Shown: piece by piece, positions 1 to 52,851 of the stretch
Position numbering within the stretch: the stretch's first letter is position 1
Layout: each line of letters begins with the position of its first letter
Position numbers and translations under genes: made by a program
The notes under the pieces: generated by a model
What the model saw: only the letters and a program-made list of their open reading frames with translations
Told to the model about the DNA's origin: nothing
Databases searched by the model: none
Assembly: GCA_024643755.1 (NCBI GenBank)
Contig: JAHEMG010000005.1
Location: 1-52,851 of the forward strand
Direction of reading: 5' to 3'
Source: Flavobacteriales bacterium
GTDB taxonomy: Bacteria > Bacteroidota > Bacteroidia > NS11-12g > UBA955
DNA: 52,851 nucleotides

Positions 1-626
1 TGTTTGAGATCACTGAGCAATCGAATCGCGGTTTCTGTGGCCGTTCCAACCAAATTCGCTAAATCTTCCCTGCTGATCTTCAGATCGATGGTTTTACCAT
101 CCGCCTCAAACCCGTAGGTCTCTTTGATAAACAACAAGGCCTCCGCCAATCGCTCGCGTACAGGTTTTTGTGCAAAATGGGTGATACTAACCTCGGCCTT
201 ACGCAAATCGTCGCTCAAAAGTTTCATGATCTCCATCGACAAAACGCCATCCTTCTGAAGGACCGCCATAAAGAGTTCCTTTGGAATAAAACAGATTCCT
301 GCCTCTTCCAACACCACTGCCGAAGCACTGTATTTATCGCCACTCAACAACGCGCGATAACCCATCAAATCGCCCGGTTTGATCAATCGCAGAATTTGCT
401 CCTTACCATCTTCTCCAACCTTCACCAACTTAATCTTTCCGCGGTTAACACAGAAAATCCCCAACGGTCGCGAACCCTCATGAAAAATTACCTGACCTTT
501 CTTGTAGGGCGTGCAGATTTTCTCCTCGCTAATCTGCGCCATGGTATCATTCTCTACTTTGCAAAAAACCGAAGTAAATCGCTTTTTGCAATTTGCACAA
601 TCAACAGCATCATGATGAAACGACAT
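1..626 (-). CDS. Crp/Fnr-family transcriptional regulator, Fnr-like, partial (C-terminus beyond window)
   Basis: Translation from the ATG at 624-626 gives 208 residues before the window edge. A cyclic-nucleotide-binding-type beta-roll (about residues 38-150, with the KKGQVIFHEGS and IKPGDLMGYRALL segments) is followed by a helix-turn-helix (about 186-208, ISREDLANLVGTATETAIRL). The N-terminus carries cysteines 10, 13, 22 and 38. The C10-X2-C13-X8-C22 spacing resembles the iron-sulphur cysteines of FNR, so oxygen sensing is plausible but not shown. The recognition helix has ETAIRLL where E. coli FNR has ETISRLL, keeping the Glu and Arg that read TTGAT. It stands at the distal end of the cbb3 oxidase cluster and has its own promoter at 653-681. 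The usual family length is about 220-230 residues, so only a short tail is missing. The family call is firm; the ligand is inferred. Confidence 0.9.
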   Translation of the reverse strand, partial: MSFHHDAVDCANCKKRFTSVFCKVENDTMAQISEEKICTPYKKGQVIFHEGSRPLGIFCVNRGKIKLVKVGEDGKEQILRLIKPGDLMGYRALLSGDKYSASAVVLEEAGICFIPKELFMAVLQKDGVLSMEIMKLLSDDLRKAEVSITHFAQKPVRERLAEALLFIKETYGFEADGKTIDLKISREDLANLVGTATETAIRLLSDLK

Positions 627-652
627 AGACTTTTGTTTTAGGGTTCTATCTT

Positions 653-681
653 CAAATGTATTGAAATTCCCTATAAAACAA
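653..681 (-). promoter_or_regulatory. Bacteroidota-type promoter of the fnr-like gene
   Basis: On the minus strand a TTG (679-681) is followed after 18 bases by TACATTTG (653-660), matching the phylum's TTG-N17-23-TAnnTTTG pattern. It ends 26 bases before the ATG. An inverted repeat TTCAA-N5-TTGAA (651-665) overlaps the -7 element and could be an operator; that part is speculative. Confidence 0.5.
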
Positions 682-686
682 GCACC

Positions 687-1394
687 TTACTTTGGATGAC
701 AACAACTTCCTTGGTGGGTGTTTATTTGAACCTTGGGCGATAAGTAAGGAATCCCCAAATTCAAGCCCCTCAGCAGGAAAATCAAAGCCATCACCAACAA
801 CCACCAGGGCAACCATTTAGACCACGCTTTCCTAACCGACTGACCAATCTTATGTCCCACCAACCCCAACACAAACAAACTGGGAATGGTCCCTAAACCG
901 AACCCTGCCATCAATAGTACACTGCCTTGGGTAGAACCCTGTCCTACCGCAGCCATCATCGCCCCATACACCAAACCACAGGGCAGCAATCCGTTTGCCA
1001 TCCCTGCCGCAAATCGCCAACCCCCATGGGTGCCGCGCATCGCCCGAGAAAAAAATTGCATCACGCCCTGTTTGAAGCCCGTTTTCCCAGAAGCTTGATC
1101 ACCCTGTGCACCTCCAAACAATGGCTGTCCCCAACGTTGATACACCCACATCGCCAAGAAAACCAAACCGATCACTGTGCTAAATTCAGACTGAAACGCA
1201 CGAATATCCACCACTTGAAACATCAATCCTGCCAGCAAACCCAACAGCGCATAGGTAAGGGTTCTACCCAAATGATAGATCAATGTTCCCAGCCAACCTG
1301 TTGGCATCATCAATACCAGCGGACCACACATGCCCACGCAATGCAGGCTACCCGCCATTCCCAACACCAACCCAGCGATCAAAGATCCGTTCAT
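687..1394 (-). CDS. TauE/SafE-like (DsbD-related) membrane protein of the cbb3 cluster
   Basis: This 235-residue protein has about six membrane segments. Near the N-terminus it has SLHCVGMCGPL and in the middle NGLLPCGLVY, the paired cysteine/proline motifs of the COG2836 'sulfite exporter TauE/SafE' group, which is related to the DsbD/CcdA fold. Such genes are often the last gene of cco clusters in this phylum. Copper handling or thiol-redox work during oxidase assembly is the likely role, but no transport of sulphite should be assumed from the name. The C-terminus ends in a CCHPK tail that could bind metal. It lies four bases downstream of the fixH-like gene and is probably co-transcribed with it. 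Family call good; substrate unknown. Confidence 0.85.
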   Translation of the reverse strand: MNGSLIAGLVLGMAGSLHCVGMCGPLVLMMPTGWLGTLIYHLGRTLTYALLGLLAGLMFQVVDIRAFQSEFSTVIGLVFLAMWVYQRWGQPLFGGAQGDQASGKTGFKQGVMQFFSRAMRGTHGGWRFAAGMANGLLPCGLVYGAMMAAVGQGSTQGSVLLMAGFGLGTIPSLFVLGLVGHKIGQSVRKAWSKWLPWWLLVMALIFLLRGLNLGIPYLSPKVQINTHQGSCCHPK

Positions 1395-1398
1395 GCCC

Positions 1399-1848
1399 TT
1401 ATTTGTCGAAATTCAACTCTGCATAATAAGCCTGCCCCTGCTGCAACCACTGCACTTTGAATACGTATTTCCCCTTTTCCAAGCCAGACAAGGGCAAATT
1501 CCATTCTCCCGAAGTAGTTTCATGCAAATCCATTCGCTGATCACGCCCCTTATCCGCTGCACAATAGGCCAACAATGTGCCACTCACTGCCTGCCCAGAT
1601 GCCCCAGGAATCCGCAGAATAAACTGACCCGCGTTCACCGCCACCACTGGTTGAGCACCGGCATTGATTGCCCGCTGAGCCGCATCAATTTGCCCCTGAA
1701 ATTTCAATTCTTGCTGATAGTAATCATCCACCACCAGATCCAATTTCTGCTGCTTACTCTGAAACACCAAATACAGCATTCCAGCAACAAACAATACATA
1801 CACCATCACAATGCCTTTTCCCCAGTTCCAATTCAATCGATTTTTCAT
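1399..1848 (-). CDS. ccoH: FixH/CcoH-like cbb3 oxidase accessory protein
   Basis: This 149-residue protein has one N-terminal membrane helix (about residues 10-29, GIVMVYVLFVAGMLYLVF) and a C-terminal globular part facing the periplasm. The segment YVLFVAGML..VFQSKQQKLDLVVDDYYQQELKFQ is typical of Bacteroidota FixH. FixH/CcoH is thought to help CcoI deliver copper and to stabilise the oxidase. It sits 12 bases after ccoG and directly before the TauE-like gene, which supports the assignment. The family is poorly conserved, so the call leans on both sequence and place. Confidence 0.85.
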   Translation of the reverse strand: MKNRLNWNWGKGIVMVYVLFVAGMLYLVFQSKQQKLDLVVDDYYQQELKFQGQIDAAQRAINAGAQPVVAVNAGQFILRIPGASGQAVSGTLLAYCAADKGRDQRMDLHETTSGEWNLPLSGLEKGKYVFKVQWLQQGQAYYAELNFDK

Positions 1849-1860
1849 AGTAACCTATTT

Positions 1861-3270
1861 TTATTTTGCCACGGGAGCCAAAAACACAGTTTTCTCAGAT
1901 TGCAATAGTTGATCCCCGTGATACAGTCCCAATTGCAATTTTTGCTGTCGCTCTTTAACCGCATTTTGTTTCATTATGATATACCCAGTCAACCTCACCA
2001 TACCCTCTCTGGGCAGACGTATGAAACTATCCTTATTTCCTACCCATTCCAGGTGAGCATCTGCCCCCAATACCCGTACATGAAGCCGATCGTAGTTGTT
2101 GTGACTTTTGTTCAAAAACATCACATTGTACAAATTGGTCACCGTTCCATCCTCACGCTCCTGATACAGCAATCCGGCAACCTTTCGCACTTCCATATCC
2201 ACAGAACTCCGAGAAATCAAAATCACCAACCAACCCGCCAACAACACCAGCAACACCGCGATGTACGCCTTCAATCTAGGCGTAATCACAAAGGGTTTGC
2301 CATCGGCGATGGTTGCCTCCGATGCATATCGAATCAACCCACGGGGCTTTTGCATTTTGTCCATCATGAAATCACACGCATCAATACAAGCTGTACAGTT
2401 GGTGCAATCGAGCTGTGTGCCGTTGCGGATGTCGATGCCTGTTGGACAAACATGCACACACAAGTTACAATCCACACAATCACCGCCTTTGCGTTCGGCG
2501 CCTTTGCGATTTTTTTCCCTTGGCTCACCGCGCACGTAATCGTAAGCCACCACCACAGAATGACGGTCGAGCAGCACGCCTTGCAATCGTCCGTATGGAC
2601 AAACAACGGTACATACTTGTTCGCGGAAACGCAGATACACCATGAAGAAAACGAAAGAGAAGACCAGCATCGCCAAGAAACCTTTCACATGCATCCCCCA
2701 GGGATCCGAAATGATGGTTTCGAGTTCATCCATGCCAATCACATAGGCCAAAAAGGTGTTTCCTATCAAGAATGAAACCACATAGAACACCACCCATTTG
2801 GTGAGTCTTTTACGGATCTTTTCGGCATTCCAAGGCATACGCTGCAGGGCCTGCTGCTTGGGGGCATCGCCATCGATCCAATACTCAATTTTGCGAAAGA
2901 CCATTTCCATGAATACCGTTTGCGGACAAGCCCATCCGCAGAACAACCGTCCGAAAGCCACCGTAAAAACGATGATAAATACCACAAACAGTATCATGGT
3001 GATGCCAAACAGATAGAAATCTTGACTCCAGAAAACGAAACCGAACACCACGAACTTTCGCTCAATGATGTTCAGCAACAAGAATGGCTCGCCTTTGTAT
3101 TTAAGGAAGGGCAACCCAAAAAAGAGGATCAGGTACAGATAGGTAAGCAGGGTTCGGGCGCTATAAAACCTACCGCGGGGCTTGTAGGCAAACACCCATT
3201 TGCGCTTGCCTTGCTCATCGATGGTGGCGGCCCGATCCCTAAAAGAGTCGTGTTCGTCAGGAACTTCCAT
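1861..3270 (-). CDS. ccoG: Cytochrome c oxidase accessory protein CcoG (FixG/RdxA)
   Basis: At 469 residues this is the usual CcoG length. It has several membrane helices in the first 350 residues, the CGWACPQTVF motif at 111-120, and a VCPYGRLQ motif near 223-230. A double ferredoxin-type cluster site follows, with cysteines 265, 268, 271, 275 and 289, 292, 295, 299. This implies two [4Fe-4S] clusters on the cytoplasmic side. The C-terminal 110 residues after the last helix form the periplasmic Ig-like FixG_C domain. CcoG acts in copper reduction for maturation of the CuB site of cbb3 oxidase. It starts five bases after the stop of ccoP, so it belongs to the same transcript. Confidence 0.95.
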   Translation of the reverse strand: MEVPDEHDSFRDRAATIDEQGKRKWVFAYKPRGRFYSARTLLTYLYLILFFGLPFLKYKGEPFLLLNIIERKFVVFGFVFWSQDFYLFGITMILFVVFIIVFTVAFGRLFCGWACPQTVFMEMVFRKIEYWIDGDAPKQQALQRMPWNAEKIRKRLTKWVVFYVVSFLIGNTFLAYVIGMDELETIISDPWGMHVKGFLAMLVFSFVFFMVYLRFREQVCTVVCPYGRLQGVLLDRHSVVVAYDYVRGEPREKNRKGAERKGGDCVDCNLCVHVCPTGIDIRNGTQLDCTNCTACIDACDFMMDKMQKPRGLIRYASEATIADGKPFVITPRLKAYIAVLLVLLAGWLVILISRSSVDMEVRKVAGLLYQEREDGTVTNLYNVMFLNKSHNNYDRLHVRVLGADAHLEWVGNKDSFIRLPREGMVRLTGYIIMKQNAVKERQQKLQLGLYHGDQLLQSEKTVFLAPVAK

Positions 3271-3275
3271 TTTTC

Positions 3276-4568
3276 TTACAACTTACTCACGGTCACTGTA
3301 CCTGCCGCAGAAGAATCTGCTGGCGCTGCGCTATCTTCTTTATATTCAGTACCTTGTGGTGCTTTTGGATTGGGAGGATTACTGCCTTGCAACGACCGAA
3401 CAAACGTAGCCACTGCGGCAATTTGCTTGGGCGACAAGGTCTGTCCCCAAGGAATCATCCCCTTCTCCTGAACCCCATTCTTGATGGTTTTGAAGATGTC
3501 TTTGATGTTTCCACCATGAATCCAATATACATCAGTGAGGTTTGGTCCGATAGAAGCCCCTTGTGCTTGCTCGCCGTGACAACTTTTGCAGTTTTGGGCA
3601 AAGATTTCTTTTCCATCTGCGATGAGTGCCGCATCCGCTTTGTATTCTATGGTGTTTTCATCCACTTTATTGGCCATGGTAGCCATGGTGGCGGCGAGTT
3701 CTTTTTCAGCTTGTACCGTAGCGATTTTCAATTCTTCTACTTGCAATGGTGCCGAACCTGATACATGATAGCGATAAATGTAGACCCCGGCAAAAATGAT
3801 TGTGCAGTAGAAGCCATACAACCACCAAGGCGGCAGGGCATTATCAAGTTCTTTGATACCATCATAGTCGTGATCCAACTGAACGTCTTTTTCATGATCG
3901 ATATCCACTGATTTGTTGAAGCGATCCCACCAGGCGTTGGTTTTAGATGCGCCTTGGGCAGCTATTTTCTCTTTGGCCGGAATCAGCAAGGTTTTCAACC
4001 AGTAAGCAAAATAGGCAATCACCAACAGTTCAAAGAAGATCACGCCCAATATCAAGAAATTGAGTCGATCCCCGGTGATTGTCCAATCGATAGGCAGTGG
4101 TGCTGCTGCGGCGGCATCCGCCGCAGCATCAGCGTCTTGGGCCGACACTAGCGTTGGAAAGCCAAAGGCCAACAACAGTAAAACAACCGACTTAACAATG
4201 GGCACAACATAGCTTGGCAGTGCATTGGGGTCTTCTGTTATAGAATCCGCTTTTTGGACGGCTGATTTCTCAGAAAAATTCAATACCCCGCCATTTTTCA
4301 CTTTCATGATGGCGATTCTCATCAGTAACGACCCTAAAACCAATGCCACCACCGCCAATGCAATGGCCGTTAATGCCAGCACCCAGGGCACCATATCCGC
4401 ACCCGACATCATGGTTGTGGTGGGGGCAGCAGCCGCTGTCGCGGCTGCCCCGGCTGCATCCGCAGCCGGAGCGGCTCCCGCCGCTTGCCCCCACAATGGA
4501 GATACTCCCAGCACCGCCAATACAGACAGTGCCATAACCTTATTCAAAAAATTAACATTCTTTTTCAT
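3276..4568 (-). CDS. ccoP: Cytochrome cbb3 oxidase subunit III, CcoP, with one haem c site
   Basis: This 430-residue protein has a signal-like N-terminus, helices near residues 58-83, 120-141, 168-195 and 249-266, and a C-terminal cytochrome c domain. The haem site is CKSCH (327-331), with Met371 in GMIPW as the likely axial ligand. Proteobacterial CcoP has two haems; only one CXXCH is present here, as in other Bacteroidota. Two Ala-rich low-complexity linkers (about 28-50 and 143-158) are encoded by GC-rich DNA that contains perfect hairpins. The W-W-L-Y segment at 248-251 is the conserved N-terminal CcoP helix start, here displaced deep into the protein by a long N-terminal extension. The start codon overlaps ccoQ by 17 bases. 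Confidence 0.93.
   Translation of the reverse strand: MKKNVNFLNKVMALSVLAVLGVSPLWGQAAGAAPAADAAGAAATAAAAPTTTMMSGADMVPWVLALTAIALAVVALVLGSLLMRIAIMKVKNGGVLNFSEKSAVQKADSITEDPNALPSYVVPIVKSVVLLLLAFGFPTLVSAQDADAAADAAAAAPLPIDWTITGDRLNFLILGVIFFELLVIAYFAYWLKTLLIPAKEKIAAQGASKTNAWWDRFNKSVDIDHEKDVQLDHDYDGIKELDNALPPWWLYGFYCTIIFAGVYIYRYHVSGSAPLQVEELKIATVQAEKELAATMATMANKVDENTIEYKADAALIADGKEIFAQNCKSCHGEQAQGASIGPNLTDVYWIHGGNIKDIFKTIKNGVQEKGMIPWGQTLSPKQIAAVATFVRSLQGSNPPNPKAPQGTEYKEDSAAPADSSAAGTVTVSKL
4104..4128. repeat. Perfect 11-bp inverted repeat with 3-base loop inside ccoP
   Basis: TGCTGCGGCGG (4104-4114) is followed by CAT and then by its exact reverse complement (4118-4128). It encodes part of the second Ala-rich linker of CcoP. 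Repeated Ala codons can form such palindromes by chance. Confidence 0.85.
4450..4469. repeat. Perfect 8-bp inverted repeat with 4-base loop inside ccoP
   Basis: CCGGCTGC (4450-4457) and GCAGCCGG (4462-4469) flank ATCC. It lies in the first Ala-rich linker of CcoP. It is similar in kind to the repeat at 4104-4128 and is likely at least partly a product of Ala/Gly codon composition. Confidence 0.8.
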
Positions 4569-4725
4569 CGCCTAAAGGAATTTGTTTCGCTTGATTGATA
4601 TATTGTTTGCTTGCTTTCATCGCGTACACCAACACCACCGCAAAAATTGCCGTGAAGATGAACAAGGACACCATCGGAAATACCCGCACATCCTGAATCG
4701 TTTTGAGATAGTTGATGAATTTCAT
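4552..4725 (-). CDS. ccoQ: Small cbb3 oxidase subunit CcoQ/FixQ-like
   Basis: A 57-residue reading frame runs from the ATG at 4723-4725 to TAA at 4552-4554. It encodes MKFINYLKTIQDVRVFPMV followed by one hydrophobic helix (about residues 19-36) and a charged tail ending in DEKEC. Size, single helix and position between ccoNO and ccoP match CcoQ/FixQ, which stabilises the CcoP-CcoNO interaction. Its 3' end overlaps the ccoP start by 17 bases, which suggests translational coupling. Sequence similarity among CcoQ proteins is weak, so synteny carries most of the weight. Confidence 0.85.
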   Translation of the reverse strand: MKFINYLKTIQDVRVFPMVSLFIFTAIFAVVLVYAMKASKQYINQAKQIPLGDEKEC

Positions 4726-4752
4726 TTGTCTTTTTCTTTACTTATTGAACCA

Positions 4753-6912
4753 TTAATGAATTGGCTTAGCATCAGCAGGTACCGCCTTGATATCTGTTCC
4801 AATGCGCTGTAAATAGGCAATCAAAGCCACCATCTTGGTATAGGTCAAATCCTTCACCCCCTCAAATTCCATGATCTGCTGGATCTCCTTCTCCTTCACC
4901 AAATCCGCAGCGATTGCCTTGGCCTGAATCTCCAAATCGCCATTCGCCCTATTGTGATACCCGTTCTCATAAGGCACACCCAAAGTCTGCATGCCTTTAA
5001 TCATCTTCGGCGTACGCATGATGTCGATACCGGTTGTCAGCAACCAAGTATACCTGGGCATAATACTCTTTGGACTGGTACTGGTTGGCTGATACATGTG
5101 GTTGAAATGCCATGAATTGGGATATTTACCACCTACGCGGGCCAAATCCGGACCCGTGCGCTTACTGCCCCACTGAAATGGGTGATCGTACACAAATTCT
5201 CCCGCCTTTGAATACTCACCATAACGCACAACCTCGTCGCGGAAAGGCCTTACCATCTGTGAGTGACAGGTGTAACAACCTTCAGAAATATAGATATCCC
5301 TGCCATGCAACTCCAAAGGAGAATAGGGCTTTACAGATGAAATCGTAGGAATGTTCTCCTTCACCAAAAAAGTAGGAATCATTTCAATCGCACCGCCGAT
5401 GGCCACCATCACCAAACTCCAAAACAACATTTGCAAAGGCTTCCGCTCAATAAAGCGATGCCAGTGCTCCCCTTTGTGAGCCTCTACCTTCACCAAAGCA
5501 GGCGCTTCTGCCTCTTCGTTGGCTTGGAAATTCCCTTTGGCAACGGTCTTCCAAATATTGATCACCATCAATATCGCACCCGACAAATACAACAACCCAC
5601 CCAAACTGCGCAACATGTACATCGGTGCAATCATATTCACCGTATCCAAGAAACTGTATTGCAACACACCTTCAGGAGTAAAGGTCTTCCAGTTCAACGC
5701 CTGGGTAAATCCAGCCCAATACATAGGCACTGCGTAAAATACAATCCCCAAAGTACCCAACCAAAAGTGCGCATTGGCCAATGACTTACTATACAATTCA
5801 GTGCGCCACATACGCGGTATCAGCCAATACAAAACCGCAAAAGTCAAAAACCCATTCCATCCCAATGCCCCAACGTGCACGTGGGCGATGGTCCAATCGC
5901 TAAAGTGCGAAATCGCATTCACGTTCTTCAAGCTCAACATCGGACCTTCAAAAGTGGCCATACCATAGGCGGTAATCGCAACCACCATGAATTTCAATAC
6001 CGCATCCTCGCGAACCCGATCCCAAGCACCGCGCAAAGTCAACAAACCATTGATCATACCGCCCCAACTTGGTGCAATCAACATCACAGAGAATACCACA
6101 CCCAAACTCTGAGCCCAATCAGGCAAAGCAGTATATAACAAGTGGTGAGGACCTGCCCAGATGTAAATGAAAATCAAAGCCCAGAAGTGGATGATCGACA
6201 ATCGATATGAATATACTGGACGATTTGCGGCCTTTGGCAAGAAGTAATACATCAATCCCAAATAGGGCGTGGTCAAGAAAAAGGCCACCGCATTATGTCC
6301 ATACCACCACTGCACCAACGCATCCTGAACACCCGCATACCAACTGTAGCTCTTCATGAACTCAATCGGCAACTCAATGCTGTTTACAATGTGCAACATG
6401 GCCACAGTCACCCAAGTGGCGATGTAAAACCAAATCGCCACATACAAATGCCCTTCCCTGCGCTTCAATATCGTACCGAACATGTTCACCCCAAACACCA
6501 CCCAAATCAACGTGATTGCGATGTCTAAAGGCCATTCCAATTCAGCGTATTCCTTGCCCGTAGTGTAGCCCATCCAGAGCGACAACGCCCCAAAAACGAT
6601 GATCAACTGCCAACCCCAAAAGTGGATCTTACTCAGCAAATCACTGAACAAACGCGCCTTCACCAAACGCTGCAAGGAATAATACACACCCATGAAAATT
6701 CCATTGCCCACAAATGCAAAAATCACCGCGTTGGTGTGAACCGGACGCATACGTCCGAAAGTCGTTGGTGCCCAATCGAAATTCAACGCAGGAAATGCCA
6801 ATTGCAACGCAATCAACAGCCCCGCCAAAAATCCAACGACCCCCCAAACAATGGTGGCCATCGCAAACCACTTAACAATCTTGTTGTCGTACGAAAAACG
6901 TTCTAGCTGCAT
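4753..6912 (-). CDS. ccoNO: Fused cytochrome cbb3 oxidase subunits I and II (CcoN-CcoO)
   Basis: This 719-residue fusion catalyses oxygen reduction with proton pumping in the inner membrane. The CcoN part (1 to about 460) has twelve-odd helices. Its expected histidine ligands are visible: H59 and H346 for low-spin haem b, H206, H256 and H257 for CuB, and H344 for high-spin haem b3. After a charged linker (about 462-485) comes a membrane anchor and then the CcoO cytochrome c domain with CYTCH at 546-550 and the typical SQMVRPFRDE run. CcoN and CcoO are separate genes in proteobacteria; the fusion is common in Bacteroidota. All recognised ligands are intact, so the enzyme should be functional. 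The gap to ccoS is 11 bases. Confidence 0.97.
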   Translation of the reverse strand: MQLERFSYDNKIVKWFAMATIVWGVVGFLAGLLIALQLAFPALNFDWAPTTFGRMRPVHTNAVIFAFVGNGIFMGVYYSLQRLVKARLFSDLLSKIHFWGWQLIIVFGALSLWMGYTTGKEYAELEWPLDIAITLIWVVFGVNMFGTILKRREGHLYVAIWFYIATWVTVAMLHIVNSIELPIEFMKSYSWYAGVQDALVQWWYGHNAVAFFLTTPYLGLMYYFLPKAANRPVYSYRLSIIHFWALIFIYIWAGPHHLLYTALPDWAQSLGVVFSVMLIAPSWGGMINGLLTLRGAWDRVREDAVLKFMVVAITAYGMATFEGPMLSLKNVNAISHFSDWTIAHVHVGALGWNGFLTFAVLYWLIPRMWRTELYSKSLANAHFWLGTLGIVFYAVPMYWAGFTQALNWKTFTPEGVLQYSFLDTVNMIAPMYMLRSLGGLLYLSGAILMVINIWKTVAKGNFQANEEAEAPALVKVEAHKGEHWHRFIERKPLQMLFWSLVMVAIGGAIEMIPTFLVKENIPTISSVKPYSPLELHGRDIYISEGCYTCHSQMVRPFRDEVVRYGEYSKAGEFVYDHPFQWGSKRTGPDLARVGGKYPNSWHFNHMYQPTSTSPKSIMPRYTWLLTTGIDIMRTPKMIKGMQTLGVPYENGYHNRANGDLEIQAKAIAADLVKEKEIQQIMEFEGVKDLTYTKMVALIAYLQRIGTDIKAVPADAKPIH

Positions 6913-6923
6913 AAAGTTTACTA

Positions 6924-7094
6924 TTATTTGTTATTGATATTTTTGTCTTTTCTGGGCGATGTGTCGTGCAAAATCCTAAATCCACTGGCCTCCAAATCAT
7001 CAAACTGCCCTTTCTTCACACTCCATAAATAGGCAACCAAAAAGCCGCCCGCCACGCAGATACTGCAAATCATGAGAAGAATAACCACTGACAT
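6924..7094 (-). CDS. ccoS: Cbb3 oxidase assembly protein CcoS
   Basis: A 56-residue frame starts at the ATG 7092-7094 and ends at TAA 6924-6926. It begins MSVVILLMICSICVAGGF with one membrane helix, then gives the diagnostic AYLWSVKKGQFDDLEASGFRI-like stretch. The 'W.....GQFDDLE....RIL.D' pattern is the CcoS hallmark. CcoS is needed for cofactor insertion into cbb3 oxidase, together with CcoI. It is the first gene after the second Fnr-type site (7168-7181). Confidence 0.93.
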   Translation of the reverse strand: MSVVILLMICSICVAGGFLVAYLWSVKKGQFDDLEASGFRILHDTSPRKDKNINNK

Positions 7095-7167
7095 CGTTCC
7101 GGTATTTTATGTAGTCAAAGTGACAAATTATTTGCGGCGACCACAATGACTTACCTCAAGGGTGAAT

Positions 7168-7181
7168 GTGATAATTATCAT
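7168..7181 (-). promoter_or_regulatory. Fnr-type operator upstream of ccoS/ccoNO
   Basis: GTGATAATTATCAT contains TGAT-AATT-ATCA, a perfect symmetric core of the FNR consensus TTGAT-N4-ATCAA, with only the outermost bases deviating. It lies 74 bases upstream of the ccoS ATG and just past the ccoI stop codon. An imperfect -7 element (AT-AA-TTTG at 7124-7131) would place the operator centre about 55-60 bases upstream of the start point. Binding by the neighbouring Fnr-like protein is inferred. Confidence 0.6.
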
Positions 7182-7191
7182 GTTTTGAAAT

Positions 7192-9696
7192 CTATCCTTT
7201 CAACCCCTCCCTGAACCCACCCCACTGGGTTGCCAGCCAAGTGTACAAAACGATACTGATAGAGCTCACAGGCATTAATATGGCGGCAATCATCGGATTC
7301 AAATCGCCCCGAACCGCAAAACTCAACCCTACAACATTATAGGCAATACTCACCGCGAAACTCCACCATATCACCCGCTTTCCGCGCTTTACCATACGCC
7401 ACAATGCATGCAACTTGGGCAGAGAGTCACCCATCAAAATGGCATCGCAACCCGGCGAAAAATACCCCATGTCCTCAGACACCGCAATGCCAAAGCCCGC
7501 CTCCATCAACGCCCCAGCATCATTCAAACCATCGCCCACCATCATCACATTGTTACCATTCGCCTGCTGCGACGCTACAAATGCCTGTTTTTCATGCGGC
7601 TTCTGCTGAAAATACATGGTAGCCCCAGCAGGTAAAATTGTTTCCAAAACACCTCGCTCCCGCGCATTATCCCCACTCAACACAAATACATCACCAACCA
7701 ATTGCCAATGGCTCAACATGGGTTTTAACCCCTCCCTGTAAGCACTCACCAACACAAACCGCCCCACCACTTCCTTGCCAACCGCTACCCAAATCTCCGA
7801 ACTGCCCTGCGCCAAACCCGTCGCCCCCGCCTCGATCGCTGGCGTAACCAAACTCCCGGCCTCCGACACCGAATACCCCTCGCTCAAACCCACAAAACCG
7901 CGATGCCCCAATCGATATTCCACCCCATCAACCAATCCCTCAACGCCACTGCCCACGAAATTACGCACGCCGACAATAGGGACTTTCGGACGGTCAAGCC
8001 ACTGTCCTACCCGCCTCGCATACGGATGCACACTCTCCGATGCCAAAGCGCCTATCGCATCCCACACCGAAGAATCCAACGCCCTTCCCTCAAAAGTGAT
8101 TTTGGGCTTTCCACTGTGGGTCAATGTGCCCGTTTTATCAAAAATGGCAACTGTGGTTTTCCGCCACGACTCCAAAGCCGCTGCTCCCCTCACATACAAT
8201 CCATTTTTCGCCAATAACGTGAGTAAATGTCCGTGCGTAAACGTCACCGATAATAACAACGCACAGGGGCAGGCCACAATCAATACGGAGGTCACCGCCG
8301 TCCAAACCTTGGTTGGATCCATCACAGTCCAATAGATTGCCGCAGAAATCGCCACCAAGAATAAGGCCACCGTAAACCATTGGCTGGCGCGATGGACGTA
8401 GTTATTTTCTACACCCGCTTTCACATCATCCGACTTCTGTTTCGACTTATTCCATAGTGATACCAAGTACCCTTGCGACATGGATTTCTCAGCAATCACT
8501 CGGATACTCCCCGCCAATTGCCGTCCACCCGCATACAACCAATCGCCCGCCTTCACTGAAACCGGCTTACTCTCTCCCGTCACAAAACTGTAATCGATGT
8601 GTGCTTCACCATAGGCCAACCGCGCATCCACCGGAATTAGCTCCTGGTTGTGGATGATTAACTCATCGCCTTGTTGTACTTCGGTTAGGGGCAAACTTAT
8701 CGCTCGGCCCTCTTTCCATACCGATGCACTTAAAGGGAAATAAGATGTATAATCGCGATCAAAGGAGATCCTTTGGTAGGTTTTGTCTTGCAGATATCGC
8801 CCCAACAACATGAAAAACACGATGCCACTGAGCGAGTCGAAATAGCCGGGACCCAGGTGATTCGCCACTTCATACACGCTCCTACCCAATGTGATCAGCA
8901 TCGCCAACACGATGGGTAAATCAATGGTGAGATAACGCTTCTTCAAACCACCCCATGCCAATTGATAAAATTCTTGTGCGCTATAAAGCATCACAGGCAC
9001 AATCAACATCAAGTTTAATAAGGTAAAGTACGATTTCAAGCCATCGAGATCTTCACTACCCCATTCAAAGTACTCGGGAAAACTCAACAGCATGATGTTG
9101 CCAAAACAAAAGCCCGCTACCCCCAAACGATACAAGCGCTGCTTAGACTCACCGCCCACTAAACGGCCTTTTTCCGCAGATCCATCGGTGCGCAAATCAC
9201 TCAAACTAAAATACGGCTCATAACCAATCCCTGCCAAAAACTGGGCGATTTCTCTGGGCGATTTCAGGGCCGGATCAAAGGATACAGTCAGTGTTTTTTT
9301 GGAGAATTGCAACTCCGCCGCTTTCACCCCATCCACCAATTTGTGCAAATTCTCTAACAGGTAAACACAAGAACTGCAGTGCACTTGGGGTAGGTAAAAG
9401 TTGATACGACATTCATCCGCTGACTGAAAAATATACAAACGCTGAACAATGTCACGGTTGTCGAGAAAGGCAAATTTGTGGGCCTGCTCTTTTGATGCAA
9501 ACCCCAACCCCATCGCCTGATTACCCGCGGGGGTGTCGCTCAAATCATAATATTGGCACAAATCGTTTTGCTCAAGCAGCGCATATACTGACCGACAGCC
9601 ATCGCAGCAAAAATCTTTTTCAGCATACTTAACCACACGACGCGTAACAGTGCCACAGTGATAACAAACATGGGATTCAGACACTACTTCCGACAT
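7192..9696 (-). CDS. ccoI: Copper-translocating P-type ATPase CcoI (FixI)
   Basis: This P1B ATPase supplies copper for the CuB site of cbb3 oxidase. From the ATG at 9694-9696 it has 834 residues; an in-frame TTG 15 bases further upstream is less likely. An N-terminal cysteine-rich module (CYHCG and CCDGC, residues 11-34) of the PF12156 type precedes a heavy-metal-associated domain with CSSC near 107-110. The catalytic parts are TGES (373-376), the membrane CPC metal site (476-478), DKTGT (520-524), a SVHPYARRV His-Pro motif, and GDGLNDAGAL. The length and the double metal-binding N-terminus are as usual for FixI in this phylum. An Fnr-type site lies 57 bases upstream of the ATG. Confidence 0.96.
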   Translation of the reverse strand: MSEVVSESHVCYHCGTVTRRVVKYAEKDFCCDGCRSVYALLEQNDLCQYYDLSDTPAGNQAMGLGFASKEQAHKFAFLDNRDIVQRLYIFQSADECRINFYLPQVHCSSCVYLLENLHKLVDGVKAAELQFSKKTLTVSFDPALKSPREIAQFLAGIGYEPYFSLSDLRTDGSAEKGRLVGGESKQRLYRLGVAGFCFGNIMLLSFPEYFEWGSEDLDGLKSYFTLLNLMLIVPVMLYSAQEFYQLAWGGLKKRYLTIDLPIVLAMLITLGRSVYEVANHLGPGYFDSLSGIVFFMLLGRYLQDKTYQRISFDRDYTSYFPLSASVWKEGRAISLPLTEVQQGDELIIHNQELIPVDARLAYGEAHIDYSFVTGESKPVSVKAGDWLYAGGRQLAGSIRVIAEKSMSQGYLVSLWNKSKQKSDDVKAGVENNYVHRASQWFTVALFLVAISAAIYWTVMDPTKVWTAVTSVLIVACPCALLLSVTFTHGHLLTLLAKNGLYVRGAAALESWRKTTVAIFDKTGTLTHSGKPKITFEGRALDSSVWDAIGALASESVHPYARRVGQWLDRPKVPIVGVRNFVGSGVEGLVDGVEYRLGHRGFVGLSEGYSVSEAGSLVTPAIEAGATGLAQGSSEIWVAVGKEVVGRFVLVSAYREGLKPMLSHWQLVGDVFVLSGDNARERGVLETILPAGATMYFQQKPHEKQAFVASQQANGNNVMMVGDGLNDAGALMEAGFGIAVSEDMGYFSPGCDAILMGDSLPKLHALWRMVKRGKRVIWWSFAVSIAYNVVGLSFAVRGDLNPMIAAILMPVSSISIVLYTWLATQWGGFREGLKG

Positions 9697-9752
9697 GAAT
9701 GCAAGTTGCAATCATTACACAACTCAAACCATGACGGCAAAAAGGAAGAAAT

Positions 9753-9766
9753 ATGATTTAAATCAT
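9753..9766 (-). promoter_or_regulatory. Fnr-type operator upstream of ccoI
   Basis: ATGATTTAAATCAT is a perfect 14-base palindrome holding TGAT-TTAA-ATCA. It overlaps the stop codon of the preceding membrane-protein gene. A -7-like element ATGGTTTG on the minus strand (9724-9731) would put the start point near 9718, so the palindrome centre (9759.5) would be about -41.5, the standard position of an FNR-activated promoter. This spacing is calculated from the sequence; activity is inferred. Confidence 0.62.
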
Positions 9767-10620
9767 AGTAACCAGAGCACCAAACCGCCATCGATAACCA
9801 AGCGATAGAGTCGGCCCCACCTGAAAATTCTCGGCCACAAAACCATGGTGGCGTAGATTGTCAGCAATAACGGAAAACCCCAAGATATCTGCGGAAGCAC
9901 GACCCAAAAAGCGATCGACACTAAAACCAATACCAAACAGAGAACTCTGAGCCAAACGGCGGATAGCTGCAGCCATATGTTCTTTGATCCCGATGCTGCA
10001 TCCTTGTCTTGCTCAAACCACTGCATGACCACAACATTCAGCCAAAAGACCATCAAACCCTGCCACCATCGCCCCGAATAGAGAAAATCAGGATTATCCC
10101 AAAACAAGGCACAATCAAAGGTGAAGGCAATAAAAAATGGTCCTAGCAGTGCGGCCCAACGTCCGTTCAAGCGATGCACCCACAAGTAACATATGCCTCC
10201 GATAATGGAAAATTGCAACGACTGTAACATCGAGATACCCAATCCATACCAATTTGGAAGGGAAAACAATCGCAATGAGGCAAGCAGAAACAACCCCAAA
10301 AATGGCAACAACCCCCAAAAAAGCACCCACAATACCTGCCAAGTGCGCATAGGGAAACTAAGAACATCCCAATGTATGACATCCCGAAAAAAATCGCCCG
10401 TATACATCCAAACGCAGGCGCACAACAACAAGAGATCCAACAACCGAAATTGGCCAAACGCATCGAAGAAATTGACGTCTCCAACATCCATCAATAGCAG
10501 CAATCGCAACAACAAGAAAACCGTGGCCACCAATGGGATACCCAGGGCCTGCGTAACAAAAAATGGCTTCCCTTCCGATGCACCAGCCTTTCGCAATGCC
10601 ACCAGAAGTCCCTCAATCAT
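9763..10620 (-). CDS. Unknown polytopic membrane protein between nifU-like and ccoI genes
   Basis: This 285-residue protein is not recognised. It is highly hydrophobic, with roughly eight to nine predicted membrane segments (for example near 28-45, 60-75, 93-115, 125-150, 155-175, 180-200 and 225-270) and many Trp and Leu residues. No cysteine pair, His cluster or known catalytic motif stands out. The C-terminus RLYRLVIDGGLVLWLL resembles the ends of some small UbiA-like or unclassified membrane proteins of Bacteroidota, but the resemblance is too weak for a call. It starts two bases after the nifU-like gene, so it is probably translated from the Mrp-NifU transcript. Its stop codon overlaps the Fnr-type site of ccoI. 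Confidence 0.75.
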   Translation of the reverse strand: MIEGLLVALRKAGASEGKPFFVTQALGIPLVATVFLLLRLLLLMDVGDVNFFDAFGQFRLLDLLLLCACVWMYTGDFFRDVIHWDVLSFPMRTWQVLWVLFWGLLPFLGLFLLASLRLFSLPNWYGLGISMLQSLQFSIIGGICYLWVHRLNGRWAALLGPFFIAFTFDCALFWDNPDFLYSGRWWQGLMVFWLNVVVMQWFEQDKDAASGSKNIWLQLSAVWLRVLCLVLVLVSIAFWVVLPQISWGFPLLLTIYATMVLWPRIFRWGRLYRLVIDGGLVLWLL

Positions 10621-10622
10621 GG

Positions 10623-10859
10623 TTAATTTTTTAAGGCAGTAATTTTCCCAATGTTTGGAATCGCCCTGCGCAAACTCTCCTCAATCCCCGCGGTCATGGT
10701 CATTTCGCTCATGCTACAAGTGCTGCAGGCACCGGTGAGTCGCAATACCACATCCAATTCACTGCTAATTTCCACCAACTCCACGTCACCGCCATCTGCA
10801 TGTAAATACGGACGGATGGTTTCTAATACCTGTTCTACCTGGTTATCGATGGCGCTCAT
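10623..10859 (-). CDS. NifU-like C-terminal-domain protein (Fe-S scaffold/carrier)
   Basis: The ATG at 10857-10859 gives 78 residues (MSAIDNQVEQVLETIRPYL). The segments HADGGDVELVEI and LTGACSTCSMSEMTM, with a CxxC, identify the NifU C-terminal (Nfu) domain, which binds and delivers iron-sulphur clusters. A TTG nine bases upstream is a possible but less likely start. It is encoded 17 bases after apbC. The pairing of Nfu with Mrp directly before cbb3 maturation genes suggests Fe-S supply, for example to CcoG, but this is inference. Confidence 0.92.
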   Translation of the reverse strand: MSAIDNQVEQVLETIRPYLHADGGDVELVEISSELDVVLRLTGACSTCSMSEMTMTAGIEESLRRAIPNIGKITALKN

Positions 10860-10876
10860 GATGAGCAAAAGTAATA

Positions 10877-11926
10877 TTATTTTGTGATTTGCAACATACT
10901 CACTTGCTGAGCCAACGCGCTTGCCACCGGATAATACGGCAATAATTCGGGCGATGCTGCCGTGATATTTCCTTGATCGATATGCTGCATCAAGGCTGGG
11001 TTTAAGGGCAACTCACCCAAGAAGGGCACATTGTATTCCGCCGACAATGTTTGTCCGCCACCTTCACCAAACAAACGGTATTTTTTATCTGGCGCATCCT
11101 CTGGCGTGAAATAACTCATGTTCTCAACAACCCCCAAAATTCGCTTATTCACCGCTTCCATCGAGAACATACCCATCGCCCTGCGGGCATCGATCAAAGC
11201 CATTTCTTGTGGCGTTGTAACAATCACAACACCCGTGAGTGGCACATTCTGCACCAAACTCAATTGCACATCTCCAGTACCCGGGGGCAAATCAATGATC
11301 AAGTAATCCAAATCGCCCCAATCCGTGTCCTGTACAAACTGTCTAAATGCGCTTGAAACCATCGGACCTCTCCATACGATGGCTTGTCCGGGCGCCGTCA
11401 TGAACCCAATACTCAACAACTTCAGTCCTTTCGCCTCAATGGGAATCATGATTTGCTTATCGCCTTTCATGTACATCTGTGGCGATTCAGAAACACCAAA
11501 AATGGTGGGAACACTGGGTCCGTAAATATCTGCATCCAACAACCCCACTTTCGCGCCCATGCCATGCAAGGAAAGCGCCAATGCTGCCGACAGCGTGCTC
11601 TTACCCACACCGCCTTTTCCAGAGGCAACGGCAATCACATGCTTCACCCCTGGCAACACTTCAGACATGGGAATACTGCCGCGAACGCGCGATGTGGTAT
11701 TCACTGTTACTGCGATGTTGGGATCCACCATCATGCGAATGGCGGTTTTGCATGCGTTTACCATCATGTCTTTCATCGGACAGGCGGGCGTGGTCAATAC
11801 CAAAGTGAAAGAGATTTCTTGACCAATGACCAAATCTTCAATCATGCCCAACGTCACCAAATCTTTTTTCAGATCGGGATCATCAACGTGCGAGAGCGCC
11901 TTTAGGACTGCTTCTTGGGTAATCAT
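10877..11926 (-). CDS. apbC: Mrp/ApbC/Nbp35-family iron-sulphur carrier ATPase
   Basis: This 349-residue P-loop ATPase has an N-terminal MIP18/DUF59 domain (residues 1 to about 85) and the ATP site SGKGGVGKST at 102-111. A later DLPPGTGDVQL segment is typical of Mrp. Mrp proteins bind and transfer [4Fe-4S] clusters. The CxxC that sits after ENMS in E. coli ApbC is absent here (ENMSYFTPEDAPDKKYRLFG), a form common in Bacteroidota. The ATG overlaps the stop of the DUF6787 gene by four bases (ATGA), indicating translational coupling. Confidence 0.93.
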   Translation of the reverse strand: MITQEAVLKALSHVDDPDLKKDLVTLGMIEDLVIGQEISFTLVLTTPACPMKDMMVNACKTAIRMMVDPNIAVTVNTTSRVRGSIPMSEVLPGVKHVIAVASGKGGVGKSTLSAALALSLHGMGAKVGLLDADIYGPSVPTIFGVSESPQMYMKGDKQIMIPIEAKGLKLLSIGFMTAPGQAIVWRGPMVSSAFRQFVQDTDWGDLDYLIIDLPPGTGDVQLSLVQNVPLTGVVIVTTPQEMALIDARRAMGMFSMEAVNKRILGVVENMSYFTPEDAPDKKYRLFGEGGGQTLSAEYNVPFLGELPLNPALMQHIDQGNITAASPELLPYYPVASALAQQVSMLQITK

Positions 11927-12252
11927 TTGAAGGAATCAACAATGCGTTTGAAAAATCGTTTTTCGAAGTTCCAGAAATAACGAAATTGACCAAAGCAAAA
12001 GCCGTAGGTAAGCAATAAAATGTTGTATACGGGCAGTATCAAGACGTAATAAACGACATCTACCCACCAGTCTTCACCCATATAGGGCTTAACAAATTTC
12101 TTGAGATACATCACCGTAAAACCAGTGAGGGCAAACACCAATAAGATGACCCACACCATCCAGGCTTTCTCTACATTCCAACGCTGTTTGAGACGATTTA
12201 CAAAGCTCACCGAACAAAGGTACTCCATAATCTTCAGCCATCGAATTCGCAT
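11923..12252 (-). CDS. DUF6787-like small membrane protein
   Basis: The likely product has 109 residues from the ATG at 12250-12252 (MRIRWLKIMEYLCSV), or 101 from the ATG at 12226-12228. It has two hydrophobic segments (AWMVWVILLVFALTGFTVMYL and VYYVLILPVYNILLLTYGFCFG) and a basic C-terminus rich in Phe (FGQFRYFWNFEKRFFKRIV). This fits the small DUF6787 family of Bacteroidota, whose function is unknown. A longer upstream extension would run into the divergent methyltransferase gene and reads as low-quality protein, so it was dropped. Its stop codon overlaps apbC. Confidence 0.75.
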   Translation of the reverse strand: MRIRWLKIMEYLCSVSFVNRLKQRWNVEKAWMVWVILLVFALTGFTVMYLKKFVKPYMGEDWWVDVVYYVLILPVYNILLLTYGFCFGQFRYFWNFEKRFFKRIVDSFK

Positions 12253-12337
12253 TACATTTAAATGACAAAATGCATCATTTTTTCGCTTATCGCGGGAAAT
12301 ACACAAATGTTTGGGCTTTAAATGGGAAATTTGCAGG

Positions 12338-13090
12338 ATGGAAGAATCCAACATCGCCCCAAGTACGTCCGAAAAGTCAATTACGGCACAACCCACCCAA
12401 CTCGTGTTGCTGCCCCTGCCCATCGGCGAACTCAGCTGGGGCTGGATGAACACCCCAAATTACATAGAGGCCATTCTGCCGATCAAACATTGGGTGGCAG
12501 AAGATGCCCGAACACTGAGGCGCTTCATCTCGAGCTTGAAATTGGGAATCGTTATCAACGAGTTGGACATTTTCGAGTTCAACATTCGCACGCCCCGACA
12601 AGAGCTGGAGAAATTCTTCAAAGACATCAAAGGCGCCACACATGTGGGTGTGGTTTCTGAGGCGGGGATGCCCTGCATCGCAGATCCCGGTGCGCTGGCC
12701 GTAAAATTGGCCCATCAGCGCGGTTGGGACATCAAACCCATCATGGGACCAAACAGCTTAATGTTGGCCTTGGCGGGCAGTGGATTGAGCGGCCAAACCT
12801 TCACTTTTCATGGTTACCCACCCATCAACGAAAATGAACTGAAACAACTCACCCTTTTGTTGCAAAACAAGGCCACCGATAAACACAGCCATTTGTTCAT
12901 CGAAACCCCCTATCGCACAGACCGGTTGCTGCAGTTTTTTTGCAAGAATTTACCGAGCGATATGCTGCTTTGTATCGCCAGAGATCTGCATACCGAACAG
13001 GAATCCATCCGCACACTTACCATCGCCGAATGGAAGAAAAAAACCGACACTTTCGGCAAAAGTCCCTGCGTTTTTGTGGTAGGTCGTTGA
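12338..13090 (+). CDS. RsmI-like SAM-dependent methyltransferase (tetrapyrrole methylase fold)
   Basis: The ATG at 12338 gives 250 residues. The N-terminal LLPLPIGEL and VAEDARTLRRF correspond to the LVPTPIGN and AEDTR motifs of RsmI. VGVVSEAGMPCIADPG and IMGPNSLMLALAGSGL match the SAM-binding glycine motifs. RsmI 2'-O-methylates C1402 of 16S rRNA. This gene deviates from RsmI at several signature positions (WGWMNTPNYI for the LEDIT region; AEDAR for AEDTR), so it is better seen as a paralogue with unknown target, of a kind found throughout Bacteroidota. It is divergent from the DUF6787 gene. Confidence 0.88.
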   Translation: MEESNIAPSTSEKSITAQPTQLVLLPLPIGELSWGWMNTPNYIEAILPIKHWVAEDARTLRRFISSLKLGIVINELDIFEFNIRTPRQELEKFFKDIKGATHVGVVSEAGMPCIADPGALAVKLAHQRGWDIKPIMGPNSLMLALAGSGLSGQTFTFHGYPPINENELKQLTLLLQNKATDKHSHLFIETPYRTDRLLQFFCKNLPSDMLLCIARDLHTEQESIRTLTIAEWKKKTDTFGKSPCVFVVGR

Positions 13091-13155
13091 CACATTCCAT
13101 AACCTTATTCACAAACGGAGAACAACTTATAACACAATTTTCATCAAGAGCTTGT

Positions 13156-13163
13156 TAAATTTG
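13156..13163 (+). promoter_or_regulatory. -7 promoter element (TAAATTTG) of the alpha-oxoamine synthase gene
   Basis: TAAATTTG is an exact TAnnTTTG match 27 bases before the ATG at 13191. No clear TTG lies at the -33 position. Confidence 0.45.
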
Positions 13164-13190
13164 CATCAACACTATTTGTAGTCCATCATC

Positions 13191-14438
13191 ATGAGAGATA
13201 TTTTCGATAAACTGCATGAGCGCATGGGTCCTTTGGGCCAACACGCCGACGACGCACACGGTTACTACACCTTCCCTAAACTTGAAGGTCCGATCGGACC
13301 CCGCATGATCTTCAGGGGCAAAACACGTTTGAACTGGAGCTTGAACAATTATTTGGGCTTGGCAAACCACCCTGATGTAATGAAAGCCGATACCGATGCG
13401 GCCGCTCAATTTGGTATGGCCTACCCAATGGGGGCGCGTATGATGAGCGGAAACAGCAACTATCACGAACAATTAGAGCGCGATTTAGCCAGTTTCGTCC
13501 AAAAGCCCGATTGCATTTTGTTGAACTACGGTTACCAAGGTGTGTTGAGTGCGATTGATGCATTGGTTGACCGCCATGACGTAATTGTTTACGATGCAGA
13601 ATCTCATGCCTGTATCATCGATGGGGTTCGTTTACACATGGGCAAGCGCTTTGTGTACAACCACAACAACATGGAGAGTTTGGAGCAGCAGCTCAAGCGT
13701 GCCACCAAATTGGTTGAAACCACCGGCGGTGCGATATTGGTGATCACTGAGGGTGTTTTCGGCATGACCGGCTCTCAGGGAAAACTGAAAGAAATCGTGG
13801 AATTGAAAAAGAAATTCAATTTCCGTTTGTTCGTTGACGATGCACATGGTTTCGGCACGATGGGCAAGACGGGTGCGGGTACTGCTGAAGAGCAAAACTG
13901 CACAGAAGGCGTAGACATCTACTTCTCAACGTTTGCAAAGTCGATGGCTGGCATCGGAGCATTTATCGCCTCTGAGCCCCATGTAATCAAATTCTTGCGC
14001 TACAACATGCGTTCACAGATTTATGCCAAAGCACTTCCAATGCCTTTGGTTGTGGGCTCAATCAAACGTTTGGAAATGATTCGCACGATGCCCGAATTGA
14101 AAGAGAAGTTGTGGACCATCACCAACGCATTGCAAAACGGACTAAAAGAAGCCGGTTTCAACATCGGTATCACCACTACCCCAGTTACCCCTGTGGTTTT
14201 GAACGGCACGATCCCAGAAGCCACCCACCTCACACACGATTTGCGTGAGAACTTCAACATCTTCTGCAGTATTGTGGTTTACCCTGTGGTACCCAAAGGC
14301 ATGATCATCTTGCGTTTGATCCCCACCGCGGTACACAGCTTGGAGGATGTAAAAGAAACCATCGAAGCTTTTAAATCTATCAAAAACAAATTGGACTCTG
14401 GCGAATATCGCAAAGAAAAATTGGCCGAGTTCGCCTAA
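13191..14438 (+). CDS. spt: PLP-dependent alpha-oxoamine synthase, probable serine palmitoyltransferase
   Basis: This 415-residue fold-type I PLP enzyme joins an amino acid to an acyl-CoA with loss of CO2. Seen features are the stacking His139 (DAESHACIIDG), the cofactor-binding DDAHG at 216-220, and the Schiff-base Lys250 in STFAKSMAGIGAF. The STFAKS variant and overall length fit the Bacteroidota enzymes that make 3-ketosphinganine from serine and palmitoyl-CoA, the first step of sphingolipid synthesis. Glycine C-acetyltransferase (Kbl) and BioF are the alternatives; they usually have a different sequence around the lysine. The gene stands alone with its own -7 element. The family is certain, the substrate is inferred. 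Confidence 0.75.
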   Translation: MRDIFDKLHERMGPLGQHADDAHGYYTFPKLEGPIGPRMIFRGKTRLNWSLNNYLGLANHPDVMKADTDAAAQFGMAYPMGARMMSGNSNYHEQLERDLASFVQKPDCILLNYGYQGVLSAIDALVDRHDVIVYDAESHACIIDGVRLHMGKRFVYNHNNMESLEQQLKRATKLVETTGGAILVITEGVFGMTGSQGKLKEIVELKKKFNFRLFVDDAHGFGTMGKTGAGTAEEQNCTEGVDIYFSTFAKSMAGIGAFIASEPHVIKFLRYNMRSQIYAKALPMPLVVGSIKRLEMIRTMPELKEKLWTITNALQNGLKEAGFNIGITTTPVTPVVLNGTIPEATHLTHDLRENFNIFCSIVVYPVVPKGMIILRLIPTAVHSLEDVKETIEAFKSIKNKLDSGEYRKEKLAEFA

Positions 14439-14441
14439 TTT

Positions 14442-14464
14442 CGTTGCCGTAGTTAACGGCAGCG
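14442..14464 (+). other. Hairpin in the leader of the helix-hairpin-helix gene
   Basis: CGTTGCCGT (14442-14450), loop AGTTA, then ACGGCAGCG (14456-14464) form a 9-bp stem with one G-U pair as RNA. The stem ends five bases before the ATG at 14469 and would cover the only GGAG-like ribosome site. No T-run follows, so it is not a classical terminator of the preceding gene. Confidence 0.6.
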
Positions 14465-14468
14465 GAGT

Positions 14469-15284
14469 ATGGAATTAAGAAAAAATATCTCGCAAGGGTC
14501 GTTTTGGTTCGCCATCACGACCCTTGTTGTTTTTAGCATCGCCAGGTGTCATCGATTGGCATCGAACGACAGGCAATTGGCGGCATCGGTGTGGAGCGAC
14601 AGTGCGATGCAGTTGGACATGAACAACTACCAAAAGCAAACGCGTTACAATCGAAACAGAAAGCGATTTTACCCCAACAAAGGAAAAGAAGGTTTAGATG
14701 TATCGGGGGCCTATCAGCATTATCATCACCGCACACAAAAAAACCTTTCGCCCAAATTGGCGCTGGAGTTATTGTTGGCATTACGACAGACCAACGGCGC
14801 CAAACAAAGGGGAATGAACGCGGCCGATAGCCTGCGGCTCGGCCGCGAGTTGAGTGTCGGACTGAAACAGTCAAATCCATATGGTTCCAGGCCTCTGGCC
14901 TGGAACCATATGGATAGCACCCAGTGGGACGCCCTACCCGGCATCGGTCCGGCCACCGCCCGCAAAATCATCCGTTACAGAAACAAACTCGGCGGCTTCA
15001 CACATGCACAACAATTACTCGAAATCCCCAAGATCGACACCCTACTTGCTACCCTTCTGGCAGAAACATTCTCCTACTCCCCCGCAGAAATAACAAAACT
15101 CAATCCAAACCCCAACTGGTCAACCCTTTACAAACACCCGTATGTTGGACCCGCCAAAGCCAAAATTCTGCACCCCTTCCTCGCACATCACCAACCCCTA
15201 ACACGCCAAGATTGGAACCAAATCCAAGGACTAAATCGCGAGGAAAAAGAAAAAATCAGCCCCTACCTTTCGTTCACCGACTAA
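14469..15284 (+). CDS. ComEA-like helix-hairpin-helix protein
   Basis: This 271-residue protein has an N-terminal hydrophobic segment (about 11-27, a membrane anchor or signal). A basic, low-complexity stretch follows, then a helix-hairpin-helix DNA-binding motif around 148-180 (DSTQWDALPGIGPATARKI...LGGF) and a second, weaker one (about 220-240, HPYVGPAKAKIL). ComEA-like proteins bind incoming DNA at the membrane during transformation. Bacteroidota encode several such proteins of unproven role. The gene is notable for two strong DNA hairpins at codons 117-127 and 136-149, just before the first HhH motif, and one in its leader. Both inner hairpins are translated in frame. The protein is otherwise poorly conserved and the start (after GGAG) is plausible. 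Confidence 0.8.
   Translation: MELRKNISQGSFWFAITTLVVFSIARCHRLASNDRQLAASVWSDSAMQLDMNNYQKQTRYNRNRKRFYPNKGKEGLDVSGAYQHYHHRTQKNLSPKLALELLLALRQTNGAKQRGMNAADSLRLGRELSVGLKQSNPYGSRPLAWNHMDSTQWDALPGIGPATARKIIRYRNKLGGFTHAQQLLEIPKIDTLLATLLAETFSYSPAEITKLNPNPNWSTLYKHPYVGPAKAKILHPFLAHHQPLTRQDWNQIQGLNREEKEKISPYLSFTD
14819..14847. repeat. Intragenic hairpin 1 in the helix-hairpin-helix gene
   Basis: CGCGGCCGA (14819-14827) pairs exactly with TCGGCCGCG (14839-14847). After a two-base bulge (TA), GCC (14830-14832) pairs with GGC (14836-14838) around the loop TGC. The total is 12 GC-rich base pairs. Confidence 0.9.
14875..14915. repeat. Intragenic hairpin 2: perfect 19-bp inverted repeat, 3-base loop
   Basis: The left arm ATCCATATGGTTCCAGGCC (14875-14893) and its exact reverse complement (14897-14915) flank TCT. 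It lies 27 bases after hairpin 1 and immediately before the codons of the first helix-hairpin-helix motif. It is the longest perfect inverted repeat I saw in the window. No target duplication flanks it. Confidence 0.95.
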
Positions 15285-15352
15285 AAAAATCGTGCACCCA
15301 TGAACTTGACAGGAAATGACATTTCTTAGGATTTTTCAAACCAAACCTTTTC

Positions 15353-15360
15353 TATCTTTG
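15353..15360 (+). promoter_or_regulatory. -7 promoter element (TATCTTTG) of the acyl-CoA dehydrogenase gene
   Basis: An exact TAnnTTTG match ends 10 bases before the ATG at 15371, implying a leader of only a few bases. Confidence 0.55.
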
Positions 15361-15370
15361 TTGAGCAATT

Positions 15371-16516
15371 ATGGCAAGTTTTCAAGAGAGTGAAAGTGTG
15401 CAAATGGTACGTCAAACCGTACGTGATTTTGCCGAAAAAAACATCCGTCCTTACCTGATGGAATGGGACGAAGCCCAAACCTTCCCCGTGCATATCTTTA
15501 AAGCACTCGGTGAATTGGGCCTCATGGGTGTGTTGGTCCCCGAAAAATACAATGGTTCTGGACTCTCCTACTTTGAATACGCCGCAGGCATCGAAGAATT
15601 AGCCAAAGTATGTGGATCGGTTGGTTTGAGTATGGCCGCCCACAATAGCTTGTGTACAGGTCACATCCTTGCCTTCGCCAACGAAGAACAAAAAATGCGT
15701 TGGTTGCCTAAATTGGCCACCGCAGAATGGATTGGCGCTTGGGGTCTCACCGAAGCCAATACCGGATCCGACGCACTGCGCATGCAATGCACCGCAAAAA
15801 AAGACGGCGAATACTGGGTATTGAATGGATCAAAAAACTGGATCACTCATGGTATCACCGGCGATGTTGCTGTAGTCTTGGCCAGAACTGGCGAACTGCT
15901 CGACTCACGAGGTATCACCGCATTTGTTGTTGAGCGTGGCACCCCCGGATTCAAAGGCGGCAAAAAAGAAAATAAATTGGGCATGCGCGCCAGCGAAACT
16001 GCCGAAATGATCTTTGAAGATTGTCGCGTCCACGAAAGCCAAATCCTTGGCAATGTAGGCGACGGTTTCATACAAGCCATGAAAGTGTTAGACGGCGGTA
16101 GAATATCTATTGCAGCACTCTCATTGGGTATCGCAAAAGGCGCATTTGAAGCCAGTGTGAAATACGCACAAGAACGCGAGCAGTTCGGCAAACCCATCGC
16201 ACAGTTTCAGGCAATTGCCTTCAAACTTGCCGATATGGCCACACGCATCGAAGCAGCAGAATTACTCACCCTTGAAGCCGCTGATCGTAAAAACAAAGGT
16301 CTCAGCATGACCAAAGAAGGTGCCATGGCCAAGTATTATGCCTCAGAAGTGAGCGTATATTGCGCCAACGAAGCCGTCCAAATCTTTGGTGGATACGGAT
16401 TTACCAAAGATTTCCCAGTAGAAAAATTCTATCGCGATTGCAAACTTTGCACCATCGGAGAAGGCACCAGCGAAATCCAAAAACTGGTGATTTCAAGAAA
16501 CATTCTGAAAGATTAA
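15371..16516 (+). CDS. Acyl-CoA dehydrogenase (short/medium-chain type)
   Basis: This 381-residue FAD enzyme oxidises acyl-CoA to 2-enoyl-CoA in beta-oxidation or amino-acid breakdown and passes electrons to ETF. The ACAD N-terminal, middle and C-terminal domains occur in order. Signatures include GAWGLTEANTGSDA, NGSKNWITHG and the C-terminal FGGYGFTKDFPVEKFYRDCKL. The likely catalytic base is Glu364 in IGEGTSEIQK, the position used by short-chain and butyryl-CoA dehydrogenases. Length is standard. It has its own -7 element and precedes rpsU by 58 bases. Chain-length preference cannot be read from sequence. Confidence 0.95.
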   Translation: MASFQESESVQMVRQTVRDFAEKNIRPYLMEWDEAQTFPVHIFKALGELGLMGVLVPEKYNGSGLSYFEYAAGIEELAKVCGSVGLSMAAHNSLCTGHILAFANEEQKMRWLPKLATAEWIGAWGLTEANTGSDALRMQCTAKKDGEYWVLNGSKNWITHGITGDVAVVLARTGELLDSRGITAFVVERGTPGFKGGKKENKLGMRASETAEMIFEDCRVHESQILGNVGDGFIQAMKVLDGGRISIAALSLGIAKGAFEASVKYAQEREQFGKPIAQFQAIAFKLADMATRIEAAELLTLEAADRKNKGLSMTKEGAMAKYYASEVSVYCANEAVQIFGGYGFTKDFPVEKFYRDCKLCTIGEGTSEIQKLVISRNILKD

Positions 16517-16522
16517 AATTAC

Positions 16523-16553
16523 TTGTCAATTTGAAAAGAAAAACGTATTTTTG
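16523..16553 (+). promoter_or_regulatory. Promoter of rpsU
   Basis: TTG (16523-16525), a 20-base spacer and TATTTTTG (16546-16553) fit the phylum's -33/-7 pattern. The ATG follows after 21 bases. Confidence 0.6.
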
Positions 16554-16574
16554 TAACCCAAAATAAAATTTAAC

Positions 16575-16772
16575 ATGCTTGTAATTAACGTAAAAGAAAA
16601 CGATTCGCTCGAAAAAGCTTTGAAGAAGTTCAAGAAGAAGTTCGAAAAGACTGGTGTTGTAAAAGAACTTCGCGCTCGTCAAGCTTTCGAAAAGCCCTGC
16701 ATCACCAAGCGTATGCAGAAAATTCGTGCGGCTTACAAACAGCAAATGCAAATCGCTGACGTAGAAGGATAA
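16575..16772 (+). CDS. rpsU: Small ribosomal subunit protein bS21
   Basis: This 65-residue basic protein starts MLVINVKENDSLEKALKKFKKK and carries the S21 signature of Lys/Arg-rich helices (RARQAFEKPCITKRMQKIRAAYKQQ). bS21 sits on the 30S platform near the anti-Shine-Dalgarno region of 16S rRNA and affects initiation. In Bacteroidota the anti-SD is occluded on the ribosome, with bS21 among the proteins involved, in line with the scarcity of SD sequences in this window. It has its own promoter and a strong terminator, so it is monocistronic. Confidence 0.97.
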   Translation: MLVINVKENDSLEKALKKFKKKFEKTGVVKELRARQAFEKPCITKRMQKIRAAYKQQMQIADVEG

Positions 16773-16795
16773 TTCTACCCAGTCGCTAGATATTG

Positions 16796-16820
16796 AAGCC
16801 ACCCTCGGGTGGCTTTTTTT
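16796..16820 (+). terminator. Intrinsic terminator of rpsU
   Basis: AAGCCACCC (16796-16804) and GGGTGGCTT (16807-16815) form a perfect 9-bp stem on a tight TC loop, followed by a seven-T run. It lies between converging rpsU and xerC/D. Confidence 0.9.
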
Positions 16821-16845
16821 GTTATGGATTATTCAGCACCCACCC

Positions 16846-17712
16846 TCACTTCCGTGGATGCAAAGCATGAATCTGCTTCAATTTCTCAAATGAGTTCTTG
16901 GTATACACCTGGGTGGCCGACAAATTCGCATGTCCCAAAATATCTTTGATCGCCAACAAATTGGCCCCGTTGTTCAACATGTGCGTCGCAAAACTATGCC
17001 GTAACACGTGAGGACTCGTCTTTGCCGCATGCGAAAACAATTTCAGATAGTGATTCACCAACCGATACACATATACTGGATAAAGCGGCTGTCCTTTGTC
17101 AGTCACAAACAAATACACATGCGCATGATCAGCCAACAACACCTTAAGCCAATCAACCATCTCAGGATGCATCGGAATGATGCGCTCCTTATTGCGCTTA
17201 CCCAATACCCGCAGTGAATTCCGGTGAAAGTCGATATCGCCCACCTTCAACCCAATCAACTCACTCAATCGCATACCGGTGGTGTACAACATCAACAGCA
17301 ACAATCGATCGCGCTCGCCATGCTCCACCTCATTCCAAGGAAACCGCGTAAACATCGCATGCAAATCCGCCGCAGGAATATCCTTCACCAACACCTTAGG
17401 CATTTTAGGCAACACAATCTTGCTCATTGGATCCACCTTCAACTCCCCCTGCTTGCGCAAATATTTAAACCAACCACGTACGCTGGACACTTTGCGATGT
17501 ACCGACCTCGCCGTTAGTCCATTCTGCAACAACATCGCCATAAAGCCACGAATATGAATGGGCTTACAATCTGATAACTGTGCCACGTACTGCGTAGCCA
17601 AAAAATCAGTAAACTGCAGCAAATCGCCGCCGTAAGCAGATACAGTATGAACCGACATACGCTTGGTTTTGGCGATATAATCCAAAAACTGCAAACGCTG
17701 CGACTCAATCAT
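16846..17712 (-). CDS. xerC: Tyrosine recombinase, XerC/XerD type
   Basis: This 288-residue recombinase would resolve chromosome dimers at dif. It has an N-terminal SAM-like core-binding domain (about 1-85) and a catalytic domain with Arg148 (TTGMRLSEL), Lys172, His235 and Arg238 (HVLRHSFATHML), His261 (LGHANLSATQ) and nucleophile Tyr270. All six catalytic residues are present. Length and the absence of adjacent integrase-type genes argue for a housekeeping Xer protein, not an element integrase. XerC and XerD are hard to tell apart without a tree. It follows the RidA-like gene by 10 bases. Confidence 0.93.
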   Translation of the reverse strand: MIESQRLQFLDYIAKTKRMSVHTVSAYGGDLLQFTDFLATQYVAQLSDCKPIHIRGFMAMLLQNGLTARSVHRKVSSVRGWFKYLRKQGELKVDPMSKIVLPKMPKVLVKDIPAADLHAMFTRFPWNEVEHGERDRLLLLMLYTTGMRLSELIGLKVGDIDFHRNSLRVLGKRNKERIIPMHPEMVDWLKVLLADHAHVYLFVTDKGQPLYPVYVYRLVNHYLKLFSHAAKTSPHVLRHSFATHMLNNGANLLAIKDILGHANLSATQVYTKNSFEKLKQIHALHPRK

Positions 17713-17722
17713 GGCGCGAAAA

Positions 17723-18142
17723 TTAATCGATGGTGGCCAGTACCTTTAGCTCAATTCCGATGGGCGTTGGCAAACAATTGATCTCCAATGTAGTTCTGCA
17801 AGGGGGATTTTCTCCAAAATACTCAGCCCACAAACGGTTGTAAATGGGGAAATCATCCTTCATGTTTGTCAAAAAGACGGTCACATCCACAATCCTATCC
17901 CAACTGCTTCCTGCATCTTCCAAGATCCAACGAACATTCTGAAACACACTCCTGCATTGCAACTCAATGTCGTAACTCACAATCTCTCCCGCTTCATTCA
18001 ATTCTACTCCAGGGATTTTCTTGGTACCTTTTTCTCTTGGACCTACACCACTCAAAAACAACAAGTTTCCCACGCGCTTAGCATGGGGATACAAACCCAC
18101 GGGTTCAGGGGCTTTTCCACTGTTAATGCTCTGATCAGACAT
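17723..18142 (-). CDS. RidA/YjgF/YER057c-family protein
   Basis: This 139-residue protein has the RidA fold pattern: GNLLFLSGVGP, the central VFQNVRWILEDAGSSWDRIVDVTVFLTNMKDDFPIYNRLWAEYFG, and the C-terminal PCRTTLEINCLPTPIGIELKVLA. RidA proteins hydrolyse reactive enamine/imine intermediates such as 2-aminoacrylate. The Arg of the usual R-x-x-V region (CRTTLEI) is present. The NCLPTPIGIELKV ending departs from the standard '.LP....VEIE' and resembles the 2-aminomuconate-deaminase-like subgroup. Substrate unknown. It lies nine bases downstream of the WD40 gene. Confidence 0.9.
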   Translation of the reverse strand: MSDQSINSGKAPEPVGLYPHAKRVGNLLFLSGVGPREKGTKKIPGVELNEAGEIVSYDIELQCRSVFQNVRWILEDAGSSWDRIVDVTVFLTNMKDDFPIYNRLWAEYFGENPPCRTTLEINCLPTPIGIELKVLATID

Positions 18143-18151
18143 ACGACAAAG

Positions 18152-19426
18152 TTAACGCTTTGGGGTGGGTTTTGCGGCGGGTTTATTCGCAGGCGTCACT
18201 GGTTTTACCGGTGCGGGCTTAACTGGCTTTGGCTTAGCACGATGCCAAATTGGCGGCGTTGTATACACCACTGCGCCATAAGTACTTCCCTGAGCCACCA
18301 TCTTACCAGCCACAATCATCCGCTTCATATTCGGCGTAAAAACTGCTTCGCGAGCCGTAGTAATCAAATTCTTCTGAACCGATACACATGCCCCCGTATT
18401 TACATCCCATACTCGAACCTCTCCGTCGTTACCAGTTGACACCAAATATTGATCGTTTCGAGAAAAACTCACTGAATTCACCTTCCAAGTATGTCCCAAC
18501 ATCGTCTTTAATGGCTTACCCGTTGCAATATCCCAAATCACCACCGACTTATCATTGCCTCCTGTCACCAACAATCGCTTGTTGTTTGACAAGGCCAAAC
18601 AATTGACCGGCATGGTGTGAACACCCACAAATCGCTGATACACACGACCCGTAAAATCAATAGATTCTACGTCATTGTTGCTATTATTTGCGATATAAAA
18701 CGTTTTTCCATTGGGTGCTGTCAACAAATCATTCACGGGTTTACCATAAGAATACACCCGAGGTTTTTGATTATTGGTTGGATTGGCCACATCGTACAAA
18801 CGAATGGTACCATCTACCGAAGCAGTCATCACAAATTTACCCGCTGCATCAAATTCTACCGCAGTAATCGCATCCTTGTGATCCATGGTCTGAAACTTTA
18901 ACGCACCCGTCGCAACATCCACCACACGCAACGAAAAATCCTTTGAACCACTGGCCAGCAAAGTACTCTGGGCATCAAAGGCCAAACAAGTAACCGCACC
19001 GTTATGCCCTGTAAAGGTCTGGCTCAACTTAAAAACACCATTGCTGTCCAACGCATACAACAACACCTTCCGGTCCCACCCTCCTGTAGCCACCCATTTT
19101 CCATTGGGCGATATCGCTGCAGATTCCGTAGACGATGTATGTCCCATCAGCTTCTCCTGCAACGCGAAAATTGTATCCGTTGGCAAAATCACCTCAGCGC
19201 TATCTGTCAACATGGTTGAATTGGCCTTCGTTGTTTCAGGAGACACCGCAGTCGCAGTAGTTGTGGCCACCGGCTTTCCTGCCGTTGCTGGCTTTCCAGC
19301 AGTAGCCGGCTTTCCTGTTGGCTGCTTTGATTGTGCCATCAATGAATTGACACTTGTGCTATTCATTAACAACAAGGCACTCACTACCAAGGACTTACGG
19401 GACAAATTAAATACGAATGTTTTCAT
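18152..19426 (-). CDS. Secreted WD40-repeat protein
   Basis: The ATG at 19424-19426 opens 424 residues with a signal peptide (MKTFVFNLSRKSLVVSALLLM, cleavage near SLMAQS). A further upstream start is open but would lose the signal peptide. After a GKPATA repeat linker come at least six WD40 blades, for example FTGHNGAVTCLAFDAQ, MDHKDAITAVEFDAAG, and GHTWKVNSVSFSRNDQYLVSTG ending in VRVWDVNTG. The C-terminus is a Lys/Pro-rich tail (KPKPVKPAPVKPVTPANKP). A beta-propeller protein-binding role outside the cytoplasm is likely; no partner is evident. It is followed by RidA-like and xer genes in the same direction. Confidence 0.85.
   Translation of the reverse strand: MKTFVFNLSRKSLVVSALLLMNSTSVNSLMAQSKQPTGKPATAGKPATAGKPVATTTATAVSPETTKANSTMLTDSAEVILPTDTIFALQEKLMGHTSSTESAAISPNGKWVATGGWDRKVLLYALDSNGVFKLSQTFTGHNGAVTCLAFDAQSTLLASGSKDFSLRVVDVATGALKFQTMDHKDAITAVEFDAAGKFVMTASVDGTIRLYDVANPTNNQKPRVYSYGKPVNDLLTAPNGKTFYIANNSNNDVESIDFTGRVYQRFVGVHTMPVNCLALSNNKRLLVTGGNDKSVVIWDIATGKPLKTMLGHTWKVNSVSFSRNDQYLVSTGNDGEVRVWDVNTGACVSVQKNLITTAREAVFTPNMKRMIVAGKMVAQGSTYGAVVYTTPPIWHRAKPKPVKPAPVKPVTPANKPAAKPTPKR
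19272..19325 (-). repeat. Three tandem 18-base units coding for GKP-rich linker
   Basis: Units at 19272-19289, 19290-19307 and 19308-19325 each begin GGCTTTCC on the plus strand and encode GKP-containing hexapeptides (two GKPATA and one variant). They differ at synonymous sites, so the duplication is not recent. Confidence 0.8.
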
Positions 19427-19450
19427 AAATGGGGCTGCAGCTTTACATAT

Positions 19451-19458
19451 CAAAATTA
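19451..19458 (-). promoter_or_regulatory. -7 promoter element (TAATTTTG) of the WD40 gene
   Basis: TAATTTTG on the minus strand is an exact TAnnTTTG match 24 bases before the ATG. It supports the 19426 start. Confidence 0.45.
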
Positions 19459-19499
19459 AAGCCAAACCCTCGACAAATGACCGGTTGTGGATAATTGAC

Positions 19500-20834
19500 C
19501 TACGACACGTATTCAACGAATGCGATTCCCTGTTCCTCCAACTTCGCAAGAATGGGTGCATACCAAGACTTATCGAATGGTATAACAGCACCTTGACCCG
19601 CTGCATCCCCCTCTAAAAATGTTTCCACACCCATGGCCAAGGGCAAACCAACGGTTTTCGCCATTGCCGTGCGATCACCCCCTTCGCCTTGCACAGACAG
19701 CACAGAAAACCACTGTTTCATTGAGCCATCCTCCGCCCGCAAATCCAACCGATGTACCATCACCACTTCGTCTTTATCATCCTCTTCCAATCGCCACCGA
19801 TCCAATAAAATTTTCTCAAGGATTTGAGCAGATGTTTTACCTACCGTTTCCACTTCAGCCACTCCTTCATCCAAACGCAAAAACGACATAAACGGCCCCA
19901 ATCCGCAGGTAGACGCATCTTCTGCCAACACGGCAACCCAATCGGCCGTTGTCTTGCAGCCCGTATGTGCTTCAAACCAAGTTTGTGCTGACTGCCAATC
20001 ACCAACGTGTTGCGCATCCGTGAAGCCCAAATTCACCAAGTGTCCCCATGCCTTACAAAATCCATTGCGCCTCAATGTACCGCGCAAAAGTGTTTTTGCA
20101 TCGCCCAAACCATACAATTGCTCATAGGTCAAACTATTTCTGTTGGGGTATAAATCGAACGTCCCCAACCCGGGAACATCCATACTACGCGCATGCTGGA
20201 ACACCTCCATCCCCGGCAAACGCTGGGTTTGTCCATCCTCCTTCCAAACGCAATCGCCGCCCTGTCCGGCCAAAACAACATTGGTGGGATTCCAAGTAAA
20301 TTTATATTGCCAGGGGTTCCCTTCGCAATCGCCCATTGCCACCAGGCCTCCACAATGGCTCTCAAATCCTTCCACCTGTAAACCTTCCGACCTTGCTTGA
20401 TCCAACAATCGACTGGCGCTCAAATGATCAATGCCCGGATCCAACCCCAACTCATTCATGAATAACAAGTCTTTCTTGGCCGCCTCAACACCCAACGAAT
20501 GCATTTCATCTGAAGTATAGGATGCAGTAAACAAATGTCGGCCATGCTTCAAACAAGCCTTGGCCACTGAAATATGCATGGTCGGCGGCAATACACTTAC
20601 CACCAAATCCACACCGGCCACAATAGCGTCCAACACCCCTGCATCGCCCAATTCTGCCACCACCAGTGACACTGAATCTGCCACAGCAAAAGAGGCTTGT
20701 AATCGCTCAAAATTCAAATCGAAAACCTGTAGGATCAACCCATTCTGCTGACAATAACCACCCAAGTATTCAATCAAATAGCCAGCGCTTCGGCCCGCAC
20801 CCAAAACGCCAATCCGTTTTACCGCCTGTTTCAT
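19500..20834 (-). CDS. Saccharopine dehydrogenase-like protein
   Basis: This 444-residue protein has an N-terminal NAD(P)-binding Rossmann fold (RIGVLGAGRSAGYLIEYL, residues 7-24) and the saccharopine dehydrogenase C-terminal domain pattern (FMNELGLDPGIDHLSASRLLDQA; YKFTWNPTNVVLAGQGG). In eukaryotes this fold oxidises saccharopine in lysine breakdown; in Bacteroidota it is common with unproven substrate (lysine catabolism or carboxynorspermidine-type chemistry). Its ATG overlaps the stop of the methyltransferase gene by four bases, making it the last gene of a coupled cluster. Family call firm, reaction uncertain. Confidence 0.88.
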   Translation of the reverse strand: MKQAVKRIGVLGAGRSAGYLIEYLGGYCQQNGLILQVFDLNFERLQASFAVADSVSLVVAELGDAGVLDAIVAGVDLVVSVLPPTMHISVAKACLKHGRHLFTASYTSDEMHSLGVEAAKKDLLFMNELGLDPGIDHLSASRLLDQARSEGLQVEGFESHCGGLVAMGDCEGNPWQYKFTWNPTNVVLAGQGGDCVWKEDGQTQRLPGMEVFQHARSMDVPGLGTFDLYPNRNSLTYEQLYGLGDAKTLLRGTLRRNGFCKAWGHLVNLGFTDAQHVGDWQSAQTWFEAHTGCKTTADWVAVLAEDASTCGLGPFMSFLRLDEGVAEVETVGKTSAQILEKILLDRWRLEEDDKDEVVMVHRLDLRAEDGSMKQWFSVLSVQGEGGDRTAMAKTVGLPLAMGVETFLEGDAAGQGAVIPFDKSWYAPILAKLEEQGIAFVEYVS

Positions 20835-21640
20835 ACTCCAGCAATTTCTCGCTGTCGCTTCGCTTCATACAACAACAAGGAAGCCGCAACAGACACGTTC
20901 AAACTATCCACCATGCCAAACATGGGTATATTAATATTCAATCCTTTATCACGCCAAAAATCAGACACCCCTTGATGCTCCGTACCCACCAACATGGCTA
21001 CACTCCCCAACAAATCTGCTTCCCAAACGCTCACCGATGATTCCATGAAAGTCGTAAACAACTTTACGCCATGCAATTGAATAATCGACCATGCCTGCTC
21101 AGAAGTCATCACATACAAGGGAACCGTAAATGCCGTTCCCACACTATTGCGAATCACCTGAGGATGATATCCATCAATTCGCTCATCGCAGAGCACAACG
21201 CCAGTGGCACCTGCTGCATCCGCTGACCGCAACAACGCACCCAAATTACCCGGTTTTTCTACCGATTCAACCATCAAATAAAATCCCCCTGCCTCCGGTT
21301 TCCACTGCGGCAAATCCTGCGCAAATTCAAAGACCGCCAAGGCGTTTTGACCACTCTCTTTCACCACCACCTTGGCCCATGCAATGTCGTTTAGCTCAAT
21401 TTGCTGAACCCCCGAGGGCAACGCATCCAAGGCCAATTCATTCAACAACGTATCCCAGTCCATTCGCTTGGGATTGATGACCATTTCAACCAATGTCAAT
21501 CCAGACTGAATGGCCAACCGAATTTCATTCAAACCCTCTACCGTAAACCTGCGCATTTGTCGGCGAACCTTCGCTTTCTCCTGCAACAAAACCACATCCT
21601 TTAACCAAGGATTTTGGGCGGATGTAATGGCTTTAATCAT
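20831..21640 (-). CDS. TrmH/SpoU-family RNA 2'-O-methyltransferase
   Basis: This 269-residue protein has an N-terminal L30e-like substrate domain (about 1-100) and a SPOUT knot domain. The knot motifs are VESVEKPGNLGALLRSADAAG, LVGTEHQGVS and NIPMFGMVDSLNVSVAASLLLYEA, with Asn, Arg and Ser residues in their usual places. It should methylate a ribose in rRNA or tRNA; the target is not evident. It starts 23 bases after the DUF4199 gene and overlaps the saccharopine dehydrogenase-like gene by four bases. Confidence 0.93.
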   Translation of the reverse strand: MIKAITSAQNPWLKDVVLLQEKAKVRRQMRRFTVEGLNEIRLAIQSGLTLVEMVINPKRMDWDTLLNELALDALPSGVQQIELNDIAWAKVVVKESGQNALAVFEFAQDLPQWKPEAGGFYLMVESVEKPGNLGALLRSADAAGATGVVLCDERIDGYHPQVIRNSVGTAFTVPLYVMTSEQAWSIIQLHGVKLFTTFMESSVSVWEADLLGSVAMLVGTEHQGVSDFWRDKGLNINIPMFGMVDSLNVSVAASLLLYEAKRQREIAGV

Positions 21641-21663
21641 ACCTATTCGGCTTGCGTTCTGGC

Positions 21664-22239
21664 TTATACCACTTCCGAGTCATTCAACCAATCCTGACTC
21701 TTCTTAACACGCAAAAAACGCGCAACGATGAGACCGAACAACATATTCCCCAAAATCAGCCCGGGCAAACCTTGTAAGTAGGCCCACAAAGTACCCATTT
21801 CAGTTTCACGAATTTGCTTTACCAACTTATCCATGTCCTCGTTCGACATCCACTTGGTCTGTCCCAAACCGGCCTGCATTTGTTCAATCAACAACGACTT
21901 GGTTTGTTCTACCAAAGAAGCATCCACAAATCCATACAATACATTATCTGCCAAACTTCCAATCACCACGGCAAAAATCACGGCCCTCAAACAACTCATC
22001 AACGCATGACGATAGTTGTAATGATTGCCCTCTAATTGTCGCCTATCGCCCTGCCCACCCATCACCATGGCGGCCAACACAATCAGGAACGACAATACCG
22101 TAAAAGCCGGCATAAAGCGATATTCCCAATGTTGCGCTACATAGACCACCACTTTGGCCATGAAAATAAACACCCCCGCCAGCACTCCGTGAAATACGGA
22201 TGCCCGATTAAACAACAACTTAATTCTGTCTAACATCAT
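21664..22239 (-). CDS. DUF4199 membrane protein
   Basis: This 191-residue protein has about four membrane helices: FHGVLAGVFIFMAKVVVYVA, FTVLSFLIVLAAMVMGG, ALMSCLRAVIFAVVIGSLADNVLYGFV and GLILGNMLFGLIVARFL. The pattern of two N-terminal helices, a third with YGF.D, and a long cytoplasmic or periplasmic loop before the last helix is that of DUF4199, a Bacteroidota family without known function. The start overlaps the preceding dihydroorotase-like gene by 20 bases. In this phylum DUF4199 genes often follow dihydroorotase-like genes, as here. Confidence 0.85.
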   Translation of the reverse strand: MMLDRIKLLFNRASVFHGVLAGVFIFMAKVVVYVAQHWEYRFMPAFTVLSFLIVLAAMVMGGQGDRRQLEGNHYNYRHALMSCLRAVIFAVVIGSLADNVLYGFVDASLVEQTKSLLIEQMQAGLGQTKWMSNEDMDKLVKQIRETEMGTLWAYLQGLPGLILGNMLFGLIVARFLRVKKSQDWLNDSEVV

Positions 22240-23503
22240 TTTTCATATAACAACCCTTCCGCAAGGTACCCAAAACACGGCCTTTTAATGGCATATCAGC
22301 ACAAGGAATGTTGTAAGCCCTACTGAATTGTTTCTCAGCAGACGCAACATAGGTACCATCCAATTCAAACAAAGTCAAATCCGCAGAAACACCCACTGCA
22401 ATGCCTTTGGTTTCAACACCCATAAAGGTCCTACTTCCAGCATACATCAGAGGCACCCATCGATCCGGACTTACCTGTTCAAACGCCTTACACAATATCG
22501 GGAAGGTCATCGACAAAGTTGCCGCACCCCAGGCCGCATAATCAAATTCTACTTTTTTCGATTCGATGTCCTCAGGATGGTGATTGCTAACCACGGCGGT
22601 TAATGTACCATCCAACAACCCCTCCAACAAAGCCTGTCTATCACGCTCACCACGCAATGGTGGGATCACTTTTAAATTCTCATCAAAACCTGTAAGCGCC
22701 TCATCGGTTAGCAAAAGGTTCAATACCGGCACGCTCGCCACAATAGCAACCCCATCGCTCTTGGCTTTCCGAATAATTTCAACACTCTCAGCAGAACTCA
22801 CACCCAACACACTCAATCCACAACCCAAATGTTTGGCCATCTCAATATCCGATAACAACTCCACGGTTTCGCTCACTGCAGGCATTCCTTTGAAACCCAA
22901 AGAAGCATTAACCAACCCTTCATGCATCTTTCCGTCTGCGGCCAAGGCCTTCTGATAAGGGAAATGCGTATACTGTAAGCCCAATGATTTGCAATATTGC
23001 ATCAACTTACTGCGAAGTCCCACCGAAGCACTGCTATGCATACCATCCGTAAAAGCAACCGCACCCGCCACATGCATCTCATAGACCTCTGCCATCTCCT
23101 TGCCATCACCCTGAACACTTGCAAGACCCCAAGGCAAAATTTCAGCCGACAATTGCGAACCCACTTGCTTCACTTGGGCAATCACTGATTCATTGTCTGA
23201 TTTTGGATTTTGGCCACACAATGCCGCAACCTGCGTAAAACCGCCCTGTTGCGCCGCCTGTGAATAGCTAATCAACGACTCCTTCCAGGGTTCACCTGGA
23301 TCCGGACAAACACCAAATGCGTCCATCCATCCCAAAGAAACATAAGCCCCGTGACCATCGATCAACTCCGAGGCAGCCATGCCCAAGCCCTCGCCAATGG
23401 CTTCAATCTGACCATCTTTGATCAAAATCTCAACCAACTGATTGTGATAATCGCTGTTGAGATCGAATAATCGTACGTTTTGTAGGAGGGTGGTATGATT
23501 CAT
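22220..23503 (-). CDS. Dihydroorotase-like protein without metal ligands (probably non-catalytic)
   Basis: This 427-residue amidohydrolase-fold protein aligns with dihydroorotase, which closes carbamoyl-aspartate in pyrimidine synthesis. Where active enzymes have the metal motif HxHxRxPG, it reads DAFGVCPDPGEP. The later histidine ligands are also missing (LSVLGVSSAESVEII), and the catalytic Asp region reads SNHHPED instead of a DHAPH-type motif. The scaffold (LTGFDENLKVIPPLRGERDRQAL, ADLTLFELD) is intact. Such pseudo-dihydroorotases (PyrC' of pseudomonads) can serve as structural partners of aspartate transcarbamoylase; the same may hold here. It follows the BatA-like gene by three bases. 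Confidence 0.85.
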   Translation of the reverse strand: MNHTTLLQNVRLFDLNSDYHNQLVEILIKDGQIEAIGEGLGMAASELIDGHGAYVSLGWMDAFGVCPDPGEPWKESLISYSQAAQQGGFTQVAALCGQNPKSDNESVIAQVKQVGSQLSAEILPWGLASVQGDGKEMAEVYEMHVAGAVAFTDGMHSSASVGLRSKLMQYCKSLGLQYTHFPYQKALAADGKMHEGLVNASLGFKGMPAVSETVELLSDIEMAKHLGCGLSVLGVSSAESVEIIRKAKSDGVAIVASVPVLNLLLTDEALTGFDENLKVIPPLRGERDRQALLEGLLDGTLTAVVSNHHPEDIESKKVEFDYAAWGAATLSMTFPILCKAFEQVSPDRWVPLMYAGSRTFMGVETKGIAVGVSADLTLFELDGTYVASAEKQFSRAYNIPCADMPLKGRVLGTLRKGCYMKNDVRQN

Positions 23504-23506
23504 GAT

Positions 23507-25543
23507 TTATGGTTCCTGTGTTTTTATGTTTGTGCGCCTCAAAAGCAACAGCACCTCTACCGCGAAGAAAATGGCAGCCCCCCAAATAAACAAGCGCCAA
23601 AGCACCTTTAAGGGTTCATTCTCAAGAATTGATGATTTACCATCTCCTTCACTACTATTCCAATGCATTTGTGTCTGCGCCAAAACCAATTTCCAGTTTG
23701 GATCCGATGTTAAATTCGATTCCAACCTTGGCCAATTAAATGCCAGCGTAATCGGCAATTTTTCCAAAGGCGATACCAAGCGATAATGTCCGGGAGCACT
23801 CGGCTCCGCGCCTAAATAAATTGAAGCCTGCTGCTGGGCATTGGTCTGAACTTCTACCATAGCAGACCGTCCCATACCCTGCAATTGCACAGCGCGCTCA
23901 TCCGTGGCGATGGGTGCCGGCAACGACATCATTTGCTTTGAAAACAACACACCGTACAAGGGCTTTTCCTGGGCGGTACTACTGGCCAAAACCTGCGTAA
24001 CCACAGGCAAAAACCACCCTGAATTCAAGAATTGTTTGCTGCCCTCGTTCAGATCCGACAGCCAAAACCACTGACTACCCGATTCGATGCGTTGCGATAA
24101 CAATAACGACTGACCACCCTCCAACTGAAGCACGGACTCTGCATCGCCCATTGCCTCGCCGACAAAAACAGAGGAAAATGCGGGCATATTCACCTTGTCT
24201 GACAACTGTTCTGAGAAAATCCCTTGAAACAATGGATGACTGAGTCCGGCCGAAGCCATCCGCTCATCCAACCGTTTCCATGTCCCATTAATATATTGCT
24301 GCTTCAACACATCCCAAGGTGCATTGCTCGCCGAGGGGGTAAATTGCAAAAAAACCATCCCCGCTTCGATGCTCGAACGCAATCGCTCCACACCCACCTT
24401 CGACAGTTTTACCGGTCCCACACAAACCAAGGCGTCCAAACCCATTTCGTTCAGGGCATTATTCTGAATATCCATCGCCGAAACAGACTGCTTTTTCAAC
24501 AAGGGCTGTGCCGCAAACAAAGCATCCAGCGCGCGATCCATCCCTATCACACCCACCGTGGTTTGCCAAGTTTTCACGGGGTGCAAATGCAATTGATTGT
24601 CGTACCGATACCCATCTTCCCCCAACACCAATACCATCGGCTTTTCCATATTGGACTGACTTACCACGCTTTCAAGCTCAAGTGTTTCTCCCGCTTTGAT
24701 CGTTTTGGTTTGGGCGAACAAGGTCTTGCCTTCTGATATTAATTTCAATTTTGCTTCAGAAATCGATCCACCGCGATGCGATACTTTCGCCTTTACCACC
24801 AACCCCTCCGATTTGCTGTCAGATGAAAATTGCGATACATACCAGGCCGTATCCAACGATAGGTTTCCAACGGTGGTTTCTGCTGCATCTAGGTCCAGGT
24901 GCACCAATCGCCAATCGATTTGATCGTCTGATGACTGGGGCAACATCCCCGAAAAGAAGGCTGATTGCATATCGCTAAAAACAATGGCCCCCAAACTCCG
25001 AACCCCCGCTTCTTGTTGCAATAACTGCACCCGCTCCACCCAGTCTTTCAACGTGAATTTTTGGAGCCCAACCGACAAAGTATCCAACACACCCAATGCC
25101 TGACTGGGCGATAGCCACAATTCAGATTGCTGGGTTTGTGTGAGCAGTTTCACCTGGGTACCTTCGGGCAAATCAGACAAAATAACCCTCGCTTGGGACT
25201 TTGCCTGTTCTATTAAAGGACCTTTGTCTCCGTCAACGGACATCGAAAAACCGTTATCTATCAGTATTACAATATGGGAATGTCCTTTGGTTGCGCCCCC
25301 ATTTTCGGAACAACTAGGCATCGAAAAAGCAATGACCATACAAGCAAGGCCTAACATCCGCGCGATCAAGACCAACCAATGCTCCAAGCGTTTTTGCTGT
25401 CGCGCCTGTTGCAATCGCTGCGTCAGCCGGAAAACACCGGGGAAATAGATGGTTTTGGTTCTGTGAAATTGAAAAAGGTGTATCAACAGCGGAATTGCTA
25501 GCAACAACAATCCCCAAAGCATATTTGGCTGTTGAAAGTGCAT
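23507..25543 (-). CDS. BatA-domain (aerotolerance regulator N-terminal) membrane protein
   Basis: This 678-residue protein starts with the BatA N-terminal module: MLWGLLLLAIPLLIHLFQFHRTKTIYFPGV, then a second helix near 58-77. A von Willebrand A-like domain follows (HIVILIDNGFSMSVDGDKG), where the metal-site motif DxSxS is altered to DNGFS. The long middle is periplasmic, and a final helix (VLWRLFIWGAAIFFAVEVLLLL) ends in basic residues. Such proteins are common beside dihydroorotase-like genes in Bacteroidota. Their role is unknown; links to aerotolerance rest on the name only. Its ATG shares one base with the stop codon of the kinase gene (TAATG), indicating coupled translation. Confidence 0.88.
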   Translation of the reverse strand: MHFQQPNMLWGLLLLAIPLLIHLFQFHRTKTIYFPGVFRLTQRLQQARQQKRLEHWLVLIARMLGLACMVIAFSMPSCSENGGATKGHSHIVILIDNGFSMSVDGDKGPLIEQAKSQARVILSDLPEGTQVKLLTQTQQSELWLSPSQALGVLDTLSVGLQKFTLKDWVERVQLLQQEAGVRSLGAIVFSDMQSAFFSGMLPQSSDDQIDWRLVHLDLDAAETTVGNLSLDTAWYVSQFSSDSKSEGLVVKAKVSHRGGSISEAKLKLISEGKTLFAQTKTIKAGETLELESVVSQSNMEKPMVLVLGEDGYRYDNQLHLHPVKTWQTTVGVIGMDRALDALFAAQPLLKKQSVSAMDIQNNALNEMGLDALVCVGPVKLSKVGVERLRSSIEAGMVFLQFTPSASNAPWDVLKQQYINGTWKRLDERMASAGLSHPLFQGIFSEQLSDKVNMPAFSSVFVGEAMGDAESVLQLEGGQSLLLSQRIESGSQWFWLSDLNEGSKQFLNSGWFLPVVTQVLASSTAQEKPLYGVLFSKQMMSLPAPIATDERAVQLQGMGRSAMVEVQTNAQQQASIYLGAEPSAPGHYRLVSPLEKLPITLAFNWPRLESNLTSDPNWKLVLAQTQMHWNSSEGDGKSSILENEPLKVLWRLFIWGAAIFFAVEVLLLLRRTNIKTQEP

Positions 25544-26160
25544 TAGAACAATCCGTTCAACGTGCTTTCTACTTTTTGGATGATCTCTGCCGCATCCTCT
25601 GGTCTTTCTTGAAAGTCCATATCGTCTACGTTAAAAATCAACAATTTACCTTTGTAGTTACTAATCCAGGCCTCGTAACGCTCGTTCAATCGCTTCAAGT
25701 AATCCAAACGAATGGCATCTTCATAATCGCGACCACGCATTTGAATTTGATGCACCAACTTAGGAATCCCGGCACGCAGATAAATCAGCAAATCGGGTGG
25801 TTCTACTTGGTTGCTGATGGCATCGAACAATTGCTTGTAATTTTCAAAATCACGGGTGCTCATCAAGCCCATGGCATGCAAATTGGGCGCAAAAATATGG
25901 GCATCCTCGTAAATGGTACGATCTTGAATTACGGTTTTATCACCACTGCGAATGGTTTGAACGTGTCTCCAACGCGTGGTTAAAAAATACACTTGCAAAT
26001 TGAAGCTCCACCGCTGCATATCTTCATAGAAATCAGAGATATAAGGATTGTCATCCATATCCTCCAATTGCATCTCCCAACCGTAGTGTTTCGACAGCAA
26101 ATTCGTGAGGGTTGTTTTCCCTGCACCGATATTTCCTGCAACCGCAATGTGCTTAGCCAT
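25543..26160 (-). CDS. Deoxynucleoside kinase
   Basis: This 205-residue kinase phosphorylates deoxynucleosides in the salvage pathway. The P-loop GNIGAGKTT (9-17), the substrate-binding DMDDNPYISDFYEDMQRWSF segment, QDRTIYEDAHIFA (the DRS-like motif) and the lid region RGRDYEDAIRLDYLKRLNERYEAW all fit the dNK/dGK/dCK family. Nucleoside specificity cannot be read. It is the first gene of the packed minus-strand cluster that continues with BatA, dihydroorotase-like, DUF4199, TrmH and saccharopine dehydrogenase-like genes. Confidence 0.95.
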   Translation of the reverse strand: MAKHIAVAGNIGAGKTTLTNLLSKHYGWEMQLEDMDDNPYISDFYEDMQRWSFNLQVYFLTTRWRHVQTIRSGDKTVIQDRTIYEDAHIFAPNLHAMGLMSTRDFENYKQLFDAISNQVEPPDLLIYLRAGIPKLVHQIQMRGRDYEDAIRLDYLKRLNERYEAWISNYKGKLLIFNVDDMDFQERPEDAAEIIQKVESTLNGLF

Positions 26161-26164
26161 ACTG

Positions 26165-26172
26165 CAATATTA
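26165..26172 (-). promoter_or_regulatory. Possible -7 element (TAATATTG) of the deoxynucleoside kinase cluster
   Basis: TAATATTG matches seven of eight positions of TAnnTTTG (counting the free positions) and ends four bases before the ATG, implying a leaderless or near-leaderless transcript. The region upstream is AT-rich with no other candidate. Confidence 0.3.
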
Positions 26173-26311
26173 CGAACCACAACCAAGGGTTTACAAATCA
26201 TTAACGAACAAAAGTTTTACACAATTCAAGCCCTACCACCTCCGAAAAAAAACCAATGCAAAAAAGACATCTAATCCGCGGCTAGAATACCCAATCCTCA
26301 AGGTTTCAGCG

Positions 26312-26319
26312 TAATTTTG
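26312..26319 (+). promoter_or_regulatory. -7 promoter element (TAATTTTG) of the ABC exporter gene
   Basis: An exact TAnnTTTG match ends 11 bases before the ATG at 26331. Confidence 0.5.
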
Positions 26320-26330
26320 TCACCCAATTC

Positions 26331-28085
26331 ATGAAGTCGAAAACTGCGGATAAAACCGCTTCCCAATGGACCCTCTTTAAACGCATTTTGTCGTTGGCCA
26401 AATTCCAACAACATTGGATGATTTTGGCCATCATTCTCACTATCGTACAAAGTGTGATTACCGCGTTCCAGCCCTATCTGTACAAGATGGTCATCGATAG
26501 CGTGATTATACCCAAACAATTTCAACAATTAGACAAATGGGCCCTGATTTTATTGGGTTGGCTGTTGATGCAAGCCCTCTTGGGATTTGCCAACTCCTAC
26601 CTTTCTGAGAGCATTGCACAATCCGTTATTCTCAAACTCCGGCAGTATGTTTACGACCACTTAACGCGTTTAAAGCTATCGTTTTACGACAAAACCCCCG
26701 TGGGTACTGCGGTAACGAGATCCATTTCAGACATTCAAACCATCACAGACCTGTTCTCTTCCGGGGTGATCACCATCGCCGGCGATCTCATCCAAATCAT
26801 TGTCATATTGGGATGCATGTTTTACATGGATGTTAAACTCACCCTCATTACCCTGATTGTTGTCCCTCTGCTCCTATTAGCCGCAAATCGTTTCAGAAAA
26901 GGTATTCGCGATACCTTTCAAGACGTGAGAAACCAAGTAGCCAAACTCAATGCCTTTCTACAAGAACGCATTACCGGTATGCAAATGGTACAATTGTTCA
27001 ACCGCGAGAAAGAAGAGATGCGCAGATTCGATAAAATCAACCAGGCACACCGCGACGCAAACATTCGCAGCATCTACTATTACGCCATTTTCTTCCCCAT
27101 CGTTGAAGTTTTGGTTGCCTGCAGCTTCGCATTGATTGTTTGGTATGGCAGCGGAGCCCTAGTTCAAGGAAGTATCGAGTTTGGTGAACTCACCGCATTT
27201 ATCATGTTCATCAACTTGTTCTTTAGGCCTGTTCGTGCCATCGCAGATCGATTCAACAACATCCAAATGGGGATTGTTGCAGCTGATCGTATTTTCAAAT
27301 TGATCGACGATACAGACAATATCGAAACCATTGCTCCTCAAATGGCTCCTCCGTTGCAAGGCGCCGTGGAATTCAAGGATGTTTGGTTTGCCTATCAATC
27401 CGATGAATGGGTACTCAAAGGGGTCTCATTTCAGTTAAATCCCGGCAAAACCATGGCCATTGTGGGTGCCACCGGATCGGGAAAAACCACCATCGCATCG
27501 CTGGTCAACCAACTCTACCAACACCAAAAAGGCGATATCTTACTCGATGGAATCAACATCCGTGATTTGAATATTACGTCGGTACGACAGCAAATCGCGC
27601 TGGTTTTACAGGATGTATTTCTTTTCAGCGGCAGCGTAAAAGACAACATCAGACTGCATCATCCCAACATGGACATCCAAAAAATGATTGATGCCGCTCG
27701 TTCTATCGGTGCCTATGAATTCATAGAAAAATTGCCCGGAGGATTCGATTATAACGTAATGGAGAGGGGCATGACATTGTCGTTGGGACAGCGTCAGTTA
27801 ATCAGTTTTATTCGTGCGTTGGCGTTTGATCCAAGAATCATTCTATTGGATGAAGCCACGAGTTCAATCGACACAGAAACAGAACAGCTCATCCAAAAAG
27901 CAATTGATCGATTGTTGGAGGGCAGAACCGCCATTGTGATCGCCCACCGATTGAGCACGATTTCTAAGGCCGATGAAATTTTGGTGCTTGACAAAGGCGA
28001 AGTTATCGAACGCGGAAACCACGCATCGCTGATGGCGGCCAAAGGCCATTATGCCAATCTCTACGAAACCCAAATTAGGGAGTAA
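26331..28085 (+). CDS. ABC exporter, fused membrane and ATPase domains (MsbA/multidrug type)
   Basis: At 584 residues this is a typical half-transporter. The six-helix membrane domain spans about residues 25-320 and the nucleotide-binding domain about 345-584. Walker A is GATGSGKTT, Walker B is IILLDEATSSID, the Q-loop is QIALVLQDVFLFSG, and the switch histidine lies in VIAHRLSTI. The signature motif reads LSLGQRQLISFIRAL in place of LSGGQ, a change seen in some members of this subgroup. It should work as a homodimer or as half of a heterodimer, exporting a lipid or drug. No partner gene is adjacent, so the substrate is unknown. It converges on rpoC. Confidence 0.93.
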   Translation: MKSKTADKTASQWTLFKRILSLAKFQQHWMILAIILTIVQSVITAFQPYLYKMVIDSVIIPKQFQQLDKWALILLGWLLMQALLGFANSYLSESIAQSVILKLRQYVYDHLTRLKLSFYDKTPVGTAVTRSISDIQTITDLFSSGVITIAGDLIQIIVILGCMFYMDVKLTLITLIVVPLLLLAANRFRKGIRDTFQDVRNQVAKLNAFLQERITGMQMVQLFNREKEEMRRFDKINQAHRDANIRSIYYYAIFFPIVEVLVACSFALIVWYGSGALVQGSIEFGELTAFIMFINLFFRPVRAIADRFNNIQMGIVAADRIFKLIDDTDNIETIAPQMAPPLQGAVEFKDVWFAYQSDEWVLKGVSFQLNPGKTMAIVGATGSGKTTIASLVNQLYQHQKGDILLDGINIRDLNITSVRQQIALVLQDVFLFSGSVKDNIRLHHPNMDIQKMIDAARSIGAYEFIEKLPGGFDYNVMERGMTLSLGQRQLISFIRALAFDPRIILLDEATSSIDTETEQLIQKAIDRLLEGRTAIVIAHRLSTISKADEILVLDKGEVIERGNHASLMAAKGHYANLYETQIRE

Positions 28086-28170
28086 CCCAACACCGCATTC
28101 TCGACATTCCTCACAGAATCCCCATAAAAATGGGCTTACTATCTGTAATCTCATTCGCGCTATAAGCACA

Positions 28171-28204
28171 AAATAAAACGGGCGGCCCACTGGGCCGCCC
28201 GTTT
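28171..28204 (-). terminator. Terminator of the tRNA-tuf-rpl-rpoBC operon
   Basis: AAACGGGCGGCCC (28176-28188) pairs perfectly over 13 bp with GGGCCGCCCGTTT (28192-28204) on a three-base loop. On the minus strand the stem runs into TTTTATTT. It lies 23 bases after the rpoC stop and is the strongest terminator here. Confidence 0.95.
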
Positions 28205-28226
28205 AGGTATCTTTCCGAGGAGAGAA

Positions 28227-31200
28227 TTAGGCTTCTACTGAAGCAACTACTTCGTCGTCTTCGTATTTGGTTGCCATCAAACGATCGTATTCTTCTTTTG
28301 AACCTGTGATAACTTCCTGGAATCTTCTCAATCCAGTACCAGCAGGGATCAAATGTCCTACAATTACGTTTTCTTTCAAACCTTTCAACTCATCAATCTT
28401 ACCAGAGATTGCGGCTTCATTCAATACTTTGGTAGTTTCCTGGAACGACGCAGCGCTCATGAAACTCTGAGTACCCAATGATGCACGAGTAATACCCTGC
28501 AACACAGGCGTGGCAGTTGCTGGTACCGCATCGCGATATTCAACCAAAGCCATGTCTTGACGACGCAAAGTACTGTTCTCTTGACGCAAATCTTTCAAAC
28601 TCACGATTTGTCCGGCATGCATACTAGAAGAATTACCAGGATTGGTCACAAATTTCTTGTCCCAAATATTGTCATTCTCCTGTTGCAATGTGAAGCGATC
28701 AGCAATCTCACCTTCCAAGAAACGAGTGTCACCTGGATCGATGATTTCCATCTTCTGCATCATTTGACGCACAATTACTTCAATATGCTTGTCGTTGATG
28801 GTTACACCCTGCAAACGATATACTTCTTGAATACCATTCAATACGTAACGTTGTACAGAAGCAGGACCTTCAATGCGCAAGATGTCTTGAGGTGTAATAG
28901 CACCATCGCTCAACGGTTGACCCGCTCTTACGTAGTCGCCATCGTGAACCAAGATATGCTTAGACAATGGCACTTGATAGTGCTTCACTTCTTCGTCCTT
29001 AGATGTAATGATGATCTCTTGGTTACCACGCTTCGATACACCATAGGTAACAACGCCATCAATCTCTGCAACAACCGCAGGGTTTGAAGGGTTACGTGCT
29101 TCGAACAATTCTGTAACACGTGGAAGACCACCGGTGATATCTCGTGTACGGGTTGCTGAACGTGGGATTTTCGCCAAAACATCACCGCCTTTTACAGCGC
29201 TACCGTTCTTGGCTACCAAAATGGCACCCATAGGCATGTTGAAAATCTTCACTACATCATCACTACCCTCTACACGGAACTGAGGCACTTTGGTTTTATC
29301 ACGGCTTTCAACGATTACCAATTCTGACAATCCTGTTTGCTCGTCACCCTCTTCACGCATGTTCACACCTTCAATGATGTTTTCGTAAGACACCTTACCA
29401 TCAATATCCGATACAATCAACGTGTTGAAAGGATCCCATGTGCACATCACATCGCCTTTTTTCACTTTCTGACCTTCTTTCACCACCAATACAGCACCGT
29501 AAGGGATGTTATAGCTTGTGATTACGGTCTTGGTCTTTGGATCCAAAACGCGTACTTCACCAGAACGACCCAATACAATTTCTGAATTTTTGGCTTCACC
29601 GTTCTCGTCGGTTTCAAACTTGGTCACTGTACGCATACCGTCGAAACTGATGACACCGTCATATTTGGTTGTCAACGTATTCTCAGCAGCAATGTTCAAC
29701 GCCGCACCACCCGTGTGGAATGTACGCAACGTCAACTGTGTACCAGGTTCACCGATAGATTGTGCCGCAATTACACCAACTGCTTCACCGGCTTGTACCA
29801 TTCTACCGGTAGACAAGTTACGACCATAACAAGCAGCACATACACCGCTCAAGGTTTCACAGGTCAATACCGAACGAATTTCCAATTCTTCTATACCAGC
29901 CTCTTCAATGGCAGTTGAAATTTCTTCAGTCAATTCTTGACCACCTGAAACGATCAACGCGCCTGTTGTTGGATGATACACATCGTCAAGGGCAGTTCTA
30001 CCCAAGATGCGCTCATACAATGGCTCTGTAATTTCGTCGTTGTTCATCAAAGCCGTCATGGCAATACCACGAAGGGTACCACAATCTGGCTCAGTGATTA
30101 CTACGTCTTGTGCAACGTCATGCAAACGACGAGTCAAGTAACCCGCATCCGCAGTTTTCAACGCTGTATCCGCCAAACCTTTACGAGCACCGTGTGTAGA
30201 TACGAAGTATTCCAATACGTTCAAACCTTCTTTGAAGTTTGAAATAATTGGGTTTTCAATGGTATCTCCACCTGAATTACCGGTGTTTTTCTGAGGCTTA
30301 GCCATCAAACCACGCATACCGCCGAGCTGACGAATCTGCTCTTTAGATCCACGAGCTCCAGAATCCAACATCATGTAAATTGGGTTGAATCCTTGATCCT
30401 CATTTTGCAAGTCATTGATCAATACACGAGCCAACTGGTTGTTAACACGTGTCCACAAGTCAATTACCTGGTTATAACGCTCGTTGTTGGTAATGAAACC
30501 CATATCGGCATTCGATTGAATTTCCAATACTTCTTCCATCGCCTTGCTCACCAATTGCTCTTTCTCAACGGGGATTTTTACGTAGCTCAAGTTAAAGCTC
30601 AATCCACCTTTGAACGCATAATGGAAACCAAGGTTTTTGATATTATCCAAGAAATCCGCGGCTTTTGCTACACCACTCAAACGAATGATGTTGGTAATGA
30701 TGTCGCGCAAGTTCTTCTTCTTCAACAACTCGTTGATGTAACCTACCTCGCGGGGAACAACCTGGTTGAAAATGATACGACCGATGGTGGTATCAATGAT
30801 TTTCTCAACCAATTCGCCATTCTCCAATACAGTGGCCTTACACTTCACTTTGGAGTGCAATTCTGCACGACCTTCGTTGTAGGCGATGATGGCCTCTTCC
30901 GCACCGTAGAACGACAAACCTTCACCTTTCACAGGATGTTCAGGGGTAGATTTACGCTCTTTGGTGATATAGTAAAGACCCAAGATCATATCCTGAGAAG
31001 GTACTGTAATAGGTGCACCGTTGGCTGGGTTCAAAATGTTGTGCGATGCCAACATCAACAATTGCGCTTCCGCTACTGCTGCGTTGCCCAAAGGCACATG
31101 TACCGCCATTTGGTCACCATCGAAATCCGCGTTGAAACCAGAACACACCAATGGGTGCAATTGAATCGCCTTGCCTTCCACCAACTTGGGCTGGAACGCT

Positions 31201-32543
31201 TGGATACCCAATCTGTGCAACGTTGGAGCTCGGTTCAACAACACAGGATGACCTTTCAAAATATTTTCCAAGATATCCCAAATAACCGGATCTTTTTTCT
31301 CTACGATTTTCTTCGCAGTTTTCACGGTCTTAACGATACCCCTTTCAATCAATTTGCGGATGATAAACGGTTTGAACAATTCCGCCGCCATGTTCTTAGG
31401 CAAACCACACTCGTTCAATTTGAGTGTTGGTCCTACCACAATAACCGAACGACCAGAATAATCCACACGCTTACCCAACAAGTTTTGACGGAAACGACCT
31501 TGCTTACCTTTCAGCATATCGCTCAAAGATTTCAACGGACGGTTTCCTTCACTCTTCACAGCGCTGGCTCGGCGGGTGTTATCCAACAATGAATCCACCG
31601 CTTCCTGCAACATGCGCTTCTCGTTACGCAAAATCACCTCTGGCGCCTTGATCTCAACCAATCGCTTCAAACGGTTGTTACGAATGATCACGCGACGATA
31701 CAAATCGTTCAAATCAGAGGTTGCAAAACGTCCACCTTCCAATGGCACCAATGGGCGCAATTCTGGTGGAATAACGGGCAACATCTTCATGATCATCCAC
31801 TCAGGACGGTTTTCACCAGTCAACTGAGCACCGCGGAAGCTTTCGATTACCTTCAAACGCTTCAACGCCTCTTGCTTACGCTGTTGCGAAGTTTCTGTAG
31901 CTGCTTGGTTTCTCAAATCGTAGCTCAAGGTGTCCAAATTCACACGCTTCAACAACTCTTCAAGTGCCTCAGCACCCATCATGGCTACGAATTTGTTTGG
32001 ATCAGAATTCTCCAACATCTGGTTTTCTTTTGGCAAAGAATCCACGATGTCTAAGTATTCCTCCTCAGTCAACAAATCCAAGTAATTTACGTTGCTCGCA
32101 GATCCGGTCTGTACAACCACATAGCGCTCATAGTAAATAACCATGTCCAATTTTTTCGTTGGGATACCCAACAAATAACCAATCTTGTTCGGCAAAGAAC
32201 GGAAGTACCAAATGTGCGCTACAGGTACCACCAAATTGATGTGACCCATACGCTCACGACGTACTTTTTTCTCAGTTACCTCTACACCACAACGATCACA
32301 AACGATACCCTTGTAACGGATACGCTTGTATTTACCGCAATGACATTCGTAATCTTTGATAGGACCGAAGATGCGTTCGCAGAACAATCCACCCATTTCA
32401 GGCTTGTAACTGCGGTAATTGATCGTTTCAGGTTTGGTTACCTCACCGAAACTGCGACGTAATATGTTTTCAGGAGACGCGAGCGAGATACGAATCTTGC
32501 TGAAGTTACTCCCTTGTTTTTGTGTTTTCTTTTGAAGTTGCAT
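28227..32543 (-). CDS. rpoC: RNA polymerase subunit beta'
   Basis: This 1438-residue subunit carries the catalytic magnesium site [15 protein letters not shown]. The N-terminal zinc ribbon has Cys67, Cys69, Cys82 and Cys85 ([23 protein letters not shown]). The [13 protein letters not shown], bridge-helix [22 protein letters not shown] and trigger-loop regions, and the second zinc site (CGTLRG...[19 protein letters not shown]) are intact. Length is normal for Bacteroidota. It starts 16 bases after the rpoB stop and is the last gene of the operon. Confidence 0.99.
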
Positions 32544-32559
32544 GATTGATTTCTGGGAA

Positions 32560-35500
32560 TTAATCCATAAATGTTACTTCCAAGCCCAAACCACGGAGCT
32601 CGTGGAGCAATACGTTGAACGATTCTGGGGTACCGATGTTGGTGATGTTATCACCCTTCACGATGGCCTCATACGCTTTGGCACGACCAGTGATGTCATC
32701 TGATTTCACTGTCAAGATTTCACGCAGGATGTTTGAAGCACCAAATGCCTCCAACGCCCATACCTCCATCTCACCGAAACGCTGACCTCCAAACTGCGCC
32801 TTACCACCCAATGGTTGTTGGGTAATGAGCGAGTATGGACCAATTGAACGAGCGTGCATCTTGTCATCCACCATGTGACCAAGTTTCAACATGTAGCTGA
32901 TACCCACTGTGGTTGGTTGATCAAATTTCACACCGCTCAATCCATCGTTCAAGTAAACCAAACCATTCTTCGGAATACCTGCCTTTTCAGTCACTTCGTC
33001 GATCTCCGCCATGGTAGCACCGTCGAAAATTGGCGTAGCAAAGCGCACACCCATTTCCTTACCAGCCCAAGCCAATACGGTTTCGTAAATCTGACCCAAG
33101 TTCATACGAGAAGGTACACCCAATGGGTTCAATACGATATCCATCGGCGTTCCATCGTCCAAGAATGGCATGTCTTCCTCACGTACGATACGGGCAACAA
33201 TACCCTTGTTTCCGTGACGACCCGCCATCTTATCACCCACTTTCAACTTACGCTTGTTGGCAACATATACCTTGGCCAATTGCAAGATACCGGTTGGCAA
33301 CTCATCACCCACACTGATTGAGTAATGATCACGCTTGTAGTTGGTTACTTTTTCGTTGTGAACGTTGATGTAGTTGGTTAAACAACGTACCACCAAATCA
33401 TTCTTATCGGCATCGCTGGTCCAATTGTGGTAGTTCACATTGCTGTAATCAATGCTCAACAAGTTCTTCTGCGTAAACTTGGTACCCTTTGGAATCAATT
33501 CCTCGCTGTACATGTTGTAAACGCCCTGTGAAGTCTTGCCACCCACTAGTTGGAATAATTTCTTAACCAACTCGTCTTTCAATTGTCCCAAATCCTTGCG
33601 GTGGTCATCGTCCATCTTAGACAAACGAGACTTGTCACCACTGCGAGTGCCTTTGTCTTTTTTGCTCTTAGAGAACAATTTCTTATCAATAACTACACCT
33701 TGAGCACCTGGAGAAGCTTTCAATGAAGCATCTTTCACGTCACCCGCTTTGTCTCCAAAGATGGCACGCAACAACTTCTCTTCAGGTGATGGCTCAGTCT
33801 CGCCCTTCGGCGTGATTTTACCAATCAAGATATCGCCTTCTTTTACTTCTGCACCTACACGAATCAAACCGTTCTCATCCAAATTGCGCGTCATTTCCTC
33901 ACTTACGTTTGGAATATCATTCGTCAATTCTTCTTCACCACGCTTGGTATCGCGAACTTCCAATTCGAATTCAGTGATGTAAACGGTTGTGTACCAATCG
34001 TCTTTTACCACCTTCTCCGAAATTACAATCGCATCCTCAAAGTTATAACCCTGCCAAGGCATGTAAGCCACGCGCAAGTTTCTACCCAAGGCCAATTCTC
34101 CACCCTGTGTAGCATAACCCTCACACAACACCTGTCCTTTGGTCACACGGTCGCCTTTGTTGACGATAGGACGCAAATTGATACAAGAGTTTTGGTTGGT
34201 TCTACGGAACTTGATCAAATTGTAGGTTTTGGTATCACCGGTGAAGCTCACCAAATCATCGAAATCATTGTGGTCGTAGCGGATGCGGATTTCTCTTGCA
34301 TCAACGTAAACAACCTCACCATTTCCTTCGGCATTGATCAATGAACGACTGTCTCTGGCTACTTTCTCTTCCAAACCAGTACCTACGATGGGGGCTTCAG
34401 GACGCAACAATGGAACGGCCTGACGCTGCATGTTAGATCCCATCAACGCACGGTTTGCATCATCATGCTCCAAGAAAGGAATCAACGATGCCGCAATAGA
34501 TACAATCTGGTTAGGCGCAACGTCCATGTACTCCAACTGTGAAGGATTTACCAACGGGAAGTCACCTTCCTTACGGCTCTTCACCAAAGTAGTTTTGAAG
34601 TTGCCCTTTTCATCCAATTCTGCGTTGGCCTGTGCGATGGTTTTTCCATCTTCTTCCTCTGCAGAAAGGTAAACGATACCACTCTCTACTTTGCCGTCAA
34701 CCACCTTACGATAAGGGGTTTCCAAGAAGCCCATACCATTGATTTTGGCATGAACACACAAAGAAGAAATCAATCCGATGTTTGGTCCTTCAGGTGTTTC
34801 AATCGTACACAAACGACCATAGTGGGTATAGTGTACGTCACGCACCTCAAAACCTGCACGCTCACGACTCAAACCACCTGGACCCAGGGCGCTCAAACGA
34901 CGTTTGTGCGTAATTTCTGCCAAGGGGTTGATTTGATCCAAGAACTGACTCAGCTGGTTGGTACCAAAGAATGAATTGATCACACTGGATAATGTACGGG
35001 CATTCACCAAATCCTGAGGCGTGAACACTTCGTTGTCACGAATGTTCATCTTCTCACGGATGGTACGAGCCATACGCGCCAATCCAACACCGAACTGAGC
35101 ATACAATTGCTCACCTACGGTACGAACACGACGGTTACTCAAGTGATCGATATCGTCAAGAATTTCAGAACCGTTGTATAGTTCAATCAAATACTTGATG
35201 ATGCTAATAATATCTTCTTTTGTCAATACGCGCACCTCCATTGGGGTGTCGATTTCCAATTTCTTATTAATACGGTAACGACCTACCTCACCCAAATCAT
35301 AACGCTTGTCTGAGAAGAACAAACGCTCAATGATACCACGAGCGGTTTCTTCATCTGGTGGATCTGCGTTCCGCAACTGACGGTAGATCACTTCCAACGC
35401 TTCTTTTCCGTTGTTAGAAGTATCCTTCTGCAACGTGTTATAGATAACGTCGTAGCTGATACCGTTTTCAGTCTCAGCATTCAAAATGATGGATTTAACA

Positions 35501-36363
35501 CCCGCCTCAACGATGATATCGATGTGATCTTCGGCCAACACCGTATCACGCTCCAAAATCACTTCGTTACGCTCAATGCTCACCACCTCACCGGTATCCT
35601 CGTCCACAAAGTCCTCAATCCAGGTGCGCAATACACGCGCAGCCAATTTACGACCGATAACACGCTTCAAACCGGCTTTAGATACCTTCACCTCTTCGCT
35701 TAAGCCAAAGATATCCAAAATGTCTTTATCACTCTCAAACCCAATTGCACGGAGCAATGTGGTTACTGGGAATTTCTTCTTACGATCAATGTAGGCATAC
35801 ATTACCGCATTCACATCCGTTGCAAATTCAATCCAAGAACCCTTGAAAGGAATTACACGGGCAGAGTACAATTTTGTACCATTGCTGTGTACGCTTTGTC
35901 CAAAGAATACACCAGGTGAACGGTGTAATTGGCTCACAATAACGCGTTCAGCACCATTGATAATAAATGTGCCATTGGGCGTCATGTAAGGGATGGTTCC
36001 CAAATACACGTCTTGCACAATGGTCTGAAAATCTTCATGCTCAGGATCGTTACAACTCAGCTTCAACTTCGCCTTCAACGGAACGGCATAGGTAAGGCCA
36101 CGCTCAATACACTCGTTGATTACATACCTTGGGGGATCCACGAAATAGTCGAGGAATTCCAATACAAAGATGTTACGGGTATCGGTGATGGGGAAGTTCT
36201 CACGGAAAACTTCAAACAAACCTTCTCCTTCGCGCTTGTCGGCCGGAGTGTCTAACTGGAAAAACTCTTGGAAAGATTGGAGTTGTACGTCCAGAAAATC
36301 GGGATATTCAATGGCATGTTTTACTTTGCCAAATGAGATCCTTTTGTTTTGTATGGTGCTCAA
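32560..36363 (-). CDS. rpoB: RNA polymerase subunit beta
   Basis: The product of about 1267 residues is the beta subunit. Landmarks include the rifampicin-binding region ([39 protein letters not shown]), GPNIGLI, the RHGNKG motif and the C-terminal [25 protein letters not shown]-type end. There is no ATG near the conserved N-terminus. The best start is TTG at 36361-36363, giving (M)[23 protein letters not shown], which aligns with RpoB of relatives. The open frame continues upstream to another TTG at 36414, but that stretch lies next to and partly within a hairpin and reads as leader. Expected length supports the shorter form. Confidence 0.97.
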
Positions 36364-36412
36364 TTTTGTTGGTTTTTTTAGGTTTGACAGTGGTGTTCGT
36401 CTTAAAACGCCC

Positions 36413-36440
36413 AAAAGGCCCGCGGAATTTCCGGGGCCTT
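36413..36440 (-). terminator. Attenuator-like hairpin between rplL and rpoB
   Basis: AAGGCCC (36415-36421) pairs with GGGCCTT (36434-36440), and CGG (36423-36425) with CCG (36431-36433) after a one-base bulge. On the minus strand a TTTT follows the stem. It lies 20 bases after the rplL stop, where E. coli also has a partial terminator that lowers rpoBC output relative to ribosomal proteins. Confidence 0.7.
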
Positions 36441-36460
36441 AGGGTACATTGGTTTAGTGC

Positions 36461-36841
36461 TTACTTAATTTCAACTGTAGCGCCGGCCTCTTTCAATTTA
36501 GCTGCCAAGTCTTCAGCTTCTGCTTTAGAAACCTTCTCTTTAACAGCCTTAGGAGCACCATCCACTAAGTCTTTAGCTTCTTTCAAGCCCAAGCCAGTCA
36601 AATCTTTAACGATCTTAACGATCTGCAATTTGGCATCACCTGCGCTTACCAAGATTACGTCAAATTCTGTTTGCTCAGCAGCAGCTGCACCAGAGTCACC
36701 TCCAGCAACAGGAGCAGCAACAGCTACAGCAGCAGCTGCAGGCTCGATGCCGTGCTCTTCTTTCAAAATTTGAGCAAGCTCGTTAACCTCTTTTACAGTA
36801 AGGTTTACCAACTGGTTCGCGAATTCTTTTAAATCTACCAT
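36461..36841 (-). CDS. rplL: Large ribosomal subunit protein bL12 (L7/L12)
   Basis: This 126-residue protein has the N-terminal dimerisation helices, an Ala-rich hinge (about 34-55) and the C-terminal factor-binding domain ([44 protein letters not shown]). It forms the stalk that recruits EF-Tu and EF-G. It sits 31 bases after rplJ in the standard order. Confidence 0.98.
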
Positions 36842-36872
36842 TGTTATTTAATTTAAGTGTTTTTTTTATTGT

Positions 36873-37394
36873 TTAGTTACGTTCTTCAAGCGCCTTGATC
36901 AAGCCGCCAATTTTTTGAGGTCCACTGGCTTGCAAACCACCAATAACATTTTTGATGGGTGATTGCAACAATCCAATGATTTCGCCAATAACATCCTCTT
37001 TGGTCTTCAACTTCACCAAAGTAGCCAATTGGTCGTCGCCGAGGAATACCGCGTTGTCAATCCAAGCACCCTTCAATACCACGCTCTGCGTTGCACCACG
37101 GAAATCTTTGATTGATTCAGCAGGTGCCTTTTGAGCCTCTGCAGTCATCACGCAAGTAGTACCTTTCAATGCATCTTTCAATGCACCGAAATCTTTACCA
37201 CTCTCTTCCATTGCAATACGCAACAAGGTGTTCTTAACCATGCGCATAGACACGCCACGCTCGAACAACATACGACGCAATTTGTTTGTATCGTTTGCAC
37301 TCAATCCTGTGGTGTCTGCCAAGTAAACGAAATTGTTTGATTTAAACGTTTCCGTTAATTCGGCTACTACCGTTAATTTATCTGCCTTGTTCAT
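36873..37394 (-). CDS. rplJ: Large ribosomal subunit protein uL10
   Basis: This 173-residue stalk-base protein has the N-terminal rRNA-binding domain with the NKLRRMLFERGVSMRMVKNTLLRIAM segment. Its C-terminal helix, which binds bL12 dimers, follows the GLLQSPIKNVIGGLQASGPQKI stretch. In E. coli the L10-L12 complex represses its own mRNA leader; only three bases separate rplA and rplJ here, so any such site would lie within rplA. Confidence 0.97.
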   Translation of the reverse strand: MNKADKLTVVAELTETFKSNNFVYLADTTGLSANDTNKLRRMLFERGVSMRMVKNTLLRIAMEESGKDFGALKDALKGTTCVMTAEAQKAPAESIKDFRGATQSVVLKGAWIDNAVFLGDDQLATLVKLKTKEDVIGEIIGLLQSPIKNVIGGLQASGPQKIGGLIKALEERN

Positions 37395-37397
37395 CGC

Positions 37398-38093
37398 TTA
37401 TATTCCTGGGATTGATTTAACATCGATAGACACACTAGGACTCATAGTACTGCTCATGAAGATACTACGGAAGTAAGTACCTTTGGCGGCACTTGGCTTC
37501 AAACGGTGCAATACCTGCACCAATTCCAATGCGTTCTCGCTTAATTTATCTGCGTCAAATGACACCTTACCTACCGAAGTATGAATGATACCGGTCTTGT
37601 CAACTTTGAAGTCGATCTTACCCGCCTTAACCTCAGTAACGGCCTTGCCCACTTCCATGGTTACAGTTCCGCTCTTAGGGTTTGGCATCAAGTTACGAGG
37701 ACCCAAAATTTTACCCAAACGACCCAACTTTGCCATTACACTAGGTACAGCAATGATGATGTCGATATCGGTCCAACCACCAGCGATTTTCTCGATATAA
37801 TCGTCCAAACCTACGTGGTCTGCACCGGCAGCCTTCGCTTCTTCTTCTTTGTCAGGAGTACAAAGCACCAAAGTGCGTACAACCTTACCCAAACCATGAG
37901 GCAATGAAGCCACACCACGAACCATCTGGTTCGCTTGGCGAGGATCCACACCCAAACGAACATCGATGTCTACTGATGCGTCGAATTTGGTGGTTGAAAT
38001 TTGCTTGAGGATGTTACACGCCTCTAGCAAAGTATACGACTTGGTGTTGTCGTATTTCGCTTCCGCTTCTTTTCTTTTTTTACCAACTTTCAT
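37398..38093 (-). CDS. rplA: Large ribosomal subunit protein uL1
   Basis: This 231-residue protein of the L1 stalk has the family signature [22 protein letters not shown] and the N-terminal [25 protein letters not shown] stretch. Length is standard. It follows rplK after 10 bases. In other bacteria L1 represses the rplK-rplA mRNA; no specific site was identified here. Confidence 0.98.
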
Positions 38094-38103
38094 AATTCAA
38101 ATG

Positions 38104-38541
38104 TTAAAATGGGGCATCCCCTGTTACTGTGATACCCATACTGCGGGCAGTTCCTGCAACCAATTTCATGGCAGACTCAACGGTGAAGCAGTTCAAATCA
38201 GGCATTTTATCCTGAGCAATGGTCTTCACCACATCCCATGATACAGAACCTACCTTCTTACGGTTGGGCTCAGCTGATCCTTTTTGGAGCTTAGTAGCTT
38301 CCAACAACTGCGTTGCAACAGGAGGGGTTTTGATGATAAAGTCGAAGGATTTGTCCGAATAAACGGAAATCACCACCGGCAATACCTTACCCATTCTGTC
38401 TTGAGTACGCGCATTGAATTGTTTGCAAAAATCCATGATGTTCAAACCTTTTGAACCCAACGCTGGACCGATTGGAGGCGCTGGATTGGCTTGACCACCT
38501 TTTACCTGGAGCTTGACGAAACCTGTTATTTCTTTTGCCAT
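38104..38541 (-). CDS. rplK: Large ribosomal subunit protein uL11
   Basis: This 145-residue protein has the N-terminal proline-rich switch ([30 protein letters not shown]) and the C-terminal 23S-rRNA-binding domain ([25 protein letters not shown]). It binds the GTPase-associated centre. It starts eight bases after nusG. Confidence 0.98.
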
Positions 38542-38549
38542 TGTTACTG

Positions 38550-39101
38550 TTACAATTTTTGTATTTGGTTATAATTTAACTCAAGTGGCGTGCGACGACC
38601 AAAAATCTTCACCATCACTTTGAGTTTGCGCTTTTCTTCGTTTACTTCTTCGATTACCCCGTCGAAATCGTTGAACGGTCCATCTACGACCTTCACCGAC
38701 TCACCCACCATGAAGTGTTCTTCATCGGATACTTCAGCCTCCGACAGATTATCGGCTGTGCCGAGGATACGACTTAATTCGTTAGGACGTAAGGGTACCG
38801 GTTGATCTTTTGACCCCAAGAATCCCACCACACCCGTTACACTTTTGATTAACGGCATGATTTCGGGATCCGACAAATCGGCATGAATAAGAATATAGCC
38901 TGGAAACGCGTTGCGCTCCTTGATGGCTTTCTTCCCATTCTTAATCAAATATACCTTCTCGGTTGGAATCAGAATCTCAGGCACAAAGTCGCTCTTACGG
39001 TCGCGCTCTAGCTCCACCGCAATGCTGTGCTTTACCTTCTTTTCCTGTCCGGTAATCGCACGAACTACGTACCACTTGTGTCTGTCTTCTGCGTTTGTCA
39101 T
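38550..39101 (-). CDS. nusG: Transcription elongation/antitermination factor NusG
   Basis: This 183-residue protein has the NGN domain ([51 protein letters not shown]) and a C-terminal KOW domain ([22 protein letters not shown]-type). NusG binds RNA polymerase and couples it to Rho or to the ribosome. It starts two bases after secE. Length is typical and there is no sign that it is a specialised UpxY/LoaP-type paralogue. Confidence 0.97.
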
Positions 39102-39103
39102 GA

Positions 39104-39301
39104 TTATTTGAATAGTTTGTAGAATTGAGTCAAACTCACTCCCAATACAGAATCAAGCGCCCATATTACTAGGGCAAATAATAAAGAGGCAACAAGCACA
39201 ATCCATGTGCTCTCCCTCAATTCTTCCCATGTGGGCCAGCTGACTTTGTTTACCAACTCGTCTCTGGTCTCACGGAAGTAGTTGTTTATTCTTCCAAACA
39301 T
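39104..39301 (-). CDS. secE: Preprotein translocase subunit SecE
   Basis: This 65-residue protein has a short amphipathic N-terminus (FRETRDELVNKVSWPTWEELRESTWIVL) with the conserved VSWPTWEEL and one membrane helix (about 33-53). It is the single-helix form usual outside the gammaproteobacteria. It is placed between tRNA-Trp and nusG, as in many bacteria. Confidence 0.96.
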   Translation of the reverse strand: MFGRINNYFRETRDELVNKVSWPTWEELRESTWIVLVASLLFALVIWALDSVLGVSLTQFYKLFK

Positions 39302-39315
39302 TGCGCTTTTATTAG

Positions 39316-39386
39316 CACGGGCACAAGGATTCGAACCCTGATCAAAGGTTTTGGAGACCTCTATTCTACCATTGAACTATGCCCGT
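39316..39386 (-). tRNA. trnW: tRNA-Trp (anticodon CCA)
   Basis: The minus strand gives a 71-nt cloverleaf with acceptor arms ACGGGCA and TGCCCGT, anticodon loop CTCCAAA and T-arm GGTTCGAATCC. CCA is not encoded. It lies between tuf and secE, 14 bases upstream of secE. Confidence 0.96.
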
Positions 39387-39389
39387 ATA

Positions 39390-39417
39390 AAAGGGAGCAC
39401 TTTGCAGTGCCCCCTTT
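39390..39417 (-). terminator. Attenuator-like hairpin after tuf
   Basis: On the minus strand a 12-bp stem (39406-39417 with 39390-39401, one G-U pair) carries a GCAA tetraloop of the GNRA class and is followed by TTTTAT. The wobble would be an A-C mismatch on the other strand, so the structure is made for the minus-strand RNA. It begins 19 bases after the tuf stop and ends four bases before tRNA-Trp. Confidence 0.75.
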
Positions 39418-39436
39418 ATATCTTTTCGATGTTCTA

Positions 39437-40618
39437 TTACTCGATGATCTCAGTTACCTGACCAGCACCTACAGTTCTACCACCCTCACGGATAGCGAAA
39501 CGCAAGTTCTTCTCCATCGCAATAGGTTGAATCAACTCAACTGTGATAGAAACGTTGTCACCAGGCATGATCATTTCAGTACCAGCTGGCAAAGAAATCT
39601 CACCAGTTACGTCTGTAGTACGGAAATAGAACTGAGGACGGTATTTGTTAAAGAATGGAGTATGACGTCCACCTTCTTCTTTGCTCAATACGTAAACCTC
39701 AGCCTTGAACTTCTTGTGAGGAGTTACTGACTTAGGTGCGCAAATAACCATACCACGACGGATATCGTTCTTGTCGATACCACGCAACAAGATACCAGCG
39801 TTATCACCAGCCTCACCACGATCCAACAACTTACGGAACATTTCTACTCCGGTACAAGTTGAAGTCATGTGTGAACCAAATCCGATGATTTCTACAGCGT
39901 CTTGAACGTTGATTACACCGCGCTCGATACGACCAGTAGCTACTGTACCACGACCAGTGATCGAGAATACATCCTCTACAGGCATCAAGAAAGGCTGGTC
40001 AACCAAACGTGGTGGAACTGGAATCCACTCGTCAACCGCAGCCATCAAGCTCATGATGGTTTCTACCCACTTGGCATCACCATTCAATCCACCCAATGCA
40101 GAACCACGGATAATTGGGGTGTCAGCTGAGAATTCGTAGAATTCCAACAACTCACGCATTTCCATTTCAACCAAATCCAACATCTCTGGATCGTCTACCA
40201 TGTCCACCTTGTTCATGAAAACCACCAAACGAGGTACACCTACCTGACGTGCCAACAAGATATGTTCGCGTGTCTGAGGCATAGGACCGTCAGTAGATGC
40301 AACCACCAAAATCGCACCATCCATCTGCGCAGCACCCGTTACCATGTTCTTTACATAGTCGGCGTGACCTGGACAGTCAACGTGTGCGTAGTGACGGTTG
40401 GCAGTTGAATACTCAACGTGAGCCGTGTTAATTGTAATACCGCGCTCTTTCTCCTCAGGAGCAGAGTCGATTGACTCGAATGAACGCATTTCAGAAAGAC
40501 CAGCATTGGCCAGTACAGAAGTGATGGCCGCAGTCAAAGTGGTCTTACCGTGGTCAACGTGACCAATGGTACCAATGTTCAAGTGCGGCTTGGAACGGTC
40601 AAATGTTTCTTTTGCCAT
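39437..40618 (-). CDS. tuf: Elongation factor Tu
   Basis: This 393-residue GTPase delivers aminoacyl-tRNA to the ribosome. The GTP motifs are GHVDHGKTT (P-loop), DCPGHADY and NKVD. The [12 protein letters not shown] switch and the domain 2/3 signatures ([30 protein letters not shown]) are intact. It follows tRNA-Thr(GGU) in the same transcript, the classic tufB arrangement. Codons are strongly biased, as expected for high expression. Confidence 0.99.
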
Positions 40619-40649
40619 AGTTGTTTGTTTTGTGTTGTTTTGTTGTTTG

Positions 40650-40721
40650 AGCCAATGAGGGGAATTGAACCCCTGACCTTTTCCTTACCAAGGAAACGCT
40701 CTACCCCTGAGCTACATCGGC
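40650..40721 (-). tRNA. trnT: tRNA-Thr (anticodon GGT)
   Basis: The 72-nt minus-strand cloverleaf has acceptor arms GCCGATG/CATTGGC, anticodon loop TTGGTAA and T-arm GGGTTCAATTCCC. It precedes tuf by 31 bases. Confidence 0.96.
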
Positions 40722-40757
40722 TTATCCCCACAAAGGACAAGCCTTTGTTTCGATGCG

Positions 40758-40830
40758 AGCGGGAGACGAGGCTCGAACCCGCGACCTACAGCTTGGAAGG
40801 CTGTCGCTCTACCAACTGAGCTACTCCCGC
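40758..40830 (-). tRNA. trnG: tRNA-Gly (anticodon TCC)
   Basis: The 73-nt minus-strand cloverleaf has acceptor GCGGGAG/CTCCCGC, anticodon loop CTTCCAA and T-arm GGGTTCGAGCC. It is the third of four tRNAs before tuf. Confidence 0.96.
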
Positions 40831-40850
40831 ATTCGTGTATAAAAGTGTAG

Positions 40851-40930
40851 TGGGGGCAAGTGGACTCGAACCACTGAACCCGAAGGAGCGGATTTACAGT
40901 CCGCCGCAATTGCCGCTATGCGATACCCCC
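40851..40930 (-). tRNA. trnY: tRNA-Tyr (anticodon GTA)
   Basis: The 80-nt minus-strand cloverleaf has a five-G acceptor start, anticodon loop CTGTAAA, a long variable arm (CTCCTTCGGGTT region) typical of bacterial tRNA-Tyr, and T-arm GGTTCGAGTCC. Confidence 0.95.
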
Positions 40931-40983
40931 AGTTAAAACAATCGGTCTCCCGCCTGCCTTAAAGAGTGCACTTTTATACTCGG

Positions 40984-41056
<73 letters not shown>

Positions 41057-41104
41057 TTTTAAAGATAAGAACGCCCTGATGTGGTCATTCTCACAAAAGG
41101 ACTG

Positions 41105-41134
41105 CAAAAATAGTATTAATTCGCGAATTGTCAA
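41105..41134 (-). promoter_or_regulatory. Main promoter of the tRNA-tuf-secE-nusG-rpl-rpoBC operon
   Basis: On the minus strand TTG (41132-41134, within TTTGACA) is followed by a 19-base spacer and TATTTTTG (41105-41112), an exact -33/-7 match. The spacer holds a 12-base perfect palindrome AATTCGCGAATT (41118-41129), a possible operator. Transcription should begin near 41098, about 42 bases before the first tRNA. Confidence 0.75.
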
Positions 41135-41237
41135 ACCCTCTTTGAAATTTTTACACATAATTTTTCGTGTCCACTCAAACAACACGCCCTCACCCACCCT
41201 TCTGCAATTCAACCGCGCCCCATCCAAAATTCTGTTA

Positions 41238-41245
41238 TACCTTTG
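41238..41245 (+). promoter_or_regulatory. -7 promoter element (TACCTTTG) of the DUF4340-like gene
   Basis: An exact TAnnTTTG match ends six bases before the ATG at 41252, so the transcript would be leaderless or nearly so. Confidence 0.5.
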
Positions 41246-41251
41246 CTCTCC

Positions 41252-42286
41252 ATGCATAAACGGACAAAAATCGCCCTTCTCGTATTGCTATCCACATTGG
41301 TGATCCTCGCCTTCCTCTGGCAAAATCGCAACCAAACCACCACCATCTCCCACGATCTGTTCGCCCTCAAAAACCCGAAACAAATCAATAAAATCACCAT
41401 CAGCCCCAACAATCCCAAACTCCCCTTCCTTACCCTGGAAAAAATCGATGGGAAATGGATCGTCAAAAACGAAACCAATAGCTACCCCGCCGATACCAAC
41501 TCCGTAAACCAATTGCTCTTCTGGGCCATGCCCAAACTCCAAGTGAAATGTCCCGTCCCCGATGCTGCCAAAGAAAATGTCATCAAAGACATCACCCTCA
41601 ATGGCACCAAAGTCATCTTCTCTAATGGCGATATCGAACAACATACCCTGTTCGTTGGCTTCGCCACCCCCACCCAAGATGCTACCTATATGTATTATCC
41701 CGGTACCGAACGACCCTGTGAAATCACCGTTCCCGGTTTCATCGGCTACCTTACCCCTTACGTAAATACCAATATACAACTGTGGCGCTCCGTTTTTATG
41801 GTCGATGTCAGCAGCCAAGAAATCAAATCGCTCAAAGTCACCTACCCCACAGCCCCCGAACAATCGTTTCAAATCACACAAAACCAAAACCAACTCCAAT
41901 TACTCAACCTCCAACAACAACCCATCCCCGCCAATAAAAGTCTCATCGCTGGCTACCTCGAACTCTCCAAATCCATCGCCCGCGAATCAGGAGAACCCGC
42001 AGCCATCAACCGCAGACCCCAAGATGTGAAAAGCGTCACCGCCAAAACCCCCGTCGCCATCTTCGAATACGAATTCACCACCCAACCCAAAAAAACCATC
42101 GCCATCTACCCCATGGCCATCACCGAAGGCGAAACCTACTCCATGGAAACCCGCGATGGCACACCCAAAACCGTAGAAACTACTTTGTACTGGGCCAAAA
42201 CCAACGACGAAGCCACCCTTTGGACCATTCAAGAAATCATGTTGCGCAACCGCCTCAAAACACTGTCGAACTTCCTGCAACCCTAA
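41252..42286 (+). CDS. DUF4340-like single-pass membrane protein
   Basis: The ATG at 41252 gives 344 residues; a TTG nine bases upstream lies within the promoter element. One N-terminal helix (about 6-23, IALLVLLSTLVILAFLW) is followed by a long, beta-rich extracytoplasmic part with segments such as LEKIDGKWIV...ADTNSVNQLLFWAM and TTLYWAKTNDEATLWTIQE. This layout matches DUF4340 proteins, which in gliding relatives occur beside ABC-transporter genes. No gld genes are adjacent here. It is followed by the TerB/DnaJ gene after six bases. The domain call is from pattern only. Confidence 0.7.
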   Translation: MHKRTKIALLVLLSTLVILAFLWQNRNQTTTISHDLFALKNPKQINKITISPNNPKLPFLTLEKIDGKWIVKNETNSYPADTNSVNQLLFWAMPKLQVKCPVPDAAKENVIKDITLNGTKVIFSNGDIEQHTLFVGFATPTQDATYMYYPGTERPCEITVPGFIGYLTPYVNTNIQLWRSVFMVDVSSQEIKSLKVTYPTAPEQSFQITQNQNQLQLLNLQQQPIPANKSLIAGYLELSKSIARESGEPAAINRRPQDVKSVTAKTPVAIFEYEFTTQPKKTIAIYPMAITEGETYSMETRDGTPKTVETTLYWAKTNDEATLWTIQEIMLRNRLKTLSNFLQP

Positions 42287-42292
42287 TCCTAC

Positions 42293-43051
42293 GTGAAATT
42301 TCAGTTTTCCATCGTCGCCGCCATCCTCGGCTTCACGTCCTCCGGTCCAACAGGTGCCGTCATCGGTTTCCTGATCGGTATGTATATCGATTACGTTAAC
42401 GGCCCCAAAGAAGAAGACACCCCCGAATACCAACAAAGGCCTCGCTATCAAAGTCACCAAGACCGATACCCACCCGTAGATTTCAAAAATTCGTTACTCA
42501 TTCTCATCGCTGCCATCATGAATGCCGATGGCTCCGTGCTCAAAAGCGAACTCGAACTCGTCAAAGCCATGCTGGTGCGTACCTATGGCGAACACGAAGC
42601 CAAATCGCTCCTACTAAAACTGCGCGATTACCTCAAACAATCCCACAACCTGGCCGAAGTTTGTCGCAACCTGCGCATGCGGATGAGTTATTCGCCCCGA
42701 CTAGAATTGGTTCACATCCTCTTCCGCATCTCTCGGGCCGATGGCGATATATCCGCCGCGGAAATCAACCTCATCCAGCAAATCGCTACGCAACTCGGCA
42801 TCAGCACCCCCGATTACCTGTCGATCCGCGCGATGTTTGTCAGCTCGCCCGATTCAGACTATCAAATCCTCGAAATACCCACCTCAGCCACCGAAGAAGA
42901 AGCCAAAAAGGCCTATCGAAAAATGGTGATGCGGTTTCATCCAGACCGACTCCAGGGGCTCGACGATTCAGAGAAAAAGGCCGCTGAAGCCAAATTCATC
43001 AAGGTGCAACAAGCCTACGAAAACATCAAAAAAGCCAAAGGCTGGAACTAA
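42293..43051 (+). CDS. DjlA-like protein: membrane segment, TerB domain, C-terminal J-domain
   Basis: This 252-residue protein has an N-terminal hydrophobic stretch (about 4-32), a TerB-like helical domain (about 63-175, with [18 protein letters not shown] and [19 protein letters not shown], the repeated DG.....E motifs), and a J-domain from about 185 with HPD at 216-218 ([10 protein letters not shown]). The order matches DjlA, a membrane co-chaperone of DnaK. The start codon is probably GTG at 42293, six bases after the upstream stop; an ATG at residue 30 would remove the membrane part. It shares one base with the next gene (TAATG). Confidence 0.88.
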
Positions 43052-43923
43052 TGCGTGTACACGTCGCCCTCTTTTTTGTCTCGCTGCTCTATGCGATATT
43101 GTTTTCTTGGGCGGGCCAAATCATGCCCAACTACCTCACCCCGGAAGCGTTTGTCATGCTGCGGGTCATTACCGCAACCACCCTATTCTACCTTTTCTCT
43201 TTCGCAGTTCCGCGCGATGTGATACAATGGAAACAACACGGTCTCGAATTCGCCATCTGTGGCTTTTTCGGCACCTCCGCCAACATGTACTTGTTCTTTC
43301 ATGGATTGGCCTTAACCTACCCCATCAACGGCGCGATATTGATGCTGGTAACACCCCTTTTTGTCGGCATTTTTGACCACTTCCGCCTCAAAGCCATCCC
43401 CCATAAATGGTTTTTGATTGGCACCCTTATCGCCGCTGCTGCCAGTGTTTGGCTCATGGTTGGCAAAGGCGCTCACTTCAACAGCAATACCCTCAAGGGC
43501 GATTTGTTTGTGGCTGTCAATGCCCTGTTCTACGCCATCTATTTGGTGCGCGTGAAAAAATTGGCCCACATCTATCAACCCATCACCATCAACAAAATCA
43601 CCTTCACGTTTGGCACCCTGTATATGCTTCCCATTGGCGGATGGGCGCTCTACCATACTCAATTTGCAAACTTTACGCCCAGCATCAGCGCCAAAGTGGT
43701 CTATATCCTCTTTTTCACCAGTTTCTTGGTCTACTTGCTGAATTCCTACGCCGTGAAAAAAGCCGGTCCTACCTTGGCTGGATTGTATATTTATCTGCAA
43801 CCCGTTTTGGCAACCATCATTGCGATGATGCTCGGCACCGACCAGCTTACCCTCTCCAAAACCCTATTGATGGTCAGCATCATGGGCGGGGTATTCTTGG
43901 CAACGCGGTTCTCTCCCAAATAA
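43051..43923 (+). CDS. EamA/DMT-family transporter
   Basis: This 290-residue protein has ten hydrophobic segments and two EamA repeats: residues about 8-135 (with the LTYPINGAILMLVTPLFVGIFDH end) and about 150-287 (ending in GPTLAGLYIYLQPVLATIIAMMLGTDQLTL). Members export amino acids or other small metabolites; the substrate is unknown. It is translationally coupled to the DjlA-like gene. Confidence 0.92.
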   Translation: MRVHVALFFVSLLYAILFSWAGQIMPNYLTPEAFVMLRVITATTLFYLFSFAVPRDVIQWKQHGLEFAICGFFGTSANMYLFFHGLALTYPINGAILMLVTPLFVGIFDHFRLKAIPHKWFLIGTLIAAAASVWLMVGKGAHFNSNTLKGDLFVAVNALFYAIYLVRVKKLAHIYQPITINKITFTFGTLYMLPIGGWALYHTQFANFTPSISAKVVYILFFTSFLVYLLNSYAVKKAGPTLAGLYIYLQPVLATIIAMMLGTDQLTLSKTLLMVSIMGGVFLATRFSPK

Positions 43924-43936
43924 TCCAAAAAATCGT

Positions 43937-43944
43937 TATCTTTG
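43937..43944 (+). promoter_or_regulatory. -7 promoter element (TATCTTTG) of the 108-residue protein gene
   Basis: An exact TAnnTTTG match ends 14 bases before the ATG at 43959 and lies just past the EamA gene. Confidence 0.5.
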
Positions 43945-43958
43945 CATTTTAATCAGTT

Positions 43959-44285
43959 ATGCGTACCAAAGAAGCCAACGACCTCATCAACAGCGTTATC
44001 GATAGCGTAGAGAAAAGCGGAATCAATGCCGACAAAATCATTAGCCCTTTGCAAGCGGCCCGCGAGCATGCGTTGACAGAAAACGACCCCTTGGTTACTC
44101 GCGCACTGCGCTTGGCTTGGCAACACGTGGAAGCCAACGAAGCCTTCGACATTGAATTGGCCGAAGAAATCGAAACTCCCGAAGAAAATTTCGTATACTT
44201 TTTGTCACTGATTGTGCGTTCAGACAACGCCCTCAACCGCGATGAATTGCGTGTGATGACCAATCAATTACAGCAAGTAGCCTAA
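43959..44285 (+). CDS. Small acidic helical protein of unknown function
   Basis: This 108-residue protein is not recognised. It is rich in Glu, Asp, Ala and Leu, looks all-helical, and has no membrane segment, cysteine or signal peptide. A plausible promoter precedes it and codon use resembles the neighbours, so it is likely real. It is followed after 16 bases by the TonB-dependent receptor gene, but nothing ties the two functionally. Confidence 0.75.
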   Translation: MRTKEANDLINSVIDSVEKSGINADKIISPLQAAREHALTENDPLVTRALRLAWQHVEANEAFDIELAEEIETPEENFVYFLSLIVRSDNALNRDELRVMTNQLQQVA

Positions 44286-44301
44286 TCCTCCTCCGCTCTC
44301 T

Positions 44302-46818
44302 ATGAAGGGGCTTCGTACCCATATCGGCAGGAATTTCATTTTTTTACTCTCATTTTTTTTAGTTGAAATTGGCATCGCCCAGAAAAGCGATTGCAACTAT
44401 TCAATCCATTTGCAATTATTTACCCAAGATGCCAACCGTATCCAAACATTGGCCTCTGGAGCAGAAGTCTTTGTAGAGCAGAGTCATACCCTCACCCATA
44501 CCAATGATGCAGGATGGGCAAAATTGGAAGGCCTTTGTGCCGCATCCGCCGACGTAGAATTCAATTATCGCGAAAAGCACTTTCACTTATTACTAAGCGG
44601 ACAAAAACCGTCAAAAAATCAACCCAACATCTCCTACCATGTGGTTTTGGACTTGGCAAAAAATATCGTTACCTCTACGGTAAATGTAATCTCCGAGGGA
44701 TACGAAATCGAAGGCGATTCACTTCACAAACCCCAACAAATTGAAAAAATTGCTGTTGCAGAAATTCGCGCCAAAGCCTTTACCCAAGGCGATGCACTTC
44801 GCAGCGCTCAACTGCAAGCCATGCCCATTCAAAATCTGGCCAAATCCCTCGAACCCCTGCCTATGGCACAAACCCTATCCACCGGTATGGGCATCGGAAA
44901 ACCCGTGGTGCAAGGCATGTTCGGACAACGACTCCCAATCCTCAGCAATGGATTTAGACTCGAAGGACAAACTTGGGGACTTGATCACGCACCCGAAATG
45001 GACCTCTGGGGCGCACAAACTATACAACTGCTCCGCGGAACCGAAGCCCTGGCCATCGCCGCCGATGCCTGGGGAAACGCCATCAACCTCGTGAATCAAT
45101 ACGATTTTCACCAATTTAACCGCGATTATACCCAACTCATTTCTACCCAATCCAACGGCAGGGCCGTTCAATTGGCAGGTCGATACATCCAAGGCCGCGA
45201 AAATCAATCGCCCCGACCCAAATACCACCCTTACGGAAAAGGACATTATTGGCTCTATTCAGGGAAAATCACTGGAAACTACAGCACCCCCACCCACCGA
45301 TTATCCAATACCGCCACCCAAGAAGCCAGCCTTTCCTACGGCAATCTCTGGCAAAGTCAAAAGGGCTATTGGGGCATCAAAGCCCTGTCGAACCGAGAAT
45401 TCCACGCCAAAGCCTATTTCTTTCGCGGGGGCATATTCTCCGAAAGTCACATCGGCAATGTCAACGACTTGCTGCTGGCCATGCAAAGAACAGAACCGCT
45501 CAACAACGCCCCCTTTACCTATAAAATCAACCGCCCCATGCAGCAGGCGGCTCACTTTCAAGCTGGCTACAACAACCAAAATTTCGTTCTATCCAAGTAC
45601 CTGGTTCATCACAAGTTTTCTGTACAAATGAACCAACGCTGGGAATTCGATCCCCATCGCAGCAGCGCAAATACCTTCGCCCAACTCAACCTTTGGCAAG
45701 CCACCATCAATCAATACACCGGCTTCGCCAAAATCCGAACACCCGAAAAATGGCAATCGAAATACGTATTCCAAAATTCCAGCCAATGGCAGCGATATGC
45801 GGGGTACTATTTTCTGCCCGACTACCAGCAATGGCAGCCAAATTTCCATTGGCACCTGAGCAACCAAAGCAACCCCAAAGCCCAACACCGGTTTGTTTTA
45901 CGGGGCGATTACCTCATCAGAAATGTATTTCCAAAATTGAACGGCCAAACTACAGAAACATGGCAACGCGCATTTGGACCATCCGCGGCCTATTCATTCA
46001 TCAAACAGCAAGGCAATCAACAATGGGAAGTGCACATCAGTCAACTCTGGCGAGCACCCAGCATCAACGAACTATATACCCGCGGCGTACATCACGGTGC
46101 GGCCTCTTACGAAGAAGGCAACCCTATGTTAAAGCCCGAAACCGGACAGAAAATCGAATGGCTATGGCTTCGCACCACCAAAATCCGCGAAATCCGAATC
46201 ACTACTTTCTACCAACAATCACAAAACTTCATTGCGCTTTTCCCCATGTCAACACCCGTGCTTACTGTGCGAGGCGCATTCCCAGGGTATGAGTATAAAC
46301 AATTGCCCACCCAGTACGCTGGCGCAGAAATTCAATACGCCCAAAAATGGATTGATCAAGGATTGCAAATCGCCCTGAGACTCGGCGGTATTTATGCCCG
46401 CATTCAACAAAACAACGAAATCCGCTACCCCAATTTACTCCCCTGTCCGAAAGGCAGCCTCCAAATCAACAAACGCTGGTCGCACGCTACTTTGATGATT
46501 GAAACCATCGGCGTTGGCAAGCAACCCTTCTATACCCCAGGCAGTGATTTCCTCCCCCCACCCAATGGATATGTGCTCCTAAATGCCCAATTGCAGCTGC
46601 ATACGCAAGGTCATGAACAACACGCACACTGGGTGATTTATGGCGAGAATCTCAGCAACAAAGCCTATCGCGATTACATGGACCGATTCCGGTATTTCAC
46701 CAACCAAGCCGGCATGAATATCGGCATCAAATGGTTGTACGATATACACCACCACCATGAGCATCGCCACGATGAATTGCACAAAGATGACACCCAACAT
46801 CCCGACAATCAACCCTGA
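44302..46818 (+). CDS. TonB-dependent outer-membrane receptor, ZnuD-like, with His-rich tail
   Basis: This 838-residue receptor has a signal peptide (FIFLLSFFLVEIGIAQ), a carboxypeptidase-D-like beta domain (about 30-130), a plug domain (about 160-265) and a 22-strand-type barrel. The plug has GIGKPVVQGMFGQRLPIL and GQTWGLDHAPEMD, resembling the GKPVIRG...GQQWGDEHAPEID pattern of ZnuD-type metal receptors. After the last barrel strand the protein continues with a His-rich tail (HHHHEHRHDELH), which would lie in the periplasm. Zinc, copper or another metal is the likely cargo. The lipoprotein gene follows 13 bases later and is probably its partner. Which metal is carried is not settled by sequence. 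Confidence 0.85.
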   Translation: MKGLRTHIGRNFIFLLSFFLVEIGIAQKSDCNYSIHLQLFTQDANRIQTLASGAEVFVEQSHTLTHTNDAGWAKLEGLCAASADVEFNYREKHFHLLLSGQKPSKNQPNISYHVVLDLAKNIVTSTVNVISEGYEIEGDSLHKPQQIEKIAVAEIRAKAFTQGDALRSAQLQAMPIQNLAKSLEPLPMAQTLSTGMGIGKPVVQGMFGQRLPILSNGFRLEGQTWGLDHAPEMDLWGAQTIQLLRGTEALAIAADAWGNAINLVNQYDFHQFNRDYTQLISTQSNGRAVQLAGRYIQGRENQSPRPKYHPYGKGHYWLYSGKITGNYSTPTHRLSNTATQEASLSYGNLWQSQKGYWGIKALSNREFHAKAYFFRGGIFSESHIGNVNDLLLAMQRTEPLNNAPFTYKINRPMQQAAHFQAGYNNQNFVLSKYLVHHKFSVQMNQRWEFDPHRSSANTFAQLNLWQATINQYTGFAKIRTPEKWQSKYVFQNSSQWQRYAGYYFLPDYQQWQPNFHWHLSNQSNPKAQHRFVLRGDYLIRNVFPKLNGQTTETWQRAFGPSAAYSFIKQQGNQQWEVHISQLWRAPSINELYTRGVHHGAASYEEGNPMLKPETGQKIEWLWLRTTKIREIRITTFYQQSQNFIALFPMSTPVLTVRGAFPGYEYKQLPTQYAGAEIQYAQKWIDQGLQIALRLGGIYARIQQNNEIRYPNLLPCPKGSLQINKRWSHATLMIETIGVGKQPFYTPGSDFLPPPNGYVLLNAQLQLHTQGHEQHAHWVIYGENLSNKAYRDYMDRFRYFTNQAGMNIGIKWLYDIHHHHEHRHDELHKDDTQHPDNQP

Positions 46819-46831
46819 TAATCAACAAGAT

Positions 46832-47416
46832 ATGAAAACAATTGCAAAACCATCACACAAGTACATCGCCGTGGCGATCATGACTGTCACCGCGATTTTT
46901 TCAACCCTCACATTCACCGCATGCAGCGAAAAAGCAGATGAAGGCGAACTCATCACTACCGTATCGCTCAGTATCAGCAATTCAGGAGGAACCCCCACAA
47001 CCTATACCTGGAAAGACCTAGACGGACCGGGAGGCAATGCGCCGCAACTGCCCGATACAATAAAAATTGGACAAGTCACGCCCGGTGGCAACCCCTATAC
47101 TGCCACATTGGAGTTCTTCAACGAACAAAATGGCACCAAAGAAGACATCACCTTGGAAGTGAAAAATGAAGGCCATGACCACTTCGTATGCTACGAAATT
47201 TCCACCCTTTCGCTGCCCCCCGCGGGGTTAACTATCGTGGCTACGGATAAAGATAAAAACAATTTACCGATCGGACTCACCACAGAATGGAAGCCGATGG
47301 CCAAAGATTTTGGTGTAGTTGTCATCAGACTCAAGCACCAACCAGGCATCAAAACCGGCGAATGCAATGTGGGCGAAACCGATGTAGAAGTCACCTTTCC
47401 CTACAAGGTTCTGTAA
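46832..47416 (+). CDS. Lipoprotein paired with the TonB-dependent receptor
   Basis: The ATG at 46832 gives 194 residues with a lipoprotein signal (TLTFTAC, Cys31 as the lipid site). The mature part is beta-rich, with TTYTWKDLDGPGGNAPQ, ATLEFFNEQNGTKEDITLEV and EGHDHFVCYEI. The 'DLDGPGG..P' and 'E....HFVCY' features recall lipoproteins that Bacteroidota encode next to ZnuD-like receptors (sometimes named 'type 1 periplasmic binding fold' proteins). The GHDH segment could touch metal. A surface or periplasmic metal-capture role is inferred from place. A terminator follows at 47464. Confidence 0.8.
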   Translation: MKTIAKPSHKYIAVAIMTVTAIFSTLTFTACSEKADEGELITTVSLSISNSGGTPTTYTWKDLDGPGGNAPQLPDTIKIGQVTPGGNPYTATLEFFNEQNGTKEDITLEVKNEGHDHFVCYEISTLSLPPAGLTIVATDKDKNNLPIGLTTEWKPMAKDFGVVVIRLKHQPGIKTGECNVGETDVEVTFPYKVL

Positions 47417-47463
47417 GGGATAGCCCGCCGCATCCCAACCCACCATAGCCACGCGCTGGAATC

Positions 47464-47490
47464 AAAAAGCCCCGAATTCGGGGCTTTTTT
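47464..47490 (+). terminator. Terminator of the receptor-lipoprotein unit
   Basis: AAAAAGCCCCG (47464-47474), AATT, CGGGGCTTTTT (47479-47489) form a perfect 11-bp stem with a T-run. It sits directly before the gcvT promoter. Confidence 0.95.
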
Positions 47491-47492
47491 CG

Positions 47493-47500
47493 TATATTTG
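47493..47500 (+). promoter_or_regulatory. -7 promoter element (TATATTTG) of gcvT
   Basis: An exact TAnnTTTG match ends 14 bases before the ATG at 47515 and just two bases after the upstream terminator. Confidence 0.55.
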
Positions 47501-47514
47501 TAAAAATCAATTTC

Positions 47515-48609
47515 ATGTCAGACAACCAAGCTTTAAAATCAACGGCCCTCTCAGACCTTCACACTTCTTTGGGTGCAAAAATGGTCCCTTTTGCAGGTTT
47601 TAACATGCCTGTACTGTACGATAACCTTATCCAGGAGCACCTGTGTGTGCGCAATGCGATGGGCGTGTTCGACGTCAGTCACATGGGTGAAGTTTGGGTT
47701 GAAGGTCCGAAAGCCTACGACTTGATCGAATTCATCACCACCAACGACGTAAGTACTTTGTACGATGGTCGTGTACAATACTCTTGCATGCCCAATGCAA
47801 CCGGTGGTATCGTGGATGATTTGCTGGTGTATCGCTTCAATGCTGAAAAGTATTTGTTGGTGATCAACGCAGGAAACATCGATAAAGATTTGGCTTGGAT
47901 TCACGAGCAAAACAAAAACTTCGGCGCTACTGTCACAGACGTGAGCCCAGAATATAGTCTGTTGGCGATTCAAGGTCCGAAAGCCACCGAAGCATTGCAA
48001 AAATTAACCAGCGTAAACCTGAGCGAAATTCCCTACTACCACTTTGTAGAAGGCGAATTGGCTGGTTTGCAATTGATCATTTCTTGCACAGGCTACACTG
48101 GTGCCGGCGGATTTGAGTTATATGTAAAGAATGCTGATGCGCGCACCTTGTGGGACAAAGTATTTGAAGCAGGGGCAGAATTTGGCATCAAACCCATTGG
48201 GTTGGGTGCACGCGACACCTTGCGATTGGAAAAAGGTTTTTGCTTGTACGGCAACGACATCAACGACGAAACTTCACCCATCGAAGCGGGTTTGGGCTGG
48301 ATCACCAAGTTCAACCACCCCTTCATGATGAGCGAGCACCATAAAGCGATCAAAGAGAACAAGCCCACCAAGAAGTTGGTTGGTTTTGAATTGGTCGACA
48401 AAGGCATTCCCCGTCAACACTACCCCTTGTGCGATGCGAGCGGCGCGGTGATTGGCGAAGTAACCAGCGGAACCATGAGTCCTAGCTTGAACAAAGCGAT
48501 TGGCTTGGGTTACGTGAAGAGCGAATTCGCAGCTGCGGGTTCTGAAATCTTCGTTGAGGTTCGCGGCAAATTGCTGAAAGCCACCGTTTGCAAGATTCCT
48601 TTTATGTAA
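47515..48609 (+). CDS. gcvT: Aminomethyltransferase, glycine cleavage T protein
   Basis: This 364-residue protein moves the methylene of the lipoyl-bound aminomethyl group to tetrahydrofolate and frees ammonia. Family features are the N-terminal [50 protein letters not shown] and [22 protein letters not shown]. The catalytic Asp is in the expected region ([21 protein letters not shown]). Length is standard. It stands alone, flanked by terminators; gcvP and gcvH are elsewhere. Confidence 0.97.
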
Positions 48610-48645
48610 GGTGAAACGAAAAATGTAACTAGCAGTTTATGCTAT

Positions 48646-48677
48646 AAAAAAAGGGGCGTGAATCACGCCCCTTTTTT
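48646..48677. terminator. Bidirectional terminator between gcvT and the DUF6263-like gene
   Basis: AAAAAAGGGGCGTG (48647-48660), AAT, CACGCCCCTTTTTT (48664-48677) form a 14-bp stem with A-runs and T-runs on both strands. It serves gcvT from the left and the minus-strand gene from the right. Confidence 0.95.
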
Positions 48678-48717
48678 ATTGGTCCTTCGTTGTATCGACG
48701 ATCGAATCATCCAACCA

Positions 48718-49635
48718 TTAATCCGTAATGGTAGTTTCGTTCTTCATTACCATCGGAATCGAGATTCCGCCAGGCATTTTGGGACAATCCTTGATATGCG
48801 ATACCCCTTGCATCATTTGATCGCTGCGCCCCTCAATCACCCAACCTGTAATTCTACTAACCTGAATAATCGATTGCTGCGTTCCGTCTAGGTCATATCG
48901 AACGGGCATGCCGTTGATTTCGATATAATCATTGTTATCGACCGTAGCAATTTTCGAATTTCCCGAAATGATATAAAATGAATCCGTAACCTCTTTCAAT
49001 GTGTAGTGTGATTCCACGTTCGCCGCCATCCCCGACTCAAGCTTTGTTTTAATCTTCCAGGTATCGCCCAAGGAAACTGGACCACTGGGCAAAATAGCGA
49101 ACGTCATTTCCAACTGTCCCTTAAACGCATCCGCCCCATAAGATTGCATAATTTGTTTTTGGATTTGCTTTTTTTGCTCTTCCCCAATCTGCGGAAATTG
49201 GTCCACCATGTTAGAAAACAAGGAATCTATCCCAACGACTTCTAACACCTTCCCCTTGGTTGACATTCTAATAAAAAACGATTTATCGGTTACCGCGGCC
49301 AACATCGCCGAAATAAAATCCTTATCACTTTTTTTATTTGAGCTAAATTCAAACACCCCGTTGGGCAACTTCATCCGCATCGATAAACGGTCGTACCAAA
49401 CCGCAATGTTGTAAACAGCATTGGCATTTCCCAATACCTTGAAGCTCATTTTGCCTCCAATCGCCATTTGGATTTTATTGGCCTGACCATTGATTGTCTG
49501 ATTGATTTCAGATTTTACATAGGAGTTCAATGTATAGACTTTCCCTTTGGTCAAATTCAATTCAATATTATGGGTTTGTGCGATTGCCGCTACTGACATC
49601 CCCAACGCCAATAAAATCCCAAATATTTTTTTCAT
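48718..49635 (-). CDS. Secreted DUF6263-like protein
   Basis: The ATG at 49633-49635 gives 305 residues with a signal peptide (MKKIFGILLALGMSVAAIAQ). The open frame reaches further upstream, but that part is a Trp-rich shadow of the next gene. The mature protein is beta-rich, with LNLTKGKVYTLNSYVKSEINQTINGQ, SFFIRMSTKGKVLEVVG, LPSGPVSLGDTWKI and DYIEINGMPVRYDLDGTQQSIIQVSRITGWVIEG. This pattern is seen in DUF6263 proteins of Bacteroidota, whose function is unknown. The role is likely periplasmic or surface-associated. The domain call is tentative. Confidence 0.72.
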   Translation of the reverse strand: MKKIFGILLALGMSVAAIAQTHNIELNLTKGKVYTLNSYVKSEINQTINGQANKIQMAIGGKMSFKVLGNANAVYNIAVWYDRLSMRMKLPNGVFEFSSNKKSDKDFISAMLAAVTDKSFFIRMSTKGKVLEVVGIDSLFSNMVDQFPQIGEEQKKQIQKQIMQSYGADAFKGQLEMTFAILPSGPVSLGDTWKIKTKLESGMAANVESHYTLKEVTDSFYIISGNSKIATVDNNDYIEINGMPVRYDLDGTQQSIIQVSRITGWVIEGRSDQMMQGVSHIKDCPKMPGGISIPMVMKNETTITD

Positions 49636-49641
49636 GTGGTA

Positions 49642-49649
49642 CAATATTA
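49642..49649 (-). promoter_or_regulatory. Possible -7 element (TAATATTG) of the DUF6263-like gene
   Basis: TAATATTG deviates from TAnnTTTG at one position and ends six bases before the ATG. The same octamer lies before the deoxynucleoside kinase gene. Confidence 0.3.
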
Positions 49650-49651
49650 CA

Positions 49652-50893
49652 TCAATCAAACCTAAGCGCTTCGATTGGATCCAATTTTGAAGCCCGCTGC
49701 GCTGGATACAACCCCGCAGCCAAACCAACCACCACGCACACCACCAAGGCCAGGAGCATCCACTCCCAAGGTGCCACAAATCCAGCACCCAAAGCCATCC
49801 CCACCAAGTTGCCAATGATCAGTCCGAGCAGGATCCCGCCCAAACCGCCGATCTGACAAATCACCACCGCTTCCACCAAAAACTGATTTTTAATCTGCTT
49901 GGCTGTTGCGCCCAGGGCTTTCCTCAAGCCAATTTCACGGGTACGCTCCGTCACCGAAACCAGCATAATATTCATCAAACTCACCGCCGCACCCAACAAG
50001 GTTATAATGGCAATTACCGTCCCCACGCTCGACACCATTTTGATGTTCTCTAGCGCCTCTTTGGCCATCGCACTGCTTTGCTGAATCACAAAATTATCTT
50101 CATCTTCCGGGGTTAGTCGCTTTATTCTGCGCATCAAACTATAGGCCTCACTCATGCTGCCCTCCAAATCCACCACTGCATCTACCGCCACGGTAATCAC
50201 ACAATTGTCATTGGCCATTTTCATATCGCGACGCGCCCGTGTCACAGGCAAAAAAATCACGCGATCGCCTCCGCTCATGCCCATGCTCGACCCTTTGGTT
50301 TGCAATTGCCCCACCACCCGGTAGGGCTTTCCATTGATGGCGATGACTTGGTTCAAAGCCCTGTCTTTGCGCTGCGATCCAGGGAAAAGCTTATCCACGA
50401 TTTCTTGTCCCACCACCACCACTGGCACAGCGTGATTCACTTCATTATCGGTAAACGTACGTCCCGATTCCAACTCGTAATTCGCGGTTTTCAAGTAGTC
50501 GGCATCTACCCCTAGCACCCGCACGTTGGGATTGGTTTCGGCCGACTGAAAGGAGGCCTTCGCCGTAAAATCGGCATTTACTTGCAGCGCAACGGTTGCA
50601 CCTTGGGCTTCCATCCGTTTTTGAAATTCCCAGGCCTGATCAAAGGCGATGGGTTCACTCGCGTCCGATTCGCCAAAACGCTTAACACCACTTGAATTCC
50701 GGATGGTATAACTCTGCGACCCCATCTTACTGAAGGTCTTGGTCACAGCAATTTGCATCGCACTGATACTGGTCAAAATCCCCACCAAAGCGGCGATACC
50801 GATGGCGATAATGCTCGAGGTAATTACCGCACGTGTGGCATGGGCCTTAACAGAACCCAGCCCTTGCTTGATATTTTCAGCAAATAGCGACAC
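49652..50893 (-). CDS. MacB/LolC-type ABC transporter permease
   Basis: This 413-residue protein has an N-terminal helix (ITSSIIAIGIAALVGILTSISAMQIAV), a MacB-like periplasmic core domain (about 55-270) and the C-terminal FtsX domain with three helices, including SVTERTREIGLRKALGATAKQIKNQFLVEAVVIC. The TERTREIG.RKALGA motif is characteristic. These permeases work with a separate ATPase in mechanotransmission, for example in toxin or lipoprotein export. No ATPase gene is adjacent. It starts three bases after the A-type carrier gene. Confidence 0.93.
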   Translation of the reverse strand: MSLFAENIKQGLGSVKAHATRAVITSSIIAIGIAALVGILTSISAMQIAVTKTFSKMGSQSYTIRNSSGVKRFGESDASEPIAFDQAWEFQKRMEAQGATVALQVNADFTAKASFQSAETNPNVRVLGVDADYLKTANYELESGRTFTDNEVNHAVPVVVVGQEIVDKLFPGSQRKDRALNQVIAINGKPYRVVGQLQTKGSSMGMSGGDRVIFLPVTRARRDMKMANDNCVITVAVDAVVDLEGSMSEAYSLMRRIKRLTPEDEDNFVIQQSSAMAKEALENIKMVSSVGTVIAIITLLGAAVSLMNIMLVSVTERTREIGLRKALGATAKQIKNQFLVEAVVICQIGGLGGILLGLIIGNLVGMALGAGFVAPWEWMLLALVVCVVVGLAAGLYPAQRASKLDPIEALRFD

Positions 50894-50896
50894 GCC

Positions 50897-51253
50897 TTAG
50901 GCAGAGAACGATTGTCCGCACCCACAAGTTGAACTTGCGTTGGGGTTATTGAACGAAAATCCGCGGTTGTTCAATCCGTTTTCCCAATCCACTTGCATGC
51001 CTAACACATACATCACGTGTGCCTTGTTCATCACCATTTTGATGCCTTCAACTTCGTATACATTGTCGCCCTCTTCCTTTTTATCAAAGGCCAACAAATA
51101 ACTCATACCAGAGCATCCGCCGCCTTTCACACCAATGCGCAAATAAGCGTCTTCCTCCAAAGCCAAGTTGGCCTGTAATCGATGCAATTCGCTCAAAGCA
51201 GACTCGGTGAACGTAACTGGGGCGGTTTCTACAGAAGGTGTTGCGGTTTCCAT
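50897..51253 (-). CDS. A-type iron-sulphur carrier (ErpA/IscA/SufA family)
   Basis: This 118-residue protein holds the three cysteines of the family: Cys47 (GGGCSGMSY) and Cys110/Cys112 (STCGCGQSF). It binds a cluster and passes it to target proteins. An Ala/Thr-rich stretch of about 12 residues precedes the domain. Family members cannot be told apart by sequence alone. A promoter directly upstream is divergent from the next gene. Confidence 0.95.
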   Translation of the reverse strand: METATPSVETAPVTFTESALSELHRLQANLALEEDAYLRIGVKGGGCSGMSYLLAFDKKEEGDNVYEVEGIKMVMNKAHVMYVLGMQVDWENGLNNRGFSFNNPNASSTCGCGQSFSA

Positions 51254-51258
51254 AAATA

Positions 51259-51266
51259 CAAAAATA
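51259..51266 (-). promoter_or_regulatory. -7 promoter element (TATTTTTG) of the A-type carrier gene
   Basis: An exact TAnnTTTG match on the minus strand ends five bases before the ATG at 51251-51253, indicating a nearly leaderless mRNA. Confidence 0.5.
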
Positions 51267-51310
51267 CAACCGCAGAAGGAAAGTAGGTAAACTTGTCGAT
51301 AAACGCTTTG

Positions 51311-51318
51311 TATCTTTG
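51311..51318 (+). promoter_or_regulatory. -7 promoter element (TATCTTTG) of the small membrane protein gene
   Basis: An exact TAnnTTTG match ends four bases before the ATG at 51323. A TTG at 51293-51295 gives a 15-base spacer, slightly short. It is divergent from the carrier-gene promoter. Confidence 0.5.
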
Positions 51319-51322
51319 TTGA

Positions 51323-51898
51323 ATGGAATTTCTTGTTGCATTGACGCCCTTGGCCATTTTCCCTGCGGGCACTGACACCATCTTTTTACTTTGTTTGATT
51401 GTATTGCCCGCATTGCTGGTATTTTTCACTGCGCAGTACATGATGAAACAACACATCACCAACAGCGTTCAGTTGGTAAAGACTGAAATTCTCAAAACCA
51501 ATTTAAATACCTTTACCCCATTAAAATTGCAAGCTTATGAGCGAATTGCCCTGTTCCTTGAACGCACAAGTATTCCCGCTTTGATCCAAAGCTATGCGCA
51601 AGCTGGACAGTCGGCCCGCGGCTTCGCCGCGGCCGCAACCCATGCAATCAAAGAAGAATATAGCTATAACGTATCCCAGCAGATTTATGTAAGCACCCAA
51701 ATGTGGACCCTGGTGAAAGCCATCAAAGAACAACACCTACAGTTGCTGCAAAACATCACCGCCAACCTGCCCGCCGATGCTACCGCTGCTGACCTCAGTC
51801 AAAAACTCATCGAATTCCTGCAATCCATGGAAGTACAACCCCAAGACCGCGGACTCGAATTTATGAAAAATGAAATCGCGCTAACGCTCGGACAATAA
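51323..51898 (+). CDS. Single-pass membrane protein of unknown function (DUF7935-like)
   Basis: This 191-residue protein has one N-terminal helix (about 18-40, [23 protein letters not shown]) followed by a helical cytoplasmic part with [20 protein letters not shown] and [27 protein letters not shown]. This arrangement recurs as a conserved Bacteroidota family, which I believe is labelled DUF7935; that label should be checked. A GC-rich hairpin (51616-51632) lies within the gene. It is followed after 28 bases by the methylmalonyl-CoA mutase gene, so the two may be co-transcribed. Confidence 0.75.
51616..51632. repeat. Perfect 7-bp GC-rich inverted repeat with 3-base loop
   Basis: CCGCGGC (51616-51622), TTC, GCCGCGG (51626-51632) lies within codons for an ARGFAAAA stretch of the preceding gene. 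It is short enough to be chance in Ala-coding DNA. Confidence 0.8.
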
Positions 51899-51926
51899 TC
51901 ACCCAGAATACCCCCTTTCCAAACCC

Positions 51927-52851
51927 ATGACAACGGAGAAAAAGAACAACAGCGGCCTGCCCATCGACCTCGTTTACGGTCCTACCGCTACCAATACCAC
52001 CGCTTCTGAGCAACCCGGACAGTTCCCCTACACCCGCGGCGTAAAACCCGACATGTATAGAGGTCGTCTGTGGACGATGCGACAGTATGCCGGTTTCTCT
52101 ACCGCAGAAGCATCCAACGAAAGATACCACTACCTATTAAACCAAGGTACAACCGGATTGTCTGTCGCCTTTGACCTACCCACACAAATTGGCTATGACT
52201 CAGACCACGCCATGAGCGAAGGGGAAGTTGGAAAAGTAGGCGTAGCAATAGACTCACTGGCCGATATGGAAATCCTGTTCAGAGGCATCAAACTACAAGA
52301 TGTCACCACCAGTATGACCATCAACGCCACCGCTTCAACCCTGCTTGCCATGTACGTGGCCTTGGCGAAAAAGCAAGGGGCCGACCTTACCAAAATTGGG
52401 GGAACCATTCAGAACGACATCTTGAAAGAATATGCCGCCCGGGGTACCTATATCTATCCGGTAAGACCAAGCATGCGCTTGATTACCGACATCTTTGAAT
52501 GGTGCAGCAGCGAATTGCCAAGATGGAATACCATATCTATTAGTGGATACCATATTCGCGAAGCAGGATCTACTGCCGTTCAAGAACTCGCATTCACCCT
52601 GGCAAACGGAAAAGCCTACGTGGAAGCGGCGAAGAAAAAAGGCCTCGATGTCAATGTATTCGGAAAGCGTTTGAGTTTCTTCTTCAATGCCCACAACGAT
52701 TTCTTCGAGGAAGCCGCCAAATTCAGGGCTGCCAGAAGAATTTGGGCCAACATCATGAAAGACATGGGCGCCACAAACCCCGATGCCATGATGCTCAGAT
52801 TCCACACCCAAACCGGTGGATCTACACTCACCGCCCAGCAACCCGAAAACA
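51927..52851 (+). CDS. Methylmalonyl-CoA mutase family protein, large subunit, partial (3' end beyond window)
   Basis: The first 308 residues are present and open to the window edge. They include the substrate-binding barrel with [51 protein letters not shown] and [25 protein letters not shown]. The Tyr of RQYAGF and the Arg of PSMRLI correspond to residues that mark methylmalonyl-CoA mutase as against isobutyryl-CoA mutase, which has Phe and Gln. The opening [16 protein letters not shown] form is, however, also used by other acyl-CoA mutases. The B12-binding domain, if fused, lies outside the window. It would link propionate or branched-chain breakdown to succinyl-CoA. Confidence 0.92.

Follow-up and report, generated by a model that had tools for sequence, protein, structure and literature searches.

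A perfect palindrome that is translated in frame inside a protein-coding gene raises the question of how such a structure arose and what keeps its two arms complementary. The window in which it lies, 52,851 nucleotides in length, spans the whole of contig C187 in a draft genome (G000) of 2.36 Mb and 208 contigs. Direct reading of the sequence and a repeat search confirmed that the two 19-nt arms at 14875-14893 and 14897-14915 are exact reverse complements around a TCT loop, as the earlier note on this DNA had described. We refer to this palindrome (ATCCATATGGTTCCAGGCC TCT GGCCTGGAACCATATGGAT, 14875-14915) as H3, and it belongs to the following features:

14469..15284, + strand: ComEA-like gene of 271 aa, with an N-terminal transmembrane stretch, a fast-evolving linker and a helix-hairpin-helix domain (ORF list, Pfam)
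14875..14893, + strand: 5' arm of H3, encoding N-P-Y-G-S-R-P (direct reading, repeat search, orthologue codon alignment)
14897..14915, + strand: 3' arm of H3, encoding L-A-W-N-H-M-D, residues that match those of hairpin-free relatives (direct reading, repeat search, codon alignment)
14910..15041, + strand: HHH_3 domain match, residues 148-191 of the protein (Pfam)

The same note had placed the palindrome in frame within a ComEA-like gene, and this holds: the 271-aa ORF is open from 14469 to 15284, H3 covers its codons 136-149, and the 3' end of H3 overlaps by two codons the start of the HHH_3 match (PF12836; 6e-12, 45.9 bits against a cut-off of 27). A hydrophobic stretch is found at the N-terminus, and “ComEA-like” seems a fair name for this predicted HHH_3 protein. 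The protein was matched in 15 of the 15 genus genomes (E<=0.001), the match in G001 being only 34 aa long and perhaps not an orthologue. Its gene diverges much more quickly than the genes on either side: over the first 130 residues, identity between G000 and either G002 or G013 is 48%, compared to 95-98% for both neighbours.

With arms of 19 nt that are 100% complementary and 3 nt apart, H3 is the longest inverted repeat of the window. By shuffling the codons of the ComEA-like gene 2000 times in a way that preserves both the protein and the codon counts of the gene, we obtained a longest perfect arm usually of 6-8 nt and never above 15, which bears out the claim that the palindrome exceeds chance. 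No other intragenic inverted repeat reaches the length of H3 in some 0.6 Mb of G000 coding sequence, where none is expected at a score of at least 16. The synonymous shuffles and the genome-wide repeat count rule out a chance origin. An intrinsic terminator is ruled out as well, since the stem is followed by AGCACCCAG without a T run and a terminator scan called none there.

H3 is carried by four of the 15 genus members (G000, G002, G009 and G013), and the letters of its arms differ between them. Facing the G000 arms given above, the arms of G002 are ATCCATACGGTTCCAGGCC/GGCCTGGAACCGTATGGAT and those of G013 are GGAGTCGAGTCGGTTCCAG/CTGGAACCGACTCGACTCC, where H3 also has two more inner pairs and a single A-C mismatch; the size of H3 is 41-47 bp across carriers. 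First, in the three species with both arms, both sides have changed in 5 of the 19 pairs while 18-19 pairs remain Watson-Crick. Second, 98.5% of the cells of the 4-row alignment are paired, with no G-U pair among 68 cells and the A-C mismatch of G013 as the single departure. Third, when the partner was slid by 1-3 columns as a control, only 16-46% of the cells were paired; double-changed pairs numbered 5 in H3, 1.6 after shuffling and 0-1 after sliding, in a comparison that involves only four sequences. The outer stem is covered by three rows only, so that this signal is strong in kind and thin in number. The inner 8 pairs (GGTTCCAG/CTGGAACC) are invariant in the four species, while the outer 8-11 pairs vary freely and stay paired. 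The earlier note had offered a translational pause or an RNA processing site as its second explanation: a role for RNA or DNA structure gains from a pairing that is conserved where the letters are not, but pausing or RNA processing as such draws no support from it.

The codon alignment across the site indicates how these changes affect the protein:

hairpin-free G006: AAT CCG TTT --- CCC AAA AAA CTC GAT TGG AAC CAG CTC GAT
hairpin clade: AAT CCA TAY GGT TCC AGG CCT YTG GCC TGG AAC CRT ATG GAT
G013: AGT CGA GTC GGT TCC AGA CCC CTG GCC TGG AAC CGA CTC GAC

The third codon base of one arm pairs with the second base of the other arm, so that compensating changes cost amino acids. The 5' arm of G013 has turned NPY into SRV, where NPF or NPY stands in every other member of the genus whose 5' arm can be read, and in G000 an R has become H within H3. 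Hairpin-free orthologues are shorter across the site by 3 nt (one codon), not by 41 nt, which indicates that the site was rewritten and not filled. Judged by comparison with the outgroup, the 5' arm appears to have been replaced in the clade, and the residues of the 3' arm appear to be ancestral.

From these observations we infer a template-switch mechanism and its direction, and we see about an even chance that H3 arose in place and that its arms were kept paired mainly by arm-to-arm template switching. In an ancestor of the four species, a template switch during replication would have turned the short linker that precedes the HHH domain into the reverse complement of its neighbour, the more constrained coding stretch for W-N-x-L/M-D-S, with the addition of one codon. 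Further switching from arm to arm (quasipalindrome correction) would then be the main reason why the arms stayed complementary: what changes in one arm is copied to the other or reverted, and selection on the protein decides which copy survives. Selection for an mRNA hairpin may act in addition. H3 is a hairpin formed in place that is kept by arm copying, by selection or by both, and our data do not fully separate the two. We lean to template switching because the H3 stem is strictly Watson-Crick, because departures in the strong repeats of the genus (see below) are as often A-C as G-U (14 and 10) without any RNA-type preference, because changes arrive in blocks and at the expense of amino acids, and because H3 plainly began as a copy of the 3' arm. 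Against it, the invariance of the inner 8 pairs in four species looks more like selection than free conversion, G013 retains its A-C mismatch uncorrected, and loop inversion, a common but not obligatory trace of template switching, is not seen in H3, whose loops (TCT, TTT and CCT) are not mutual reverse complements. Stepwise compensation is compatible with the high divergence of the ComEA-like gene, both arms being complete in three sequences only.

Exonuclease VII limits template switching in E. coli. Its large subunit (TIGR00237, PF02601) was found in 3 of the 15 genus genomes and is present in the hairpin-free sisters G003 and G006; it was not found in G000, G002, G009 and G013, nor in most of the genus. 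Since most genus members without exonuclease VII also lack H3, its absence is a weak correlate of H3 and a correlation only. Loss of SbcCD was also considered as a cause, and the search for it returned partial, sub-threshold matches only. According to work cited in PMC6357072, exonuclease I is an exonuclease shown to limit template switching in E. coli.

The explanation that comes closest is selection for an mRNA hairpin, which we regard as possible, if less than probable: H3 and two further hairpins would act in the transcript, where they might, for instance, be cut by RNase III, hold up decay or, at the passage from the membrane segment to the HHH domain, brake translation, and the paired changes would be classical compensation. 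RNase III-cleaved or structured hairpins occur in bacterial coding sequences, and H3 resembles these as a long duplex of nearly two helical turns in an mRNA. It folds at -35.9 kcal/mol (z = -8.4), and folds of -36 to -42 kcal/mol count in favour of an RNA role. Such a role also fits the covariation and the invariant inner core of H3, as well as the presence of three hairpins in one 0.8-kb mRNA, the other two being:

14493..14526, + strand: H1, second hairpin, covering codons 9-20 with a TTCG loop; across 11 genus genomes its stem letters hardly vary
14819..14847, + strand: H2, third hairpin, in the same clade as H3, outer bases different yet paired in G002 and G013

H1 occurs once per genome and always in the ComEA-like gene (11 genus genomes), has a GG-UUCG-CC tip and folds at -22.7 kcal/mol (z -6.75). 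Silent sites in its arms are identical in 54/60 cases compared to 0.47 for the rest of the gene, and it persists with an inner mismatch that stays uncorrected (T-T or C-T in most species, A-T in G006 and G003), both of which speak for a function of the RNA. As H1 lies in the same gene as H3 and keeps this mismatch in most genomes, conversion is not acting on every hairpin. H1 lies about 55 nt past the stop codon of the upstream aminotransferase gene and T-rich codons come after it, and it may be a terminator of that gene, although the terminator scan did not call it. A hairpin with the stem letters of H1 was also noticed in another genus of the family (G032:C46:37470-37500, AAGGGTCGTTTGAACTTATCAAACGACCCTT).

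Both explanations draw on long intragenic repeats elsewhere in the genus, template switching on their excess and selection at the mRNA level on their conserved silent sites. Against synonymous shuffles, about 0.60 Mb of G000 coding sequence holds 15 inverted repeats of score at least 12 (4.0 expected) and 4 of score at least 14 (0.3 expected). At the score of at least 12, G013 holds 12 (2.3 expected) and a genome from another genus of the family 4 (1.7 expected), while 171 kb of E. coli K-12 coding sequence shows no excess (1 against 1.3 expected). These genus repeats are few in number, a few of them lie near ORF starts and some encode alanine runs. Repeats in the YyaL/DUF255, TonB-receptor, SelD and MetH genes combine conserved silent sites with covariation, and such repeats outnumber those of codon shuffles 3-4-fold. 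Where the YyaL/DUF255 gene of G000 has CAG/CTG, both G009 and G013 have CAA/TTG, and the versions of an adjacent repeat in the three genomes are CAAGCGG/CCGCTTG, CAATCGG/CCGATTG and CAGTCGG/CCGACTG; this gene (L072:7187-7276) thus carries two adjacent inverted repeats with paired, partly synonymous changes in these three genomes. The repeat pairs of MetH change together as well. The 13-bp stem of the TonB-receptor gene of G000 (L070:472-500; TTCCAGGCCAGCC/GGCTGGCCTGGAA) is identical in six species, silent sites included, while its loop base varies freely, and the GC-rich stem of the SelD gene (L076:4318-4348) has conserved silent sites in six genus members.

Over the 232 orthologue pairs of G000 and G013 on which the silent-site test is based, repeats of score at least 10 outside the ComEA-like gene had identical silent sites in 54/67 cases against 0.54 expected (p = 6.5e-6). 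Mirror repeats were our control when counting repeats and when measuring their covariation and silent-site identity: no silent-site effect was found for those of score 8 to 11, and only three reached 12 or more, too few to judge. Several points stand against an mRNA hairpin. H3 is devoid of G-U pairs and the strong repeats show no G-U excess over A-C, the 10 and 14 departures being accompanied by 23 double Watson-Crick changes, all of these being small numbers. Moreover, H3 is missing in 10 relatives that retain the gene, its pairing phase forces amino-acid changes, its outer stem takes extensive letter replacement, and an Rfam search gave no family match near a curated threshold. Outside the long ORFs, the window also contains perfect inverted repeats at 48647-48677 and 28176-28204 (arms of 15 and 14 bp, 1 nt apart, flanked by A/T runs), which are probably bidirectional terminators; longer repeats of this kind (24-26 bp) exist in G013.

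A site acting at the DNA level, either a cruciform or a symmetric protein-binding site, seems improbable to us. It would account for the strict Watson-Crick symmetry and for the invariant core in four species, but a protein site would conserve letters, whereas the outer 8-11 pairs change freely while paired, and the core is found nowhere else in these genomes except in a shorter form in the TonB-receptor gene, whose stem shares TTCCAGGCC/GGCCTGGAA with H3.

Still less credible, and to be given hardly any weight, is the first proposal of the earlier note, namely a Rickettsia-like mobile palindromic element inserted in frame. The palindrome is in frame, and its TTCCAGGCC/GGCCTGGAA core is common to H3 and one other gene, as such an element would have it. 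However, the core GGTTCCAG-n-CTGGAACC was found in one copy each in G000, G002, G009 and G013 and was absent from the other 55 of the 59 family genomes searched, every match sits in an orthologue of the ComEA-like gene, and a search of the 91-bp region around H3 against its own genome matched only itself. Also, no hairpin exists at this place in the 10 genus members with a readable orthologue, and a profile search of contigs with the alignment of the protein added no further hairpin-bearing species. The note itself had named a single copy, together with orthologues that encode this stretch without any palindrome, as evidence against mobility, and both were found. With no target duplication or copy family seen, and a repeat identity that is not decaying, a mobile element is refuted by copy number, by orthologous position and by the near-equal length of hairpin-free alleles, which are only one codon shorter. 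An artefact of assembly or amplification is just as implausible, since, although the G009 contig terminates exactly in the hairpin, inside its 5' arm (L006:1875-1899), H3 is carried by four separate metagenome assemblies in an open frame and as concordant hairpins of differing letters. Assemblers nonetheless seem to struggle at this site, and in the G002 scaffold (L007:2127-2215) a stretch of N follows H3 at a distance of about 110 nt.

Coding palindromes of such a kind are already known from Nematomorpha mitochondria and yeast genes, and what is new in H3 is that pairing is kept by paired substitutions; our search of the open-access literature met no description, in bacteria, of in-frame palindromes that are orthologous and covary. 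H3 offers a clear example from nature of base pairing that has outlasted the nucleotides as well as the amino acids of the bacterial gene that holds it. RNA function is usually taken as proven where bases covary; if template switching alone maintains the arms, covariation in coding regions can mislead, and if selection maintains them, a set of mRNA hairpins in this genus awaits description.

Like the palindromic elements of Rickettsia, which are about 150 bp long, multicopy and absent from empty sites (review PMC10969869) and which lose repeat identity over time (PMC6649704), H3 is an in-frame palindrome translated inside a gene. Unlike these elements or a MITE (about 100-150 bp), it is a single-copy structure of 41-47 bp that involved no insertion and has kept its identity. 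Closer are the products of template switching, which builds a perfect stem at a single stroke and later repairs it in RNA genes (PMC8794818), homogenises arms with amino-acid replacements in yeast genes (PMC8604942) and is measured at quasipalindromes by lacZ reporters in E. coli (PMC7202029, PMC6357072), one quasipalindrome being of 18 bp (PMC6357072), about the size of H3. H3 shares with quasipalindrome products arms that are made or kept perfectly complementary, clustered multi-base changes and amino-acid replacements in coding genes; these products are recent events, however, whereas H3 persists at one place across diverged species with an invariant core. The mitochondrial palindromes of Nematomorpha, for which conversion without function was proposed (PMC6649704), are likewise perfect inverted repeats in functional coding genes with nearly no imperfect state and conversion as the proposed maintenance, but they are very abundant and reach 284 bp, while H3 and its like are bacterial and few, H3 itself being 19 bp long and orthologously conserved with covariation. 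We suggest, tentatively, that unrelated genes of this genus may harbour long in-frame hairpins that form one class. Their arms would be kept complementary actively, across species and at the expense of amino acids, through an unusual replication or repair setting or a shared function at the mRNA level, which would make them a bacterial counterpart of the nematomorph coding palindromes.
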